64,000 bases of DNA from Aurantiacibacter arachoides (GTDB taxonomy: Bacteria > Pseudomonadota > Alphaproteobacteria > Sphingomonadales > Sphingomonadaceae). This document shows, piece after piece, positions 1 to 64,000 of the stretch. The DNA is taken from positions 1,860,001 to 1,924,000 of the forward strand of contig NZ_WTYH01000001.1 of NCBI RefSeq assembly GCF_009827335.1, written 5' to 3'. The notes beneath the pieces were generated by a model. That model was not told where the DNA came from. It saw nothing but the letters and a program-made list of their open reading frames with translations, and ran no database searches. How positions within the stretch are numbered: position 1 is the stretch's first letter; every line of letters begins with the position of its first letter. Position numbers and translations under genes: made by a program.

Positions 1-463
<463 letters not shown>

Positions 464-603
464 TGCTGCCTTGCCCTTCGCGCGTGGAACCGAGCGCGCG
501 TTAGGCGCTGGCGGGCGGGAGGGCAACCGTGGGCTACGCGCTTTGGTCCGGGCTGCGGATAGATCGCCGCGTTCGGCCGTTGGACGGGCAAAAGGAGACT
601 CCG

Positions 604-1416
604 ATGACCGACCAACCGACCCTCACCCTCAACGATGACCGGCAGATCCCCCAGCTGGGCTTTGGCACCTGGCAACTGGAGGGTGACACCGCCACCGATG
701 CCGTCAAGGCCGCGCTCGACGTCGGCTATTGGCTGATCGACACCGCTTCCATCTACAAGAACGAGGAGCAGGTCGGCCGCGGCATCGGCGAATGGAGCGA
801 CATCTTCCTACAAACGAAGGTGTGGAACGACGACCAGGGATACGACGAGGCGCTGGCCGCCTTTGACGCCAGCCTTGCCCGGCTGGGCCGCGACTATGTC
901 GACATGCTGCTGATCCACTGGCCCGTCCCTGGCGCAGGCAAGGCGGTGGACACGTGGAAGGCGCTGATCGAGGCGCGCGACCAGGGCAAGGCGAAGAGCA
1001 TCGGCGTCAGCAATTTCCGCGAGGATGATCTCAAGGCGATCGTGGATGCCACCGGAGTCGTGCCTGCGCTCAACCAGATCGAACTGCACCCCGGCTTCCA
1101 GCAGCGCGAGCTGCGCCGCGTGCATGATGACATGGGCGTGATTACCCAGACCTGGTCACCGCTGGGCCAGGGCAAGGGGATCGACGGCGACGTCGTGAAC
1201 CGCATCGCTGGTGACCTGGACGCGCCTGCCTCTGCCGTCATCCTCGCCTGGCATTTGCAGCATGGTCTGAACCCCCTGCCGCGATCGAGCAGCCGCAATC
1301 ACATCGCCGAGAACTTTCGCGCGCTGGAGCTGACCTTGTCGGACGACCAGATGGCCGCGATCGATGCGCTCGACAGTGCGGACGGGCGCATGGGGCCCGA
1401 TCCGTCTAGCTTCTGA
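604..1416 (+). CDS. Aldo/keto reductase (2,5-diketo-D-gluconate reductase type)
   Basis: A 270-residue NADPH-dependent aldo/keto reductase that would reduce aldehydes or ketones to alcohols. The catalytic tetrad is visible: Asp46 and Tyr51 ([13 protein letters not shown]), Lys72 (TKVW) and His105 (LLIHWP). Other family signatures are [11 protein letters not shown] and the NADP-binding PLPRSSS near the C-terminus. The ATG at 604 is chosen because AAGGAG lies six bases before it; the reading frame extends further upstream without a ribosome site. Its stop overlaps the end of hisZ by 11 bp, tail to tail. It is the only plus-strand gene among purA, hisZ, serA and serC. The physiological substrate cannot be read from sequence. 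Confidence 0.94.
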
Positions 1417-2542
1417 CGGGAACGGGTTCCGTCCGTTCGAGGCGGTGCGAGCAGCCCAGCCGCGCCGCCTCGTCCTGATCGGACAGGGCGGCGACCGTGC
1501 GCCAGCCTTGCCCGCGCAGCCGTGCCGCCGCGTCGCGGTCGTGATCCGGCGGCAGGAACAGCCGGCGACCCAGATCCTCGTCGGCCTTTACCGCCTCCAC
1601 CAGTTCCTCGGGATAGAGCGAAAAGCCGGTGGCGACCTCGCCTTCATTCCCCATCGAACCGGCACCGATCCGGTAGGTGCCGCCCCGCCCCAGCGCACCG
1701 CGCACGCCCTCGGCATAAAGCGTGAAGCCCAGCCAGCTCTGGTAGGCAAAGCCATGGCGCTCGCTGGGATCGAGGGTGAGGCGCGCGCGCCCTCGCACCC
1801 GGTCGGCAATCTGCCTGAGCCCGGCAATCCGGCTGTCGAGCGCGCCGGCGCCGTCGATCGCGCTCAGCCGCTCGATCGCCTCGTCGAACGGGCCGGACGC
1901 ATGGATCAGCGGCAGGTAGGCCGCGCCGCCCGCGTCCACCAGCCCGCCCGCGTCCTTGGCGTCGAGCTCGCGCCGCACGGCCACGCGGGTGGCGGTGTCC
2001 AGTGGCAGCGGCCCGTCGGCCAGCGTGTCGACCAGGTCGGGCAGCGTGAAATCGACCGAGATTCCCTTCGCGCCAGCCGCCTCCAGCGCCTCTATGGCCA
2101 CCTCGACCAGTTCGCCCGCCGCAGCCACGCTGTCAGCCCCGACGAGTTCCGCGCCCACCTGCAACTCCTCGCGCCGGGGATCGAGCATATCGCCCGCGAT
2201 CCGCGCGACCTGCCCGGCATAGCACAACCGCAACGGACGCTCCGCCCCGGACAGCCCGGTCGCGGCGATGCGCCCTACCTGCACGGTGATGTCGGACCGC
2301 AGTGCCAGCGTGCGCAGGCTCTTCGGATCGACGAAGCGGAACATCCGCCGGGTGGAGAGCCCGTCCATTCGGCTCGCCATGGATTGCTCGAACTCGATCA
2401 GCGGCGGGCGCACCCGGTCGTATCCGTGGCTGCGCATCACGTCGAGCACGGCGCGTTGAATGCGCGCGACCGCCGCTGCACTTTGCGGCAGACGGTCTTC
2501 GAGGCCCTCGGGCAGGAGGTCGCGGGTTGGGTCGGTGGTCAT
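1406..2542 (-). CDS. hisZ: ATP phosphoribosyltransferase regulatory subunit HisZ
   Basis: HisZ is a catalytically inactive histidyl-tRNA-synthetase-like protein. It partners the short-form HisG catalytic subunit, which must lie elsewhere, in the first step of histidine biosynthesis. The 378-residue product starts MTTDPTRDLLPEGLEDRLP and carries the class II synthetase-like core, with motif 2 around FRFVDPKSLRTLALRSDITVQ and GRGGTYRIGAG later. An upstream in-frame extension of six codons exists, but the ATG at 2542 fits the family start. It sits between serA and purA on the same strand, separated from purA by the aldo/keto reductase. The synthetase HisS is excluded by length and missing catalytic motifs. 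Confidence 0.94.
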   Translation of the reverse strand: MTTDPTRDLLPEGLEDRLPQSAAAVARIQRAVLDVMRSHGYDRVRPPLIEFEQSMASRMDGLSTRRMFRFVDPKSLRTLALRSDITVQVGRIAATGLSGAERPLRLCYAGQVARIAGDMLDPRREELQVGAELVGADSVAAAGELVEVAIEALEAAGAKGISVDFTLPDLVDTLADGPLPLDTATRVAVRRELDAKDAGGLVDAGGAAYLPLIHASGPFDEAIERLSAIDGAGALDSRIAGLRQIADRVRGRARLTLDPSERHGFAYQSWLGFTLYAEGVRGALGRGGTYRIGAGSMGNEGEVATGFSLYPEELVEAVKADEDLGRRLFLPPDHDRDAAARLRGQGWRTVAALSDQDEAARLGCSHRLERTEPVPVRS

Positions 2543-2570
2543 GCGGCGTGCCCTAGGCAACCGCGGCCCG

Positions 2571-2597
2571 GAATGACAGTGTCAGAATGACAGTATC
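2571..2597. repeat. Short direct repeat before the serA stop
   Basis: Two 13-base copies, GAATGACAGTGTC at 2571-2583 and GAATGACAGTATC at 2585-2597, lie in the serA-hisZ gap. The second copy runs into the serA stop codon at 2596-2598. They are preceded by GGCCCG. CCCGGAATGACAG resembles half of the GTCATCCCGGC-type hairpins seen at 4207-4280. This may be a remnant of a dispersed palindromic repeat, which is inference. Confidence 0.4.
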
Positions 2598-4194
2598 AAA
2601 AAGATAGGGACCGCACCTTTTTCACCCCCTGCAACGAGCAGATCGCCTTGACGGTGCTGTCATCCGGCTGCTGGTCGAGGCTGAGCAGCAGCACCGCGTC
2701 GCCGCCCTTGTGCTTGCCGGGCAGGCGGCGACCCAGATGGAAATTGCCGATGTTGACCCCGGCGTCGCCCAGGGTCGAGCCGAGCCGGCCGATGAAGCCG
2801 GGCACGTCCTCGTTGACGATGTAGATCATCGGGCCTTCCAGATCGGTCTCGATCCGCGTTCCGGCGATTTCCACCAGCCGCATCTGGTCGTTGCCGAACA
2901 GGCTGCCGGCGACCTCGCGGGTGCGGTCCGGGGTCTTGGCGATCACCCGCAGCAGGGTATGATAATTGCCCTCGCGCCCGCGCCGCACCTCGCGCACGTC
3001 CAGCCCGCGATCCTTCGCCAGGATGGGCGCATTGACCATGTTGACGGTGTCGGAAAAGGTCCGCATCAGCCCCGCCAGCACGGCAGCGGTGATGGGCTTC
3101 AGGTTCAGCTCGGCGGCGGCACCCTCAACCTCGACCGTCAGCGAATTGACGTCCGACCCTTCTAGCTGGCCGACCAGAGAGCCCAGCTTCTCGGCAAGCG
3201 CGACATAGGGCTTGAGGCGCGGCGCTTCCTCCGCCGAGAGCGAAGGCACGTTGAGCGCGTTGGTGACGCCGCCGTCGACCAGGTAGTCGGCCATCTGCTC
3301 GGCCACCTGCAGCGCCACGTTGACCTGCGCCTCGGTCGTGCTGGCGCCAAGGTGCGGGGTGCAGATGAAGCCCGGCGTGCCGAACAGCGGGTGATCGGCA
3401 GCCGGCGGCTCCTTGGCGAAGACATCCAGCGCGGCGCCGGCGATATGGCCCGCATCGAGCAGGTCCTTCAGCGCCGCCTCGTCCACCAGTCCGCCGCGCG
3501 CGCAGTTGACGATCCGCACGCCCTTTTTCGTTTGCTCCAGCCGTTCCCGGCTGAGGATATTGCGCGTCTCGTCGGTCAGGGGCGTGTGCAGCGTGATGAA
3601 GTCGGCGCGCTTCACCAGATCGCCCAGATCGACCTTTTCCACGCCCAGTTCCAGCGCGCGTTCGGCGGAGAGGAAGGGATCGTAGGCGACAACCTTCATC
3701 TTCAGGCCCTGCGCGCGGGATGCGACGATGGCGCCGATGTTGCCCGCGCCGATCAGGCCCAGCGTCTTGCCGGTTACCTCTACGCCCATGAAGGCGTTCT
3801 TCGGCCATTCGCCCGCCTGCGTGCGGCGGTCGGCCTCCGGGATCTGGCGGGCGAGGGCCATCAGCAGGGCGATGGCGTGTTCCGCGGTGGTAATGGAATT
3901 GCCGAACGGCGTGTTCATCACCACCACGCCCTTGGCGCTGGCGGCGGGGATGTCCACGTTGTCGACGCCGATGCCGGCGCGGCCGATCACCTTCAGGTTG
4001 TCGGCAGCCGCAAGAATGTCGGCGGTGACCTTGGTCGAGGAGCGGATGGCGAGGCCATCGTACTGGCCGATGCGGGCCTTCAGTTCCTCCGGGCTTTCCC
4101 CGGTGATGACATCGACATCGCAGCCGCGCTCTTCAAAGATGCGGGCGGCGTTGGGGTCCATCTTGTCGGAAATGAGAACTTTGGGTTTGGTCAT
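2596..4194 (-). CDS. serA: D-3-phosphoglycerate dehydrogenase
   Basis: SerA oxidises 3-phosphoglycerate with NAD+, the first step of serine synthesis, in the cytoplasm. The 532-residue length is that of the long form with an intervening domain and a C-terminal ACT domain. Visible motifs are the NAD-binding loop GLIGAGNIGAIVASR, NCARGGLVDE with the substrate Arg, and CTPHLGAST with the catalytic His. The last 80 residues (around MIYIVNEDVPGFIGRLG) form the ACT domain that can sense serine. The ATG at 4194 has GAGGT close upstream; an in-frame extension of 22 residues lacks family similarity. serC lies 92 bp upstream on the same strand, so the two probably form an operon. Confidence 0.97.
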   Translation of the reverse strand: MTKPKVLISDKMDPNAARIFEERGCDVDVITGESPEELKARIGQYDGLAIRSSTKVTADILAAADNLKVIGRAGIGVDNVDIPAASAKGVVVMNTPFGNSITTAEHAIALLMALARQIPEADRRTQAGEWPKNAFMGVEVTGKTLGLIGAGNIGAIVASRAQGLKMKVVAYDPFLSAERALELGVEKVDLGDLVKRADFITLHTPLTDETRNILSRERLEQTKKGVRIVNCARGGLVDEAALKDLLDAGHIAGAALDVFAKEPPAADHPLFGTPGFICTPHLGASTTEAQVNVALQVAEQMADYLVDGGVTNALNVPSLSAEEAPRLKPYVALAEKLGSLVGQLEGSDVNSLTVEVEGAAAELNLKPITAAVLAGLMRTFSDTVNMVNAPILAKDRGLDVREVRRGREGNYHTLLRVIAKTPDRTREVAGSLFGNDQMRLVEIAGTRIETDLEGPMIYIVNEDVPGFIGRLGSTLGDAGVNIGNFHLGRRLPGKHKGGDAVLLLSLDQQPDDSTVKAICSLQGVKKVRSLSF

Positions 4195-4206
4195 TTCTAC
4201 CTCGTC

Positions 4207-4280
4207 ATCCCGGCATGGGCCGGGATCATTAGCAATTGTTTCGGTGATGGCGGCGGGCAATCCCGGCTTTTACCGGGATT
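4207..4280. repeat. Two GTCATCCCGGC-type hairpins in the serC-serA spacer
   Basis: The spacer holds two inverted repeats. ATCCCGGC at 4207-4214 pairs with GCCGGGAT at 4219-4226 (four-base loop), and AATCCCGG at 4259-4266 pairs with CCGGGATT at 4273-4280 (six-base loop). The first follows CTCGTC, giving a CGTCATCCCGGC unit. Both would fold in the serC-serA transcript. There is no U-tract, so processing or mRNA stability is more likely than termination. They look like dispersed REP-type elements, but copy number cannot be judged from this window. Confidence 0.5.
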
Positions 4281-4286
4281 ACGGCG

Positions 4287-5447
4287 TCAAAGGCGTCCGG
4301 CCTGCGCCTCGGCATAGGCCCATTCGATCCACGGCAGCAGGCGGCGAATGTCCTCCTGCTCGACCGAGCCGCCGCACCAGATGCGCAAGCTGGGCGGCGC
4401 ATCGCGATAGCCGTTGAAGTCGTAACCGACGTGCAGCTCTTCCAGCTTGCCGGCGATCTTCTTCGGCACCGCTGCCTGATCCTCTGGCGAGAGGCTTTCG
4501 TACCAGTCGCCCTGGAACACCATGCACACGCCGGTATTGGTGCGCTGTGCCGGGTCGGGCACCATGTTGCGCAGCCAGTCCGTGCTCTCGATCCAGTCGG
4601 TAACGATCTTTGCGTTGGCATCCGCGCGCTCGAACATGGCCTGCCGCCCGCCGATGGACTTCGCCCATTCAAGGCTGACGATGTAATCCTCGGTCGCCAG
4701 CATCGACGGCGTGTTGATCGTGGCACCTTCGAAGATCGCGCGGTTCAGGTCCTTGCCCTTCTTCAGGCGGAACAGCTTGGGCAGCGGCCACGGCGGATCG
4801 TAGCTCTCTATGCGCTCGACGGCCTTGGGGCTGAGGACGAGCATTCCGTGCGCGGCCTCGCTGCCCATCACCTTTTGCCAGGAATAGGTCGTGGCATCCA
4901 GCTTGGCCCAGTCCATTTCCTGCGCGAAGACGGCGCTGGTGGCATCGTTGATCGTCACGCCCTTGCGCCCGGGGGCCAACCATTCGGTATCGGCGATGCG
5001 TGCGCCGCTGGTGGTGCCGTTCCAGGTGAAAACGACGTCGTTGTCCTGCGGGATCTGCGTCAGGTCCGGGATCTGGCCATAATCGGCATCCAGCACCTGC
5101 AGATCGGGCAGCTTCAATTGCCTGACCGCGTCCTGGATCCACACGTTGCCGAAGCTTTCCCACGCCGCCACCGTGGCCGGCCCCGCGCCCAGCATCGTCC
5201 ACATCGCGCATTCCAGCGCGCCGGTGTCGCTGCCCGGCATGATGCCGACCAGATAATCCTCGGGCACGCCCAGCAATTCCTTGCTGAGATCGATGGCGTA
5301 TTTCAGGCGGGACTTGCCGAGCTTGGAGCGGTGCGAGCGGCCGAGGCTGCGGGTATCGATCTTGTCCAGCGACCAGCCCGGAGGCTTGGCAGTGGGGCCG
5401 GACGAAAAGAACGGGCGCTCCGGCTTCAGAGCGGGTTGGTCAGTCAT
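4287..5447 (-). CDS. serC: Phosphoserine aminotransferase
   Basis: SerC transfers an amino group from glutamate to 3-phosphohydroxypyruvate, the second step of serine synthesis. The 386-residue protein belongs to the class V PLP aminotransferases. It opens with the phosphoserine-aminotransferase region FFSSGPTAKPPGW, and SWQKVMGSE contains the PLP lysine. GPTAKPPGW and the length point to the longer 'Methanosarcina-type' SerC common in alphaproteobacteria rather than the E. coli type. The ATG at 5447 is preceded by AAGGAGAG, a strong ribosome site; the upstream 28-codon extension is rejected. serA follows 92 bp downstream. Confidence 0.95.
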   Translation of the reverse strand: MTDQPALKPERPFFSSGPTAKPPGWSLDKIDTRSLGRSHRSKLGKSRLKYAIDLSKELLGVPEDYLVGIMPGSDTGALECAMWTMLGAGPATVAAWESFGNVWIQDAVRQLKLPDLQVLDADYGQIPDLTQIPQDNDVVFTWNGTTSGARIADTEWLAPGRKGVTINDATSAVFAQEMDWAKLDATTYSWQKVMGSEAAHGMLVLSPKAVERIESYDPPWPLPKLFRLKKGKDLNRAIFEGATINTPSMLATEDYIVSLEWAKSIGGRQAMFERADANAKIVTDWIESTDWLRNMVPDPAQRTNTGVCMVFQGDWYESLSPEDQAAVPKKIAGKLEELHVGYDFNGYRDAPPSLRIWCGGSVEQEDIRRLLPWIEWAYAEAQAGRL

Positions 5448-5645
5448 GTATTCTCTCCTTGCAGAGAGCTCGCGCGGCGTTGGGACCGCGTGGCCCGCCG
5501 GCGGCACTAGGGACATGGGTGTGCGTGTCAAAGGTTACTTGCGAAACCGCTGCCGGGTTCCGGTCGTGTCGAGGCAGGCCTGCGTTAGCGCGATGTTAAC
5601 CATGACCGCCCCATCAGATTGCGTGATGATTGCAGGACCACTGCC

Positions 5646-6350
5646 ATGAAGCCCATCGCGCTATTGTCCACCCTTGCGCTCGCGCTGGCGGGCTGTTCCA
5701 TGCTGCCGGGGGGCGGAGATGGAAATGCGCGATCAGGCGAAGCCGGCCGCGCCGCCTCGGCGCCCGGCCCTCGCGTGGCCGCGCCACTGCCCGTGGCCAA
5801 CACGGCCGCCGGGGCACAATGTCTCAGCTCCCTGGGGCAAAGCGGCGTGCGCTTCGACCCCCTCCCCGACCAGTATCGCGCACAAGGTTGCAGCACGCTG
5901 GGGACCGTGCAGGTCCACGCGCTGCGTGGTGACAGCGGCGATCTAGGCATCAGCAACATCGGCCCCGTCACCTGCCCGGTCAGCGCGGCCTTTGCCGCCT
6001 GGGCACGGTTTGGCGTGGACCGCGCGGCGCGGCAGATCATGGGCAGCCCGCTGGCGGGTATCCAGACCATGGGCAGCTATGCGTGCCGCGATGTCGCGGG
6101 CACCGGTCGCCGGTCGGCCCACGCCACTGCAGCCGCGATCGACATCGGCGGCTTCGTGCTTGCCGATGGACGGCGTATCTCCGTCCTGACAGGATGGAAC
6201 GGCACGCCGCAGGAACGCGAATTCCTGCGCACGGTGCAACGCAGCGCCTGCCGCCGGTTCAACACCGTGCTTGGCCCGGATTACAACGCCGCCCACCACG
6301 ATCACCTGCACGTGGAAGGCGTGACCGACGGCAATTCCTATTGCCGTTAG
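5646..6350 (+). CDS. Extensin-like C-terminal domain lipoprotein
   Basis: A 234-residue envelope protein. The first 17 residues form a lipoprotein signal ending in the lipobox LAGC (Cys17), so it is probably an outer-membrane or periplasmic lipoprotein. After a low-complexity linker comes an extensin-like domain from about residue 55 to the end. SAHATAAAIDIGGF and HHDHLHVE resemble the zinc ligands of M15-type D,D-peptidases, suggesting cell-wall peptide hydrolysis, which is inference. Several paired cysteines (CPVSAAF, YACRDV, SACRRF, SYCR) suggest disulfides. An upstream in-frame start nine codons earlier is possible, but it would spoil the signal peptide. It converges on the LuxR gene, leaving only 21 bp. 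Confidence 0.85.
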   Translation: MKPIALLSTLALALAGCSMLPGGGDGNARSGEAGRAASAPGPRVAAPLPVANTAAGAQCLSSLGQSGVRFDPLPDQYRAQGCSTLGTVQVHALRGDSGDLGISNIGPVTCPVSAAFAAWARFGVDRAARQIMGSPLAGIQTMGSYACRDVAGTGRRSAHATAAAIDIGGFVLADGRRISVLTGWNGTPQEREFLRTVQRSACRRFNTVLGPDYNAAHHDHLHVEGVTDGNSYCR

Positions 6351-6371
6351 CCCAATCCTGGCTTCACGGGA

Positions 6372-7067
6372 TCAGTTGGCCCTCTGCGAGATGGGCGGTG
6401 GCCCGCTTATAGCAGGTTCGACGTCAGGGGAGCGATTGGCCCCCGCCGTGCGCTTTTCTCGGCGCCACTCCCCTGCCTCCAGCCGCAATCGCACTGCTTC
6501 TGCTGCATGGTTTGCGCCCAGCTTTCCCATCATGTTCGCGCGATGGATCTCCACCGTTCGGGGACTGATCTCCAGTTCGAGAGCGATCGCCTTGTTGGAA
6601 CATCCTTGCGCCAGCCAGTCGAGCACTTCGCGCTCTCGCTTGGACAAAGCGGAGATGCGATGGCGCGCGTCGATTAGCCGGCGGCGCGCCTCGGCGTGGC
6701 GACCAGCATCGCTGTGGACGTGTGCCACCATGCGGCGCAATCCCTCCTCGCTCAACGGCAGCGCGATGAAGTCGAGCGCACCGGCCTGGATTGCCACCAC
6801 GACCTCGTTTACGCCGGGTGCCTCGCAGGCGACGACCAGCGGCAGCCAGATGCCGTTGTCCGCTAGTTGATCCAGAAGTTGGCCGGTGCCGCCATCGACA
6901 GCATCATGCGAGGCGATGATGATCCCCTCGTTCGGGTGCTGATCGAGCAGTTCGGCAAGGTCCGAATAGACCTCGGCATGGTGTCCCATCGCGAATATTT
7001 TGTGGGATTGAGCGGCGCGGGAGCGGCTGTTACCGCCGACGATGTGCATGGTAAGGCGTTGATCCAT
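6372..7067 (-). CDS. LuxR-family regulator with degenerate receiver domain
   Basis: A 231-residue two-domain DNA-binding protein. Residues about 5-125 have receiver-like secondary structure, but the phosphorylation residues are missing. The acidic pair expected after strand 1 is replaced in MHIVGGNSR, the Asp region reads IIIASHDAVDGG, and the conserved Lys site reads FIALPLSEE. Residues about 137-200 are a LuxR/FixJ helix-turn-helix (LSKREREVLDWLAQGCSNKAIA, TVEIHRANMMGKL). It therefore probably works without phosphorylation. The last 25 residues are rich in Pro and Ser. It stands alone; downstream on the same strand nothing follows before the extensin gene on the other strand. Confidence 0.88.
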   Translation of the reverse strand: MDQRLTMHIVGGNSRSRAAQSHKIFAMGHHAEVYSDLAELLDQHPNEGIIIASHDAVDGGTGQLLDQLADNGIWLPLVVACEAPGVNEVVVAIQAGALDFIALPLSEEGLRRMVAHVHSDAGRHAEARRRLIDARHRISALSKREREVLDWLAQGCSNKAIALELEISPRTVEIHRANMMGKLGANHAAEAVRLRLEAGEWRREKRTAGANRSPDVEPAISGPPPISQRAN

Positions 7068-7262
7068 GCCATTGATTATGCCGTGAAAACGCGGATGAAT
7101 GCATTGCGTAGTTCTACGGGTTTAAACCTAGAACATGGCCTTCATCCAGCAGTGCATCCGTAAAACGCCATCGATAAGCACCTGATACTGGATCGCGAGC
7201 GGAGAAATACCGACCTGCCCGAAAGGCCGGCCTACGTAGAAATTCGGTACTTGGGCGATGGC

Positions 7263-8018
7263 CTAACCGGCCTCGTCGGGTTGGTAAAAGGAGTAGTCCG
7301 GCAGCGAATGGAACGCGTTGCGCAGCGCGTCGCTCCAGCTCGATGAGATCGCGTCGAAATAGGCATCGCTGTGCTCGATGCGCTTTTCGTGCGTGCGCTC
7401 GAACCCGTCGCGCGCGATGACCAGCAGGTCGAGCGGGAGGCCGACCGAAAGGTTCGCCTTCAAGGTGGAATCGAAGCTGACCATCAACAGCTTGACCGCA
7501 TCCTCGAAACTCATCTGGCGATCGTAGCCGCGGATGATGATGGGGCGGCCGTACTTTGTCTCGCCGATCTGGAAGAAAGGCGTATCGAAGCTGGCCTCGA
7601 TGAAGTTGCCTTCGGGGTAGATCATGAACAGGCGCGGTTCCATCCCGCGGATCTGGCCGGCCAGGATGATCGAGGCGGTGAAGCGCCCGCGCCCCCGCGC
7701 GCCGTTCGATTCCTGGGTTTCCTTCACGGTCTCGCGCAGCAGCTTGCCGGTTTCCGCCGCCACCTGGAACATCGTGTCCAGCCCCATCAGCGAGTGGGTG
7801 CGATCGCCGGGCGCCTTGGTCCGTTCCTCCAGCTTGCTGATTACCGCCTGGGTGGTGGCAAGGTTGCCTGCCGTCATCATCGAGATGATCCGTTCACCCG
7901 GCTTTGCCCAGGTGAACATCTTGCGAAACACCGAGATATTGTCGACGCCCGAATTGGTGCGGGTGTCGCTCATCAGCACGAGGCCCTTGTCGAGCACCAT
8001 TCCAACGCAATAGGTCAT
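7263..8018 (-). CDS. Anbu-type proteasome-like protease (peptidase T1 family)
   Basis: Anbu is the bacterial ancestral-beta-subunit homologue of the 20S proteasome and HslV. The 251-residue product starts MTYCVGMVLDKG. Removing Met leaves the N-terminal nucleophile Thr1. Asp17 (SDTRTNSG) and a Lys at position 32 (VFRKMF) match the Ntn-hydrolase catalytic set. The ATG at 8018 is fixed because Thr must be the second codon. It is the last gene of a minus-strand run behind ATP-grasp, alpha-E and transglutaminase genes, the neighbours with which Anbu genes typically occur. The natural substrate of this group is not established. HslV is excluded by the sequence around Thr1 and the absence of hslU. 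Confidence 0.92.
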   Translation of the reverse strand: MTYCVGMVLDKGLVLMSDTRTNSGVDNISVFRKMFTWAKPGERIISMMTAGNLATTQAVISKLEERTKAPGDRTHSLMGLDTMFQVAAETGKLLRETVKETQESNGARGRGRFTASIILAGQIRGMEPRLFMIYPEGNFIEASFDTPFFQIGETKYGRPIIIRGYDRQMSFEDAVKLLMVSFDSTLKANLSVGLPLDLLVIARDGFERTHEKRIEHSDAYFDAISSSWSDALRNAFHSLPDYSFYQPDEAG

Positions 8019-8064
8019 GGGGGTAGTCTACCTTCCGGCGGGCCTGTCACGCAAAGGCAGCGCG

Positions 8065-8880
8065 TTACTGTTCCACCATTTGCTGTTCTACGGCGAGATC
8101 GACCTGGAGATCCTCGGTCAACGCGCCGAAGGAAATGCCGGTTACCGGCGCGGCATCGGCATAATCGCGCCCGGTGGCGACACGCACGTAACGCGGATCG
8201 GGGCTGATGCCGTTCGAAATGTCGAAGCCCACCCAGCCCAGCCCATGCACGTGGGCCTCCGCCCAGGCGTGGGTGGCGTCCTGGTCCACCCGGTCGTTCA
8301 TCATCAGGTAGCCCGAGACATAGCGCGCCGGGATGTCGAGCGAGCGTGCCGCGGCGATGAAGATGTGCGCGTGATCCTGGCACACCCCCCTGCCGCAGGC
8401 CACGGCTTCCTCTCCGCTGGTCGTGACCTGCGTTGTGCCGACGCTGTATTCCACGTTGTCGCGGATCACCGCGGAAAGGTTGTGCAGCGTTTCCACCATG
8501 CCGCCGGTGCTGCGCTTCACCTGGCCGATCAGTGCCTTGATCTTTGGCCCCGGTCTGGTCAGCGCGGTGTGGCCCAGAAAGGCCCAGAGCGGCAGGTGCC
8601 CGGCGTGCTGGCCGATCACGCCGGCATTGTCCTCCGTCGCGACCGTGCCGTGGCAGCTCACCACGACCTCGCGCACGCCTTCCTCGAGACCGATCAGGGT
8701 GACGTGGTTGAAGTTCTGGTCGTCGTAGGTGAATTCCTCGCGCGCGCCCTGGTACTCCATGGTCCAGTCGAGGATCTTCTGGCCCTGCGTTTCCTTGGGC
8801 GTCAGCCGCAGGCGCTGGATGCCATGCGAAATCTCGTCATTGAAGCGATAGCGCGTGGTGTGGCGGATCGAGAGGCGCAT
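8065..8880 (-). CDS. Transglutaminase-like protein of the Anbu cluster
   Basis: A 271-residue protein with an N-terminal bacterial transglutaminase-like region (starting MRLSIRHTTRYRF) and a papain-fold core. The catalytic triad is Cys167 (GRGVCQDHAH), His204 (ATHAWAEAH) and Asp220 (GWVGFDISNG). No signal peptide is seen, so it is cytoplasmic. Such proteins may act as peptidases or amide-bond transferases; which applies here is unknown. The ATG at 8880 is preceded by AAGGGAG; the same frame stays open far upstream but only as an antisense-like shadow of the alpha-E gene. It lies 17 bp behind alpha-E and 46 bp before Anbu, so the genes are probably co-transcribed. Confidence 0.92.
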   Translation of the reverse strand: MRLSIRHTTRYRFNDEISHGIQRLRLTPKETQGQKILDWTMEYQGAREEFTYDDQNFNHVTLIGLEEGVREVVVSCHGTVATEDNAGVIGQHAGHLPLWAFLGHTALTRPGPKIKALIGQVKRSTGGMVETLHNLSAVIRDNVEYSVGTTQVTTSGEEAVACGRGVCQDHAHIFIAAARSLDIPARYVSGYLMMNDRVDQDATHAWAEAHVHGLGWVGFDISNGISPDPRYVRVATGRDYADAAPVTGISFGALTEDLQVDLAVEQQMVEQ

Positions 8881-8897
8881 GGTCTGTCTCCCTTTCC

Positions 8898-9842
8898 CTA
8901 GTTGGTGAACCGGTAATCTTGGGCGATGGCACCGGCGATGGCCTGGTTGCTGGCGATGAAATCGAGCAGGAACTGGTGCAGGCCCTGATCGAAAATGTCC
9001 TCCACGCTGCGATCGGCAAGCCGCATGTCCGCTTCCCGCATGCGCTGGTGCGCCTCGTTCTCCTCGCCATGCAACTGCGCCAGTTCGGTGAGGTTCTGCC
9101 GCATCATGCCGTAACAGAACACCAGGCTGCGGGGGAAACGCGGATCGAGGATCAGGAATTCGGCAATGGAACGCGCGTCCATGCGCCCGGCGTTGAGCCA
9201 GCGATAGGCGCGCTCGGCAGACAGCGAGCGGAGCACGTTGTCCCACTGCCCGCTGTCGAGCGCGGTGCCGACATAGCTGAGCGAGGGCAGCAGCAGGTAG
9301 TATTTGACATCGAGAATGCGCGAGGTGTTGTCGGCGCGTTCCAGAAAGGTGCCAAGCCGGGCGAAGCCATAGGTTTCGTTCCGCAGCATCGACCCGTGAG
9401 TGGCCCCGCGCGCCAGTGTGCTTTCCCGCCGGATCGCGCCGATGCACTGGTTCAGGTTGGCATCGCGCACCGGCTTGGCCAGCAGGTCGCGCAAGCTCAT
9501 CCAGCCCTCGTTGACCGCTTCCCACACCTCGCCCGTCAGCGCCGAGCGGCACGATCGGGCATTGGTCCGTGCGCGTTCCACCATGGACAGCACGCTTTCC
9601 GGATTGTGCCGGGACCGCAGCACGAAATCACTCACCTGCGCGCCGGTGTAGTCGCTGTGCACAAGCTCGTAGGCGCTGCGCAGGCCGAGCGTGGTAAGCA
9701 CCGACTTCCATTCCTGGCTCGCCACGTCGGGGCCGCGGGTCATGGTCATGCGATGGCCGGCCGCCAGCAGGCGCGCGGTATTCTCCGCCCGTTCGAGATA
9801 GCGGTACATCCAGAAGATGCCGTTGGCGACGCGGCCTAGCAT
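8898..9842 (-). CDS. Alpha-E domain protein
   Basis: A 314-residue all-alpha protein of the alpha-E family (formerly DUF403), recognised from its start MLGRVANGIFWMYRYLERAENTA and the conserved ETYGFARLGTFLERADNTSR. The repeated E-R-A-[ED]-N-T motifs at both places are the family hallmark. Its biochemical function is unknown. It regularly occurs next to, or fused with, circularly permuted ATP-grasp enzymes, so a scaffold or partner role in peptide ligation has been proposed. Here it follows the ATP-grasp gene by 12 bp and precedes the transglutaminase by 17 bp, suggesting fixed stoichiometry. It has no membrane segment or signal peptide. Confidence 0.92.
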   Translation of the reverse strand: MLGRVANGIFWMYRYLERAENTARLLAAGHRMTMTRGPDVASQEWKSVLTTLGLRSAYELVHSDYTGAQVSDFVLRSRHNPESVLSMVERARTNARSCRSALTGEVWEAVNEGWMSLRDLLAKPVRDANLNQCIGAIRRESTLARGATHGSMLRNETYGFARLGTFLERADNTSRILDVKYYLLLPSLSYVGTALDSGQWDNVLRSLSAERAYRWLNAGRMDARSIAEFLILDPRFPRSLVFCYGMMRQNLTELAQLHGEENEAHQRMREADMRLADRSVEDIFDQGLHQFLLDFIASNQAIAGAIAQDYRFTN

Positions 9843-9854
9843 GATGCGCGTGCC

Positions 9855-11297
9855 TCAGTCACCGAGCACCCAGGAGTCCTTGGTGCCGCCGCCCTGCGAG
9901 GAGTTGACCACCAGCGAACCCTTCTTCAGCGCCACCCGCGTCAGCCCGCCGGGCGTGATTTCCACCCCGTCGGGCGAACACAGCGCAAAGGGCCTGAGGT
10001 CGACATGGCGCGGGGCGAGGCCCTTGCGGGTGAAGATCGGGCAGGTCGACAGCGCCAGCGTGGGCTGGGCGATGTAGTTGTCGGGGTCCGCCACCAGTTT
10101 GAGGCGGAACTGCTCGATTTCCTTCTTGCTGGCGGTCGGGCCGATCAGCATGCCGTAACCGCCCGAACCGTGGACTTCCTTCACCACCAGCTCGTCAAGA
10201 TTGTCGAGCACGTATTTCAGCGCGTCGGGATCGGCGCAGCGATAGGTATCCACGTTGGGCAGCAGCGGCTTTTCGCCGGTGTAGAATTCCACGATGTCGG
10301 GCATGAACGAATAGATCGCCTTGTCATCCGCCACCCCGGTGCCCGGCGCATTGGCGATCGTCACCCGGCCCGCGCGGTACACGTCGAAGATGCCCGGCAC
10401 CCCCAGCACGCTGGCGGGATTGAAGGTGAGCGGATCGAGAAATTCGTCATCTACCCGGCGATAGATCACGTCGACCGGCTTGAACCCCACGGTCGTGCGC
10501 ATCTGCACCCGCCCGTCGACCACGCGAAGATCGCTGCCCTCCACCAGTTCAGCGCCCATCTGGTCGGCCAGGAAGGCGTGTTCGTAGTAGGCGGAATTGT
10601 AGATGCCCGGCGTCAGCACGGCGATGGTCGGCTTGCCCCGGGTCGATTCCGGCGCGCAGGCGGCCAGGCTGTTCGCCAGGCGGCGCGGATAGTCGGAAAC
10701 GGGGCGCACGTTCACCTTGCTGAACAGCTCGGGGAACATCGCCATCATCGTTTCGCGATTTTCCAGCATATAGCTGACGCCTGACGGCGTGCGGGCATTG
10801 TCCTCCAGCACCAGGAATTCTTCGGGCCCCGTGCGGACGAGATCGATGCCGGTGATATGGGTGTAGACTCCGCCCGGCGGCGTGAAGCCGACCATCTGCG
10901 GCAACCATGCCTTGTTGTGGCGGAACAGGCGTTCGGGCAGGCGGCCCGACCGAATGATCTCCTGCCGGTGATAGAGATCGTGCATGAAGGCGTTCAGCGC
11001 CCGGACCCGTTGCTCGATACCGCGCGATACCCGTCGCCATTCGCTGGCGGTGATGATGCGGGGCACCATGTCGAAGGGGATCAGCCGCTCCTCGGCATCG
11101 TCCTCTCCGTAGACGTTGAAGGTGATGCCGGTGCGGCGGAAGAAGCTTTCGGCCTCGAAATTCTTCGAGCGCATCCAGCCCTCGTCCTGCGCGGCGAGCC
11201 ATTGCTGGTAGCCCTCGTATGCCTCGCGCACCGAACCGTCGGGCGCATGCATCTCGTCGAATTTCGGCTCCTCGGTAACTTCCCTGACCCCTGGCAA
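9855..11297 (-). CDS. Circularly permuted ATP-grasp enzyme (type 2)
   Basis: A protein of about 480 residues with the circularly permuted ATP-grasp fold (DUF404/DUF407 group), predicted to form an amide or peptide bond with ATP hydrolysis. Recognisable blocks are FDEMHAPDGSVREAYEGY near the start, FMHDLYHRQEIIRSG, LEDNARTPSGVSYMLENR, NAPGTGVADDKAIYSFMP and KEVHGSGGYGML, and NSSQGGGTKDSWVL at the end. The start is uncertain. The frame opens with a TTG at 11297 without a clear ribosome site; the first ATG is at 11252, but it would cut the conserved FDEM motif. It is the first gene of the four-gene Anbu cluster. Substrates of these ligases are unknown. Confidence 0.9.
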   Translation of the reverse strand: MPGVREVTEEPKFDEMHAPDGSVREAYEGYQQWLAAQDEGWMRSKNFEAESFFRRTGITFNVYGEDDAEERLIPFDMVPRIITASEWRRVSRGIEQRVRALNAFMHDLYHRQEIIRSGRLPERLFRHNKAWLPQMVGFTPPGGVYTHITGIDLVRTGPEEFLVLEDNARTPSGVSYMLENRETMMAMFPELFSKVNVRPVSDYPRRLANSLAACAPESTRGKPTIAVLTPGIYNSAYYEHAFLADQMGAELVEGSDLRVVDGRVQMRTTVGFKPVDVIYRRVDDEFLDPLTFNPASVLGVPGIFDVYRAGRVTIANAPGTGVADDKAIYSFMPDIVEFYTGEKPLLPNVDTYRCADPDALKYVLDNLDELVVKEVHGSGGYGMLIGPTASKKEIEQFRLKLVADPDNYIAQPTLALSTCPIFTRKGLAPRHVDLRPFALCSPDGVEITPGGLTRVALKKGSLVVNSSQGGGTKDSWVLGD

Positions 11298-11364
11298 GAG
11301 TGTGACGCGGACTACCTACCGCCTCCGGATCGGGTGCGGCGCCTCCTCTCGGTATAAAGGATTG

Positions 11365-12162
11365 TCAGCTTTCCAGTTCCCGCACAAGCGCCATGATGCA
11401 GTCTGGCGAGGTGGGAAAGGTCAGGTGCGTGCAGCGCAGCGCCACCGCCCTGTCGCGTTCGCCCGGCACCCCGCTGGCCGCCCTGCGGGAAATCACGCCG
11501 TCGCGCGGAGACCAGAAGGCAACGGTCTCGACCGGCGGCTTGGCGCGCAGGTCGCTGGCGATGGGCGGGGCCTCCACCCGGTGCCCGGCCACCACCTGGT
11601 AGGTGCGCCAGACATGATTGGAATAGGGCGTGTGGCTGAAGGGCGATCCCATGGTGACCACCTTTGCCACGTGCTCGGGCACGATCTTCGCCACTTCGCG
11701 CGCAAAGACCCCGCCAAGGCTCCACCCGACCAGCACCACCTGCTGCCCGTAGCGTTCCCGCACGGCGGCCACGCGCGCGGCGATCAGGTTCAGCGTTTCC
11801 GGCGTAGGGCCCATGTTGTGCCCCAGCCCCCAACGCTTGACCTTGTGGCCGGCGCGTTCAAGCTGCTCCGCCATATACCGCATCCGCGTTGGACCCGTGG
11901 CGAAGCCGGGCAGCAGGATGACGACCTTGCGCGCCGCCGCAGCACGGATCGGCAGATCGGGGCGGAAGTGGATGCGGAAAGGCTCGGCCACGGCGCCAAG
12001 CTCGGCAAGAAACAGCCGCAGCGGCGGGACATGCGCCTCCGCAGGGGCAGTGCCGCGCAGCAGCCCGGCGCGACCTGCGAGCGCGGAACTTAACCCGGCA
12101 AGGCCGCGCTTGATGCGGGCGGATAACGGCTCCTCGTCGGTGTCGACCGGGAACAATGGCAT
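11365..12162 (-). CDS. Alpha/beta-fold hydrolase (lipase/esterase-like)
   Basis: A 265-residue alpha/beta hydrolase. The core starts near residue 80 (KVVILLPGFATGP). It carries the nucleophile elbow GWSLGG, a probable acid in FWSPRDGVIS and a His in RCTHLTF near the end, giving a complete Ser-Asp-His set. The N-terminal 75 residues are family-specific and not a signal peptide. The ATG at 12162 begins MPLFPVDTDEEP, and the long in-frame upstream extension is a shadow of the DUF3617 gene. Its start lies 2 bp from the stop of the upstream lipoprotein gene, and the ATP-grasp gene begins 67 bp downstream, all on one strand. The substrate is not predictable. Confidence 0.88.
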   Translation of the reverse strand: MPLFPVDTDEEPLSARIKRGLAGLSSALAGRAGLLRGTAPAEAHVPPLRLFLAELGAVAEPFRIHFRPDLPIRAAAARKVVILLPGFATGPTRMRYMAEQLERAGHKVKRWGLGHNMGPTPETLNLIAARVAAVRERYGQQVVLVGWSLGGVFAREVAKIVPEHVAKVVTMGSPFSHTPYSNHVWRTYQVVAGHRVEAPPIASDLRAKPPVETVAFWSPRDGVISRRAASGVPGERDRAVALRCTHLTFPTSPDCIMALVRELES

Positions 12163-12164
12163 GG

Positions 12165-12749
12165 TCAGCGGGCGGCCGGGCCGCTGTTGCCACGCGCCGC
12201 GGGAACGGCGTCGGGCGGAGGGGGAGCGGGGCAGGCGCCGATGCGTGCGTTCTCCACTCTGGTCGTCATTTCCAGGCGCTTGCCGGGCACGTCCGCGCCG
12301 GTCTGGACGACATGGTTTTCCAGGCTCGAGCGGGTCGATCCCGCGGTGGCGAGCATGGCGATGCGCGTGGCCGATCCGTCGGTGTTGTCGCAGGCGATGT
12401 CGGCGCCCATCCGGTCCCCCTCGACATCGAAGCGCGTGATCTGGCAGCTGCCCTCGCCCAGCGCCTCCACCATCGGGCGGAAACCGCGCGCGGCCTCCTC
12501 CGGCGAAACGCAATGCTCGCTTTGCGACTGCACGCCGACTCGCATGTTCTCCCGCGCCCAGGCCTCGTCGGCGGCGCCGGGATCGTCCATCGCGAAGCTG
12601 ACGAGGGTGTTGGTGGTGCGGTAGAGCCCCGGTTCGGGCCGGGTCAGCGTATCGGCCCGGGCGATAACCACCCGATCGTCCACGGGCGCATCACCCCCGC
12701 AGGCGGTGAGTATCGCGGAGCCTGCCGCGGCGAGCGCTATCAGCCGCAG
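12165..12749 (-). CDS. DUF3617-family lipoprotein, third copy, unusual start
   Basis: A DUF3617-type protein of about 194 residues that begins with a convincing lipoprotein signal ending in ILTAC. It has the family pattern PEPGLYRTTNT, a CVSPEEA block, and paired cysteines (GSCQITRF, DIACDN). Odd point: no ATG, GTG or TTG occurs in frame near the signal peptide. The candidates are CTG at 12749 (signal reads MRLIALAAAG) and CTG at 12743. The latter forms a CTGA overlap with the stop of the preceding copy at 12740-12742, so translational coupling is likely. The C-terminus is Pro- and Ala-rich. It has low similarity to the two upstream copies. Function of the family is unknown. Confidence 0.72.
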   Translation of the reverse strand: MRLIALAAAGSAILTACGGDAPVDDRVVIARADTLTRPEPGLYRTTNTLVSFAMDDPGAADEAWARENMRVGVQSQSEHCVSPEEAARGFRPMVEALGEGSCQITRFDVEGDRMGADIACDNTDGSATRIAMLATAGSTRSSLENHVVQTGADVPGKRLEMTTRVENARIGACPAPPPPDAVPAARGNSGPAAR

Positions 12750-13279
12750 CTGTCGCCCGTACGCTGCGACTGCACGCCGAACCGCACCGTGATGTCGCCC
12801 GTTTCCAGCGGCACGGGGTAGGTCATGCGCAGGGCAGCGGAGGTATCCTCCACCGTCCCGGCAAAATCCACCCGTCCGTTCAAACCCTGGTCGGCGTTGC
12901 ACGACATCGCTCCTTCGATCGAGCCGCCCTCGGCGGTGAGGCTGGAAAGCGTGCAACTAGCCTGCGCCAGTGCCGAAAGCCACTCCTCGCGCGTCATCCC
13001 CTCGGTCACGCAATACAGCTGCGGCTCGGCCGCGCCGGCGGCAAATTCCGTGCGCATCGCGGCGACCTGCTCCTCGGTCGCGCCGGGGGCGTCGATCTCG
13101 ATCAGGTCCTGCGTTGCGGAGTATTCGCCCGGCTGGAGCATGGTTCCGGTATCGGTCATGCCGGCGATCTCGTCTCCCGTCAGCGCCTCGTCCGTGGCGG
13201 GAGCATCTCCCTGGCAGGCTGCGAGCGCAATCCCGGCGAAAAGCGGCAGGGCGGTGCGGGCAAGCAGGGTCGGACGCAT
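12740..13279 (-). CDS. DUF3617-family lipoprotein, second copy
   Basis: A 179-residue periplasmic lipoprotein with signal MRPTLLARTALPLF and lipobox ALAAC (Cys22). The mature part has the DUF3617 layout: LQPGEYSATQDLIEI strand, YCVTEGMTREEW, paired cysteines QASCTLSS and GAMSCNAD, and a closing QRTGDSCG. The ATG at 13279 has GAGGAA seven bases upstream. The frame is open far upstream, but that part overlaps the first copy on the wrong frame. Its stop overlaps the start of the third copy. The three copies follow one another on the minus strand, which suggests ancient tandem duplication with strong divergence. Confidence 0.85.
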   Translation of the reverse strand: MRPTLLARTALPLFAGIALAACQGDAPATDEALTGDEIAGMTDTGTMLQPGEYSATQDLIEIDAPGATEEQVAAMRTEFAAGAAEPQLYCVTEGMTREEWLSALAQASCTLSSLTAEGGSIEGAMSCNADQGLNGRVDFAGTVEDTSAALRMTYPVPLETGDITVRFGVQSQRTGDSCG

Positions 13280-13335
13280 GGCAGGTTCCTCAGTGGTGGC
13301 GCGGTCGCCGCGCCAGATGGCGCAGGCGGTCTGAC

Positions 13336-13350
13336 GCGGGGTTACCCCGC
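13336..13350. other. Short GC hairpin between DUF3617 copies 1 and 2
   Basis: GCGGGG at 13336-13341 pairs perfectly with CCCCGC at 13345-13350 around a TTA loop, in the 140-bp gap between the first and second DUF3617 genes. No run of T follows on either strand, so it is not a convincing intrinsic terminator. It could stabilise or attenuate the transcript. Confidence 0.35.
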
Positions 13351-13419
13351 CCGCCCCGTGCTGCCAATCGCCACAGGGCGGCTTAGCCGTGCGCGTCCCA
13401 AATCGGTGCAGCCGAAGGC

Positions 13420-13968
13420 CTAGCAGTCGCCGATCCTCTGATGGGTGGCGCGGGCGCGCATCGTCATGTCGCCCATGCCGGGAATCGATCCGCGCATGGC
13501 GGTTTCCATGACCGAGCTGGTTGCCGTGCCCTCGCCATCCATGGTGATCGTCATCGTTCCCTGCCCCGGCATCGTGCAGATCATTTCGGCGTCGATGTTG
13601 CCGCCGCTGGCATCGAACCGGCTGAAGCTGCAGTTCTCGCCCGCGTCCTGCGATCGGCGGGCCATGGCCTCGTAACCCTCGTCCACATCGGCCTGGGTCA
13701 GGCAGTATTCGCTCTCCTGCCCCGAGGCCATCTGCTCGCGGATCATGTCGCCAGCCCCCGCGGGCGCGCCGGGCAGGTCGAATTCGAGTATCTCGGTCGA
13801 GACGCGGTACCGTCCGGCCTGGGGGCGCATCCCCTCGTCGTCCATGCGGTCGGCGGCTTCGGCCACGCTGACCGCGCCATCGCCATCCGCGTCCGCGCTG
13901 CCGGTGTCGCCGCAACCGGCTAGCGCCAGCAACGGCAGGCTCGCCATGGTGATGATGATCCGGCGCAT
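13420..13968 (-). CDS. DUF3617-family lipoprotein with an EF-hand loop, first copy
   Basis: A 182-residue lipoprotein: signal peptide MRRIIITMASLPLLALAGC with the lipidated Cys19, then a DUF3617 domain. The mature N-terminus contains DADGDGAVSVAE at residues 26-37, which matches an EF-hand calcium loop (Asp at 1, 3 and 5, Gly at 6, Glu at 12). The DUF3617 part has AGRYRVSTEILEF, EYCLTQADVDEGYE, ENCSFSRFDASGG and AEMICTMPGQG, and it ends HQRIGDC. The EF-hand loop sits between lipid anchor and domain and is absent from the other two copies. The role is unknown; periplasmic calcium sensing or calcium-stabilised folding is inference. Confidence 0.88.
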   Translation of the reverse strand: MRRIIITMASLPLLALAGCGDTGSADADGDGAVSVAEAADRMDDEGMRPQAGRYRVSTEILEFDLPGAPAGAGDMIREQMASGQESEYCLTQADVDEGYEAMARRSQDAGENCSFSRFDASGGNIDAEMICTMPGQGTMTITMDGEGTATSSVMETAMRGSIPGMGDMTMRARATHQRIGDC

Positions 13969-14081
13969 GTCGTGCCTCCCCTTCGATGATCCCGATTGCC
14001 CGGAAGGTGCCCCAACGCCGACGATGACGCAATCCCCGGCCCCTTGTTGCCAATCCGTTCCTGCTTACCCATATCCGCGCC

Positions 14082-16268
14082 ATGGCCGAACTCGTCATCC
14101 GTCGCGGACTCGAAGAACCTGATACCACCGGCGATTTCGTGCCGCACAAACCCGCGCGGCCGGAAAAGTCGATGGGTGGCAAGCCGTTCAAGCTGGTCAG
14201 CGATTACGCCCCTGCCGGTGACCAGCCCAGGGCGATCGACGAGCTCGTCTCCGCCGCCGGCGACGGCGACCAGACCCAGGTGCTGCTGGGTGTTACCGGC
14301 AGCGGCAAGACCTTCACCATGGCCAAGGTGATCGAAGAGTTGCAGCGCCCCGCCCTCGTGCTGGCGCCCAACAAGATCCTCGCCGCGCAGCTATACGGCG
14401 AGTTCAAGAGCTTCTTTCCCGACAACGCGGTGGAGTATTTCGTCAGCTACTACGACTACTACCAGCCAGAGGCCTACGTGCCCCGGTCGGACACCTACAT
14501 CGAGAAGGAAAGCTCGGTTAACGAGGCGATCGACCGGATGCGCCATTCGGCCACCCGCGCGCTGCTGGAACGCGACGACGTAATCATCGTCGCCTCGGTC
14601 AGCTGCCTCTACGGCATCGGCTCGGTCGAGACCTATTCGGCCATGATCTTCGACATCAAGACCGGCGAGACCGTCGACCAGCGCGAACTGATCCGCAAGC
14701 TGGTCGCCCTGCAATACAAGCGCAACGATCTCGCCTTTGCGCGCGGCAACTTTCGCGTGCGGGGCGACAATCTGGAGCTGTTTCCCAGCCACCTGGAAGA
14801 TACCGCCTGGCGCATCAGCTTCTTCGGCGACGACATCGAGGAGATCGCCGAGTTCGACCCGCTGACCGGCAAGAAGGGCACGGTGCTGAAAACCGTGCGC
14901 GTCTATGCCAACAGCCACTACGTCACGCCCGGCCCGACGATGAAGCAGGCCGCCAATGCCATCAAGTTCGAGCTTGAGGAGCGGTTGAAGGAGCTGCACG
15001 CCGAGGGCCGCCTGCTCGAAGCCCAGCGGCTGGAACAGCGCACCAATTTCGATCTCGAGATGATCGCCGCCACCGGCAGCTGCAACGGCATCGAGAATTA
15101 CAGCCGCTTCCTGACTGGCCGCCTGCCGGGCGAACCGCCGCCAACGCTGTTCGAATACCTGCCCGAAAACGCGCTGCTGTTCGTGGACGAAAGCCACCAG
15201 ACCGTGCCGCAGATCGGCGCGATGGCCAAGGGCGATCACCGGCGCAAGATTACCCTGGCCGAATACGGCTTCCGCCTGCCGAGCTGCATCGACAACCGCC
15301 CCCTGCGTTTCAACGAATGGGACGCCATGCGCCCGCAGACGTTCTGCGTATCCGCCACGCCGGGAACCTGGGAAATGGAGCAGACCGGCGGCGTCTTTGC
15401 CGAACAGGTCATCCGCCCCACCGGCCTGATCGACCCGCCGGTCGAGATCCGTCCGGTCGAGGACCAGGTGCAGGACTGCATTGCCGAGTGCAAGGCGACG
15501 GCGAAGGTCGGTTACCGCACGCTGGTTACCACTCTCACCAAGCGCATGGCCGAAGACCTGACCGAGTTCATGCACGAGCAGGGCGTGCGCGTGCGCTACA
15601 TGCACTCCGACGTGGAAACGCTGGAACGCATCGAGCTGATCCGCGACCTGCGGCTGGGTGTCTACGACGTGCTGATCGGCATCAACCTGCTGCGCGAGGG
15701 GCTCGACATTCCCGAGTGCGGCCTGGTGTGCATCCTCGATGCCGACAAGGAAGGCTTCCTGCGGTCCGAGACCAGCCTCATCCAGACCATCGGCCGCGCC
15801 GCGCGCAACGTGGACAGCAAGGTCATCCTCTATGCCGACCGCATCACTGGCAGCATGGAACGCGCCATGGCAGAGACCGATCGCCGCCGCGCCCGGCAAG
15901 AGGCCTACAACGCCGAGAACGGCATCACCCCGACGACAATCATCCGCGGCATCCAGGATATCGTCGCCCACACCGCGTCGCAGGACGGGGTGACGATCGG
16001 CACCGGCGATCCGGAACGCAACAACCTCGTGGGCCACAACCTGCGCGCCTATATCGAGGACCTGGAGAAACGCATGCGCAACGCCGCCGCCGACCTCGAA
16101 TTCGAGGAAGCCGGCCGCCTGCGCGACGAGATTCGGCGGCTCGAATCCGACGAACTGGGCATTCCCGATCCCGACAAGAAGGCACCCATCGTGGGCCGCA
16201 GCAACGAAGGCAAGCCGGGCACGCGCAAGATGCGATACGGGCGAACGCAACGCAAGTTCGGGAAGTAG
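14082..16268 (+). CDS. uvrB: Excinuclease ABC subunit B
   Basis: UvrB is the damage-verification helicase of nucleotide excision repair; UvrA loads it and it recruits UvrC. The 728-residue protein has Walker [14 protein letters not shown], the beta-hairpin region around [14 protein letters not shown] that wedges into DNA, and helicase motifs ([18 protein letters not shown]). A C-terminal UVR domain lies near [20 protein letters not shown]. The ATG at 14082 gives a 30-residue N-terminal extension before [14 protein letters not shown] that is common in alphaproteobacteria. No alphaproteobacterial LexA box (GTTC-N7-GTTC) was found upstream. It stands alone between DUF3617 genes and an S10 peptidase. 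Confidence 0.98.
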
Positions 16269-16317
16269 GCCCGCGCCCGATTGCCTCGCCTGGCGCCCTC
16301 TGCCAGAAGCGCGTGCC

Positions 16318-17811
16318 ATGACATCCCGTTTGCTCGCGCTGGCTGCCGCCGCGCTCATCGCCCTGCCCGCCTCGACCCTTGCACAGGACGCCGCCCCGCC
16401 GGCCGCCCAGGCAACGCTGCTGGTCCCGCAGGTCCGCACGCATGACATGGTCGGCACCTTTGGCGGGGTCCGCGTGCCCTATCGGGTGACGATGGGCGAG
16501 ACGATCATCAGCACCGATGAGGGCCGGCAGGAAGCCGTCATCGTCACCACTAGTTACGTGCGCACGCCGCGCGATGCCACGCGGCCGGTGTTCTTCATCT
16601 ACAACGGCGGCCCGGGGTCGGGCTCGGTTTGGTTGCAGATGGGTGCCTTCGGCCCGGTCCGTGTCGCCATCCCGTCTGATGCGCGCGACGACGGGGCGCC
16701 GCCCTATCCGCTGGTCGACAACCCCGACAGCCTGCTCGACGTGGCCGACCTCGTCTTCATCGATCCGCCGGGCACCGGTTTCAGCTACCTTACCCCCGGC
16801 ACCGATCCCGAGGACTATTACGGCCTGCGCGAGGATGCGCGCGCCGTGGCCGACGTGATCCGCCGCTGGATCAACGACAACGGCCGCTGGAACAGCCCGA
16901 AGTATCTGGGCGGCGAAAGCTACGGCACCACGCGCACCGCCATGGTCGTCGACGAGCTGGAGGGCAGCACCTACAACGATGTCGGCCTGAACGGCCTGAT
17001 CCTCATCTCCACCATTCTCGATTTCGCCGCGCGCGAACCCACGCCGGGCAACGAGATGGCCTACATCACCCTGCTGCCGAGCCAGGCGGCGGCGGCATAT
17101 TACCACGGGCTGGTCGCGGCACCCTCTGTCGAGGCGATCGTGGAGGAAGCCCGCCAGTTCGCCATCGGGCCCTACGCCCACGCCCTGCTGCAGGGCCAGG
17201 CCCTGCCCGCTGCGGAGCGCGCCGCGGTGCGTGCGGAACTGGCGCGCCTGACGGGCCTGTCGGAACGCTTCCTCGACAATGCTGAGCTCAGGGTGACCGA
17301 CGACCGCTTCTACAAGGAGCTGCTACGCGACCGCGGGTTGACCATTGGCCGGCTGGACGCGCGCTATACCGGGCGCGATTACGACAATGCGGGCGAGAAT
17401 GTCGACAACGATCCCAGCTTCTACGGCATAGACGCAGGCTACACCGCCGCCATCAACACCTGGGCGCGCGAGCGACTGGGCTTCACCACGGATCGCGAAT
17501 ACCAGTCCATCGGCAGCGTCGGCCCGTGGAACTGGTCCCTGGGCGGGCGGGGCCGTGCGGCCTATCTCAACGTCGCCCCGCTGATCGGGCAGGCGATGCG
17601 CGGCAACAGTGCGCTGCGCACCTTCGTGGGACAGGGGTATTACGATTTCGCCACGCCGTTCTTTGGCGCGGAATATTCGCTGACCCGCGTCGGGATCCCG
17701 CAGGACCGGGTGGAATTCCACTACTACGAGAGCGGGCACATGATGTATATTCGCGACGAGGACCGGGAAAAGCTTTCGGCCGACCTGCGCGACTTCATCC
17801 GCAACCGCTGA
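16318..17811 (+). CDS. Secreted S10-family serine carboxypeptidase
   Basis: A 497-residue periplasmic peptidase with signal peptide MTSRLLALAAAALIALPAST...AQ. S10 landmarks in order are IYNGGPGSGSVW (oxyanion region), GGESYGTTR with the nucleophile Ser201, FVGQGYYDFATPF with the Asp, and YYESGHMMY with the His. It would remove C-terminal residues from peptides at acidic pH. Start ATG 16318 lies 49 bp after uvrB. The following lipoprotein gene begins 1 bp after its stop, so the two form an operon. S10 peptidases are fairly common in sphingomonads and xanthomonads. Confidence 0.93.
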   Translation: MTSRLLALAAAALIALPASTLAQDAAPPAAQATLLVPQVRTHDMVGTFGGVRVPYRVTMGETIISTDEGRQEAVIVTTSYVRTPRDATRPVFFIYNGGPGSGSVWLQMGAFGPVRVAIPSDARDDGAPPYPLVDNPDSLLDVADLVFIDPPGTGFSYLTPGTDPEDYYGLREDARAVADVIRRWINDNGRWNSPKYLGGESYGTTRTAMVVDELEGSTYNDVGLNGLILISTILDFAAREPTPGNEMAYITLLPSQAAAAYYHGLVAAPSVEAIVEEARQFAIGPYAHALLQGQALPAAERAAVRAELARLTGLSERFLDNAELRVTDDRFYKELLRDRGLTIGRLDARYTGRDYDNAGENVDNDPSFYGIDAGYTAAINTWARERLGFTTDREYQSIGSVGPWNWSLGGRGRAAYLNVAPLIGQAMRGNSALRTFVGQGYYDFATPFFGAEYSLTRVGIPQDRVEFHYYESGHMMYIRDEDREKLSADLRDFIRNR

Positions 17812-17812
17812 C

Positions 17813-18442
17813 ATGACCCGTCCGTTACCCCGGTTCGCGCTGGCTCTTGTTGCGTTGGCCGCAGTGGCCGCTTGCCAGCAGGAGGCGAGCGAGCCGCTGC
17901 CCGCGCCAGAGCCGAGCCGCCTGTCGCTCGACGACGTTCGCGTGCACGAGGGGACGGCCACGCCCTCTCCCGATACGTCGCAAGCGCGCTGGCGCGTGGC
18001 GGCGGACGGTCAGGGAATCGATTTCGGCAACGCGGGGGCGCCGCCATGGCTGTCGCTGGAATGCGCGCTGGATGCGCGGCCCGCCGAACTGGTCATCGTC
18101 CGCCACGCCGAAACCTACCCCGGGCAGAGCGCGCTGTTTCCCTTCGTCGGCAACGGCATGCGCAGCCGGTTCTTTGCCGACGCCGTGTTGCATGACGGCG
18201 AATGGCGCTGGGAAGCGCGCCTGCCGGCCGAGGATCCGCAGACCGAGGTGTTCGAAGGCACGCGCGACTTTACCGCCACGCTGCCGGGTCACGGCATGCT
18301 GGAAATCAGGGGCAGCCGGATGCCGGGCGAGTTCGTGGAGTGGTGCCGTTCCGGCGGGCAAGCGCGCCTGCCCACGCCGGAACCATCGCCCACCGCGGAA
18401 CCGTCGCCTGCGCCAACCGCCAGCGCGGCCCCCGCGCGTTAG
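17813..18442 (+). CDS. Lipoprotein of unknown function
   Basis: A 209-residue protein not assigned to a family. It has a lipoprotein signal (MTRPLPRFALALVALAAVAAC, Cys21) followed by a Pro/Glu-rich linker. The globular part spans about residues 55-180 with two cysteines (LECALDA, VEWCRSG), and the tail repeats Pro-Ser-Pro-Thr-type residues (EPSPTAEPSPAPTAS). RWRVAADGQGIDFGN and ELVIVRHAETYPG are the best-conserved-looking stretches. It starts one base after the S10 peptidase stop and overlaps the end of the DsbD-family gene by 4 bp tail to tail. An envelope role with the peptidase is inference. Confidence 0.8.
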   Translation: MTRPLPRFALALVALAAVAACQQEASEPLPAPEPSRLSLDDVRVHEGTATPSPDTSQARWRVAADGQGIDFGNAGAPPWLSLECALDARPAELVIVRHAETYPGQSALFPFVGNGMRSRFFADAVLHDGEWRWEARLPAEDPQTEVFEGTRDFTATLPGHGMLEIRGSRMPGEFVEWCRSGGQARLPTPEPSPTAEPSPAPTASAAPAR

Positions 18443-20457
18443 CGCGCGGCGCGGCTCGCCAGCATGTCCGGCGTCAGGATTTGCGGCAACCGTTCCGGCG
18501 CACCGCCGCCCGCCGGATACCACAGGTAGAGCGGAACGCCCGCCACGCCCTGTTCCTCCAGGAAACGGGTAATCGCCGGATCGGCGCGGGTCCAGTCGCC
18601 CCGCATGGCCGTGACGCCCGCCTCCTCGAAAGCTGCGCGCGTCGTCTCGCGCTCGATGGCGACACGCTCGTTGACCTTGCAGGTGACGCACCAGTCGGCC
18701 GTGAACCACACGAACACCGGCCGTCCCGATGCCTGCGCCTCGGCCAGCGCGGTATCGCTGAAGGGCACCGGATCGAGCAGGCTCGCCTCGGCGGCGCTGG
18801 CCTGGTCCGCGACACGAAACGGCAGCGATCCGGCGAAGTAGAGCGCGACCACGCCGGCAATCGCCGCCACGGGCACGTTGCCGCGCCGCCAGGCCGTGAA
18901 GACGATCACCAACAAGGCCGCCAGCGCGAGGGCGGCAAAGGCGAAATGCACCCCGCCCAGCCGCCAGGCCAGCCAGATGAGGGCGAGCGCCGTCAGCCCC
19001 ATCGGCACCGCCATGGCCTTGCGAAACCGCTCCATCCACGCGCCGGGCCGTGGCAGCAACCGCCGCAAGGCGGGCACGAAGCCGAGCAGCAGGAAGGGCA
19101 GCGCCAGGCCAAGCCCGAGCGCGGCGAACAGCGTCATCGCCTGCGTGGCGGGCAGCAGCAGCGCGGCGCCCATCGCGGCGGCCATGAAGGGTCCGGTGCA
19201 CGGCGTCGCCACCACGGCAGCCAGCAAGCCGGTGGCAAAGGCACTAGCGCCCCCGCCGCTGCGGATCGGCAGCATGGGCAGTTCATACAGCCCGGCAAGG
19301 TTGGCCGTAACCAGCACCGCCACCACCAGCAAAGCGGCGACAACCAGCGGCTGCTGCAACTGGAACGCCCAGCCGACCTGCTCGCCCGCGCTGCGCAGCA
19401 GCAGCATGATCGCCCCTAGCGCGAGGCAGGCCAGCACCACCCCGGCGGTATAGGCCAGCCCCTCGGCGCGGGCCTTCGCCTCGCTCTCACCCGCGCGCGC
19501 CAGCGTCAGTGCCTTGAGGCTGAGAATGGGGAAGACGCAGGGCATGAGGTTGAGCAACAACCCGCCCAACAAGGCGCCGCCGAGCAGCAGCACGAGCGGG
19601 GCTTGCTCGCCCGTGGCACCGGACACAGGCTCACCGCCGGTGGGCACTGCCCCCGCCCGACCCGTGAAGCGCACGCCCCGATTATCGCCAAAGGCAAGAA
19701 TGCCGGTGATGCCATCAGGCGCACCGGCACGCGGGCCGAGCGGAATTTCCGCCACCAGCACGTCTCCGTCGCGGTAGAAGGCCTGCACCGCGCCATAATC
19801 GACTACGTCGCGCGTCTCCACGAACACGTGCGGATCGCGCAGGTCCACCGTCGCGGGCAGGGGGATCGCCAGGCGCAGGCGCTGGTTTGCGATCTGGTAG
19901 GCGACCGCCTGGTCGAGCAAGGGCGGCACGGCGGCGCGATCGGCATCGAATTGCGCGGTCAGCTGCGGCGACGGCTGCGGATAGCGCAGGGTCAGCGTGG
20001 CGCGTTCGGGCACGCACAGCTGGTCCGAACAGACCAGCCACTGCGCATCGAGCCGCACCGGCGCGCTGCCGGCAGCCGCGCCTGCGGGCACTTCCAGCGG
20101 CACCAGCACGGCGTAGTCGCGTTCGTAGGCATGGTTGGCGATGTCGAACAGCCACAGCAGGTCGGGCACCGGATAGAGCGGCTCGCCTGCGCGCCAGCCC
20201 GGCGGCAATTGCCAGTCGAGCGTCATGCCCAGCCCCGCCTCCCCCGGGTTCGACCAGTATCCGTGCCAGCCATCCTGCGGGCGGAAACGCAGCGCCACCG
20301 TCAGCGTTTCGCCCGGCACCGGCGCATGTTCGGCCACCAGGTCGGCCGCCATGCGGTTCTGTGGCGGCTGCGCCGCGTTCTGCGCGGCGGCCGGCATGGC
20401 CCATACCAGCAGCGCGGCGAGCAGGTACCGCATCAAGGTCAGGCTTGCCTGCATCAT
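18439..20457 (-). CDS. DsbD/ScsB-family thiol:disulfide interchange protein
   Basis: A 672-residue inner-membrane protein that passes electrons from cytoplasmic thioredoxin to the periplasm. Order: signal peptide ending AMPAAAQ; N-terminal periplasmic domain with a Cys pair (LVCSDQLCVPE); about eight membrane segments with the two transmembrane redox cysteines in LMPCVFPILSLK and ATPCTGPFMAAA; and a C-terminal thioredoxin-like domain with WCVTCK. The layout matches suppressor-of-copper-sensitivity ScsB and DsbD. GTG at 20466 is possible, but ATG at 20457 has AGGTG six bases upstream and is preferred. It diverges from the UbiH-like gene with only 24 bp between start codons. Confidence 0.9.
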   Translation of the reverse strand: MMQASLTLMRYLLAALLVWAMPAAAQNAAQPPQNRMAADLVAEHAPVPGETLTVALRFRPQDGWHGYWSNPGEAGLGMTLDWQLPPGWRAGEPLYPVPDLLWLFDIANHAYERDYAVLVPLEVPAGAAAGSAPVRLDAQWLVCSDQLCVPERATLTLRYPQPSPQLTAQFDADRAAVPPLLDQAVAYQIANQRLRLAIPLPATVDLRDPHVFVETRDVVDYGAVQAFYRDGDVLVAEIPLGPRAGAPDGITGILAFGDNRGVRFTGRAGAVPTGGEPVSGATGEQAPLVLLLGGALLGGLLLNLMPCVFPILSLKALTLARAGESEAKARAEGLAYTAGVVLACLALGAIMLLLRSAGEQVGWAFQLQQPLVVAALLVVAVLVTANLAGLYELPMLPIRSGGGASAFATGLLAAVVATPCTGPFMAAAMGAALLLPATQAMTLFAALGLGLALPFLLLGFVPALRRLLPRPGAWMERFRKAMAVPMGLTALALIWLAWRLGGVHFAFAALALAALLVIVFTAWRRGNVPVAAIAGVVALYFAGSLPFRVADQASAAEASLLDPVPFSDTALAEAQASGRPVFVWFTADWCVTCKVNERVAIERETTRAAFEEAGVTAMRGDWTRADPAITRFLEEQGVAGVPLYLWYPAGGGAPERLPQILTPDMLASRAAR

Positions 20458-20460
20458 GCG

Positions 20461-20476
20461 CTGCACCTAGGTGCAG
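20461..20476. promoter_or_regulatory. 16-bp perfect palindrome between divergent starts
   Basis: CTGCACCTAGGTGCAG is self-complementary over all 16 bases and fills most of the space between the DsbD-family start (20457) and the UbiH-like start (20482). Its centre supplies AGGTG at Shine-Dalgarno distance on both strands (6 bases before the ATG on the minus strand, 8 on the plus strand). It could be an operator, a shared ribosome-site palindrome, or both. Outward flanks CATCA and TGATG partly extend the symmetry. Confidence 0.55.
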
Positions 20477-20481
20477 GCGTG

Positions 20482-21696
20482 ATGACCGACAAGCGTGATC
20501 TCCTCATCCTGGGCGGCGGCCTCGTCGGCATGACGCTGGCGCTGACGGCGGCGAGGAAGGGCCTGTCCAGCCACGTGGTCGATCGCGCCGACCCGGCCGA
20601 GCAGACCGGCGAGACTTTCGACGGGCGCGCGTCTGCCATCTCCACCGCCAGCTGGAACCTGTTCGGCAATATCGGTCTTGCCGGCGCGCTGGAGGCGCAC
20701 GGCTGCCCGATAGAAAGCATCGCGGTGTCCGACGGCATGAAGCCCGGCCGCATCGATTTCGTGCCCGAACCTCACGAAGGTTCGCTGGGCCGCATGTTCG
20801 CCAACCGCACCCTGCGCCTCGCGCTGTTCGAGGCGGCACGAAACGAACCGCTGATTACCTGGCACGCCAGGGCGGACATCGTCGATCGCCATCGCGGCGA
20901 ACACGGCGTCACCGCTACCCTGGCCGATGGAACCCTTCTGAACGCCGCTCTGATGATCGGCGCCGAAGGACGCGGCTCGCCCACGCGTGAGGACGCCGCC
21001 ATCCCGATCGCCAAATGGGATTATCGCCATCGCGCCGTTATCCAGGGCCTGACGCACGAACGGCCGCACCAGGGCGTGGCGTGGGAAATCTTCTACCCTG
21101 CCGGACCCTTCGCACTGCTGCCCCTGCTCGATGACGAGGCGGGGCGTCACCGCTCGGCTCTGGTGTGGACGGTGGACGAGAAGGACGCCGCCGGCGTGCT
21201 CAAGCTGGGCCCCCGCGCCTTTCAGGCCGAGGTCGAGAAGCGGATGCACGGCGTGTTCGGCGCCATTGCGCTCAACGGCGGGCGCAGTTCCTACCCGCTC
21301 GGCTTCCACCACACGGCAAAGATCGTGGACCACCGCCTCGCACTGGTGGGGGATGCCGCGCACGGCATTCATCCGATTGCCGGGCAGGGCCTGAACCTGG
21401 GTCTGCGCGATGTCGGCGCGCTGGTGGAAGTGATCGCCGACGGTGCCCGCATCGGGCTGGAACCGGGCGATGCGCAAGTGCTGGCGCGGTACGAGAAATG
21501 GCGCGGGCTCGATGCGTTCATGGTCGCGCTGGCGACTGACGGGTTGACGCGCCTGTTCGGCATTCCGGGCAAGGCACCCAGCGCCGCGCGCCGCATCGGC
21601 ATGGCCGGCGTGCAGCGGGTGCCGGCGCTGAAACGCTGGTTCATGGACGAGGCCCGCGGCATGAGCGGCGACCTGCCCGACCTGCTGAAGGGCTAG
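20482..21696 (+). CDS. UbiH/UbiF-family FAD monooxygenase (ubiquinone biosynthesis)
   Basis: A 404-residue flavoprotein hydroxylase, probably acting on a ubiquinone ring precursor at the inner face of the membrane. Motifs: FAD Rossmann loop ILGGGLVGMTLAL, the FDGRASAIS region typical of UbiH-type enzymes, and LVGDAAHGIHPIAGQGLNLG binding the FAD ribityl chain. The ATG at 20482 is 9 bp after AGGTG. Which ring carbon it hydroxylates cannot be told from sequence, since alphaproteobacteria use several UbiF/H/I/L/M homologues. It is divergent from the DsbD-family gene and converges on the Mic60-like gene. Confidence 0.92.
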   Translation: MTDKRDLLILGGGLVGMTLALTAARKGLSSHVVDRADPAEQTGETFDGRASAISTASWNLFGNIGLAGALEAHGCPIESIAVSDGMKPGRIDFVPEPHEGSLGRMFANRTLRLALFEAARNEPLITWHARADIVDRHRGEHGVTATLADGTLLNAALMIGAEGRGSPTREDAAIPIAKWDYRHRAVIQGLTHERPHQGVAWEIFYPAGPFALLPLLDDEAGRHRSALVWTVDEKDAAGVLKLGPRAFQAEVEKRMHGVFGAIALNGGRSSYPLGFHHTAKIVDHRLALVGDAAHGIHPIAGQGLNLGLRDVGALVEVIADGARIGLEPGDAQVLARYEKWRGLDAFMVALATDGLTRLFGIPGKAPSAARRIGMAGVQRVPALKRWFMDEARGMSGDLPDLLKG

Positions 21697-21714
21697 GCCC
21701 TTCGCAACAGGCGC

Positions 21715-22632
21715 CTATTCGATTTCCTCGCCGCGCCCGTCACGCAACTGCCGCGGATCGCGCACCGCGACGGTCTCCAGCGTCTCCAGCGCGCGCTGGG
21801 CGCCGGCATAACGCTCGGCATCGCCGATCCAGTCCAGTGCCGCGGCGGAATTGGGCAACTGCCGCACTTCGGAAATCGCCGGCTCCAGCCGCCCCGCTTC
21901 CAGAAAGGCACGCGCCCGTTCGATCCGCCGCTGGGCAATGGGCGAAGCGGTCGTTTCACGGCGGACGATGAACACCTCCGACAACTCTCGGCCGAGCCGG
22001 GTGAATACGCCTTCCCCTCCCGGCGCATCGTCGAGCGTCGGCGCAATCCCTTCGAAGCGGGCGAGCAACTGGTCGAGCGTGATCGGTTCGCGCGATGCGT
22101 CGATGATGGTCTGCACCGCGCGCGGCCGGTCTTCCCCGAAACGCAGGCGCAACTGGTCGGCGAGATAATCGAGCGGCTCGCCCCGCTCGATCACCCGGCG
22201 CGCGGCAAAGGCGATGAACAGCGCCTCGGCGCGCGCGGTATTGGACGCGGCGCTCTGCGCCTGGATGTCGAGCCGGGCCAGCCGCTGCTCCAGCGCGGCG
22301 ACGCGCGCGTCGATCCCGCCCTGCTGCTGCGCCACGTCGGCCACGTCCCGCCTGGTCTGCGCCGCGGTCGCCACGGTGGAAGCGGAGGCAGACGGCGCGG
22401 GCAGCGGTTCTGCCGGGGTGCCGACGGCGCGCTGCGGGGGCCTGCTTGCCGTCATGGCAGGTTCGGCATCCTCGCGCAGGGTCAGCAGGCCATCCAGCGC
22501 ATCGCTGCGCGCCACGAACCACATCGCCAGCGCGCCCAGCACGAAGGCGACGATCGCACCGTACAGCACTGGTCGCATCCCGGCCCTGCCATGCCGCAGG
22601 CTCGCGGGCCGGAAATCGTGGCCTTGTTCCAT
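21715..22632 (-). CDS. Mic60/mitofilin-like inner-membrane protein
   Basis: A 305-residue protein with one membrane segment (about residues 20-42, PVLYGAIVAFVLGALAMWF), a Pro/Ala-rich linker, a coiled coil (about residues 95-130, GIDARVAALEQRLARLD), and a C-terminal mitofilin-like region (VFIVRRETTASPIAQRRIERA then a helical end). Alphaproteobacterial Mic60 homologues, which help shape intracytoplasmic membranes, lie beside hemD and hemC. Gene position, topology and C-terminal pattern agree, although the protein is short and divergent. The start at 22632 puts about 18 residues on the cytoplasmic side. It lies 61 bp downstream of hemD on the same strand. Confidence 0.8.
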   Translation of the reverse strand: MEQGHDFRPASLRHGRAGMRPVLYGAIVAFVLGALAMWFVARSDALDGLLTLREDAEPAMTASRPPQRAVGTPAEPLPAPSASASTVATAAQTRRDVADVAQQQGGIDARVAALEQRLARLDIQAQSAASNTARAEALFIAFAARRVIERGEPLDYLADQLRLRFGEDRPRAVQTIIDASREPITLDQLLARFEGIAPTLDDAPGGEGVFTRLGRELSEVFIVRRETTASPIAQRRIERARAFLEAGRLEPAISEVRQLPNSAAALDWIGDAERYAGAQRALETLETVAVRDPRQLRDGRGEEIE

Positions 22633-22693
22633 ATCCGTCCTTCACGCCCGGGAGGCAGGCGATCCCTTCTGCTTTCCCTTCAGGCGTGGTGCA

Positions 22694-23365
22694 TTAATGG
22701 CACATGTTTGCGGCAAGTGAAAGCAGCGCGGCATCATCGGGCCGCGGCGCGCTCTGGCAGGCCTTCCATCCGCGGCCTGCCGCCTTGGCGACACGGGGGC
22801 CAATGCAGGCCAGTCCGATGCGCCCCTTGTCGAGCCCGCGCCGTTCGCATTCGCGGGCGAAGTGGCTGGCCGCCGCAGCCGAATGCAGCAGGACGACAGG
22901 CTCGCCCACGCGCAGGGACACCTCGTCGCCGCCGGTCAGGGGAATGGAGCGCACATCGTAGACCTCGCGCACGGTGATGGCGATGCGCCTGGGGTGTTTC
23001 AGGGCGATGTGTTCGGCCCCCGCAAGGCGCAGGAACCGCACCTTGCCCTTCTCGGCGTTGAGCACCTGTTGCAGCCCACCGGTGCCGACGTGCGCCACGG
23101 TCAGCCCCGCCTCGCGCGCGGCATCGGCCGTGGCCTCGCCAACGGCGTGGACGGGCAGGTGGCGATAGGCTTCCAGCGCGATGCCGGCCTGGCGCACGGC
23201 ATTCGCGCTGCCGATCAGAAGCGCGTCGAACTGCTCGGGCGGCGGGGCCTGCCAGCGCAGCGGCACGACTTCGAACAGGGGACGACCCAGCACCGCGAGG
23301 TTCATGTCACGGCCACGCTGCAGGGTCGCCTGCAGACCGGGTTCGGGACGGATGGCAAAGATCAT
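22694..23365 (-). CDS. hemD: Uroporphyrinogen-III synthase
   Basis: HemD closes linear hydroxymethylbilane with inversion of ring D to give uroporphyrinogen III, in the cytoplasm. The 223-residue product matches the family length and bilobed layout: [15 protein letters not shown] at the start, LLIGSANAVRQAG, HAVGEATADAAREAG, VVLLHSAAAASHFA and IGLACIGPRVAKAA near the end. Sequence conservation in this family is low, but position settles it: its ATG overlaps the hemC stop as ATGA (23362-23365), so translation is coupled. Mic60 follows. Confidence 0.93.
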   Translation of the reverse strand: MIFAIRPEPGLQATLQRGRDMNLAVLGRPLFEVVPLRWQAPPPEQFDALLIGSANAVRQAGIALEAYRHLPVHAVGEATADAAREAGLTVAHVGTGGLQQVLNAEKGKVRFLRLAGAEHIALKHPRRIAITVREVYDVRSIPLTGGDEVSLRVGEPVVLLHSAAAASHFARECERRGLDKGRIGLACIGPRVAKAAGRGWKACQSAPRPDDAALLSLAANMCH

Positions 23366-24294
23366 GCGGGCCGTCCGGCAAAATAGGCGGTGATGCCCGA
23401 AGGCGCGCGGGCAAGCAGGTCGGCGGCCAGCCGCGCGGGCGCGTCGTGATCGTCGGCGACAAATCGCGCTTCGCCATCGACACGGGTCTGGCCGGCAGGG
23501 CTGAACAGCGCGGCGCGCATGGTCAGCGTATCGCCGTCGCCATCACACAGCACGGCGATGGGCGAGTGGCAGTTGCCCCCCAGCGCCAGCAGCAGCGCCC
23601 GTTCGGCCATCACCTCGGCGCGGGTGGGCGCGTGGTCGATGGCGGCGAGCAGTCCCAGCGCAGCGCTGTCACCGGCACGGCATTCGATCGCGATCGCGCC
23701 CTGCGCCGGGGCAGGCAGCCAGGCGGCAGGATCCAGCGCATGCCCGATATCGTCGCGGCCCAGCCGGTCGAGCCCGGCGGCGGCCAGGAAAGTGGCGTCC
23801 ACATCCCCCGCCTGCAGCTTGGCCAGCCGCGTGGCGACGTTGCCGCGAAAGGTCACCACGGTGCAATCGGGCCGGGCGTAGAGCACCTGGGCGGCGCGGC
23901 GGGGTGCGCTGGTGCCCACCACGGCGCCCTGCGGCAATCCGGCGATGCTGGATGCGCCCACCAGCCGGTCGCGCTTGTCCGCGCGGGGCAGCACGGCGGC
24001 GATGGCGAGGGTCTCGGGCCGCACGGTCTCCACGTCCTTCAGCGAGTGAACCGCCGCGTCGATCGTGCCGTCGGCCAGCCAGGCGTCTAGTTCCTTGGTC
24101 CACAGCGCCTTGCCGCCGATCTCGGCCAGGGCACGGTCCTGCACCTTGTCGCCGCTGGCGATGACCGGCACCAGTTCCACCGCGCTTTCGACCCAGCCGT
24201 GCGCCGCGCACAGCCGCGCGCGTGCCTCTTGCGCCTGCACCATTGCCAGTGGGGAGGTGCGCGTTCCGAGCTTCAGGTAAGGCGTATCCGGCAT
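23362..24294 (-). CDS. hemC: Porphobilinogen deaminase (hydroxymethylbilane synthase)
   Basis: HemC polymerises four porphobilinogens into hydroxymethylbilane. The 310-residue protein shows [16 protein letters not shown] at the start, the catalytic Asp in [34 protein letters not shown] and [24 protein letters not shown] carries the Cys that holds the dipyrromethane cofactor. The ATG at 24294 is chosen over a longer open frame because it matches the family start. It diverges from tsaD with 43 bp between starts, and it overlaps hemD by 4 bp. Confidence 0.96.
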
Positions 24295-24337
24295 GGGTGC
24301 GCTTGCCCTAGCGGCCCGACACGCTAAGGCAAGCGGC

Positions 24338-25375
24338 ATGACCCTGGTTCTCGGCATTGAAAGCAGTTGCGACGAAACCGCCGCCGCGCTGGTAACGGGC
24401 GAGCGGGTGATCCTGGCGCAAGCCATCGCCAGCCAGGAGGCCGAACACGCGCCCTACGGCGGCGTCGTTCCAGAAATCGCCGCCCGCGCCCATGCCGAAC
24501 GCCTCGCGCCGCTGATAGCCAGGGTGCTGGACGAAGCGGGCCTCGGCCTTGCGGACTGCGACGCGGTGGCCGCCACCGCCGGGCCGGGCCTGATCGGCGG
24601 CGTCATGGTCGGGCTGGTCAGCGCCAAGGCACTGGCGATGGCGAGCGACAGGCCGCTGTTCGCGATCAACCATCTCGAAGGCCACGCACTGTCGCCGCGG
24701 CTGGCGGACCCCTCGCTCGGATACCCCTATGCCCTGTTGCTGGTCAGCGGCGGGCACTGTCAGATCTTGCAGGTGGACGGCGTAGGCCGCTACCGCCGCC
24801 TCGCCACGACCATCGACGATGCGCTGGGAGAGGCGTTCGACAAGACCGCCAAGATCCTCGGTCTCGGCTATCCCGGCGGCCCCGCGGTGGAGCGGCTTGC
24901 GCTGGAGGGCGATCCCAGGGCTGTGCCGCTGCCGCGCCCGCTGAAAGGCCGGCCCGAGCCGCACTTCAGCTTCGCCGGTCTCAAGAGCGCGGTGCTGCGC
25001 GCCAGGGAAAGCCGCCAATATTCCGACGCCGACCTTGCCGCCAGCTTCCAGCAGGCCGCGCTCGACTGCATCCTCGACCGCACGCGCCGTGCGCTGGCCG
25101 ATATGGGCGAAGTCACCGCTCTGGTCGTCGCCGGCGGGGTCGCCGCCAACCGGACCATCCGCGCCGGGCTGGAGGGGCTGGCAGGCGAATTCGCCCTGCC
25201 CTTCACCGCGCCGCCGCTGCCGCTGTGCACCGATAACGCCGCGATGATCGCCTGGGCGGGCGTCGAACGGCTTGAGGCCGGGTTCCCGGCGGACCCGCTC
25301 GATTTCGTGGCCCGTCCGCGCTGGCCACTCGATCCGGATGCCGAGCCAGCGCGCGGTGCGGGAGTAAAGGCATGA
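24338..25375 (+). CDS. tsaD: tRNA N6-adenosine threonylcarbamoyltransferase subunit TsaD
   Basis: TsaD transfers threonylcarbamoyl to A37 of ANN-decoding tRNAs together with TsaB and TsaE. The 345-residue protein begins [18 protein letters not shown]. It has HAERLAPLI and the metal-binding His pair in NHLEGHAL, then [22 protein letters not shown] and [13 protein letters not shown]. The ATG at 24338 is preferred to an upstream in-frame ATG because it gives the canonical start. gpsA begins inside its stop codon (ATGA at 25372-25375). The hemC/tsaD/gpsA arrangement is common in alphaproteobacteria. Confidence 0.97.
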
Positions 25376-26385
25376 CCCTTCGGCAAGCCCAGGATGAGCG
25401 GACAATCGGTGTCGTGGGGGCGGGAGCGTGGGGAACGGCGCTGGCGCAGGCGCTGGCGTCCGACGGACGGCCCGTCAAGCTGTGGGCGCTGGAGGATGGC
25501 CTTGCCGACGCCATCAACACCACGCACCGCAACGCGCCCTATCTGCCCGCTGCCGAACTGGCCCCGACCATAGAGGCGACAGGCGACCTGGCCATGATGG
25601 CGACCTGCGACGCGCTGCTTATCGTGACCCCGGCCCAGCATACCGCCGCCACCCTGGCCCGGATGCCAGCCTTCCCGCGCGACCTGGTGCTCTGTTCCAA
25701 GGGCATCGAGGCGAGCACCGGGCGCATGATGCACGAAGTGGCGCATGACGCCGCGCCCGGCAGCGCCATCGCCGTCCTGTCCGGCCCCACGTTCGCGCAC
25801 GAGGTCGCCGCTGGCCTGCCCTGCGCCGTCACGCTGGCCTGTGGCGGCGGGCAGGCGCAGTGGGATCGGCTCGCCCCGGCCATCGCCCGGCCCGCGCTGC
25901 GCCCCTACTACTCGGACGACGTCGTCGGGGCCGAAGTCGGCGGCGCGGTCAAGAACGTGCTCGCCATCGCCTGCGGGGTGGTGGAAGGGCTGCGGCTGGG
26001 GCAGAACGCACGCAACGCGCTCATCACCCGTGGCTTTGCCGAGATGCTGCGTTTTGGCGTTGCGCGCGGCGGCAAGGCGGAAACGCTGAACGGCCTGTGC
26101 GGCCTCGGCGACCTGGTGCTCACCTGCTCGTCCACCTCCAGCCGCAACTTCTCGCTCGGCAAGGCGCTGGGCGAAGGGATGAGCGCGGCCGAGGCCCTGG
26201 CCGACAAGCGCACCGTGGCCGAAGGCGCGCACACCGCCCCCGTCCTCGGCCGCATTGCCGCCGACATGGGGGTGCAGATGCCCATTGTGGAGGCGGTGAA
26301 CGAACTTCTCGCCGGGCGCCGCGCACGGGACGTGGTCGCCGGCCTGCTCGCCCGCCCGCTGCGACGCGAAGGCCTCGAGGCTTGA
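25372..26385 (+). CDS. gpsA: Glycerol-3-phosphate dehydrogenase (NAD(P)+)
   Basis: GpsA reduces dihydroxyacetone phosphate to sn-glycerol-3-phosphate for phospholipid synthesis. The 337-residue protein has the nucleotide loop [15 protein letters not shown], the catalytic Lys in [29 protein letters not shown] and [17 protein letters not shown]. Odd point: the first ten residues [10 protein letters not shown] precede the usual start and look repeat-derived (see the repeat entry). Translation is coupled to tsaD at one end and to the flippase gene (TTGA overlap) at the other. Confidence 0.96.
25376..25401. repeat. Sphingomonad-type repeat half-site inside gpsA start
   Basis: The segment CCCTTCGGCAAGCCCAGG plus ATGAGCGG just after the gpsA start codon reads LRQAQDER in the gpsA frame. 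From memory, this peptide and its reverse-strand partner RPEPVEG recur at ORF ends in sphingomonad genomes because of a dispersed intergenic repeat. Only one arm is visible here, so it may be a remnant captured into coding sequence. A genome-wide copy count would decide. Confidence 0.4.
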
Positions 26386-27941
26386 GCGAAACCGCGCGCG
26401 AAGGGGGCGGGCCGGACGGCGACATAGAGGCGCTGGCGAAAGGCGGGCGCACCAATCTCATCGGCTTCCTGCTGCGCCTCGCCGCACGGCTGCCCTTCCT
26501 GTTCATCGCCGGGCGCCTCTACGGCGCGGACGACCTCGGCCGATTTGCCAGCGCACTGGTGGTGGTCGAACTCGTCGCGCTGCTGTGCTCGCTCGGCGAG
26601 AAGCGCGGCCTCGCCCAGCGGCTGAGCGACGTCGAGGGCAAGTCCGAGCGGCGCGCCACGACGCTCGTCTACGACGGCATGTTCGTGGCGACGGGACTTT
26701 CGGTGCTGGCGGCGCTGGCGTTGTGGTTCTTCCCCGCGCCGCTGTTCCCCAACGGCATGAACGGCCCGCTCGACCGGCTGCTCGTCCTCGCCATTCCGGG
26801 CTACGCACTGACCGAGATCGTGCTGGCAGCGCAGGCCTATCGCTATGACATCGCCACCACGGTGCGCGCCCGCGCAGTGGTGGAGCCGTGGACGATCTCG
26901 ATCCTGGCGGGGGTGTTCTGGTTCGTGCCCGCCATCGCGCATTCAGGCCTCGCCATGGCCTACCTCGCCTCGATCTATGCAGGACTGGCAACGGCACTGT
27001 GGACCTTTTTCCGGACCTACGGCCTGCCCCGGGGCTGGCGCCTGCGCCCCGTGGCGCTCGCCCGCATGAGCTGGCGCGCGACGCCGCTGGCGCTGGCCGA
27101 TGCCATCGAATGGGGCACCCGGCGTGTCGACATCGCCATCCTCGGCATCTACGCCGGACCGACAGCGGTGGGCATCTATTACGTCGCGCAGCAGGTCGCC
27201 AGCCTGCCGCAGAAGCTGAAGACCAGCTTCGAGCCCATCCTGGGGCCCGTCATCACCAAGGCCCTGCGCGAGAACGACTATGCCGCCATCGCCCGGCAGG
27301 TGTGCCAGGTGGGGTTCTGGATCACCGCCGCGCAGGCGGGCATCGCGCTGGCACTGGGCATCCCGGGCCAGGGGATCATGGGCCTGACAGGGCCGGAGTT
27401 CGTCGGCGGCACCGCGGCACTTGCCTTCCTTCTGGCAGCAGAAGTGGTGGCCGCCACCGCCGTCGTCAGCGAGGCGGCGCTGGTCTACGTCGCGCGGGTG
27501 CGCAACCTCGCCATCTCTATCGGCGTCATCGCGCTGCAGGCGTTGCTGACGGTGATCGCGATGGAGGTGGTGGACCGCTGGGACTTTGCCACGCAGCAGC
27601 GCGCCGATCTCTACCGCGCCGCCGCCGCCGCCGCCGCGCTCATGCTGGCACTGGGGGTCAGCTCGGTGGTCAAGTCGATCCTGCTCTCGCGCATCCTGAA
27701 GCAGGGCATCAACAACTGGCGCTGGCCGCTGGTGTGGGCGGCGCTTGCGGCAGTCGTGGTCGGCCAGCTGGTGGTGCGCCTGCCCGAGTGGGCGGAACTG
27801 GCGCTGGGTATTCCGCTGATCCTTGGCGTCTACGGCCTGGTGATCTGGCACAAGGGGTTCGGCCCCGAGGATCGCAAGCTGTTCGCCCGGCAGAGCGAAA
27901 AGGTCGTCGATCCCGACGCGCCGCCCTCCGGTTCGGCCTGA
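26382..27941 (+). CDS. Polysaccharide flippase-like membrane protein (MOP superfamily)
   Basis: A 519-residue integral membrane protein with about 12-14 hydrophobic segments, from about residue 25 (LIGFLLRLAARLPFLFIAGRLYG) to about 490. The layout and the early motif FLFIAGRLYGADDLGRF match Wzx-type polysaccharide or lipid-oligosaccharide flippases. The start is TTG at 26382, which overlaps the gpsA stop as TTGA and has GAGG upstream; no nearby ATG would keep the first helix. No glycosyltransferase genes adjoin, so the cargo is unknown. Coupling to gpsA suggests shared expression with phospholipid precursor synthesis. Confidence 0.85.
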   Translation: MSETAREGGGPDGDIEALAKGGRTNLIGFLLRLAARLPFLFIAGRLYGADDLGRFASALVVVELVALLCSLGEKRGLAQRLSDVEGKSERRATTLVYDGMFVATGLSVLAALALWFFPAPLFPNGMNGPLDRLLVLAIPGYALTEIVLAAQAYRYDIATTVRARAVVEPWTISILAGVFWFVPAIAHSGLAMAYLASIYAGLATALWTFFRTYGLPRGWRLRPVALARMSWRATPLALADAIEWGTRRVDIAILGIYAGPTAVGIYYVAQQVASLPQKLKTSFEPILGPVITKALRENDYAAIARQVCQVGFWITAAQAGIALALGIPGQGIMGLTGPEFVGGTAALAFLLAAEVVAATAVVSEAALVYVARVRNLAISIGVIALQALLTVIAMEVVDRWDFATQQRADLYRAAAAAAALMLALGVSSVVKSILLSRILKQGINNWRWPLVWAALAAVVVGQLVVRLPEWAELALGIPLILGVYGLVIWHKGFGPEDRKLFARQSEKVVDPDAPPSGSA

Positions 27942-28032
27942 GCCTTCGTTTCGTCCGCCTTCGCTTCGGCGCCATTCACAAACGGTTCACCGCCGTGACC
28001 CTCCAATGATGCATAATATCATGGGGGACAGT

Positions 28033-29865
28033 ATGAGGACTTTCACCAAACCCGCCGGTGTCGCCGCCATCGCTGCACTGCTCGCCAGTCCATCGGGAAT
28101 GGCATCGGTGCAGGCACGACAAGCCGCGCGCCCCGCCCTTCCCGTTGCCGTCGCGCCGCCGCTTCCCGAGGGTTGCGAACTGCCCTCGCCGCGCGAGAGG
28201 GACGAGCGGATTTTCACGCGCAGCCCGGTCCGCAACGCTCCGGTCGGCATGGCTCCCCCGCCCCCGCCCCCTCCGCCCCCTCCGCCTCCGCCTCCCCCAC
28301 AGGGGGCATCCGCGTCCGCCGCGCCGGTCACCGTCACCGGATCGCGGCTGGGCAACGCCGCCGCCGACACTGCAGGGTCCGAAGTGGCTCCGACCGGCGC
28401 CCCTCCCGCCGTGTCCGAAAGCCGCTACCACTGGATCCCTGCCGTCCATGCCCCGGTCGATCCGGGCCGCGAGCGCTATGACGGCGAAGAGGTCGCGCCC
28501 GCATTGTGGGCCTACCAGCAACCCGTTTCCACCTTTTCGGTCGATGTCGACACCGGGGCCTACGCCAACGTGCGGCGGTTCCTGTCGAACGGTAACCTGC
28601 CGCCCGCCGCCGCCGTGCGGACGGAGGAACTGATCAACTACTTCCGCTACGATTATCCGCTGCCCGAGAACCGCAGCCAGCCCTTCAGCATCACCACCGA
28701 CATGGCGGTCACGCCGTGGAACGCCGACACCCGCCTGCTGCGCGTGGGCCTGCGCGGATACGATCTGCCGCGTGCTGAGCGGCCGCCGGCCAACCTGGTG
28801 TTCCTGCTCGATGTATCGGGCTCGATGGCTTCGCCGGACAAGCTGCCGCTGGTGCAGACGGCCATGGCCATGCTGGCGAGCGAGCTTGGGTCGCAGGACC
28901 GCGTGTCCATCGTCGTCTACGCTGGTGCCGCCGGACTGGTGCTTGAACCGACCAACGACGAATGCAGGATCCGCCAGGCCATCGCCGGCCTCAACGCGGG
29001 CGGCTCTACCGCAGGCGGCGCGGGCATCCGGCTTGCCTACGATGTCGCGCGCGGCAGCTTCATCGACGATGGCGTCAACCGCGTCATCCTGGCGACCGAC
29101 GGTGACTTCAATGTCGGCGTGCAAAATCAGGACGCGCTGATCGAACTGATCGAGCAGGAGCGTGACAGCGGCATCACCCTCACCACGCTGGGTTTCGGCA
29201 CCGGCAACCTCAACGACGCCATGATGGAACAGGTCGCCGACCACGGGAACGGCAACTATTCCTACATCGACTCCGCCTTCGAGGCGAAGAAGGTGCTGTC
29301 CGACGAGATGGCCTCCACTCTTTTCACCATCGCCCACGACGTGAAGATCCAGGTCGAATTCAACCCCGCGACCGTCAGCCAGTATCGCCTCATCGGGTAC
29401 GAGAACCGTGCCCTGCGCGAGGAGGACTTCGCCAACGACGCCGTGGATGCGGGCGATATCGGCGCGGGGCACCAGGTCACCGCGCTGTACGAAATCGTCC
29501 CGGCGGGGACACAAGGCTGGATGCGCGAACGGCGCTACGACCGGCCGGCTCCATCCGCTGCCGGGCGGACCGACGAGATGGCCTTCGTGCAACTGCGCTA
29601 CAAGTTGCCGGGGGAGGATCGTTCGCGCCTCATCCAGCGCCCGGTCGCCACGCGGATGCTGGACCGGGCAAGGGCGCCGCGCGGTGACATGGCCTTTGCC
29701 ATCGCGGTCGCCGCCTACGGCCAATTGCTGCGGGGGGATACGCTGCTGAACGGTTTCACTCATGCCGACGCGGTGGAACTGGCGGGCGCGCAGGACGGTT
29801 ACTGGAGGTCCGAGTTCCTCCAGCTTGCCAGCCTGGCCCAGGCAATGGACAGACGCCGACCCTGA
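28033..29865 (+). CDS. von Willebrand factor A domain protein (YfbK-like)
   Basis: A 610-residue exported protein: signal peptide to about residue 29 (ending ASVQA), then a run of 15 prolines (28255-28299). VTVTGSR follows, then an N-terminal VWA-associated domain (YQQPVSTFSVDVDTGAYANVRRFL), and the VWA domain with MIDAS residues DVSGS and ATDGD. A C-terminal domain follows (VEFNPATVSQYRLIGYENR) as in YfbK-type proteins. Metal-dependent adhesion or protein binding in the periplasm is likely; the partner is unknown. Several ATGs precede it (28006, 28009, 28021). The one at 28033 follows GGGGGA at good spacing and begins the signal peptide. Confidence 0.88.
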   Translation: MRTFTKPAGVAAIAALLASPSGMASVQARQAARPALPVAVAPPLPEGCELPSPRERDERIFTRSPVRNAPVGMAPPPPPPPPPPPPPPPQGASASAAPVTVTGSRLGNAAADTAGSEVAPTGAPPAVSESRYHWIPAVHAPVDPGRERYDGEEVAPALWAYQQPVSTFSVDVDTGAYANVRRFLSNGNLPPAAAVRTEELINYFRYDYPLPENRSQPFSITTDMAVTPWNADTRLLRVGLRGYDLPRAERPPANLVFLLDVSGSMASPDKLPLVQTAMAMLASELGSQDRVSIVVYAGAAGLVLEPTNDECRIRQAIAGLNAGGSTAGGAGIRLAYDVARGSFIDDGVNRVILATDGDFNVGVQNQDALIELIEQERDSGITLTTLGFGTGNLNDAMMEQVADHGNGNYSYIDSAFEAKKVLSDEMASTLFTIAHDVKIQVEFNPATVSQYRLIGYENRALREEDFANDAVDAGDIGAGHQVTALYEIVPAGTQGWMRERRYDRPAPSAAGRTDEMAFVQLRYKLPGEDRSRLIQRPVATRMLDRARAPRGDMAFAIAVAAYGQLLRGDTLLNGFTHADAVELAGAQDGYWRSEFLQLASLAQAMDRRRP

Positions 29866-29905
29866 AGGCTAGGGGCGGCCCAGCCTCAAAAGGAATTGCC
29901 GCCCC

Positions 29906-30553
29906 ATGACCCAATTCATCCAGGACAACCTCGTTTTCATCATCATCGCGGTGGTGGTGGCCACGCTGGTGCTGTGGTGGCTCGTCAACGCATCGCGCAA
30001 GACGAAGGTGGAGATAGAGGAACGCGGCGACAGCGAGACGGTCGCGCGCCGCAACCAGGCCCTGATCGACGCGCCGAGCGCCGCCAGCAGCGCCGTGCCC
30101 CGCCGCGAAGCGCCGACGACAGAGCGTGACGAGATCGAGGCGGTCGCCCCCGGTCACGTTTCTGCCGCCGCCAATTTCGATTCCACCGCCGCCGCCACCG
30201 AACAGGGCGATGCGGAGGCAGGCGCTCCCGGCTCGGCGCGCGAGGCGATCAGGCAGGTGCCGGCGGAACTGGCCAGGAAGCCGGCAGAACCAGCGGCGCC
30301 GACTGTCTCTCACGAGGGCGACGACCTGTTGCGCATCAAGGGCGTCGGCCCCAGGATCGTGCCCCTGCTCGCCGAACAGGGCGTTACCCGCCTCGCCCAG
30401 ATCGCCGCGTGGGACGATGCCGCGATCGACCGGATCGACGCGCAGATGGGCCGCTTCCAGGGCCGCATCCGGCGGGACGAATGGGTGGACCAGGCGCGCC
30501 TGCTCGCAGCGGACGACCTGGCCGGTTACGAGGCGCGCTTCGGCAAGCTCTGA
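29906..30553 (+). CDS. Membrane-anchored helix-hairpin-helix protein
   Basis: A 215-residue protein with one N-terminal membrane helix (about residues 9-27, LVFIIIAVVVATLVLWWLV), a long Ala/Glu-rich disordered linker and a C-terminal helix-hairpin-helix region. The latter reads DLLRIKGVGPRIVPLLAEQG then LAQIAAWDDAAIDRID and is found in small 'L21-like' proteins of alphaproteobacteria. The HhH unit may bind nucleic acid or a protein; its membrane tether is notable. It lies 40 bp after the VWA gene on the same strand and could share its transcript. Function is unknown. Confidence 0.82.
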   Translation: MTQFIQDNLVFIIIAVVVATLVLWWLVNASRKTKVEIEERGDSETVARRNQALIDAPSAASSAVPRREAPTTERDEIEAVAPGHVSAAANFDSTAAATEQGDAEAGAPGSAREAIRQVPAELARKPAEPAAPTVSHEGDDLLRIKGVGPRIVPLLAEQGVTRLAQIAAWDDAAIDRIDAQMGRFQGRIRRDEWVDQARLLAADDLAGYEARFGKL

Positions 30554-30653
30554 CGGACGTAGTGACCGCGTCGACAGATCTCCCGGGAACCGCATTGCGC
30601 CGATCGCGTAATGTTCGTTACACTTTCGTGGACGGACGGAACGGGAATTATCT

Positions 30654-31034
30654 ATGGCAAGCCAGCCAGTGACGCATCAGCCGCGCGTTCTCGTCGTCGA
30701 GGATGAGTTCATCATCGCACTCGACCTGTCGGAAACCGTTCGCGACCTCGGCTATCGCGTCGAGGGGCCTTACGCCAACAAGGGCCACGCGTTCATCGCC
30801 ATCGACCAGGAAATGCCCGACGTCGCCATTCTCGACGTGATGACGGCGGATGGCGAGGTCTTCCCCTTGGCCGACGCGCTGACCGAGGCAGGCGTGCCGA
30901 TCATCTTTCATTCCGGCCACATCACCTCGTGCGAGATTGCGCAGCGGTATCCTTCGGCGCAGGCAGCCTCCAAACCGTGTCCCCCCGATCGCCTGATCGC
31001 CATGATCGAGACAGCCTGCGGACACGCGCACTAG
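30654..31034 (+). CDS. Single-domain response regulator
   Basis: A 126-residue stand-alone receiver. The phosphorylation set is complete: acidic pair Glu16-Asp17 (VVEDEF), phospho-acceptor Asp61 ([11 protein letters not shown]) and Lys107 (ASKPCPP). There is no output domain, so it acts by phosphotransfer or by protein contact. The 100-bp gap upstream contains GGAACC at 30587-30592 and GTAATG near 30608, only a weak fit to the general-stress sigma consensus. No histidine kinase gene adjoins. Similar single-domain regulators act in stress phosphorelays in sphingomonads; that link is inference. Confidence 0.9.
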
Positions 31035-31098
31035 CGCCGATCCCTCCTTGCCCGGCCTTGCCGCAGTGCCTAGGGCGGTTGCAAAGGAGACCGGATTC

Positions 31099-32283
31099 AT
31101 GGCCGCCATGGCAACGTTCGACTGGGCCGACCCTTTCGATCTCGAACACCAGCTTACCGAAGAAGAACGCATGGTGCGCGACGCCGCACACGCGTTCGCG
31201 CAGGGCGAACTGCAGCCCCGCGTCATCGCCGCCTATGCGGCGGAAAAGGACGATCCCGAACTGTTCCCCATGATGGGCGCCGCGGGCCTCCTGGGCGTCA
31301 CCATTCCCGAAGAGTTCGGCGGATCGGGCGCCAGCTATGTCGCCTACGGCCTGGTGGCGCGCGAGATCGAGCGGGTCGACAGCGGCTACCGGTCCATGGC
31401 GAGCGTGCAGTCCAGCCTGGTGATGTATCCCATCCACGCCTACGGCTCACCCGAGCAGCACGCCAAATATCTTCCCGGTCTCGCCAGTGGGGCGCTGATC
31501 GGCTGCTTTGGTTTGACCGAGCCGGATGCCGGATCGGACCCGGCGGGCATGCGCACCGTCGCCAGAAAGGATGGCGACGGCTATTCCATCAGCGGCGCCA
31601 AGACCTGGATTTCCAATGCACCTTTTGCCGATGTCTTCGTGGTCTGGGCCAAGAGCGAGGCGCACGGGGGCAAGGTGCGCGGCTTCGTCCTTGAAAAGGG
31701 CATGAAGGGGCTGGAAGCGCCGAAGATCCATGGCAAGCTGTCGCTGCGCGCCAGCACCACCGGCATGATCCAGATGGACGAGGTGAAGCTGCCGGCCGAT
31801 GCCATCCTGCCCAACGTGGAGGGCATGAAAGGCCCCTTCGGCTGCCTCAATCGCGCACGTTACGGCATTTCGTGGGGCAGCATGGGCGCAGCGGAGTTCT
31901 GCTATCACGCGGCGCGGCAATACGGGCTCGACCGGCACCAGTTCGGCGTTCCGCTCGCCTCCAAGCAGCTTTACCAGTTGAAGCTCGCCGACATGGCGAC
32001 CGAGATCGCGCTCGGCTTGCAGGGCAGCCTGCGCGTCGGTCGACTGATGGACGAAGGCCGGTTCGCGCCGGAGATGATCAGCGTGGTGAAACGCAACAAC
32101 GTCGGCAAGGCACTGGCGATGGCCCGCATCGCCCGCGACATGCACGGCGGGAACGGAATTTCCGAGGAATATCAGGTCATGCGGCACATGGCGAACCTGG
32201 AAACCGTCAACACCTACGAGGGCACCCACGATGTCCACGCGCTGATCCTCGGGCGGGCAATCACGGGCATTTCGGCTTTCTAG
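31099..32283 (+). CDS. gcdH: Glutaryl-CoA dehydrogenase (acyl-CoA dehydrogenase family)
   Basis: A 394-residue FAD enzyme that oxidises and decarboxylates glutaryl-CoA to crotonyl-CoA in lysine and tryptophan breakdown. It has ACADs motifs [15 protein letters not shown] and [15 protein letters not shown], and the catalytic Glu in [20 protein letters not shown] near the C-terminus, the pattern typical of GcdH. ATG 31099 follows AAAGGAGA at nine bases; an ATG at 31108 is the alternative. Neighbours do not belong to the glutarate pathway, so assignment rests on sequence. Confidence 0.92.
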
Positions 32284-32434
32284 GGGTTTGCGCCCCCATG
32301 AGGTGCGGCAAATCCGCAACACTCGCGGATTAGAAGTGTTCTGCTCTTCGCAGTCGCGGAACGAAGGACTAGGGCGCGAATTGCGTTACCAGTGCGGGAA
32401 GGAAGCAGCCCCCGCTATTTTTGAAGGAACCAAG

Positions 32435-33649
32435 ATGAAGAAACTTCTGCTTACGGCGTCGGTTGCGGCGCTCGCCATTCCGGGGGTTGCGCAAGCTGAC
32501 CCCTATATCGCCATCAGCGGCGGCGTCGCCACTGCCGAGGACATGGAAAATCGCGGCACGCTGGACGACACCGTCGTCGCCACGACCCGTCCGAGCCGTA
32601 ACTTCCCGGCGATCGCCGCCGGCACCGAGTACGGCTTCGACACCAATGTCGATCTCGGCTGGAACGCCAACGGCCAGATCGGCTATGCGTTCGACAACGG
32701 CTTCCGTATCGAGCTCGACGGTTCGTACGTGACCTACGACATCGACTACCACACGAATGCCTTCGTCGGTGGCACCGCCATCGGCCAGCAGGACGCGGCC
32801 ATCCTGACGCGCGGCCCGATCACCGGCATTTCTGTCGATAACGCTCTCGCCAACGGCCAGGGCGACGTGGAAACCTACGGCGGCTTCCTCAACGTGCTGT
32901 ATGATTTCGATCTCGGCGGCGTGACCCCCTATCTGGGTGCTGGTGCTGGCGTCTATGTCATCGACGTTGACTACATCCCCAACGGCACGCTGATCGCCAA
33001 CGATGCCGACACCACCTTTGCCTATCAGGGCATCGCCGGTGTCTCGGGTGACCTGTCGGACAACGTGCAGCTGTTCGCGGAATACAAGTATCGCGGCCTG
33101 TTCGACGAAGCGAACATCCAGGACCGTAACTTCCCGGGCTCGTTCGAGGTCGATTCGACCCAGCATATCGCCGCCCTCGGCGTGCGCTTCATGCTTGGTG
33201 GTGACGATGTGGTAGTGGCTCCCCCGCCGCCCCCGCCGCCCCCGCCGCCGCCCCCGCCGCCGCCGCCCCCGCCGCCTCCCCCGCCGCCGGTGCAGCAGTG
33301 CAACACGGGCCCCTACATCGTGTTCTTCGATTGGGACCGTTCGGACATCACCCCGGAAGCCGCGACCGTGCTGAACTCGGCCGTGACCTCCTACCGTGAC
33401 TGCGGCACCGCCCGCGTCATGCTTGCCGGTCACGCCGACCGTTCGGGCAGCACGCAGTACAACGTCGGCCTGTCCGAGCGTCGTAACGCTGCCGTGCGCG
33501 ACTACATGACCGGCCGTGGCATTCCCGCCGCCCGGATCAACAGCCAGGCGTTCGGCGAATCGCAGCCGCGCGTTGCCACCGCAGACGGTGTGCGCGAGCT
33601 GCAGAACCGCCGCGTGGAAGTGACCTACGGTCCCGGTTCGGGCAACTAA
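32435..33649 (+). CDS. OmpA-family outer membrane protein with 23-proline linker
   Basis: A 404-residue outer membrane protein. Residues 1-22 are a signal peptide (ending GVAQA). About residues 23-255 form an eight-stranded beta-barrel of OmpA-like pattern (YIAISGGVATAED, FRIELDGSY, QHIAALGVRFMLGG). Residues 263-285 are 23 consecutive prolines, and then comes a peptidoglycan-binding OmpA domain (YIVFFDWDRSDITPEAA, AGHADRSGSTQYNVGLSERRNAAV). It would tether the outer membrane to the wall. The start has GAAGGAA seven bases upstream. A strong terminator follows 28 bp after the stop, so it is monocistronic and probably highly expressed; codons in the barrel region favour C-ending forms. Confidence 0.93.
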   Translation: MKKLLLTASVAALAIPGVAQADPYIAISGGVATAEDMENRGTLDDTVVATTRPSRNFPAIAAGTEYGFDTNVDLGWNANGQIGYAFDNGFRIELDGSYVTYDIDYHTNAFVGGTAIGQQDAAILTRGPITGISVDNALANGQGDVETYGGFLNVLYDFDLGGVTPYLGAGAGVYVIDVDYIPNGTLIANDADTTFAYQGIAGVSGDLSDNVQLFAEYKYRGLFDEANIQDRNFPGSFEVDSTQHIAALGVRFMLGGDDVVVAPPPPPPPPPPPPPPPPPPPPPPPVQQCNTGPYIVFFDWDRSDITPEAATVLNSAVTSYRDCGTARVMLAGHADRSGSTQYNVGLSERRNAAVRDYMTGRGIPAARINSQAFGESQPRVATADGVRELQNRRVEVTYGPGSGN

Positions 33650-33677
33650 GCCCTAACCGCCGCAAGGCAAAAAGATC

Positions 33678-33711
33678 GGGCCGGGAGAGCAATCTCCCGG
33701 CCCTTCTTTTT
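33678..33711 (+). terminator. Rho-independent terminator of ompA-like gene
   Basis: A perfect 11-bp stem (33678-33688 with 33693-33703, GGGCCGGGAGA arm) closes a GCAA tetraloop and is followed by TTCTTTTT at 33704-33711. An A-rich stretch (AAAAAGA) precedes it. It lies 28 bp after the ompA-like stop codon and is the clearest terminator in the window. Confidence 0.9.
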
Positions 33712-33953
33712 GCCCTGTTGAGAGGTGACCTGACCTGGAAGTCGCCGGCGACGAAGCATCTCGTGGCACGGATCAAAGCCGCGCGATCCATCGATCAGTT
33801 GCTGCCGAAGACCCGCTCTTGCGAAACCCTTCGTGCGTTTCTTGCGCGACAGAGACACGCGGCGGAACCGCCTAGCGGCGCCTGACCGACGTTCCTACCA
33901 AGAGTAGAAAGCCTGATTGCCAGGGCAATCTGGTGCCGTTCAAAAAAAGGCGC
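33712..33953. other. Intergenic stretch without a convincing gene
   Basis: The whole gap between ompA-like and ferA is 304 bp. After the terminator it contains a 55-codon plus-strand frame (TTG at 33718 to TGA at 33885). That frame reads TWKSPATKHLVARIKAARS near its start; it has no ribosome site and no recognised family. A minus-strand frame there crosses the terminator and is rejected. Near the right end is the inverted repeat listed separately and a run of seven A. It may hold a gene relic. Confidence 0.4.
33915..33930 (-). terminator. Possible terminator downstream of ferA
   Basis: GATTGCC (33915-33921) pairs with GGCAATC (33924-33930) around a two-base loop, 24 bp beyond the ferA stop codon in the minus direction. 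On that strand it is followed by AGGCTTTCTACTCTT, only moderately T-rich. The very small loop would open by one pair. Termination here is plausible but weakly supported. Confidence 0.4.
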
Positions 33954-36098
33954 TCAGCCGTCGACGAGCATCAACGCATCGAGTGCCATCACGCCCTGCC
34001 CCGCGGGATAGGCGATGACCGGATTGAGGTCGATTTCGCGGATGCGCGGATTGCCGGTCAACACGCGCCCGACCGTCACGATCAGTTCCGCAAGCGCATC
34101 CACGTCGAGCGCGGGCGATCCGCGCCAGCCGGTCAGGAGCGGGGCCTGCCGCAGCGACAGCAAGCCCTGTTTCACCTGCTCCACGCCCAGATCCGGGGTG
34201 AACAGCATCACGTCCTTGAGCACTTCCGCGGTCACCCCGCCGAACCCTGCCAGCACGACTGGACCCCACTCGGGATCGTGCTTGCCGCCGACGATCATCT
34301 CCGTGCCGCGGGCACCCATGGCTTCCACCAGCATGCCGTCATAGGCGATGCTGGGGTCATATCGATGCAGCGCCTTGGCCATGTCGCGATAGGCCTGGCA
34401 CAGCGCGCCGGTATCTCCCAGGCCAACGGCTACGCCGCCCGCGTCGGACTTGTGGCTGAGGCGCGCGGACTGTGCCTTGAGGACGACGGGAAAACCCAGG
34501 TCGTGTCCGGCGTCCTGCACCGCCGACTGGTCCATCGGCACGAAGCGGCCCTCGGGGAAAGGAATGCCGGCGGCACGCAGCAGCGCCTTTGCGCGGTATT
34601 CGGGAACGACGCCGCCTGCCTCCTCCATTCCGGCAAGCACGATCTGGTCACCCGAACGATCCGCCAGGTCGCGCTTGGCGAGATCGGCCAGGCGGGCGAT
34701 GGCGCGATAGGCGCGTTCGGTGCTGGGGAACCACGGGATGCCCGCCGCGCGCAGATCGGCGATGTAGCCGGGCGGCACGGTCGCGCCTTCGTCCACTCCG
34801 GCGAAGATCAGCGGCTTGCCCGCCTTGCCGCCGCCCAGTGCGGCGCGGATGGCGGGAAACTTGATCTCGCTGGTGACTGGGTCGGACTGGATGATGCTGG
34901 CGACCACGCTGCCCACCCGCGCATCGTCCAGCAGGGCGCGCAGCAGGTTGGTGTAGATCGCCGGTTCGGAAAGCCCGATCGCGGTGATGTCAGTCGGGTT
35001 GGAAACCGGCACGAAGTCCGGCAGCACTGCGCGCAGGGCCGGCGCATTGTCATCGTCGAGGTGCAGCAGGTCCAGCCCCACGTCCTGCGCCAGGTCGAAG
35101 GCGAGCCCGCGCAGGGCGCCGCTCTCGCCCAGGATCACCATGTTCGCGCCGGGCAGGCTTTCGCAGGTGACAGCGATCGTGGCGATGTCGGCCAGTTCTT
35201 CCAGCGTGTCGGCAAAGATCACGCCCTCGCGAGCCAGCTTGGCGCGCATCAACTTGTAATCGCCGGCCATGGCGCCGGTGTGGGTGGCCGCGCTCGCCAA
35301 GGCCTTTTCGCTCTTGCCCGGGTGCAAGAGCACGATGGGCTTGCCCGCCGCGCGCGCGCGCCGGGCGGCGGCGACGAAGGCGGCAGGGCGGCGAAAGGTT
35401 TCGACATACATGGCGATGACGTGGGTCGCCGGATCGTCCACCAGCCACTCGACGTAATCCTCCACGCCCGATGCCGCCTCGTTGCCGGTGGAAACGGAGG
35501 TGGACACATAGCATCCGCGCGGGTGAAGCGTGGTGGACAGCACGGCCGCCAGCGCACCTGACTGGCTGGCGATGCCGATGGCGCGCGCGGTCGTGCCGTC
35601 TTCTCGGACGGGCGGCGTGATCATGTTGGTCTCGACAAAGGTCAGCGGGATTCGCTCGACGAAATTCGTGCAGCCGAGGCAATTGGGCCCTTCGATAATC
35701 ATGCCGTGGTCGGCAGCGATGCGCGCCAGCTCAGCCTGGTCCTTTGCGCCGTCCTCGCCCGCCTCGGAAAACCCGGCGGCATAGATCACCGCCGCGCCGC
35801 AGCCCTTTTGCGCCAGCTGGCGCACAGTATCGACCACGAAGGCGCGCGGGATCGCCAGGACCGCGCAATCGACACCGTCGGGCAGGTCGGCCACGTCCTT
35901 CACCACTGCCAACCCCTGCAACACGTCGCGCTTGGGATTGACCGGGTAGATCGCCCCTTCGAACTCGTACTGCACGAGGTTGTTGAGCAAGGTGCAGCCG
36001 AGCGCCCCGTGGCGGTCGGACGCGCCGATCACCGCAACCGATTTGGGGCGCAGCAGCCGGTCGATCTGGGCATTGGTGAAACGGCGCGCGGTGGTCAT
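33954..36098 (-). CDS. ferA: Feruloyl-CoA synthetase, NDP-forming acyl-CoA synthetase family
   Basis: A 714-residue fused acyl-CoA synthetase of the NDP-forming type. It starts with a CoA-binding Rossmann domain (LLRPKSVAVIGASDR, YPVNPKRD), followed by ligase-CoA domains with the phospho-His motif ATHTGAMAG. A C-terminal ATP-grasp domain (about residues 490-700) has PVVLKAQSARLSHKSD and GGKHDPEWGPVVLAGFGG. Sphingobium FerA is of this unusual type and activates ferulate and p-coumarate; here the adjacent ferB supports the same role. General acetate-CoA ligase activity is the alternative. The ATG at 36098 lies 2 bp after the ferB stop, so the pair is co-translated. Confidence 0.85.
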   Translation of the reverse strand: MTTARRFTNAQIDRLLRPKSVAVIGASDRHGALGCTLLNNLVQYEFEGAIYPVNPKRDVLQGLAVVKDVADLPDGVDCAVLAIPRAFVVDTVRQLAQKGCGAAVIYAAGFSEAGEDGAKDQAELARIAADHGMIIEGPNCLGCTNFVERIPLTFVETNMITPPVREDGTTARAIGIASQSGALAAVLSTTLHPRGCYVSTSVSTGNEAASGVEDYVEWLVDDPATHVIAMYVETFRRPAAFVAAARRARAAGKPIVLLHPGKSEKALASAATHTGAMAGDYKLMRAKLAREGVIFADTLEELADIATIAVTCESLPGANMVILGESGALRGLAFDLAQDVGLDLLHLDDDNAPALRAVLPDFVPVSNPTDITAIGLSEPAIYTNLLRALLDDARVGSVVASIIQSDPVTSEIKFPAIRAALGGGKAGKPLIFAGVDEGATVPPGYIADLRAAGIPWFPSTERAYRAIARLADLAKRDLADRSGDQIVLAGMEEAGGVVPEYRAKALLRAAGIPFPEGRFVPMDQSAVQDAGHDLGFPVVLKAQSARLSHKSDAGGVAVGLGDTGALCQAYRDMAKALHRYDPSIAYDGMLVEAMGARGTEMIVGGKHDPEWGPVVLAGFGGVTAEVLKDVMLFTPDLGVEQVKQGLLSLRQAPLLTGWRGSPALDVDALAELIVTVGRVLTGNPRIREIDLNPVIAYPAGQGVMALDALMLVDG

Positions 36099-36100
36099 GG

Positions 36101-36970
36101 TCAGTTGCCCAGCTTGCTCTTGTCGAAAGCGCCAAGGCCCGGCTTGTAGGTCTTGTCGTCGAGGAACTGCTTGGTCGCTTCCTTGCGGGTTTCCCAGCCG
36201 CCGAAATCGTTCAGCGCCTCCTGCGCGCGGATCAGGTAGTCCTCGGCGTTGTCGTAGGTCATCTCGCGCACGCGGCGCACGGCCCACTTGGTGGCGCGCA
36301 GGGCGTGGCTGTCCTTTCTCTTGAGCACGTCGGCGACGGCCTGCACGCGGGGGCGCAACTGGTCGGCTGGCAGGCTTTCGTTGACCATGCCCTTGGCCGC
36401 GGCCTCGGGGCCGGACAGGTTCTCGCCCATCATGGCGTGATACATGGCATCGCGGAAATTCAGCAGCTCGGCCGCCACCTTCGACGCGCCGCCACCGGGC
36501 AGGATGGCCCAGTTGATTTCGGAAAGGCCGAACTGCGCGTCGTCCGAACAGAACGCCAGGTCGCAGGCGAACAGCGGTCCGTAGGCACCGCCGAAGCACC
36601 AGCCGTTGATCATGGCGATGGTGGGCTTTTCGTACCAGCGCAGGCGTTCCCACCAGCCATAGGCCTCCCGCTGATGCTGGCGGGTCTTGTGCAGGCCCTC
36701 CTGCTCGGCGGCGCGGAAATACTCGAGCAGGTCCATGCCAGCGGAGAAGGCTTCACCTTCGCCGGTGAGGACGAGCACCTGCACATCGTCGCGGAATTCC
36801 AGGTCCTCCAGCACTTTCAGCATCTGGCGGTTGAGCTTGGGGCTCATGCAGTTGCGCTTGTCGGGGCGATTGAAGGAGACCCACGCCACGCCATCAACGA
36901 TGTCGTAGGCCACGGTATCTTCCTGCGGGCGGGGATCGGGCTGCGAGGGGCCCTTGGCAGGCTGGCTCAT
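36101..36970 (-). CDS. ferB: Feruloyl-CoA (p-hydroxycinnamoyl-CoA) hydratase/lyase
   Basis: A 289-residue crotonase-fold enzyme that hydrates feruloyl-CoA and splits it to vanillin and acetyl-CoA. It closely follows known HCHL enzymes: NRPDKRNCMSP, LTGEGEAFSAGMDLLEYFR (oxyanion hole region), KPTIAMINGWCFGGAYGPL, and GLSEINW with the catalytic Glu. MTYDNAEDYL carries the conserved Tyr, and the end reads KQFLDDKTYKPGL. An N-terminal extension of about 18 residues is extra. It is the first gene after the ferR-ferB promoter region, and ferA follows at 2 bp. Confidence 0.92.
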   Translation of the reverse strand: MSQPAKGPSQPDPRPQEDTVAYDIVDGVAWVSFNRPDKRNCMSPKLNRQMLKVLEDLEFRDDVQVLVLTGEGEAFSAGMDLLEYFRAAEQEGLHKTRQHQREAYGWWERLRWYEKPTIAMINGWCFGGAYGPLFACDLAFCSDDAQFGLSEINWAILPGGGASKVAAELLNFRDAMYHAMMGENLSGPEAAAKGMVNESLPADQLRPRVQAVADVLKRKDSHALRATKWAVRRVREMTYDNAEDYLIRAQEALNDFGGWETRKEATKQFLDDKTYKPGLGAFDKSKLGN

Positions 36971-37033
36971 TCGGGGTTCTCCTGTTCTGCCCGAGTCTGC
37001 CGGGCTATCGTGGCCACTGATGTACTTTCGCGG

Positions 37034-37054
37034 ATTGTTATAATCAACAACAAT
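37034..37054. promoter_or_regulatory. Candidate FerR operator overlapping a -10 box
   Basis: The 98-bp ferB-ferR gap holds the dyad ATTGTT (37034-37039), nine bases, AACAAT (37049-37054). A TATAAT hexamer at 37039-37044 lies within it and fits a -10 box for ferR; the reverse strand also reads TTATAA there. A MarR dimer bound at this site would block both divergent promoters. The assignment is inference from symmetry and position. No good -35 element is visible. Confidence 0.6.
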
Positions 37055-37068
37055 TGCTACGAAGCGCC

Positions 37069-37479
37069 ATGGACGACCCTCTTGCCCGCTATCCAGGATA
37101 TGCCTTGCGCCGCGCCGCGACGGCTGCGGGCAATGCGCTGAACAAGCGGCTGGCGGCGCAGGGCCTGCGCCAGTCCTCGGTCTCGGTCCTGCTGCTGCTC
37201 GCCGCCCATCCGGGCATCACGGCCAGCGCGCTTGGCCGTAAGCTGGATATCCAGCGCGCCAACATGGTGCCGTTGCTGAAGCGGCTGGAACAGGCCGACC
37301 TGATCGAACGCCGCGCCATCGACGGCAAGTCGCAAGGGCTCGCCCTGACGCAGCACGGCGCCGCCGTGTGCAACGAGGCGCGCACCATCGTGGAGACGTT
37401 CGAGAGCGATCTCATGGCACGCGTCCCGCCCGAACATCGCCCGCACCTTTTGCCTGCACTGAACGCCCTGTGGCACTGA
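37069..37479 (+). CDS. ferR: MarR-family regulator of ferulate catabolism
   Basis: A 136-residue winged-helix MarR protein: helical dimerisation ends, recognition helix region ALGRKLDIQRANMVPLLKRLEQA, wing RRAIDGKSQGLALT. Divergent placement beside ferB-ferA matches the sphingomonad ferR arrangement, where the repressor is released by hydroxycinnamoyl-CoA. ATG 37069 is preferred to an in-frame TTG at 37054, which lies inside the operator. The end of the gene runs into a 17-bp tandem repeat, so the C-terminus LNALWH and the stop come from repeat copies. Confidence 0.87.
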   Translation: MDDPLARYPGYALRRAATAAGNALNKRLAAQGLRQSSVSVLLLLAAHPGITASALGRKLDIQRANMVPLLKRLEQADLIERRAIDGKSQGLALTQHGAAVCNEARTIVETFESDLMARVPPEHRPHLLPALNALWH

Positions 37480-37516
37480 ACGTCATGTGGCACTGAACGC
37501 CTTGTGGCTCTGAACG
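37457..37516 (+). repeat. 17-bp tandem repeat over the ferR stop
   Basis: Three copies of a 17-base unit, CACTGAACGCCCTGTGG (37457-37473), CACTGAACGTCATGTGG (37474-37490) and CACTGAACGCCTTGTGG (37491-37507), are followed by a partial CTCTGAACG (37508-37516). The ferR stop (37477-37479) falls in the second copy. Because 17 is not a multiple of three, gain or loss of copies would shift the frame after the first copy. Confidence 0.9.
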
Positions 37517-37535
37517 AAAGGCTTACCCTCCTCCC

Positions 37536-38784
<1,249 letters not shown>

Positions 38785-38859
38785 CAACCTGCCGAGCGAG
38801 GCGACACGGTCGGATGCGACAGGCTCAGCCGCAGCGGTGCGCTGTCAGCCAGGGCACGA

Positions 38860-39294
38860 TCAGGCGGCGAGCGGCAAGCGTTCCGGGTCGTCGTCATCAT
38901 TGGCGGGCGTGCGAACGGCACACGCCGCGGCGCTTCTCTTGCGCCGAGCCCGCGCCTGCGGCAACCGCATGACCATGGCGACATGGCTCGTCACGGTCTT
39001 GACCTGCTTCCACGCCGATACCGCCAATGTGACAATCACGGCATCGCAGTAGATCGCCAGCTCCATCGCATAGGCGGCAAAGAACTCCGGCCCTAGAATG
39101 GCGATGAATTCGCTGCCGGAAAGCACCACGGGTATCAGGATTAAGGCGTAGATCAGGTGATGGCTGCGGAACTTCGCCAGGGCAGAGACAGGCCGCTCCA
39201 CCAGTTCGTGATGACACATCTGCGCAAACGATGTTGCGGGCGCCGCCAGCATGGCGATGAGGACGACGAGCAGGAAGCCGGTGAATGCGATCAT
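38860..39294 (-). CDS. Small membrane protein of unknown function
   Basis: A protein of about 144 residues with a hydrophobic N-terminus (FTGFLLVVLIAMLAAPAT), a further segment LIYALILIPVVLSGSEF, and a third weaker one near AIYCDAVIVTLAVSAW. The tail is basic, then acidic and Pro-rich (RARRKRSAAAC, PANDDDDPERLP). ATG 39294 is taken; GTG 39300 is equally open. No family is recognised and no ribosome site is clear. It faces away from the AraC gene and towards ligB, so it could be a single-gene unit. Confidence 0.6.
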   Translation of the reverse strand: MIAFTGFLLVVLIAMLAAPATSFAQMCHHELVERPVSALAKFRSHHLIYALILIPVVLSGSEFIAILGPEFFAAYAMELAIYCDAVIVTLAVSAWKQVKTVTSHVAMVMRLPQARARRKRSAAACAVRTPANDDDDPERLPLAA

Positions 39295-39407
39295 CGGCAC
39301 ACGATAGCGTCGCAGCTTTGTAATGGAAGCGCCCCCTTCGGCTCCATCCGCGGCGGACAGATCATTCCCCGCTTGCCAGTCGAGACGATAGCGCGGTAAT
39401 TCATCCC

Positions 39408-40388
39408 ATGGCTGCCCTGCCCAAAGACGACCAAAGCTGGAGCTCGGATGGCCTCGCTCGTCCCGAGGCCATCAGCCAGTGGCGCGAATGGGCGGAGTCG
39501 ACGATTGCGCCGATCGAGGTGGAAGTCTTCGATCCGGCAGGCTTTGCGGCCCGTTGGGTCGCCCATGGTCTGGGCCAGTTGCGGCTGCTGCACCTGCACG
39601 CCCCCGCACAGCGCGTGACGCGCAACGCGGCGGAAGGCAGCGCGGGCCGGGCCACCCCGTCGATCCACCTCATCTATCCCCGGTCCGGCGCGCTCAAATC
39701 GGCCATGGGCGGACGCCGTTTCGACCTGCGGCCCGGCCAGGTCGCTATGCTGGAAAATACCTGGTACTATCAGTTCGACGTCGCCACGCCGCACGAATGC
39801 ATCGTCGTGATGATGCCGCAGACGTGGCTGGAAAAGCACCTCCCCGATCCGCTGGCGCTGCTGTCGCAGCCCATCGACGTGAGCGCGGGCTGGGGCGCGC
39901 CGCTTGGCGCATTGCTGGAAACCATCGCGGACGGGCTGGACCGCGCCCCCTTGCCGCGCCCGCTGATCGCGGAGCAGCTGGGCAGCCTGCTGGCATTGGC
40001 GACGGGCTTTCACGAACCTGCGGAAACCACGCGCCATCGCGGCCAGCTGGCGCGCCGGATCCTGCGGCGGATCGAGGGCGATTACACGGACCCCGACCTC
40101 AGCCCAGAGCGCGTGGCGGCCGATTGCGGCATTTCCAAACGCTACCTGCAAACCCTCCTCGCTGGCAGTGGCACCAGCTTCGTGCAGGAGCTCAACGCCA
40201 TGCGGCTGGACCGGGCAAGCGACCTGCTGATCGACCCCCGTGCGCGGTCGCTGTCGGTGGCCGACATCGCCTATCGCACCGGCTTCCTCGATCCGGGCTA
40301 TTTCACCCGGCTGTTCCGTAAGCGGTTCGGCATGACGCCGAGCCAATGGCGCGGCGGCCACACCCACACTTTTGAGGAGCAGGTATGA
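39408..40388 (+). CDS. AraC-family transcriptional regulator
   Basis: A 326-residue regulator: N-terminal AraC-binding-like domain (about residues 30-200, LIYPRSGALKSAMGGRRFDLRPGQ split over a cupin-like fold) and a C-terminal AraC/XylS double helix-turn-helix. The latter has VAADCGISKRYLQTLLAGSG and VADIAYRTGFLDPGYFTRLFRKRFGMTP. Its stop overlaps the start of the esterase gene (ATGA at 40385-40388), so regulator and esterase are co-translated. It lies next to the fer/lig genes, suggesting an aromatic or ester inducer, which is inference. Confidence 0.9.
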   Translation: MAALPKDDQSWSSDGLARPEAISQWREWAESTIAPIEVEVFDPAGFAARWVAHGLGQLRLLHLHAPAQRVTRNAAEGSAGRATPSIHLIYPRSGALKSAMGGRRFDLRPGQVAMLENTWYYQFDVATPHECIVVMMPQTWLEKHLPDPLALLSQPIDVSAGWGAPLGALLETIADGLDRAPLPRPLIAEQLGSLLALATGFHEPAETTRHRGQLARRILRRIEGDYTDPDLSPERVAADCGISKRYLQTLLAGSGTSFVQELNAMRLDRASDLLIDPRARSLSVADIAYRTGFLDPGYFTRLFRKRFGMTPSQWRGGHTHTFEEQV

Positions 40389-41254
40389 AGTTCGGCCTCG
40401 CGCTGGGTTTGCTGTTGATCGTTGCACTGGCGCTTTCGGCAGCATGCTCTCCGCTCACCACCTTCAACGCGCTCGCCCCGCGCGATCCGGGCGCTGATCA
40501 GGTGGCGCAGGGCGTGGCCTATGGCCCGGGCGAAAGGCAGATGCTCGATGTCTACGCGCCGGAAGGCGCTGTTCCCACCATCGGTGCGCCGGTCGTGGTG
40601 TTCTTCTACGGCGGCAGCTGGAATTCGGGCACGCGGCGCGGTTACGATTTCGTCGGTCAGGCGCTCGCCTCGCGCGGGTTCGTCACGGTGGTGCCCGATT
40701 ATAGACTGGTGCCCGACGTGCGCTATCCCGCCTTCGTGGAAGATGGCGCGGCGGCGATTCGCTGGGCCCGCGCCAACGTGGCGCAATACGGCGGCGATCC
40801 CGATCGCATCGTGCTGATGGGCCATTCGGCAGGCGGCTACATCGCCGCGATGCTGGCGGTGGACGATCGCTGGCTGGGGGCCGATCGCGCCGCCGTGCGC
40901 GGTCTGGTGGGGCTTGCCGGGCCATACGATTTCGCGCCCTTCGATCCCGGCGCGGCGCAGGAGGCGTTCGGCCAGTGGCCAGATCCTGCCGAGACGCAGC
41001 CCGTCACCTGGGCCGGCGCCGGGGATCCGCCCGCGCTGCTGCTGACCGGTGCTGACGATCAGACCGTTCGCCCGCGCAACTCGCACGCGCTGGCGCAGCG
41101 GTTGCGGGCGGCTGGTGTTCTTGCCGAAGTCCGCGAGTACGAGGGTGTTGGCCATATCAACATCCTCCTCTCGCTGTCCCGCCCCTTGCGCGGACGGGCC
41201 ACCACGCTGGACGATGCGAGTGCCTTTATCCGCTCGGTCGCGGGGCCAGGGTGA
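40385..41254 (+). CDS. Lipoprotein alpha/beta hydrolase (carboxylesterase type)
   Basis: A 289-residue lipoprotein (signal MKFGLALGLLLIVALALSAAC, Cys21) of the alpha/beta-hydrolase fold close to the BD-FAE/carboxylesterase group. FFYGGSWNSG forms the oxyanion hole, GHSAGG carries the nucleophile Ser, TGADDQTVRP the Asp, and GVGHINIL the His. It would sit in the envelope and hydrolyse acyl or aryl esters. Coupling to the AraC gene and closeness to ferulate genes make release of hydroxycinnamates from esters a reasonable, untested idea. Confidence 0.88.
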   Translation: MKFGLALGLLLIVALALSAACSPLTTFNALAPRDPGADQVAQGVAYGPGERQMLDVYAPEGAVPTIGAPVVVFFYGGSWNSGTRRGYDFVGQALASRGFVTVVPDYRLVPDVRYPAFVEDGAAAIRWARANVAQYGGDPDRIVLMGHSAGGYIAAMLAVDDRWLGADRAAVRGLVGLAGPYDFAPFDPGAAQEAFGQWPDPAETQPVTWAGAGDPPALLLTGADDQTVRPRNSHALAQRLRAAGVLAEVREYEGVGHINILLSLSRPLRGRATTLDDASAFIRSVAGPG

Positions 41255-41290
41255 CCGCGGCGATGGCCGGGCCACCGACGAACTGCCGCC

Positions 41291-42109
41291 TTGGCTAGGC
41301 TTGGCTTCAGTGTCGAGGAACTGCTGCCGATGGCGCGCGGCGGCGGGGCTCTGCGGATGGGCCTCGTCGCGCTTGGCGAGGACGAGTGGCTCCAGCCAGA
41401 CCCCGATCTGGCCGCGCGCAAGACTGCCTTCGACGCCCATCCCGATAGCGTGCAGCTAACTCCGCTGGCCCGGGCTGCCGGCGAGGAACTGGCGGCGATG
41501 CTGGGCGTCGCCGGCGGACTGTTAGGCGCGGCGCGTTCGGCGTGGGAGGACATGTGCCTGCTTCTCCCCTGCGCCGAGGCGCCCGACATTTCGCCCTACC
41601 GGCTCGTCGGCGCGGCGGTGGGTTTTCCCACGGACTGGCATCCGGCGCAGAAGATCGGGCTGCCGCTGGTCGCCCTCCACGCACCGATCGACGGCTACGC
41701 CCGGCAGCTCGCCACCGGGGTGGATCATTTCATGGCGCAGCTCAGGCCCGGGCGCATCTTCGGGCGGTGCAACTGGTTCGTGAGCCCGACACCCGCCCTG
41801 CGCTGGATCGACACCGACCCGCCTGAGGCAACCTTTGCCCATGTGACGGCAGACAACGCGGGCGAGACGCTGTTCGTGCGCTGCGAGCGGCAGACGCTGC
41901 GCCGCCTGCCCCAGACGCGCGCCATCGTGTTCACCATCGGGGTCTACGTCACGCCGCTGGGCGCGCTGTCTGGCGCAAACGTGGCCCGGCTCGACGCCTC
42001 GCTCAAGACCATCCCCGAGCCCGAGGCGCTGCGCAGGGGCGCGGCCTGCTTTGCCGCGCAGGTGAGCGCCTATGCCTCGCGCCGGGCGAGCACCTTCGCG
42101 GCGATTTGA
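41291..42109 (+). CDS. Heme-dependent oxidative N-demethylase-like protein (DUF3445)
   Basis: A protein of about 272 residues matching DUF3445. It has SPYRLVGAAVGFPTDWHPAQK then IGLPLVALHAPIDGY, FGRCNWFVSPTP, FVRCERQTLRRLP and FTIGVYVTPL. Members bind heme and oxidatively demethylate methylamines. The start is unclear. The frame opens with TTG at 41291 and no ribosome site, while the next ATG (41330) would remove part of the conserved start LPMARGGGALRMG. Its last 40 bp overlap the end of the mocA-like gene on the other strand. It has no obvious partner. Confidence 0.83.
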   Translation: MARLGFSVEELLPMARGGGALRMGLVALGEDEWLQPDPDLAARKTAFDAHPDSVQLTPLARAAGEELAAMLGVAGGLLGAARSAWEDMCLLLPCAEAPDISPYRLVGAAVGFPTDWHPAQKIGLPLVALHAPIDGYARQLATGVDHFMAQLRPGRIFGRCNWFVSPTPALRWIDTDPPEATFAHVTADNAGETLFVRCERQTLRRLPQTRAIVFTIGVYVTPLGALSGANVARLDASLKTIPEPEALRRGAACFAAQVSAYASRRASTFAAI

Positions 42110-42666
42110 AGGTCTTGCGGTCGGTCGACGTCGAGCAGAGTCCCTTGCGACGCAGTGACCAGTCGCAGGTCGTCCAGCCGCGCCAGCACCGGCCCCGCCC
42201 CGCCTTCTCCAGCCAGTTCGGTCAGCGGCCCTAGCAGCGCCCTTGGCACGAAGGCCGGGACGCCTGCCCGCAGACCGTGGGCCGTCGCAGCAGCAGCGCC
42301 GCCAGAGAGCAAGTCACGCAAATGAGCAGGTTCGATCAACGGCATATCGGCGAGCAGGATCAACAAGTCGGCCCCCTCAGCCAGCGCCCGCCGGGCAGCG
42401 AGCGCCACGCTCGTACCCAGACCTTCTGCGGCATCGGGGTTGATGATGACCTTCCAGCCGCCCGCCTCTGTCGCAAAGGCAGGCGGATCGGGTGGCACCA
42501 CGATGACGCCCGCCTCCAGACCAGCTCTGGCCACCGCGCTAATCGCCCACGCGCCCACCCGCTTCCCCGCACATTCGGCATCCAGCTTGCCACCGCCGAA
42601 GCGCGTGGCCGAGCCTGCGGCGAGCACGGCGACCAGCGGCGCCTCCCGCGCTGCGTCAGCGGCCAT
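42070..42666 (-). CDS. Molybdenum cofactor nucleotidyltransferase-like protein (MocA/MobA type)
   Basis: A 198-residue nucleotidyltransferase with the NTP loop LAAGSATRFGGGKLDAE, LILLADMPLIEP and LLDVDRPQDLQ. It belongs to the MocA/MobA group that links CMP or GMP to molybdopterin; MocA-type CMP transfer is expected beside XdhC. ATG 42666 lies inside the end of xdhC, giving an 11-bp overlap and likely coupling. It is the last gene of a minus-strand run. GTP- versus CTP-specificity cannot be decided by eye. Confidence 0.87.
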   Translation of the reverse strand: MAADAAREAPLVAVLAAGSATRFGGGKLDAECAGKRVGAWAISAVARAGLEAGVIVVPPDPPAFATEAGGWKVIINPDAAEGLGTSVALAARRALAEGADLLILLADMPLIEPAHLRDLLSGGAAAATAHGLRAGVPAFVPRALLGPLTELAGEGGAGPVLARLDDLRLVTASQGTLLDVDRPQDLQIAAKVLARREA

Positions 42667-43519
42667 GATGGTGCGGATGGCGCAGTTCGTATTCGCCCGC
42701 GATGGCGGCGAGCACGGACAGGGCGAGGCCCGCAGGCTCGCGGCTGTGCAGCACGGTTCCAATCGGGCTGGCTATCCGCGCAACCTGCCGCGGGTCGAAG
42801 CCAGCCGCGACCAGCGCCGCTTCGCGTGCCGCGCGCGCCGGGGCACCGCCCTGCGCGCCGATGAAGAACGCCGGCGTGGCAAGCGCCCATTCCAGGATCG
42901 CGCGTTCCCATTCGTGATCGTGGAACAGCAGAGCGATCGCGGTCCAGCGGTCGGCCACAAGGTGTTCGGGCCGTGACCCCAGGGCCAGCGAACCCTCGTC
43001 GCGGGAATGCGTTTCCACCGCCAGACCCGCTTGCGTCCCCACGTGCGCCATTGCCGCCAGTTCCGGCCCTTCGCCGAACAGCACCAGCCGCAGTTGCGGG
43101 ACGTAACGACGCGTCGCCAGTGGCGAGACGGCCGGCAGCGCCAGCCGCGCTTCGCCCCGTGCCTCGATCAACGCCAGCGCCTCGCGTGCCGCCGCGCGAT
43201 CGGGTGCGGGATCGATCAGGATATCCAGCCCGCCCCCGCACGGCAGGCGAAAGTCGATTTTCGGTGAGCCTGCGCCGTAACGCAGCACCCTTGGCTCTGT
43301 CCCCCGCGCCATTTCGCTTGCCAGCTCCCGCTCCAGGCAGCCGTCGGCAAGGCTTCCCGCCACGCTGCCATCCGGCAGCACGGCAAGCTGCGCGCCGAGA
43401 CGGCGGGAGAAGCTGCCGTTGATATTCACGATGGTGCAAAGGCCGGTGCGGCCCCCGGCATTCTCGTCACGGGCAACGGCACGCAGGGCGGAAAGATCGT
43501 CGGCGAAGGGTAGCGTCAC
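42656..43519 (-). CDS. xdhC: XdhC-family molybdoenzyme maturation protein
   Basis: XdhC binds molybdenum cofactor, helps its sulfuration and inserts it into xanthine-dehydrogenase-family enzymes. The 287-residue protein shows the XdhC N-terminal domain (LCTIVNINGSFSRRLGAQLAV, GSLADGCLERELA, DFRLPCGGGLDILI) and the Rossmann C-terminal domain (RLVLFGEGPELAAMA, FFIGAQGG). It sits between the MBL gene (14 bp upstream) and the mocA-like gene. Its target enzyme is not adjacent; one candidate begins at 63.5 kb. Confidence 0.92.
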   Translation of the reverse strand: MTLPFADDLSALRAVARDENAGGRTGLCTIVNINGSFSRRLGAQLAVLPDGSVAGSLADGCLERELASEMARGTEPRVLRYGAGSPKIDFRLPCGGGLDILIDPAPDRAAAREALALIEARGEARLALPAVSPLATRRYVPQLRLVLFGEGPELAAMAHVGTQAGLAVETHSRDEGSLALGSRPEHLVADRWTAIALLFHDHEWERAILEWALATPAFFIGAQGGAPARAAREAALVAAGFDPRQVARIASPIGTVLHSREPAGLALSVLAAIAGEYELRHPHHHGR

Positions 43520-43533
43520 CCGGCCGCAGTGGC

Positions 43534-44478
43534 CTATTGCTGGTCCGGCGGCAAGTTCATGATCAGCGGCGCTTCCTCTCCGCGCAGTTCCGCCATCGCG
43601 ACACGCAGGTTGATCCGCGCACGGCTGCGCGGCGTGCCGCCGTATTGCAGGCCGGGCAGTGCCTGGTCGCCCATGAACACCGCAAAGCTGGGCGTGTCAT
43701 TCAGGCGGGCCATGGCATCGTCCTCGCTCCCGCCGGTCTGCGCCGTCGTTTCCGCGATCTGGACGAGGCCACGGTTGAAGGTGATCCAGCTCAGGAACTC
43801 GTCACGACCGCGCACGTCGCCGTGGCCGGTGATGACCCGTTCGGCGCCGGGAATGGCGTAATAGGCGGCGGTCGCGGTGGTCGGCAAAGCCAGCATCGAC
43901 CCGCCCGAACCCGGATCGATCAGCGGGCTCATATGCCAGGCATAGATATCGCCCGCCATCATCACGCGGTCTGCGGGGAAATAGACAAAGGCGTCGCCAT
44001 CGGTGTGGCCGGCGCCGAACCAGTACAGCTCGATCCGGTCGTCGCCCTCGCCAATGGCGCGAAAGGTCGTGAAGGTCGTGTCGACCCGGCTCGGCGGAAA
44101 CGGCCCGCCGCCTGCGCGCATGCGGGTGGCCGTGTTGGCCTGCGCCACGACCTCTACGCCCGCATCATCTGCGAAGAAGCCGTTGGAGCCGACGTGATCG
44201 GGGTGGGAATGGGTGTTGATGACCATGCCGATCGGCAGATCGGTGATGGATCGCACCTGTTCGAGGATGCCCTCGCCCTGCCCCGGGATCTTGGTATCGA
44301 CCAGAACCACGTCTGAATCCCGGACAAAAACAACAGTGTTGCCGCCCGAGCCTTCGATCTTCCAGACGTTCTGGGACACCTGCTCGATCGGCTCGATGCC
44401 TGGCAAACCCTGGGCCACCACGGCGGAAACCGCCCCGCCCGCCAGCAGGATACCTGAAAGAATCGCCAGTCGCCTCAT
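43534..44478 (-). CDS. Secreted metallo-beta-lactamase-fold hydrolase
   Basis: A 314-residue periplasmic protein with signal peptide MRRLAILSGILLAGGAVSAVVAQG and an MBL fold. The metal motif NTHSHPDHVGSNG, FGAGHTDGDAFVY (third His), AGDIYAWHM (bridging Asp) and ITGHGDVRGRDEF complete a two-zinc site. True beta-lactamases have a different layout; this resembles general periplasmic MBL hydrolases. It starts 3 bp after the HupE-like stop and ends 14 bp before xdhC, so all are probably one transcript. The substrate is unknown. Confidence 0.9.
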   Translation of the reverse strand: MRRLAILSGILLAGGAVSAVVAQGLPGIEPIEQVSQNVWKIEGSGGNTVVFVRDSDVVLVDTKIPGQGEGILEQVRSITDLPIGMVINTHSHPDHVGSNGFFADDAGVEVVAQANTATRMRAGGGPFPPSRVDTTFTTFRAIGEGDDRIELYWFGAGHTDGDAFVYFPADRVMMAGDIYAWHMSPLIDPGSGGSMLALPTTATAAYYAIPGAERVITGHGDVRGRDEFLSWITFNRGLVQIAETTAQTGGSEDDAMARLNDTPSFAVFMGDQALPGLQYGGTPRSRARINLRVAMAELRGEEAPLIMNLPPDQQ

Positions 44479-44481
44479 GCC

Positions 44482-45591
44482 TCACACGCTCCCCATCGAA
44501 AGGACTCTGTCAACGAACCAGTACAGTCCCGCGGCCACGACCGCAAGCGAGCCTCCTCTGGCGATCCACATCGCCAGCCGCGCATCGCGCCGCCGGATCG
44601 CCGCCAGGGCCAGCGCCACGGGCACCACGATGGCAAGCTGACCGATCTCGACACCAAGATTGAAGGCCAGCAGCGAGACCGCGAGGTTACCCGGCGGCAG
44701 GCCGAAGTCACGCAGTACGAAGGCGAAGCCGAACCCGTGGATGAGGCCGAACAGGACCGCGAACCACGGCCGCAGATCGCGGTCGGCCTGCTTGCGCAGC
44801 AGGTTGTCCGCCCCGACCACCACGATGGTCAGCGCGATCAGCGGCTCCACCAGCCATTCCGGCGGCGAAAGCGTGCCCGTGGCCGCCAGTGCCAGCGTCA
44901 CCGAATGGCCGAGGGTAAAGGCGGTGACGATCAGCGCCAGCCGCCGCACGCTGCCGCCGAGCAGGATAAGGCCGATCACGAACAGCACGTGGTCCGGCCC
45001 GATCAGCACGTGCCAGGCCCCGCTGGGGATAAAGGTGCCGGCGACCGCCCAGGCGCCAGCCGCGGTGCCGGCGTAATTGACCTGCGGGGGCGTGTCGGCG
45101 GACAGCATGAACTGCTGCACGATCGCTCCGCCCTCGCGGATCGTCACGAAGGTCTGGTGATCGGGCACCTGCGCAAACAACGCCACGGCGAGATGCAGGG
45201 CAGCGGGCGGCGGGCCCAGGGCATGGAACCGCAGCTTCATGTCCGCGCCCTCCCCGACGATGGTATACCCATCGCTTGCCAGCGCCAGAGGCTGATCCGC
45301 CGCGCCGGTCAACCGCAACCCGGCTGCAAGGAACGGGCGCACCGGACTGTCTTGTGCATCCAATACGCCGCTGTCGACCATATCGCGCGCTTCGTCGAAA
45401 CCCAGTTCTGCGGCGAGCATGTCGGCGTGCACCGTCAGCGTGCCGTAGATGCGATCGCCACCGCGTTCGAGTTCGAGGTAACTGATCGGCACGTCATGAG
45501 CGTTCGCCGCGGGGGGCAGAACCGCGGCGAGCAGGACCAGGGCGGCGCCAAGGAGACGGGACAGGGGAGGGATGACAGATTGTTGCGCCAA
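44482..45591 (-). CDS. HupE/UreJ-family membrane protein
   Basis: A 369-residue membrane protein: signal peptide ending ANAHDVP, a periplasmic region of about 150 residues, and a C-terminal membrane domain of about six to seven helices. These contain HupE/UreJ-type signatures HVLIGPDHVLFVIGLILLG, FTLGHSVTLALA and GLIHGFGFAFVL with conserved His and Asp, suggesting metal (Ni or Co) handling. TTG 45591 is preferred: GGAG lies five bases upstream and it gives a proper signal peptide. An in-frame ATG at 45669 would put a hydrophilic stretch before it. It diverges from the efflux operon with about 100 bp between starts. Confidence 0.82.
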   Translation of the reverse strand: MAQQSVIPPLSRLLGAALVLLAAVLPPAANAHDVPISYLELERGGDRIYGTLTVHADMLAAELGFDEARDMVDSGVLDAQDSPVRPFLAAGLRLTGAADQPLALASDGYTIVGEGADMKLRFHALGPPPAALHLAVALFAQVPDHQTFVTIREGGAIVQQFMLSADTPPQVNYAGTAAGAWAVAGTFIPSGAWHVLIGPDHVLFVIGLILLGGSVRRLALIVTAFTLGHSVTLALAATGTLSPPEWLVEPLIALTIVVVGADNLLRKQADRDLRPWFAVLFGLIHGFGFAFVLRDFGLPPGNLAVSLLAFNLGVEIGQLAIVVPVALALAAIRRRDARLAMWIARGGSLAVVAAGLYWFVDRVLSMGSV

Positions 45592-45690
45592 GGTAACTCC
45601 GGGAGAAAGCCTGTCTACAGTTCGGGCGAGGCGGTTGGAACATACCTCTGTGCGGTCTATGCCTGACATCGCAATGTGGGGGTTGCCGGG

Positions 45691-47178
45691 GTGAGGGACG
45701 GTTTGCATCGATTGGTCTGGCCCGCAAGGGCGCGCGGTCTGCTGCTGGCAGCTGGCGCGACAATGCTTGCCGGTTGCGCGACAACGGCGGTCGAGGTGGC
45801 ACAGCCCACTCTTCCCGTGCCGGCCGACTGGGCACAAACCGACGTTCCGCCCATCTCCACCGACCTGACCCGGTACTGGACCTTGCTCGGCGATCCGCTG
45901 CTGACCCGCTATGTCGAGCAGGCGATCGTGCAGAACCGCGACCTTGCCGTCAGCGCCGCCCGGATCGACCAGGCCCGCGCTTCGCTGGTGCAGGCGCGGG
46001 CGGGCTACCTGCCCTCTGTCGGCGCGACGGGCGGTTTGAACCGCGATGTCGGCAGTCGCGGGCGGGACGGCGTGCAGTTCCAGGTCGGTGCCGACGCGCA
46101 GTGGGAACTTGACCTGTTCGGCCAGATTTCGGGCGGTGTCGCGGCGGCGAGGGGCGACCTGGCCGCTTCGGGCTATTCGCTTGCCGACCTGCAACGGCTT
46201 ATCGTGGGCCAGGTGGCCATCGCCACGATAAACGGCCGTGCCACGGCGGAACAGCTCGCCATCGCGCGAAGCACCCTGGCCTTCCAGGAGGACAACCTGC
46301 AGATCGCCCGCTGGCGCAACCAGGCGGGGCTCGTCTCCAGCCTGGATGTCGAACAGGCCCGCGCCCAGCGCGCCCAGACCGCCGCGACCATCCCCGCGCT
46401 CGAAAGCAGCCTTGCCAGCACCGCCAACGCCATCTCGACCCTGATCGGAGAGGCGCCGGGCCCGGTGCTGGAAGCGCTGGCCTTCGATGCGCCGGCGCCT
46501 GTGCCGGAACCGCCGCTGCTTGCCGGGTTCGAAGCCCCGGCCGAGGTGCTGTTCCGCCGGCCTGATGTCCGCGCGGCAGAGGCGAACCTCGTCGCCAGCA
46601 GCGCGCGCATCGGTGTCGCCCGGGCGCAATTGCTGCCTTTGGCGCGGCTTTCGGGTTCGTTCGGCACCGGCCAGGCGGGGCTTGGCAGCGTGTTCGATTT
46701 TCTCGCCGGAAACCTGTTTGCAGGCGTCACCCAGCTGATCTTCGATGGCGGGCGCACCGCCGCGCAGGTCGACAGTGCCGAGGCCGCCGCGCAAGGCGCG
46801 CTGGCGCAGTGGGAGCAGACGATCCTCGGCGCGCTGGAGGATGTCGAGAGCGCCGCCGTCGACCAGCGCACTGCGGCGACGCGGGTGGAGCTCAACGAAG
46901 AAGGCGTCGATGCCGCCGCCAACTCGGTGCTGCTGGCCCGCAGTTCCTACGAAGCGGGCCTCACCGACTTTCGCAACCTGCTGACCAGCGAGAACCAGTT
47001 GCTGTCCGCCCGCAACAGCCTGGTTGCTGCCAGGGCCGACCGCGCCACCGCCTTCGTCCGCCTGACCCAGGCGCTGGGCGGCGGATGGGACCTGGCCGCC
47101 TACGATTATCCCCTCCCCGCCTTTGGCCGACCGACCCCGGCCCGTGACGCAGACAGCCTCGACAGGACCGCGCAATGA
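45691..47178 (+). CDS. Outer membrane efflux lipoprotein (NodT/TolC family)
   Basis: The outer-membrane channel of a tripartite efflux pump. About 495 residues: lipoprotein signal with lipobox MLAGC (Cys29), then two repeated coiled-coil OEP halves (YVEQAIVQNRDLAVSAARIDQA and VLFRRPDVRAAEANLVASSA). Start uncertain: GTG 45691 is preceded by GGGGG at eight bases; GTG 45676 and TTG 45703 are alternatives. Its stop overlaps the adaptor gene start (ATGA at 47175-47178), so it is the first gene of the operon. Confidence 0.88.
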   Translation: MRDGLHRLVWPARARGLLLAAGATMLAGCATTAVEVAQPTLPVPADWAQTDVPPISTDLTRYWTLLGDPLLTRYVEQAIVQNRDLAVSAARIDQARASLVQARAGYLPSVGATGGLNRDVGSRGRDGVQFQVGADAQWELDLFGQISGGVAAARGDLAASGYSLADLQRLIVGQVAIATINGRATAEQLAIARSTLAFQEDNLQIARWRNQAGLVSSLDVEQARAQRAQTAATIPALESSLASTANAISTLIGEAPGPVLEALAFDAPAPVPEPPLLAGFEAPAEVLFRRPDVRAAEANLVASSARIGVARAQLLPLARLSGSFGTGQAGLGSVFDFLAGNLFAGVTQLIFDGGRTAAQVDSAEAAAQGALAQWEQTILGALEDVESAAVDQRTAATRVELNEEGVDAAANSVLLARSSYEAGLTDFRNLLTSENQLLSARNSLVAARADRATAFVRLTQALGGGWDLAAYDYPLPAFGRPTPARDADSLDRTAQ

Positions 47179-48497
47179 GCGAGACCATCGCCACAACGAC
47201 GACGACCACCACGCCCGACGGCGATACCGATATCGAGACCTATCTCGATGCCGGCGGGCCGAAGAAATGGTACAGGCGCAAGCGCGTGTGGCTGGGGCTG
47301 TTGCTGCTGATCGCGCTGGCGGCGCTGACCTACACCTGCACGCGTGACGCGCCGCCGCCCGATTACATCACCGCCGAGGTGGAACAGCGCAGCCTCGACC
47401 TGACCGTCACCGCCACCGGCGCGCTCCGCCCCACCAACCAGGTCGAGGTCGGTTCCGAAGTGTCCGGCAAGATCGACCGGATCATGGTGGACGTGAACGA
47501 CCAGGTTGCGCGCGGGCAGATCTTGGCGGTCATCAACACCGACGTGATCGACGACCAGATCACCCAGGGCCGCGCAAACCTCGATGCCGCGCGGGCCCAA
47601 GTGGCACAGGCGCAGGCGACGCTGGATGCCGACATCGCGCAGCTGCGCCGGTTGCAGGACGTGCAGCGCTTGTCGGGCGGGCGCGTGCCGGCGCAGGCGG
47701 AACTGGAACAGGCCGAGGCTTCCGTGCGCCGCGGGCAGGCAAGCGTCGCCGCGGCGCGGGCCAACGTCGTCGCCTCGCAGGCGCAATTGTCCACCGCGCA
47801 GACCAACCGCAACCGTGCCGTCGTCCGCTCTCCCGTATCGGGCGTCGTGCTGGCACGCCAGGTGGAGCCGGGGCAGACCGTTGCCGCCAGCTTCAACACG
47901 CCCACGCTGTTCGTTATCGCGGAAAACCTGTCGACCATGCAGCTGCGCGTCGATCTGGACGAGGCGGACGTGGGCCAGGTCGATCCCGGCCAGCGCGCCA
48001 CCTTTACCGTCGATGCCTACCCCGGCCGCCGCTTTCCCGCCACGGTCGAGCGGGTCGATCTGGGATCGAATACCACCGCGCTCGGCCAGCAGGCGCAGGC
48101 CCAGGCCTCGCAGCAGGTCGTGAGCTACGAAGCGCGCCTCAACGTCACCAATACAGAGGGTCTGCTGCGCCCCGGCATGACCGCCACCGCCACCATCGCC
48201 ACCCAAAGCACCGGGCGCGCCATGCTGGTGCCCAACGGCGCCCTGCGGTTCGAACCCGAGGCCGAGGAGGAGGAAGGCGGCATGTTCGGCCAGCAGAACT
48301 TCGGCCTGGAGGAGGAGAGCGAGGCCACCATCGGCGTCGGCAGCCGGCAGCAGGTTCACGTCGTGGAAGCCGACGGCTCGCTGCGCGCGATCGAAGTCGT
48401 CACCGGCCAGAGCGACGGGCGCATGACCGTGGTCACCTCCGCCGAGCTGGAGCCGGGGATGAATGTCGTCACTGGCCTGCGCGCGGCCGGGCAATAG
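47175..48497 (+). CDS. MacA-like periplasmic adaptor protein
   Basis: A 440-residue membrane-fusion protein joining the MacB transporter to the outer-membrane channel. One N-terminal membrane anchor (about residues 37-53), lipoyl halves (VEVGSEVSGKIDRIMVDVNDQV and VRSPVSGVVLARQVEPGQ), a coiled-coil hairpin between them, then beta-barrel regions. Odd points: a Thr-rich start and an acidic insertion (EPEAEEEEGGMFG, LEEESEATIG at about residues 360-390) that ordinary MacA proteins lack. It overlaps the channel gene and precedes the ATPase by 8 bp. Confidence 0.92.
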   Translation: MSETIATTTTTTTPDGDTDIETYLDAGGPKKWYRRKRVWLGLLLLIALAALTYTCTRDAPPPDYITAEVEQRSLDLTVTATGALRPTNQVEVGSEVSGKIDRIMVDVNDQVARGQILAVINTDVIDDQITQGRANLDAARAQVAQAQATLDADIAQLRRLQDVQRLSGGRVPAQAELEQAEASVRRGQASVAAARANVVASQAQLSTAQTNRNRAVVRSPVSGVVLARQVEPGQTVAASFNTPTLFVIAENLSTMQLRVDLDEADVGQVDPGQRATFTVDAYPGRRFPATVERVDLGSNTTALGQQAQAQASQQVVSYEARLNVTNTEGLLRPGMTATATIATQSTGRAMLVPNGALRFEPEAEEEEGGMFGQQNFGLEEESEATIGVGSRQQVHVVEADGSLRAIEVVTGQSDGRMTVVTSAELEPGMNVVTGLRAAGQ

Positions 48498-48505
48498 GCC
48501 GCACG

Positions 48506-49273
48506 ATGGCCACTCGCCCCCTCACCGAGGCCGAATTGCAGGAACGCGCGCGCGCGGAAGGGGCGCTGATCCAGCTCGAAGGGATTACCAAGACCTTTGG
48601 CAGCGGAGCGGCGGCGTTCCAGGCGCTGAAGGGCGTCGACCTCGCCATCGACCGCGGCGATTTCGTGGCCGTCATGGGGCCGTCGGGTTCGGGCAAGTCG
48701 ACCACGATGAATATCCTGGGCTGTCTCGACGTGCCGACCGGCGGCGTGTTCCGCTTTCGCGGGGTGGAGGTGCAGGCCCTCAGCCGGGATCAGCGCAGCC
48801 TGCTGCGCCGCCGATACCTCGGCTTCGTGTTCCAGGGCTTTAACCTGCTGGCGCGCACCACCGCGCTGGAGAACGTCGAATTGCCGCTGCTCTATCGGGG
48901 GGAGAAGAAGAAGGCGCGTCGCGAGGCGGCGGAACGCTCGCTCGACAAGGTCGGGTTGCTGCCGTGGGCGGACCATACCCCCGCAGAACTTTCGGGCGGC
49001 CAGCAGCAGCGCGTCGCCATCGCCCGCGCCCTGGTGACCGAACCCGACGTGCTGCTGGCGGACGAGCCGACCGGCAATCTGGATACCGAGCGCAGCATCG
49101 AGATCATGGAACTGCTCACCGATCTCAACAAGACCGGCATCACCGTGCTGATGGTCACCCACGAGACCGAGATGGCGCAATACGCCAAGACCATCGTGCA
49201 TTTCCGCGATGGACTGGTGGAACGCACAGAGCGCGGGCACAGGTCCGGCGCCCCGCTGGAGGCGCACCGCTGA
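48506..49273 (+). CDS. MacB-type ABC transporter ATP-binding protein
   Basis: A 255-residue nucleotide-binding subunit of the LolD/MacB class. Walker [14 protein letters not shown]-loop [19 protein letters not shown], signature [15 protein letters not shown], Walker [13 protein letters not shown] and the H-loop VTHETE are all intact. The N-terminal 25 residues are an extension before the core. E. coli MacB fuses ATPase and permease; here they are separate genes. The permease start overlaps its stop (TGATG). Confidence 0.96.
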
Positions 49274-50481
49274 TGTTCGGCATGATCGGCACCACCATGC
49301 TGCTCGCCGTGCGGGAAATCAGGCGGCACCTGCTGCGCAGTTTCCTGACGACGCTGGGCATCATCATCGGCGTCGCCGCGGTCATCACCATGGTGACGCT
49401 GGGCCAGGGCCTGACGGCCGACGTGCAGGAAGACATTGCCGGCCTCGGCTCCAACGTCTTCATCGTGTTCCCGCAGACGAACGAACCGGGCACCCAGCCC
49501 CCGCCGTTCGACGATGCCGATATCCGCGCCGTGGAGCGGCAGATCGCCGGGGTGACGGATGCAGCCGGCTCCGCCACCGCCAGCGCGCGCGCCTTTCACA
49601 ACGGGCAGGACTGGCAGACCAGCGTGCAGGGCGGCGATCCGGAATTCTTCGATGCGCAGTCGATCGACGTGGTCGAAGGTCGCGGCTTCTCCGATGCCGA
49701 GGTCGCGCGCGGTGATGCAGTCTGCATCGTCGGCCTGAAGATCGTGGAGGAAATCTTCCTGGAGGACGAGGTGCTGGGCGAGGAGATGCGGCTCGGCAAC
49801 GTGTCCTGCCGCGTCGTGGGCGTGATCGACGAACGATCGAACGCGGTGGGCGGCGGCAACGATGCCAACGACATCGTCTTCATGCCGCTGAAAACGGTGC
49901 AGCGTCGCTTCCTCGGCAACACCAACGTGCAGTTCTTCGTGGTCAAATACGACGATGCCTACACCCCTGCATCCATCCAGGCGCAGCTCATCGCCCTGAT
50001 GCGGGAGCGGCGGGTGATCCAGGAAGGGGAAAGCAACAATTTCAACATCATCGACACCGGTGAGATCAACGATACCGTCGGTCAGGTGACCGGCGCGATG
50101 ACCGCCGTGGTGACCGTGATCGCCGCGATCAGCCTGCTGGTGGGCGGCATCGGCATCATGAACATCATGCTGGTTTCGGTGACCGAGCGCACCCGGGAAA
50201 TCGGTATCCGCCTCGCCATCGGCGCCCTGGCCAAGGAAGTGCGGCTGCAGTTCCTGACGGAGGCCGTGGTGCTGTGCTGCTTTGGCGGGATAATCGGCAT
50301 CCTGCTGGCGCTCGGCCTGTCGATCGCGCTGGCGGGCGCGATCGACCTGCCGTTCCTGTTCAATCCCACGCTGAACGTCGTCGCCTTCATGTTCAGTGCG
50401 GTGATGGGGATCATCTTCGGCTATTATCCGGCGCACCGGGCGAGCAAGCTCGACCCGATCGACGCGCTGCGGCACGAATAG
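49273..50481 (+). CDS. MacB-type ABC transporter permease
   Basis: A 402-residue FtsX/MacB-fold permease: first helix at about residues 20-45 ([19 protein letters not shown]), a large periplasmic core (about residues 46-270), and three C-terminal helices with [30 protein letters not shown]. It ends with the conserved [17 protein letters not shown]. It drives mechanotransmission rather than direct transport, pushing substrates from the periplasm through the channel. The operon's substrate (macrolide, peptide or lipid) is unknown. It ends 9 bp from the convergent pirin gene. Confidence 0.95.
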
Positions 50482-50490
50482 GGGCGGCAC

Positions 50491-51186
50491 TCAGGCCGTA
50501 TCGACCAGGACCACCTCGGCATCGTCCAAAGCCTTGACGCGCAGCATAGCGATATCGGCAATGGCCACGCCGTCACGCGCCTCGGCGATCTCGCCATCGA
50601 TCTCCACCCGGCCCGTCGCGGGTACGAGGTAGCCCTTGCGCCCGCCAAGGTCGTATTCCACCGTTTCGCCCGCCGCGATGGTGGCGCCCAGCACGCGCGC
50701 GTCGGCGTTGATCCGCAGCGCCTCGACGTCCCCGTCACGGCCACTCGCAAGCACGTCAAAGCGACCGGCGCGCCCGTCCTTGGGAAAGGTCTTGGTGCCC
50801 CAGCTCGGCTGATGACCGCCGCGATCGGGAAGAATCCACAACTGGAACGAGTGCGTATCCTCGTCATCGACGTTGTATTCGGCATGGGTAATGCCGGTGC
50901 CCGCGCTCATCACCTGCACGTCGCCCGCCTCCGTCCGGCCCAGGTTGCCGAGCGAGTCCTTGTGCGTGATCGCGCCCTTCCGCACGTAGGTGATAATTTC
51001 CATATCGCTGTGCGGATGCGGCGGGAAACCGCTCTTCGCGGCGATGATGTCGTCGTTCCACACCCTGAGCTTGCCCCAATGGACGCGCGCGGGATCGTGG
51101 TACCCGGCGAACGAAAAATGGAAATTGGCATCGAGCCAGCCGTGGTTGGCCTTGCCCAGACTGTCGAATTTGCGGACCTCGATCAT
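50491..51186 (-). CDS. Pirin-family protein (YhhW-like)
   Basis: A 231-residue bicupin of the pirin family. Metal ligands lie in FPPHPHSDMEIITYV (two His) and AGTGITHAEYN (His and Glu). Bacterial members of this short type (YhhW) show quercetin 2,3-dioxygenase activity; others bind and regulate metabolic enzymes. The role here is not determined. It begins with the family start MIEVRKFDSLGKANHGWLD, shared by small pirins. It stands alone between the efflux operon and the GH3 gene. Confidence 0.92.
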   Translation of the reverse strand: MIEVRKFDSLGKANHGWLDANFHFSFAGYHDPARVHWGKLRVWNDDIIAAKSGFPPHPHSDMEIITYVRKGAITHKDSLGNLGRTEAGDVQVMSAGTGITHAEYNVDDEDTHSFQLWILPDRGGHQPSWGTKTFPKDGRAGRFDVLASGRDGDVEALRINADARVLGATIAAGETVEYDLGGRKGYLVPATGRVEIDGEIAEARDGVAIADIAMLRVKALDDAEVVLVDTA

Positions 51187-51267
51187 GGCGTATCTCCTTT
51201 GCCCAGCAAGATGGGGCGCGCGCCCAGCCGCGCAATGCGGGCGGTTCTTGATGCGGCCAAAGCCTGG

Positions 51268-53223
51268 CTATCGCCGCGCGCGATAGCCCAGCGGATAGAG
51301 CGGATCGGCGCTGTCGGCCGCCGTGCCCGGGCGCTGCGCCTCGACCGCCTCCATGCTGCGTGGCAGTTCGAACGGCAGACGGCCTTCGGGCCGGGTGCGG
51401 CCCCTCAGCACGTCCATCAACGCGTGGTCCGACGCGCCGAAGCTGGCGAGCACGGTGTCTGCGTGGATCGTGAGAGGAGTCAGGACAGCGGGCCGATCGA
51501 GCTGCACATCGACCACCAGCGGCAAGCCCGCTGGCAGGTTGCTGGCAAAGGCGAGCGCCGGATGATTTGCGGGAAAGGCAAGGCTGCCCTCCTGGTGGAG
51601 TGAGCCGAACATATAGCCGGGATGCAGCAGTTCGAACGGACTGCGCGTGCGCAGAATCGCCGCGTCCGCTGCCCGCGCATCGGTGACAGGCACGAAGCCC
51701 GCCGCCCGCGCCGCTTCCGGATCGACGCCCGACAGCAGCACCCGGCTCCCTTCACGCAAGGTCGGCGCGCCCTCCAGCAGGACCATGGAACGCCCCTGCA
51801 TCTCGCGCCCGAAGGCCTCGTCCTCCGCCGTGCCGACCTCGATGCGGGTATGCGCGGGATCGACATAGGGGTTCTCGAACAGGCCGAGCGCGAAGGCCTG
51901 CACCAATACCCGCGTCACCGCTGCATCGACCAGCACCTCGCTCACCAGCCCCTGCTCGACCGCGGCGATGATGAGTGCAGGGTCGTCAACGCCGCCGAAC
52001 ACGTCGATCCCGGCGGCAATGCCCTTGGCAAAGCGCTCGGTCTCGGTCAGGTTCTCCACGCCCCAGGCGGTGGAAACGGTCGCGAAACTTGGTGGCTCGC
52101 CCACCGGGTGGCCGTCGCGACACAGCGCGGTGCAATCCTTGGTGATAGCCCAGTCGGACACGATCACGCCGTCAAACCCCAACCGACCGCGCAGCTGCCC
52201 GCGCAGGATACGCTCGTTGTAACCGACGCCCACCTGCTCCAGCGGCGCGCCGTCCAGCTCCAGTTCCTGCAGGATTGAATAGGCCGGCATCACGCCCGCC
52301 GGACGCGCCGCCAGCGCTCCCTCGAACGGGCGAATGTGTTGCTCCCATTCGGCGGCGTCGAGGCGCGAGAAGCGGCCGTACCAGTTATGCGCGTCGAACC
52401 CGTTGGCGCTGGCCGAGTAGCCGGCGAAATGCTTGACGACCGCCGCCACGCCGCCCGTGGTCACCCCGTCGGGCGCGCCCTGCAACCCTTCCACGAAGGC
52501 CGCGGCCATGCTGGCGGAGACCGCCGCATCCTCGCCAAAGGTGTCGAAATTGCGCGGCCAGCGCGGCTCGGTGGCGAGGTCGATCTGCGGGCCGAGCAGC
52601 ATCGAAAAGCCGGTGGCACGCAGGTCCAGCCGCACCAGGTCGGCATAGCGCCGGGTGACATCGGCATCGCCCAGCGCGGCGATCCCCACGCCGTTGGGAA
52701 ACTGCGCGAAGCTGCCGCCGGCAACGCTCGCCCCGGCGAGTTCGGTGAAACCGTGGCGCGGGTCGGTCATCACCACGGCGGGAATGCCCAGCCGCCCGGC
52801 CTCGGCCGCTTCCTGCAGCGCGTTGTTGGCCTCGGCCAGCGGTTCGGCGCGGGTGGACAGGCGCGAGATGAAATGGGTGGCGTGCGTTTCGGCAATGATG
52901 CGCGCCAGCGCTGCCGTATCGTAACCGGTGGCCGGCTGACCCGGCGGGGCGTTGTTCGGCGCGGTGGCGACAATCATCTGCCCGGCCTTTTCCGCCAGCG
53001 TCATGCGCGCCAGGAGATCGGCGGCGCGTTCCTCGGGCGACAGTCGCCAGTCCTCGTAGGGCGTCAGCGCGTGATCGCGGTCGAGGTCGCGGAAATGCAG
53101 CCCGTCGACGGTCACCAGCGCCGTCACCCGCCAGCCGAGCGCAGGCTGCACCTGTTCGCTCACCGTCGTGCAACCCGCCAGCGCCGCCGCGCCTGCGGCC
53201 AGCGTCACGAAGCGTCGGATCAT
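51268..53223 (-). CDS. Lipoprotein glycoside hydrolase family 3
   Basis: A 651-residue envelope beta-glycosidase. Lipobox LAGC (Cys18); the nucleophile Asp357 lies in GVIVSDWAI, and KHFAGY (Lys264-His265) is the family substrate-binding motif. An EF-hand-like loop DLDRDHALTPYE at residues 46-57 precedes the (alpha/beta) barrel, a feature of this GH3 subgroup. It lacks the fibronectin-III C-terminal domain of many GH3 beta-glucosidases. Probably an exo-acting beta-glucosidase or beta-xylosidase; linkage is unknown. It shares strand with fahA (22 bp away) but no pathway. Confidence 0.9.
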   Translation of the reverse strand: MIRRFVTLAAGAAALAGCTTVSEQVQPALGWRVTALVTVDGLHFRDLDRDHALTPYEDWRLSPEERAADLLARMTLAEKAGQMIVATAPNNAPPGQPATGYDTAALARIIAETHATHFISRLSTRAEPLAEANNALQEAAEAGRLGIPAVVMTDPRHGFTELAGASVAGGSFAQFPNGVGIAALGDADVTRRYADLVRLDLRATGFSMLLGPQIDLATEPRWPRNFDTFGEDAAVSASMAAAFVEGLQGAPDGVTTGGVAAVVKHFAGYSASANGFDAHNWYGRFSRLDAAEWEQHIRPFEGALAARPAGVMPAYSILQELELDGAPLEQVGVGYNERILRGQLRGRLGFDGVIVSDWAITKDCTALCRDGHPVGEPPSFATVSTAWGVENLTETERFAKGIAAGIDVFGGVDDPALIIAAVEQGLVSEVLVDAAVTRVLVQAFALGLFENPYVDPAHTRIEVGTAEDEAFGREMQGRSMVLLEGAPTLREGSRVLLSGVDPEAARAAGFVPVTDARAADAAILRTRSPFELLHPGYMFGSLHQEGSLAFPANHPALAFASNLPAGLPLVVDVQLDRPAVLTPLTIHADTVLASFGASDHALMDVLRGRTRPEGRLPFELPRSMEAVEAQRPGTAADSADPLYPLGYRARR

Positions 53224-53245
53224 GGTCCCTCCCGTTACAGGAAGG

Positions 53246-54544
53246 TCAGCCTACGATAGTGGCCCGGCATTCGCCAAGCCCGATCCGCGCGAAGCCCTCT
53301 CGCTCCGCAAAGGCTGTCATGATGACCTCGTCGCCGTCTTCCAGGAAGGTGCGGGTTTCGCCGTTGGGCAGGGTGATAGGCGCCTTGCCGCCCTGGCTCA
53401 GCTCGATCAGGCTGCCTTCGCCGCCCGCCTCGCCGCTGGTCAGCGTGCCGGTGCCGAGCAGGTCGCCCGCCTGCATATTGCAGCCGCCCACGGAATGATG
53501 CGCGACAAGTTGCGCCGCGGTCCAGTACATCGCGCTCATCGGGCCGGACGACAGGCGGTGCGGCTCATCGCCCGCCTCGCGCATCCGGCTCGTCGAGATA
53601 TAGACCTCCATGGTGATGCCAAAGGCTGCGGCGGACACGTCGTGCGCGAGGTAATCCATCGGCGCCGGGTCGCCTTCCGGTCGCGCGGGCTGGGCAACGC
53701 GGAACGGCGCCAGCGCGTCCAGCGTCACCACCCATGGCGATACCGTGGAATGGAAGTTCTTGGCGAGGAACGGCCCCAGTGGCTGGTATTCCCACGCCTG
53801 AATGTCGCGTGCCGACCAGTCGTTGAGGATCGAGATACCGGCGATGTGGCATTCCGCCTCGCCCACCGGGATGGGCTCGCCCAGCGCGTTGCCCTCGCCT
53901 ATCCAGATCGCCATCTCCAGTTCGTAATCGAGCCGTTTCGAAGGACCGAACGCCGGCGCATCGGCATCGGGTGCCTTGGTCTGCCCGCTCGGTCGCTTCA
54001 CCTGCGTGGGCGAGACCCGGATGGAACTGGAACGGCCGTGATAGCCGATGGGCACGTACTTGTAATTGGGCAGCAAGGGATTGTCCGGACGGAAAAGGCT
54101 GCCGATGTTGGTCGCGTGGTGGATGCCGGTGTAGAAATCGGTGTAGTCGCCCACCGCGAAGGGCACGTGCAGCGTGCAATCGGCAGCGGGATAAAGATGC
54201 GGTTCCACATCGGGCCGGTTGGGTTCGTTGGTGAGCAGGTTGAACACCGCGCAGCGCAGGGCGCGCATCGGGTGCGGGCCGGCGGCGGCGAGCGCGTTCA
54301 GCGTCGGGGCGTCGGCCAGCCGCGCGGCGGCCTGCGCGTCCTCTCCCAGCAGCGGGGCCACGGCGGGCACGTCAAGCACGTGGTCGCCGATCGCCATGCC
54401 GGCGCGGCGCGGTCCGTCGCCAACCGAAAAGATCCCCAGTGGCAGGTTCTGCACCGGGAAGGTCGCGTGTCCCTGCGCGCCGGACACCCAGCACTCGGCA
54501 GCGGGGTCATGGGTGAAATCGGTCTGGAAGAATGTATGGGGCAT
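53246..54544 (-). CDS. fahA: Fumarylacetoacetase
   Basis: FahA splits fumarylacetoacetate into fumarate and acetoacetate, the final step of homogentisate (tyrosine/phenylalanine) breakdown. The 432-residue protein has the N-terminal SH3-like region and the catalytic core: YTDFYTGIHHATNIG with the catalytic His, YHGRSSSIRVS, ELEMAIWIGEGN with a metal-binding Glu, NDWSARDIQAWEYQPLGPF and the late GTGTLTSG. ATG 54544 overlaps the hmgA stop (ATGA), so they are coupled; the in-frame upstream start lies within hmgA. Confidence 0.95.
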   Translation of the reverse strand: MPHTFFQTDFTHDPAAECWVSGAQGHATFPVQNLPLGIFSVGDGPRRAGMAIGDHVLDVPAVAPLLGEDAQAAARLADAPTLNALAAAGPHPMRALRCAVFNLLTNEPNRPDVEPHLYPAADCTLHVPFAVGDYTDFYTGIHHATNIGSLFRPDNPLLPNYKYVPIGYHGRSSSIRVSPTQVKRPSGQTKAPDADAPAFGPSKRLDYELEMAIWIGEGNALGEPIPVGEAECHIAGISILNDWSARDIQAWEYQPLGPFLAKNFHSTVSPWVVTLDALAPFRVAQPARPEGDPAPMDYLAHDVSAAAFGITMEVYISTSRMREAGDEPHRLSSGPMSAMYWTAAQLVAHHSVGGCNMQAGDLLGTGTLTSGEAGGEGSLIELSQGGKAPITLPNGETRTFLEDGDEVIMTAFAEREGFARIGLGECRATIVG

Positions 54545-55821
54545 CAGGGCAATCTCGCTTTGGGGAATCCGCGCCAGCAATCGTCGTAATCGGACTGGAG
54601 CAGCCCGCCGCGCATCGCGAATTCGGTGGTGTGGATCACGCTGCGGCTTTCGAACATGAAGGCCAGCGTGTCGGTGATCTTGGTGGGTGCAAGCTGCGCC
54701 TCGGTCGCCTTGCGGGTGCTTTCCACATCGGGGCCATGGCCGTTGAACTGGTTGTGCAGGCTGGCGCCGCCAGGCGCGAACCCGCCGCCTTCCTTGGCAT
54801 CATAGGCGCCGGTCACCAGGCCCATGAATTCGCTCATCACGTTGCGATGGAACCACGGCGGGCGAAACGTATCCTCACCCACCATCCAGCGCGGGGGGAA
54901 GATCACGAAATCGCAATTGGCGGTGCCCGGCGTATCGCTGGGGCTCGTCAGCACTGTGAAGATCGATGGGTCGGGATGATCGAAGCTGACCGTGCCGATG
55001 GTGTTGAACCGCGCCAGATCATAACGGCAGGGGGCCGAATTGCCATGCCAGGCCACCACGTCGAACGGCGAGCGGTTGATTGTGGTGCGCCACAGCGATC
55101 CGGAGAATTTCTGAATGATTTCAAATTCCTCGTCGCGATTCTCGAACCAGGCGACGGGCGCTTCGAAATCGCGCGGATTGGCAAGGCCGTTCGCGCCGAT
55201 CGGGCCGAGATCGGGCAGGCGGAACGGCGCGCCGAAGTTCTCGCAGACATAGCCGCGTGCCGGCCCGTCCACCAGTTCGACGCGGAACCGCATCCCCCGC
55301 GGGACGAGGGCGATATGGCCGGGCGGCACGTCCATCCGGCCAAGCTCGGTTACCACGCGAAGTGTGCCCTGCTGCGGCACGATCAGCATCTCGCCATCGC
55401 TGTTCTGGAACGCGCGCGCGTCCATGGTTTCGCTGGCGACGTAGAGGTGGATGCCGATACCGCCTTCGGAAGGCGAGCCGTTGCCGCCAAAGGTGACCAG
55501 CCCATCGACGAAATCGACCCCGCCGTCTGCCAGCGGGAGCGGATCCCAGCGCAGGCGATTGGGCGTGGTATGCGAACCGTCGGGCGCGGCCAGGCGGGGA
55601 TTGCCGGAATAGGGCTCGAAGCGCCCGTGCTCGGTCGTCGGGCGCATCCGGTAGAGCCAGCTGCGCCGGTTTTCCACGCGGGGCGTGGTAAAGGCGCTGG
55701 TGCTGAACTGCTCGGCATAAAGGCCGAATGCGGGTTTCTGGGGGGAATTGCGCCCTTCAGGCAGCGCGCCGGTGACAGCCTCGCTGGCGAAATGGTTGAG
55801 GAACCCCGTCTGGTAGCGCAT
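54544..55821 (-). CDS. hmgA: Homogentisate 1,2-dioxygenase
   Basis: HmgA opens the homogentisate ring to maleylacetoacetate using Fe(II) and oxygen. The 425-residue length is typical. It begins [15 protein letters not shown]. The iron site lies in the C-terminal half: [14 protein letters not shown] (His and Glu ligands) and [10 protein letters not shown] (further His). [10 protein letters not shown] and [13 protein letters not shown] are other family blocks. ATG 55821 is preferred over an upstream in-frame start. It diverges from maiA with 100 bp between, a likely shared control region. Confidence 0.97.
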
Positions 55822-55921
55822 AGTTAGTCTCACCTGAAACCGGTTGCCGATTTCATGGCGCAATTGCCCCTTGTTCGCAATGGTCTTACCGGGGCAACGA
55901 CCGAGATGGCGGGAGGGTCCG

Positions 55922-56554
55922 ATGAAGCTTTATGGGTATTGGCGCAGCAGCACGAGTTATCGCCTGCGGTGCGCGCTTGAGGTGAAGGGCCTGGCCTACG
56001 AGCAGTCGCCCGTCAGTCTGGTCGAGGGGCGGCAGAAAGCACCCGATTTCACGACACGCAATCCCTTCGGCGGCGTGCCCATGCTGGAGGCGGACGGCCG
56101 CGATCGCGCGCAGAGCATGGCGATCATCGAGTGGCTGGACGAACGCTATCCCGAACGCCCGTTGCTGCCGGCTGATCTGGAGAAGCGCTATACCGCGCGC
56201 GAGCTGGCCTATGCCATCGCCACCGAACTGCACGCACCGCTGAACCTCAAGGTGCTGAAGTATCTGAAGGATCCGCTCGGCCACGATCAGGGCCAGGTCG
56301 ATGCCTGGTATCGCCACTGGCTCGGCACCGTGCTGGCCCCGCTGGAAACGATGCTGGAACGGCTGGGCACCGGCGATTTCCTGTTCGATGCCCCGGGCCT
56401 GTTCGAATGCGTGCTGGTGCCGCAACTCTACAACGCCCGCCGGTTCGATTACGATCTGTCGGCCAGCCCGCGCACCACGCGGATCGAGGCGGCCTGCCTT
56501 GCCCTGCCGGAATTTCAGCGCGCCCACCCGGACGCCCAGCCGGACGCGACCTAA
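55922..56554 (+). CDS. maiA: Maleylacetoacetate isomerase (zeta-class glutathione transferase)
   Basis: MaiA isomerises maleylacetoacetate to fumarylacetoacetate with glutathione. The 210-residue protein starts [19 protein letters not shown], with the zeta-class active-site Ser motif, then [13 protein letters not shown] and [22 protein letters not shown] 55922 has GGGAGGG upstream; the longer frame is rejected. It completes the hmgA-fahA pathway from the other strand. Its stop overlaps the end of bioA by 4 bp tail to tail. Confidence 0.94.
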
Positions 56555-57807
56555 AGCGCCTCCGACAAAACCTCGTCGATGGCGGTGAAGATGCAGGTCA
56601 GCTGCTGCTCGCTGATGCAAAAGGGCGGCATGAGGTAGATCGTGTTGCCAAGCGGACGCAGCAGCACGTCGCGGGCGTAGAAGCCATCGCGCATCCGCGG
56701 GCCGAGGTCGGCGAGATAGCCCGCGTCCGCCACCGGCACATCCGCAGCGATCACGCTGCCGCACTGGCGCAGGTTCTGGAGGCCGTGCTTCGCGGCCAGC
56801 GCGTCCATGCCTTTTGCCTCAGCCGCGACCAGCGCGGCGACCCGCTCCAGCACAGGTTCCTCGCGCCAGATTGCAAGGTTGGCGTTGGCCGCGGCGCAGG
56901 CGATCGGGTTGGCGGTGAAACTGGAGGAGTGGAAGAACATCCGCGAGCGGTCGGTCGAGAGGTGCGCGTCATAGATCGGCGCGCTCGCCATCGTCACTGC
57001 CAGCGGCATCGACCCGCCCGTCAGCCCCTTGGCGAGGCACATGATGTCGGGCACCACGCCCGCCTGTTCGCAGGCGATCAGGCTGCCCGTGCGGCCCCAC
57101 CCCGTCATCACCTCGTCGGCGATGAAAAGGACGTCGTGCCGGGAGCAAATTTCGCGCATCTGGCGAAGGATCGCGGGCGAATACATCAGCATCCCGCCCG
57201 CGCCCAGTACCAGCGGTTCGACGATGAAGGCGGCGGCATCGCCCCTGGCGCAGGCCGCCTCCAGCGCATCGAGCGTGGCTTGCTCGGCCCCCGCTGCCGG
57301 AAAGGGAATGGTGTCGACGGCGAACAGCAGCGGCGCGTAGGGGCGGTTGAACACGCCGCGCGCGCCCACGCTCATCGCGCCGATGGTATCGCCGTGATAG
57401 CTGTGTTCCAGCACCAGGATACGGTGCCGCGCCGCGCCGCGGTTGGCCCAGAATCCCAGCGCCATCTTCAGCGCCACCTCCACCGCGGTGGAGCCGCTGT
57501 CGGAGAAGAACACGTATTCCAGCGCCGGCGGCATGATCGCCGTCAGGCCGCGCGCCAGTTCCTCCGCCGGTTCGTGCGTCCAGCCGGCAAAGATCAACTG
57601 GTCGAGCCGTTCCGCCTGTTGCCTGATCGCGGCGACGATGCGCGGGTGATTGTGGCCGTGCGTCGTCACCCACCAGCTGGAGATCGCATCCACCACCGCG
57701 CGCCCGTCCGCGGTGTGGAGCAGCGCACCCTCGGCCCGTTCGACAAGCGGGATGGGTTCGCCCAGTCCGTGCTGGTGGAACGGGTGCCAGACGGGCGATC
57801 GGCTCAC
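56551..57807 (-). CDS. bioA: Adenosylmethionine-8-amino-7-oxononanoate aminotransferase
   Basis: BioA converts KAPA to DAPA with S-adenosylmethionine as amino donor, in biotin synthesis. The 418-residue class III aminotransferase has WHPFHQHG at the start, SSWWVTTHGHNHP, GSTAVEVALKMALGFW, VLFIADEVMTGWGRTG and the PLP Lys in MCLAKGLTGG. The start is GTG at 57807, overlapping the bioD stop as GTGA. It is the last gene of bioB-bioF-bioD-bioA. Confidence 0.95.
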   Translation of the reverse strand: MSRSPVWHPFHQHGLGEPIPLVERAEGALLHTADGRAVVDAISSWWVTTHGHNHPRIVAAIRQQAERLDQLIFAGWTHEPAEELARGLTAIMPPALEYVFFSDSGSTAVEVALKMALGFWANRGAARHRILVLEHSYHGDTIGAMSVGARGVFNRPYAPLLFAVDTIPFPAAGAEQATLDALEAACARGDAAAFIVEPLVLGAGGMLMYSPAILRQMREICSRHDVLFIADEVMTGWGRTGSLIACEQAGVVPDIMCLAKGLTGGSMPLAVTMASAPIYDAHLSTDRSRMFFHSSSFTANPIACAAANANLAIWREEPVLERVAALVAAEAKGMDALAAKHGLQNLRQCGSVIAADVPVADAGYLADLGPRMRDGFYARDVLLRPLGNTIYLMPPFCISEQQLTCIFTAIDEVLSEAL

Positions 57808-58415
57808 GTCAGCAGGTCCGTGCGGATAAAGTCGGCAAAGGCCTGTGCCAGCGTTTCGGCATCCAGCGGATCGAGCCACGGCAGGCGGCCCAGGTGGGGC
57901 ACCTTGCCGATGCGCGTGATCGCCGTCTCGGCCACCGGCTCGGCGGCGCCGACGAAAGCCACGCCCGCTATGGCAATGCCGCGAGCCCGCAGCACCTCGA
58001 TGGTCATCAGCGTGTGGCTGATCGTGCCCAGCGCCGTGCGCGCAACGATGACGGCGGGCAGGTTCCAGCGTGCGAACAGGTCGGCGGCCAGCAGCCCTTC
58101 CGCATAGGGCACCAGCGCCCCGCCCGCGCCCTCCACCACGATCGGACTGGCGTGGTCGGGCAAGTCGAGCGAGCCGATCGTCACCCCGTCGATCCGCGCC
58201 GCCTCGTGGGGGGAGCAAGGCGTTCGCAGCACGTGGGCTTCCGGCAAGATCGTGGCGGCAGGGGCGAGACGGGCAACACGCTGGCTGTCGCTGCCGCCGT
58301 CCAAGCCCGCCTGCACCGGCTTCCAGTATGACGCGCCCATTGCCTGTGCCAACCCGGCCGCAAACACTGTCTTGCCGACGTCCGTGTCGGTCCCGGTGAC
58401 GACGTAGCCCTTCAC
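57804..58415 (-). CDS. bioD: Dethiobiotin synthetase
   Basis: BioD carboxylates DAPA with ATP and closes the ureido ring to dethiobiotin. The 203-residue P-loop enzyme starts MKGYVVTGTDTDVGKTVFAAG, with Walker A GTDTDVGKT, then YWKPVQAGLDGGSDS and VVEGAGGALVPYAEG. Its ATG overlaps the bioF stop (ATGA at 58412-58415) and its stop overlaps the bioA start, so translation is coupled on both sides. Confidence 0.96.
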   Translation of the reverse strand: MKGYVVTGTDTDVGKTVFAAGLAQAMGASYWKPVQAGLDGGSDSQRVARLAPAATILPEAHVLRTPCSPHEAARIDGVTIGSLDLPDHASPIVVEGAGGALVPYAEGLLAADLFARWNLPAVIVARTALGTISHTLMTIEVLRARGIAIAGVAFVGAAEPVAETAITRIGKVPHLGRLPWLDPLDAETLAQAFADFIRTDLLT

Positions 58416-59563
58416 CGCAGGTCCGCCATCGCTTCGAGCACGCGATCGATCTGGGCTTCCGAATGGGCGGCGCTCAGCGAGAAACGGAGGCGGCTCTCGC
58501 CTTCGGGAACGGTGGGCGGGCGGATGGCGACCGCAAGGATCCCTGCGCGCTCCAGCGCCGCACTGGCGGCCAGCGCCTCGGCCTCCCCACCGATGATGAC
58601 AGGCACGATCTGCGTGTCGGATGGGCCGGTAGCGTAGCCCAGCCCGGTCATGCCTGCGCGCAATCGCGTGGCCAGCGCCGCCACGTGCGCGCGTTCGTCA
58701 TCCATGCCCGGCACGAGATCGAGCGCGGCGTCCATGGCGCCGAGCACCGGCGGCGGCGGGGCGGTGGTGTAGACGAAGCCCGAGGCTGCGTTGGCCAGAT
58801 AGTCGCAGATGTCGCGCGATGCGGCGACGAAGGCGCCAAAGCCGCCCATCGCCTTGCTGAACGTGCCCATCACGATGTCCGGCCGGTCTTCCAGTTCCGC
58901 CGCGAGCCCGGCCCCGCCCGCGCCCAGCACGCCGGTCGCGTGCGCCTCGTCCACCACGCTCAATGCGTCGTGGCGGCGGGCAAGCGCCACGAATGATGCA
59001 AGGTCGGCCCGGTCGCCGTCCATGCTGAACACGCTTTCGGTCGCTACCAGTCGCCCGGGCGCATCCGCGGCGGCGCCGAGCAGCGCATCGAGGTGCGCGA
59101 GGTCGTTGTGCCGGTATCCGGTGTGCTTCGTTCGCGCGGCGGCGATGCCGTGATGGATGCTGGCGTGGACCAGCCAGTCGGCGAAGACCGCTGCCTGCGG
59201 CTCCAGCTTCAGCAGCGCCGGAAACAGCGCGGCATTGGCCTGCCACCCGGTCGCGAACAGCAGCGCGGCCTCGGTGCCTTTCCATGCGGCGACCTTCTCC
59301 TCCACCGCGCGGTGCGGCTCCAGCGTGCCGGAAACGAGGCGCGAGGCGCGCGCACCGGTGCCATAGCGGACCGCCCATTCGCCGGCGCGCCGGGCGAGCT
59401 CGGGATGACGGGCAAGGCCGAGGTAATCGTTGCTGGAGAGGTCAAGCAGTTCGCGCGCCCCCAGCCGCACATGGCCAGGGGCGCCGGGTTCGAGCGGGCG
59501 CAGAACCCGCAGGCGATGCTGCGCGCGGCGTTGGTCCAGCGCTTGCGCGAAACGATGCCGCAT
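58412..59563 (-). CDS. bioF: 8-amino-7-oxononanoate synthase
   Basis: BioF condenses pimeloyl-thioester with alanine to KAPA. The 383-residue alpha-oxoamine synthase has SSNDYLGLARHPELARRA, GTGARASRLVSGTLEPH, VVDEAHATGVLG and the PLP Lys in MGTFSKAMGGFGAF. ATG 59563 gives MRHRFAQALDQRRA; an in-frame TTG lies two codons upstream. It follows bioB by 9 bp and overlaps bioD by 4 bp. Confidence 0.95.
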   Translation of the reverse strand: MRHRFAQALDQRRAQHRLRVLRPLEPGAPGHVRLGARELLDLSSNDYLGLARHPELARRAGEWAVRYGTGARASRLVSGTLEPHRAVEEKVAAWKGTEAALLFATGWQANAALFPALLKLEPQAAVFADWLVHASIHHGIAAARTKHTGYRHNDLAHLDALLGAAADAPGRLVATESVFSMDGDRADLASFVALARRHDALSVVDEAHATGVLGAGGAGLAAELEDRPDIVMGTFSKAMGGFGAFVAASRDICDYLANAASGFVYTTAPPPPVLGAMDAALDLVPGMDDERAHVAALATRLRAGMTGLGYATGPSDTQIVPVIIGGEAEALAASAALERAGILAVAIRPPTVPEGESRLRFSLSAAHSEAQIDRVLEAMADLR

Positions 59564-59572
59564 CGGCAAATC

Positions 59573-60601
59573 CTATTCGGCGGCGACCGCCTCGGGCTGG
59601 CAAGCGCCTGCGCAGGCTTTTGCCGCGCGCGCCGGCTCCTCGCCCGCCATCGGTGTCAGGCCGAGCCGGGCGAACAGTGCCGCGTCGCTGTCGTCGCCGG
59701 CGTTGGGCGCGGTCAGCAGGCGGTCGCCGGTGAAGATCGAGTTCGCGCCCGCCATGAAGGCCAGCGCCTGCGTCGCGTCGCTCATGCTCTCGCGCCCGGC
59801 GGACAGGCGCACCATGGTGAGCGGCATGGCGATGCGCGCCACGGCAACCGTGCGGACGAACTCGATGTCGTCGATCTTCGCCATCGGGGTGTCGGCCAGC
59901 ATGTCGCCCAGCACCGTGCCCTTCACCGGCACCAGCGCGTTGACCGGCACGCTTTCGGGATGGCGTTCCAGCGTCGCCAGCGTGTGGACGAAGCCGACGC
60001 GGTCCTCGCGCGTCTCGCCCATGCCCACGATTCCGCCGCTGCACACGTTGATGCCCGCGCCGCGCACGTTCTCCAGCGTGGTCAGCCGGTCTTCGTACTT
60101 GCGGGTGGTGATCACGCGCTCGTAGTATTCCGGGCCGGTGTCGATGTTGTGGTTGTAATAGTCGAGCCCCGCCTCGGCGAGCTGATCGGCCTGCTGCGGG
60201 GTGAGCATTCCCAGCGTCATGCAGGTTTCCAGCCCCATCGCCCGCACCCCCTTCACGATCTCCACGATCCTGGGCATGTCGCGGTCCTTGGGGTTGCGCC
60301 AGGCGGCGCCCATGCAGAACCGCTGGCTGCCGGCATCCTTGGCCTGCGCCGCGCTTTGCAGAACCTGGCGCACGTCCATCAGCTTTGTCGCCTCCACTCC
60401 GCTGTCGGCATGGGCGCTCTGCGAGCAGTAGCCGCAGTCCTCCGGGCAGCCGCCGGTCTTGATGGAGAGCAGCGTGCACAGCTGCACCTCGTCCGCCCGG
60501 TGGTGCGCGCGATGCACCTCGGCGGCGCGGAAGACGAGCTCGGTAAAGGGAAGGGCGAACAGCGCGGCGATCTCCTCGCGCGTCCAGTCGGTGCGAACCA
60601 T
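59573..60601 (-). CDS. bioB: Biotin synthase
   Basis: BioB inserts sulfur into dethiobiotin by radical SAM chemistry. The 342-residue protein carries the 4Fe-4S motif [12 protein letters not shown] (CxxxCxxC), [29 protein letters not shown] and [11 protein letters not shown], and the late [10 protein letters not shown] with the Arg that coordinates the 2Fe-2S cluster. ATG 60601 is chosen; the longer open frame upstream overlaps the divergent CoA-transferase region. It is first in the bio operon, diverging from a CoA transferase across 114 bp. Confidence 0.97.
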
Positions 60602-60715
60602 GCGTTTTCTCGTCCTCGGCAATGCTTGCTGCAGCCATGACGAAAAAGGGCGCGCGGGTAAAGACGCAGCGGGGCGGCCATTGGCAAGCGGGGCGCCTTG
60701 CGATAGCCGCGCCGC

Positions 60716-61861
60716 ATGACCCACCCTGCACAATCCTTCGGTCCGCTCGCCGGTATCAAGGTCGTCGATCTCACGGCGATGGTCTTCGGCCCCTATGCCA
60801 CCCAGACGATGGCGGACCTGGGCGCCGACGTGATCAAGGTAGAGGCGCCGGCGGGCGATCCGATGCGCTACATCAGCCCCGGTCCGGCGCCCGACCTCTC
60901 CGGCGTGTTCTGCAACATCAACCGCGGCAAGAAGAGCGTGGTGATGGACCTGCGCGATCCTGCCCATGCCGAGGCATTGCGGGGGCTGATCGCGGAGGCG
61001 GACGTATTCATCCACTCGATGCGCGGCAAGGCCATCGCGCGGCTGGGGTTCGACTATGCGGCGGTAAGGGCCATCCGGCCCGACATCGTCTACACCAACT
61101 GCTACGGCTATTCACGCCGCGGACCGGATGCCGACAAGCCCGCCTACGACGACACCATCCAGGCTGAATGCGGCATTCCCCACGTGCAGCGGCTGATGAC
61201 GGGCGAGCCGGGGTTCGCCGCCACCATCATGGCCGACAAGATCGCCGGGCTCCACGCGCTCTATGCCACGCTGGCGGCGCTGTTCCACCGCGAACGCACG
61301 GGCGAGGGGCAGGAGGTGGAGATCGGCATGTTCGAGGCGGTGGCGAGCTTCATGCTGGTCGAACACGCCAACGGCATGATCTTCGAGCCCCCTCTTGGCC
61401 CGGCGCATTACCACCGTGCCGTCTCTCCCAATCGCAAGCCCTATGCCACCCGGGACGGCCACATCGCGGCATTGATCTACAACGACAAGCACTGGCACAC
61501 CTTCATCGAGGCCGTGGCGCCGGACTGGGCCAGCGCGGACTACGCCACGCTGGCGAGCCGCGCGCAGCACGTGGACACGATCTACGGCCTGCTCGGCGAA
61601 ACCTTTCTCACCCGCACGACCGATGAATGGATGGCGCTGCTGGAGGATCTCCAGATCCCCTGCGCGCGGGTGAAGACGACGGACGAGCTGTTCACCGACC
61701 CGCACCTGAACGCGGTCGGCTTCTTCGAGGAAATCGACAGTCCGCATGGCACCATGCGCTTTCCAGGCGTTCCGACGTGGTTCTCCGCGACGCCGGGCCG
61801 GGTCGCCGGCCCCTCTCCCCAGCTTGGCGCGGACAGTGACGAGGTGCTGGGCAGCGACTGA
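60716..61861 (+). CDS. CaiB/BaiF-family CoA transferase
   Basis: A 381-residue class III CoA transferase that moves CoA between carboxylic acids. It has [20 protein letters not shown] at the start, [33 protein letters not shown], the catalytic Asp in [12 protein letters not shown], and [21 protein letters not shown]. No specific substrate can be assigned; neighbours are a ROK kinase and a MaoC hydratase, which could belong to an organic-acid pathway. The ATG at 60716 gives [11 protein letters not shown]. Confidence 0.92.
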
Positions 61862-62005
61862 TGCGCGAGCATCCGGCCTGGCCGAAGGGTATCTTAACGG
61901 TCGCCTGGCGCCTTGTGACGCGGGCAACGCTGTGCCAGCAAGCATGACCGGCAAGAGGACGGCAATGCGAAACTCCACGACTGAACGCACCGCGCGCGGC
62001 AATCC

Positions 62006-62911
62006 ATGGGCCTGATAGCCGGGATCGAGGCGGGCGGCACCAAGTTCGTCGCGGCGCTGGCCTCTCCCGATGGCAGGCTGCTCGATCGCACCCGCATCGC
62101 CACCCGCGCACCTGCCGAAACGTTTGCCGAGCTGGCGGAATGGTTCGCCGCCACCGCCCGGCGGCATGGCCCGATCGCGGCCTTCGGGGTGGCCAGCTTC
62201 GGTCCGCTCGACCTGGACCCCGCCTCCCCCACCCACGGCAGTTTCACCACCACGCCCAAGCCCGGCTGGAGCGGGGCCAACTGGCACGAGGCGCTGGGCC
62301 AGTTCGGCGTCCCCGTCGCCATCGATACCGACGTCAACGGCGCGGCCATGGGCGAATGGATGGCGGGCGCGGGGCGCGGCAGGCGCACTGTTGCCTACAC
62401 CACGGTCGGCACCGGCATCGGCACCGGCGTGGTGACGGACGGTCGCCCGCTTTTCGGCGCCTCGCATTACGAGATGGGTCATGTGCGCCCTGCCCGCCCT
62501 GCGCTGGACGATGGCTGGCACGGCAATTGTCCGTTTCACGGCGACTGTCTGGAAGGGCTCGTCAGCGGCCCGGCGATCATCGCGCGCTGGGGAACCGACC
62601 TATCGCAAGCCAGCGAAGCGCAGGTAATGCTGGTTGCGGATTACCTCGCCGAATTTGCCGCGTCGCTGGCGTTGATGCACGCGCCTGACGTGATGATCTT
62701 CGGCGGCGGCGTGTTCAACACGCCGGGGCTGCTGGAGGCGCTGCGCGAAAAGACGCGGGCGAAGCTGGCGGGATATGCGGCCTTCTACGACCGGCCGCTC
62801 GACGATGTCATCGTCGCGCCCGCGTTGGGAGACGGTGCCGGCATAACGGGCGCCATCGCGCTCGGGCGCTCCATCCTCTCGAACCCCTCGCCGCCGGCGA
62901 AATCGCGTTAG
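62006..62911 (+). CDS. ROK-family sugar kinase (fructokinase type)
   Basis: A 301-residue ROK kinase phosphorylating a hexose with ATP. Phosphate loop GIEAGGTKFVAAL, catalytic Asp in AIDTDVNGAAMGEW, TVGTGIGTGVVTDG and HYEMGHVRPARPA. The zinc site in HGNCPFHGDCLEGLVSGPAI has the His/Cys pattern typical of bacterial ROK fructokinases rather than glucokinases. There are 144 bp between the CoA transferase and this start, with no clear promoter. It overlaps the end of the MaoC gene by 4 bp. Confidence 0.92.
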   Translation: MGLIAGIEAGGTKFVAALASPDGRLLDRTRIATRAPAETFAELAEWFAATARRHGPIAAFGVASFGPLDLDPASPTHGSFTTTPKPGWSGANWHEALGQFGVPVAIDTDVNGAAMGEWMAGAGRGRRTVAYTTVGTGIGTGVVTDGRPLFGASHYEMGHVRPARPALDDGWHGNCPFHGDCLEGLVSGPAIIARWGTDLSQASEAQVMLVADYLAEFAASLALMHAPDVMIFGGGVFNTPGLLEALREKTRAKLAGYAAFYDRPLDDVIVAPALGDGAGITGAIALGRSILSNPSPPAKSR

Positions 62912-63360
62912 ACGCCGCTCCCCCTGATCAGCGCCATGCGCAGACATTCGCAGGCCACTTCGTCGCGCTGGTTCAGCAGGCGGTGGCGAAAGGTGACGAT
63001 GCCCGATCCGGGGCGCGATTTGCTCTCGCGCTTGTCGACCACCTCTGTTTCGCCGCGCATGGTGTCGCCGATGAACGTCGGATTGGGGTGCACCAGCTTG
63101 TCGTAACCCAGGTTCGCCACCAGCGTGCCGAGGGTAGTGTCGCCCACTGACAACCCCACCATCAGCGCGAAGGTAAAGGTGCCGTTGACGAGGATCTGCC
63201 CGAACTCGCTGGCCCGCGCAGCTTCGGCATCCAGGTGCAGCGGCTGCGGGTTGTGGGTCATCGTGGAAAACAGCAGGTTGTCGGTTTCCGTTACCGTGCG
63301 CCGAACTTCGTGCGCGATCGTTTCGCCCACCTGCCATTCGCCGAAGAACTTGCCCGCCAT
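62908..63360 (-). CDS. MaoC-family hydratase/dehydratase
   Basis: A 150-residue single hot-dog-fold hydratase. FSTMTHNPQPLHLDAEAA corresponds to the hydratase-2 motif, with a His in place of the usual Asp of GDxNPxH; GTFTFALMVGLSVGDTTLG follows. This short form with THNPQPLH resembles mesaconyl-CoA-type and general MaoC proteins. It probably hydrates an enoyl-CoA. It is divergent from the 2Fe-2S gene and convergent with ROK. The substrate is unknown; the neighbouring CoA transferase could be a partner. Confidence 0.88.
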   Translation of the reverse strand: MAGKFFGEWQVGETIAHEVRRTVTETDNLLFSTMTHNPQPLHLDAEAARASEFGQILVNGTFTFALMVGLSVGDTTLGTLVANLGYDKLVHPNPTFIGDTMRGETEVVDKRESKSRPGSGIVTFRHRLLNQRDEVACECLRMALIRGSGV

Positions 63361-63507
63361 CGCTCGCCATCCTGTCCCGTCATTGTTCCGGACAGGCGGT
63401 TAAGCCGGTTTGACCCTTCGCGTCGACCCTCAAACCCCGGTCAATTACCCGTTGGCGGGAAAGATGCGCGGCCCGCTGCATTAGGTATGGCAGACAAGGA
63501 CGAATTC

Positions 63508-64000
63508 ATGACCATATCCATCAACGGACAGGATCACACCCTGCCCGACGACCCACGCACCAGCCTGCTCGATTTCATTCGCCGCGATGCCGGCCTCACC
63601 GGTACGAAGAAAGGCTGCGACCACGGCCAATGCGGTGCCTGCACCGTGCTGGTGAACGGGGTGCGGATAAATTCCTGCCTCTCGCTCGCGGTCACGCACG
63701 ACGGCGACACGGTGACCACGATCGAGGGCCTTGGCCAGGTCGCCACGCCCAGCGCGATGCAGCAGGCCTTTGTCGATCACGATGGCTTCCAGTGCGGCTA
63801 TTGCACGCCGGGCCAGATCTGCTCCGCCACCGCCATGCTGCAGGAAATCGCCGCGGGCTGGCCGAGCGATGCGACCGAGGATCTGGAAGCAAAGCCGCAA
63901 GTGACCGGCGAGGAGATACGCGAGCGGATGAGCGGCAACCTGTGCCGCTGCGGGGCCTATGCCAACATCGTCGCCGCCATCCAGCAGGTCGCCGACAACC
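63508..64000 (+). CDS. 2Fe-2S small subunit of a molybdenum hydroxylase (runs off right edge)
   Basis: The electron-transfer subunit of a xanthine dehydrogenase/aldehyde oxidoreductase-type enzyme. About 164 codons are present. The N-terminal plant-type ferredoxin cluster is GCDHGQCGACTVLVNG plus NSCLS; the second cluster is QCGYCTPGQI and NLCRCGAYANI. ATG 63508 is preferred because AAGGA lies eight bases upstream; ATG 63487 is also in frame. Large and FAD subunits would follow to the right. XdhC and the mocA-like gene at 42-43.5 kb could mature this enzyme. Confidence 0.93.
   Translation, partial: MTISINGQDHTLPDDPRTSLLDFIRRDAGLTGTKKGCDHGQCGACTVLVNGVRINSCLSLAVTHDGDTVTTIEGLGQVATPSAMQQAFVDHDGFQCGYCTPGQICSATAMLQEIAAGWPSDATEDLEAKPQVTGEEIRERMSGNLCRCGAYANIVAAIQQVADN

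Follow-up and report, generated by a model that had tools for sequence, protein, structure and literature searches.

The Anbu operon in the 64,000-nucleotide stretch of Aurantiacibacter arachoides DNA analyzed here (the window) is, judged by its sequence, an ordinary, intact and canonical copy of a widespread bacterial operon. Comparison with its relatives leads to a tentative reading, to which we give close to an even chance: the ATP-grasp ligase and Alpha-E would make one conserved amide product, the transglutaminase-like protein (TG) and Anbu would process it, and the role of the system would likely lie in nitrogen economy. The four-gene operon and the idea that it makes and breaks amides have already been published. 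Anbu has been under discussion as a possible ancestor of the proteasome since 2008, and we know of no substrate for it, so the statement of an earlier note on this DNA that none is established holds. The window adds one ordinary copy; the comparison gives a growth condition, nitrogen limitation, and a model strain, P. putida KT2440. Statements from papers cited by accession refer to the excerpts available to us.

The genes for the circularly permuted (CP) ATP-grasp protein, Alpha-E, TG and Anbu occupy positions 7263-11297 of the minus strand, separated from ATP-grasp to Anbu by 12, 17 and 46 bases. Pfam matches and coordinates confirm the four minus-strand genes, their order and the tight spacing claimed in the earlier note. 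The features are as follows.

9855..11297, minus strand: ATP-grasp gene, circularly permuted type 2 ligase (PF14403 2.5e-165, PF04174 4.9e-145)
8898..9842, minus strand: Alpha-E, 314 aa (PF04168 2.3e-85)
8065..8880, minus strand: TG, transglutaminase-like, 271 aa (PF08379 1.8e-17 and PF01841 3.1e-23)
8019..8064, minus strand: TG-Anbu spacer, at 46 bases the largest of the operon's three gaps (from the sequence)
7263..8018, minus strand: Anbu, proteasome-like N-terminal-threonine protein, 251 aa (PF00227 4.9e-11)
11253..11364, minus strand: upstream region of the operon (scan for sigma54-like sites and seven-sequence alignment)
11365..12114, minus strand: alpha/beta hydrolase, a neighbour that is not part of the system (PF00561 3.1e-10)
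6372..7067, minus strand: LuxR/FixJ-like regulator, a neighbour that is not part of the system (PF00196 4e-22)

Measured as distances between HMM ends, the TG-Anbu gap is also the widest by median among relatives (43 bases in Alphaproteobacteria, n=109, and 98.5 bases outside this class, n=18). A terminator scan of positions 6300-12700 returned four sites against 4.1 expected, the sole minus-strand site falling inside the TG gene. Elsewhere in the genome there is no second Alpha-E, Transglut_core proteins number three in all, and the proteasome family has two genes, Anbu and another at G000:C1:2214274-2214792 that is probably HslV.

The neighbourhood sample comprised 60 Sphingomonadales loci, 43 of them with Anbu, and at all 43 the four genes stand together, which bears out the recurrent association that had been claimed. 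The earlier suggestion that adjacent upstream genes offer candidates for the substrate or partner fares less well. The hydrolase adjoins just 24 of the 43 Anbu operons, always with other genes of one local block (serA, luxR-type or uvrB), and is absent from the other 19, all with a complete four-gene operon. The regulator scores 123.6 bits with the FixJ model, under the cut-off of 255, and has no recognised receiver domain. Both genes follow local synteny and were rejected as partners. A link to urea transport was likewise dropped: an ABC cluster at first seemed recurrent in three families, yet when the loci were read only the one at L174 bore a presumed likeness to urtDE, and Pfam gives it simply as ABC transporter.

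To our knowledge, the only known reaction of the operon proteins is the release of phosphate from ATP. This was reported for the ATP-grasp partner of Yersinia bercovieri (PMC6376114). The ATP-grasp protein of the window reaches 550.4 bits with PF14403 (cut-off 32) and matches PDB 3n6x at 3.3e-190. Its start is ambiguous between TTG 11297 (480 aa) and ATG 11252 (465 aa); the public protein, P0001, has 465 aa and agrees with the latter. In one relative, L038, an ATG precedes the start equivalent to 11252 by 11 codons, at a place where the window has AGG. Across 184 sequences, 114 of about 468 positions are at least 98% conserved, and the NSSQGGG-T/S-KD motif, the ATP-site lysine and the core loop glycines are retained by position in 217-223 of 223 unfused relatives. 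The corresponding figures are 19 of 312 positions for Alpha-E (188 sequences) and 33 of 245 for Anbu (138 sequences), and the far greater invariance of the ligase argues for one fixed substrate. A count of deviations at columns at least 95% conserved, which took in ATP-grasp, Alpha-E and Anbu, gave zero for the window in all three alignments (184, 188 and 138 sequences).

Alpha-E scores 287.3 bits with PF04168 (cut-off 20.8) and carries both ER motifs, E17/R18 and E168/R169. Its charged residues conserved in at least 98% of the 188 sequences are R14, E17, R18, R24, R92, R99, E168, R169, R175 and R238. The AlphaFold2 model predicts an all-helical protein (mean pLDDT 93.0, pTM 0.91). By sequence, no solved homologue gave a significant match (best E 0.071), and the fold comparison yielded no convincing relative, although absence from its lists rules nothing out. 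Alpha-E matches occur in 105 of 72,556 plasmid records.

TG combines Bact_transglu_N and Transglut_core domains, and C167/H204/D220 are intact in the alignment, as the earlier note had stated. This triad is kept in all 131 TGs adjacent to Anbu and in 29 of 35 Anbu-less ones, four of the latter having lost the Cys and two being incomplete at the motif. Coupling of TG catalysis to the presence of Anbu is suggestive only, since most Anbu-less TGs also keep the triad. A zinc peptidase offers a hint as to what TG may do. It is the sole non-cassette neighbour that recurs in at least four families (58 loci from other Pseudomonadota) and is found close to 14 of 223 cassettes. Just three of these 14 have a TG domain, whatever its score, within 5 kb, always on the opposite strand, versus 191 of the other 209. 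This pattern suggests that the zinc peptidase replaces TG and that TG is peptidase-like. Such replacement would not be the sole path, because outside Alphaproteobacteria any TG domain within 5 kb is likewise missing from 18 of the 84 cassettes that have no zinc peptidase.

The case for nitrogen begins with promoters. Outside Alphaproteobacteria, 24 of 58 operons carry a sigma54-like site ahead of the ATP-grasp gene (expected 0.92; control genes 3/459), as do 19 of 39 held-out operons (expected 0.62; control ORFs 5/303), among loci that are phylogenetically related and include a few contigs counted twice. NtrC-like dyads occur in 15/58 (expected 1.65) and, in the held-out set, 12/39 (expected 0.75), and an unguided k-mer count of the 58 operons ranked TGGC-N7-TTGC first. 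In Alphaproteobacteria, sigma54-like sites were found in two of 48 and one of 77 operons (expected 0.52 and 0.94). The genome analyzed here encodes RpoN, and the window has no sigma54-like -24/-12 site with up to one mismatch in the roughly 300 bases upstream of the ATP-grasp gene. No operator is evident upstream of the operon in an alignment of the window with six relatives. A candidate operator from the Sphingomonadales set was discarded, as its recurring k-mers look by eye like the coding end of the hydrolase.

In P. putida, genes of the operon are induced by nitrogen limitation or nitrate (PMC7801951, PMC8050072, PMC3325844). Under nitrogen limitation, PP_2686-2688 rise 11- to 15-fold in the wild type and 14- to 20-fold in an rpoN mutant, in which urtA also rises 11-fold (PMC7801951 Table 2). 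PP_2685, which encodes Anbu, changes 1.12-fold in the wild type, 4.81-fold in relA/spoT and 1.45-fold in rpoN (PMC7801951 Table 2). As the rpoN mutant still induces PP_2686-2688, dependence on sigma54 is not borne out in this species.

We take COG3484 to be the COG of Anbu. A 2025 survey of sigma54 regulons reports enrichment of COG3484, as a proteasome-type protease, and does so for Alphaproteobacteria as well (PMC12316311); the latter enrichment does not appear in our own counts for this class. In marine metagenomes, covariation with urea-metabolism domains has been described (PMC3597751). A paper on Bradyrhizobium RpoN lists a predicted site at a distance of 247 bases upstream from an ATP-grasp gene, not necessarily of this family (PMC13207237). 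Among the literature matches listed, in the portions available, none treats sites ahead of the ATP-grasp gene or describes NtrC sites for Anbu operons at large. Since the sigma54 link has partly been printed at the level of COGs (PMC12316311), what is new here is how strong this link is ahead of the ATP-grasp gene, the adjoining NtrC-like sites and the absence of the sigma54 link in this lineage.

These promoter counts bear on the strongest alternative, in which the product of the ligase is a small metabolite, for instance an amide resembling glutathionylspermidine, with TG and Anbu as its amidases and no specific role in nitrogen metabolism. We consider it unlikely, given that sigma54- and NtrC-like sites are enriched outside Alphaproteobacteria. 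Moreover, fold similarity names no substrate, and the fused relative described below has eroded ligase motifs.

Anbu itself is readily recognized. Its best matches among solved structures are 5loy (a designed Anbu, 5.9e-80), 5nyj (3.4e-70) and 5nyf (1.3e-69), with the 'Peptidase' entries 5lox and 5nyw also matching, and the proteasome beta subunit 3h4p follows at just 3.2e-07. The alignment to solved Anbu spans residues 1-242. Residues T2, D18 and K33, corresponding to Thr1, Asp17 and Lys32 of the mature protein, are present as the earlier note had claimed, at positions at least 98% conserved in 138 sequences. The further step from intact residues to a probably active system was not sustained: residues do not show activity, and when Anbu proteins from three species were tried on three proteasome substrates, no cleavage was seen (PMC6376114). 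Fuchs et al. cite unchanged expression under several conditions (PMC5666114), which weighs against the reading favored below.

The proteasome fold and intact Thr/Asp/Lys site would also suit tagging in the manner of Pup or ubiquitin, an earlier proposal that PMC6376114 recounts. Here the ligase would attach a tag, and Anbu would degrade the tagged proteins or strip the tag. Clustering of 5040 ORFs of 25-110 aa from 1.5 kb flanks and wide gaps found no small conserved carrier gene moving with the cassette. Two of the clusters extend to three families, and each of the eight members inspected runs antisense to a TG-domain or Anbu gene. Nor is an AAA+ partner of Anbu present at the genomic level, according to the available part of PMC5666114, and no peptidase activity was seen on the substrates tried (PMC6376114). 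Finally, 12 of 70 Alpha-E genomes of the order keep the cassette without Anbu. Tagging is thus improbable in our estimate, a shade more so than the small metabolite.

A clear Anbu (E<1e-90) is present in 59 genomes of the order, of which 58 also have Alpha-E; the dependence is one-sided, in that Anbu hardly occurs without Alpha-E and cassettes persist without Anbu. That Anbu is a general degradative protease of starvation turnover with the other three genes merely co-regulated, as put forward in PMC5666114 and in keeping with induction of the P. putida operon by nitrogen limitation (PMC8050072, PMC3325844, PMC7801951), is very unlikely, considering the single clear Anbu without Alpha-E, the joint presence of the four genes at all 43 Anbu loci sampled from the order and the uncleaved proteasome substrates (PMC6376114).

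We therefore favor the conserved amide product. ATP-grasp, with Alpha-E, would activate a carboxylate with ATP and join it to an amine, giving a single, conserved amide-linked product that the operon does not encode. TG would be a cysteine amidohydrolase that processes or dismantles this product, and Anbu an N-terminal-threonine amidase or isopeptidase acting on it. In many other Pseudomonadota, nitrogen limitation seemingly turns the module on, which points to nitrogen economy, where amide bonds would serve to store, tag or salvage nitrogen, rather than to general proteolysis. A bolder version, which we hold to be rather doubtful as a whole, is that the operon represents an amide cycle for nitrogen economy rather than a proto-proteasome. 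The ligase and Alpha-E, acting on a single, near-universal substrate, would build an amide store or conjugate, and TG, or in other lineages the zinc peptidase, would release it together with Anbu. Many beta- and gammaproteobacteria would have the module under sigma54/NtrC, and Alphaproteobacteria, including this genome, under another signal. If the amide cycle is real, Anbu becomes an accessory amidase dependent on the cassette. The predictions are one conserved ATP-grasp-dependent product, a TG that is peptidase-like rather than cross-linking, and an Anbu that acts downstream.

Several known systems can be set beside the window. The Anbu operon of Yersinia bercovieri has the same four-gene order and the same Anbu catalytic residues (PMC6376114). 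PP_2685-2688 of P. putida encode, like the window, a proteasome-like, a transglutaminase, a hypothetical and a CP ATP-grasp protein, the hypothetical PP_2687 presumably being Alpha-E; this operon responds to nitrogen and has been ascribed to NtrB/NtrC, whereas the window lacks a sigma54-like site. In B. cenocepacia, I35_5080-83 (DUF404/407, DUF403 and TG) shares the ATP-grasp, Alpha-E and TG families, but its fourth gene encodes a large TG-domain protein instead of Anbu, and the cluster is NtrC- and sigma54-dependent (PMC5491218). HslV shares the proteasome-family fold with Anbu, but its presumed gene in this genome is separate and outside the operon. At L080-L091, L176 and other loci, a fused ATP-grasp::Alpha-E cassette accompanied by a DUF2126 protein unites the same Pfam families in a single chain (model pLDDT 84.1, pTM 0.83) and, at L080-L091, is without Anbu, unlike the window. 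Most of 37 such relatives do not retain the ATP-site loop, and their C-terminal motif is kept in part (GG-x-SKD), which suggests that the fused chain might be a pseudo-ligase.

The earlier note's gene-level reading of this locus as an Anbu operon is real and correct, as the four genes, their order and their tight gaps (12, 17 and 46 bases) are found as described. In transcription order they are:

9855-11297, minus strand: circularly permuted type 2 ATP-grasp ligase, first gene, start uncertain
8898-9842, minus strand: Alpha-E protein, second gene
8065-8880, minus strand: transglutaminase-like protein (TG), third gene
7263-8018, minus strand: Anbu, fourth gene

The catalytic residues said to be intact are seen in alignments, namely Thr1, Asp17 and Lys32 in Anbu, which matches solved Anbu entries with a best E-value of 5.9e-80, and Cys167, His204 and Asp220 in TG. 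The ATP-grasp aligns with the solved structure 3n6x at 3.3e-190. Its best named match is 93% identical, and protein similarity places the genome with Aurantiacibacter. At columns at least 95% conserved among the proteins of the fetched loci (184 ATP-grasps, 188 Alpha-Es and 138 Anbus), no deviation is found in the window. A terminator scan stays at background level, its single minus-strand match lying within the TG gene. Where the ATP-grasp gene starts is uncertain: the ATG that starts this gene in a relative (locus L038) is AGG in the window (11240-11300) and ATC in another relative (L072), which leaves TTG 11297 or ATG 11252. The genome, a single 2.94 Mb contig, has one Alpha-E gene and three Transglut_core proteins, and also encodes two proteasome-family genes and RpoN.

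The association of Anbu with the cassette (the operon genes, Anbu sometimes being absent) looks one-sided: Anbu accompanies the cassette, and the cassette can exist without Anbu. Among 147 genomes sampled across Sphingomonadales, Alpha-E occurs in 70 and an Anbu-model match (E<=1e-5) in 64, with 59 clear (E<1e-90) and five weak or partial. Both are encoded in 58 genomes, Alpha-E without Anbu in 12, and clear Anbu without Alpha-E in a single genome (G113). Of the 86 Alpha-E places in this sample, 60 were fetched with their surroundings; 43 of these loci contain Anbu, and every one of the 43 has the four genes together. In a sample spanning Pseudomonadota, Alpha-E is present in 171 of 299 genomes. 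The Anbu of G113 is full-length and alone, with no cassette nearby (L230:8001-8771), and genome G111 carries an Anbu remnant matching the C-terminal part of the model only (L231:8730-9179). In four loci (L077, L078, L079 and L203), the TG next to Alpha-E has no catalytic Cys and Anbu is absent; ATP-grasp and Alpha-E are retained.

Conservation, counted for the three proteins other than TG, is strongest in the ATP-grasp: about 468 of its positions align and 114 of them are at least 98% conserved, whereas Anbu has 33 such positions out of 245 and Alpha-E 19 out of 312. Among 223 unfused relatives, 217 to 223, depending on the position, retain the lysine of the ATP site, the glycines of the core loop and the motif NSSQGGG-T/S-KD. 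Together, this constraint and the kept motifs suggest that the ligase has one fixed substrate. Alpha-E adjoins ATP-grasp in nearly all loci fetched for it. AlphaFold2 predicts a confident helical protein (pLDDT 93.0, pTM 0.91), for which no convincing match among solved folds was found; we read its highly conserved arginines and glutamates as a putative binding or active site.

In a paralogous cassette, Alpha-E is fused to ATP-grasp, and one such relative is modelled as a single chain (pTM 0.83). Most of the 37 fused proteins do not retain the ATP-site loop (11 of 37 have its lysine), and the C-terminal motif is kept in part only, 17 to 20 of the 37 not being aligned there. The fusion is therefore no clean model for the window's pair, and the fused proteins are possible pseudo-ligases. 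Fused loci include L080-L091, L207:305-2707 and L176:1015-3495, the last adjoining a DUF2126 protein. We infer all chemical steps past ATP hydrolysis: the ligase half of the fused relative has as fold neighbours glutathione and glutathionylspermidine synthetases, which join a carboxylate to an amine, so ATP-grasp and Alpha-E would make an amide, and TG and Anbu would cleave it. In the published assays reported, Anbu from three species was inactive on the three substrates tried (PMC6376114).

The suggestion that upstream genes supply the substrate or partner is unsupported. The upstream hydrolase adjoins 24 of the 43 Anbu operons, always alongside other genes of the window's own surroundings, and a luxR-type gene is patterned likewise, except in L065, which has the luxR-type gene without the hydrolase. 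In the window, the gene at 6372-7067 encodes a FixJ-like LuxR-type regulator, no receiver domain being recognised in its N-terminal half. The neighbour analysis clustered called genes of at least 70 aa from 58 loci; these belong to 56 genomes of other classes, picked from the phylum-wide list. Own genes and antisense aside, the sole non-cassette family found in four or more families is a zinc-ribbon metallopeptidase (PF15887 and PF10005). This peptidase lies near 14 of 223 cassettes, with Anbu also present in 7 of those 14. A same-strand operon-type TG (HMM score >180) stands beside Alpha-E in 0 of these 14 cassettes versus 162 of 209 others, and any TG domain lies within 5 kb in 3 of 14, all on the opposite strand, versus 191 of 209 (3 of 13 versus 66 of 84 outside alphaproteobacteria). 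Strict exclusion is disfavoured, since in the plasmid copy L272 the zinc peptidase adjoins a large TG-family gene. No candidate carrier was found among small ORF families near cassettes. These neighbour counts represent related sequences rather than independent events, and a few contigs, judging by their length, are present twice under different accessions. Another plasmid cassette, from Sphingomonas parapaucimobilis (L273), has no annotated Anbu in its stretch; an annotated arginyltransferase and a urea carboxylase-associated protein lie nearby (1785-2381 and 9862-10659).

Promoters were searched for the sigma54 pattern TGGCAC-N5-TTGC (GG and GC fixed, at most one mismatch) in the ~300 bases upstream of the ATP-grasp gene. 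Sigma54-like sites occur in 24 of 58 non-alphaproteobacterial operons (0.92 expected from first-order shuffles) and in 3 of 459 control genes of the same loci. A count of 8-mers and spaced 4-mer pairs over the 58 ranked TGGC-N7-TTGC first. Under a rule fixed beforehand, 40 operons from 39 genomes were newly fetched, one contig having no ATP-grasp gene; 19 of the 39 testable operons have a site (0.62 expected; control ORFs, 5 of 303). NtrC-like dyads (at most two mismatches) are found in 15 of the 58 (1.65 expected) and 12 of the 39 held-out operons (0.75 expected). The dyad lies 68-76 bases upstream of the sigma54-like site in L187, L190, L202, L203 and L204, and overlaps it in L233. In alphaproteobacteria the sigma54-like site is near background: 2 of the 48 order-sample operons, both from one family, have it, as does 1 of 77 named loci, and the same search finds none at the window.

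A palindrome, TGCC-N9-GGCA, lies upstream of ATP-grasp in 17 of the 77 named alphaproteobacterial operons versus 11 of 662 control genes (order sample, 1 of 48), and is possibly the operator of some regulator. In most of these operons it lies 115-125 bases before the point where the ATP-grasp HMM match starts, and many of its loci are from Mesorhizobium (L108, L109, L115, L117, L119, L123, L127, L129, L131, L141, L146, L158, L159, L164, L166, L168 and L170). In four Mesorhizobium loci (L117, L127, L129 and L131), the operon is preceded, at a distance of about 0.3 to 0.5 kb from the ATP-grasp gene, by a gene for a 78-aa protein that resembles a stand-alone Lrp/AsnC ligand-binding domain.

In Pseudomonas putida, nitrogen limitation is reported to raise PP_2686-2688 11- to 37-fold, and the same paper places the operon PP_2685-2688 under NtrB/NtrC (PMC7801951). 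PP2685-2687 are likewise reported up under nitrogen limitation (PMC3325844), and PP_2685 (Anbu) and PP_2688 (ATP-grasp) on nitrate relative to ammonium (PMC8050072). The B. cenocepacia cluster is described as NtrC- and sigma54-dependent (PMC5491218), and a survey of sigma54 regulons from 2025 counts COG3484 (proteasome-type protease) among the families enriched in alpha-, beta- and gammaproteobacteria (PMC12316311). According to work cited by Fuchs et al., expression stays unchanged under other conditions (PMC5666114). In the reported P. putida rpoN mutant data, however, PP_2686-2688 are still induced 14- to 20-fold and urtA 11-fold. For PP_2685, the same paper gives a change of 1.12-fold in the wild type, 1.45-fold in the rpoN mutant and 4.81-fold in relA/spoT (PMC7801951). 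Either that strain can induce the genes without sigma54, or the mutant data cannot be trusted. The comparative nitrogen signal is the valuable part; it is partly in print, is contradicted by one mutant data set and is not seen at the operon's promoter in this genome. The operon in the window is a new copy of the published operon.
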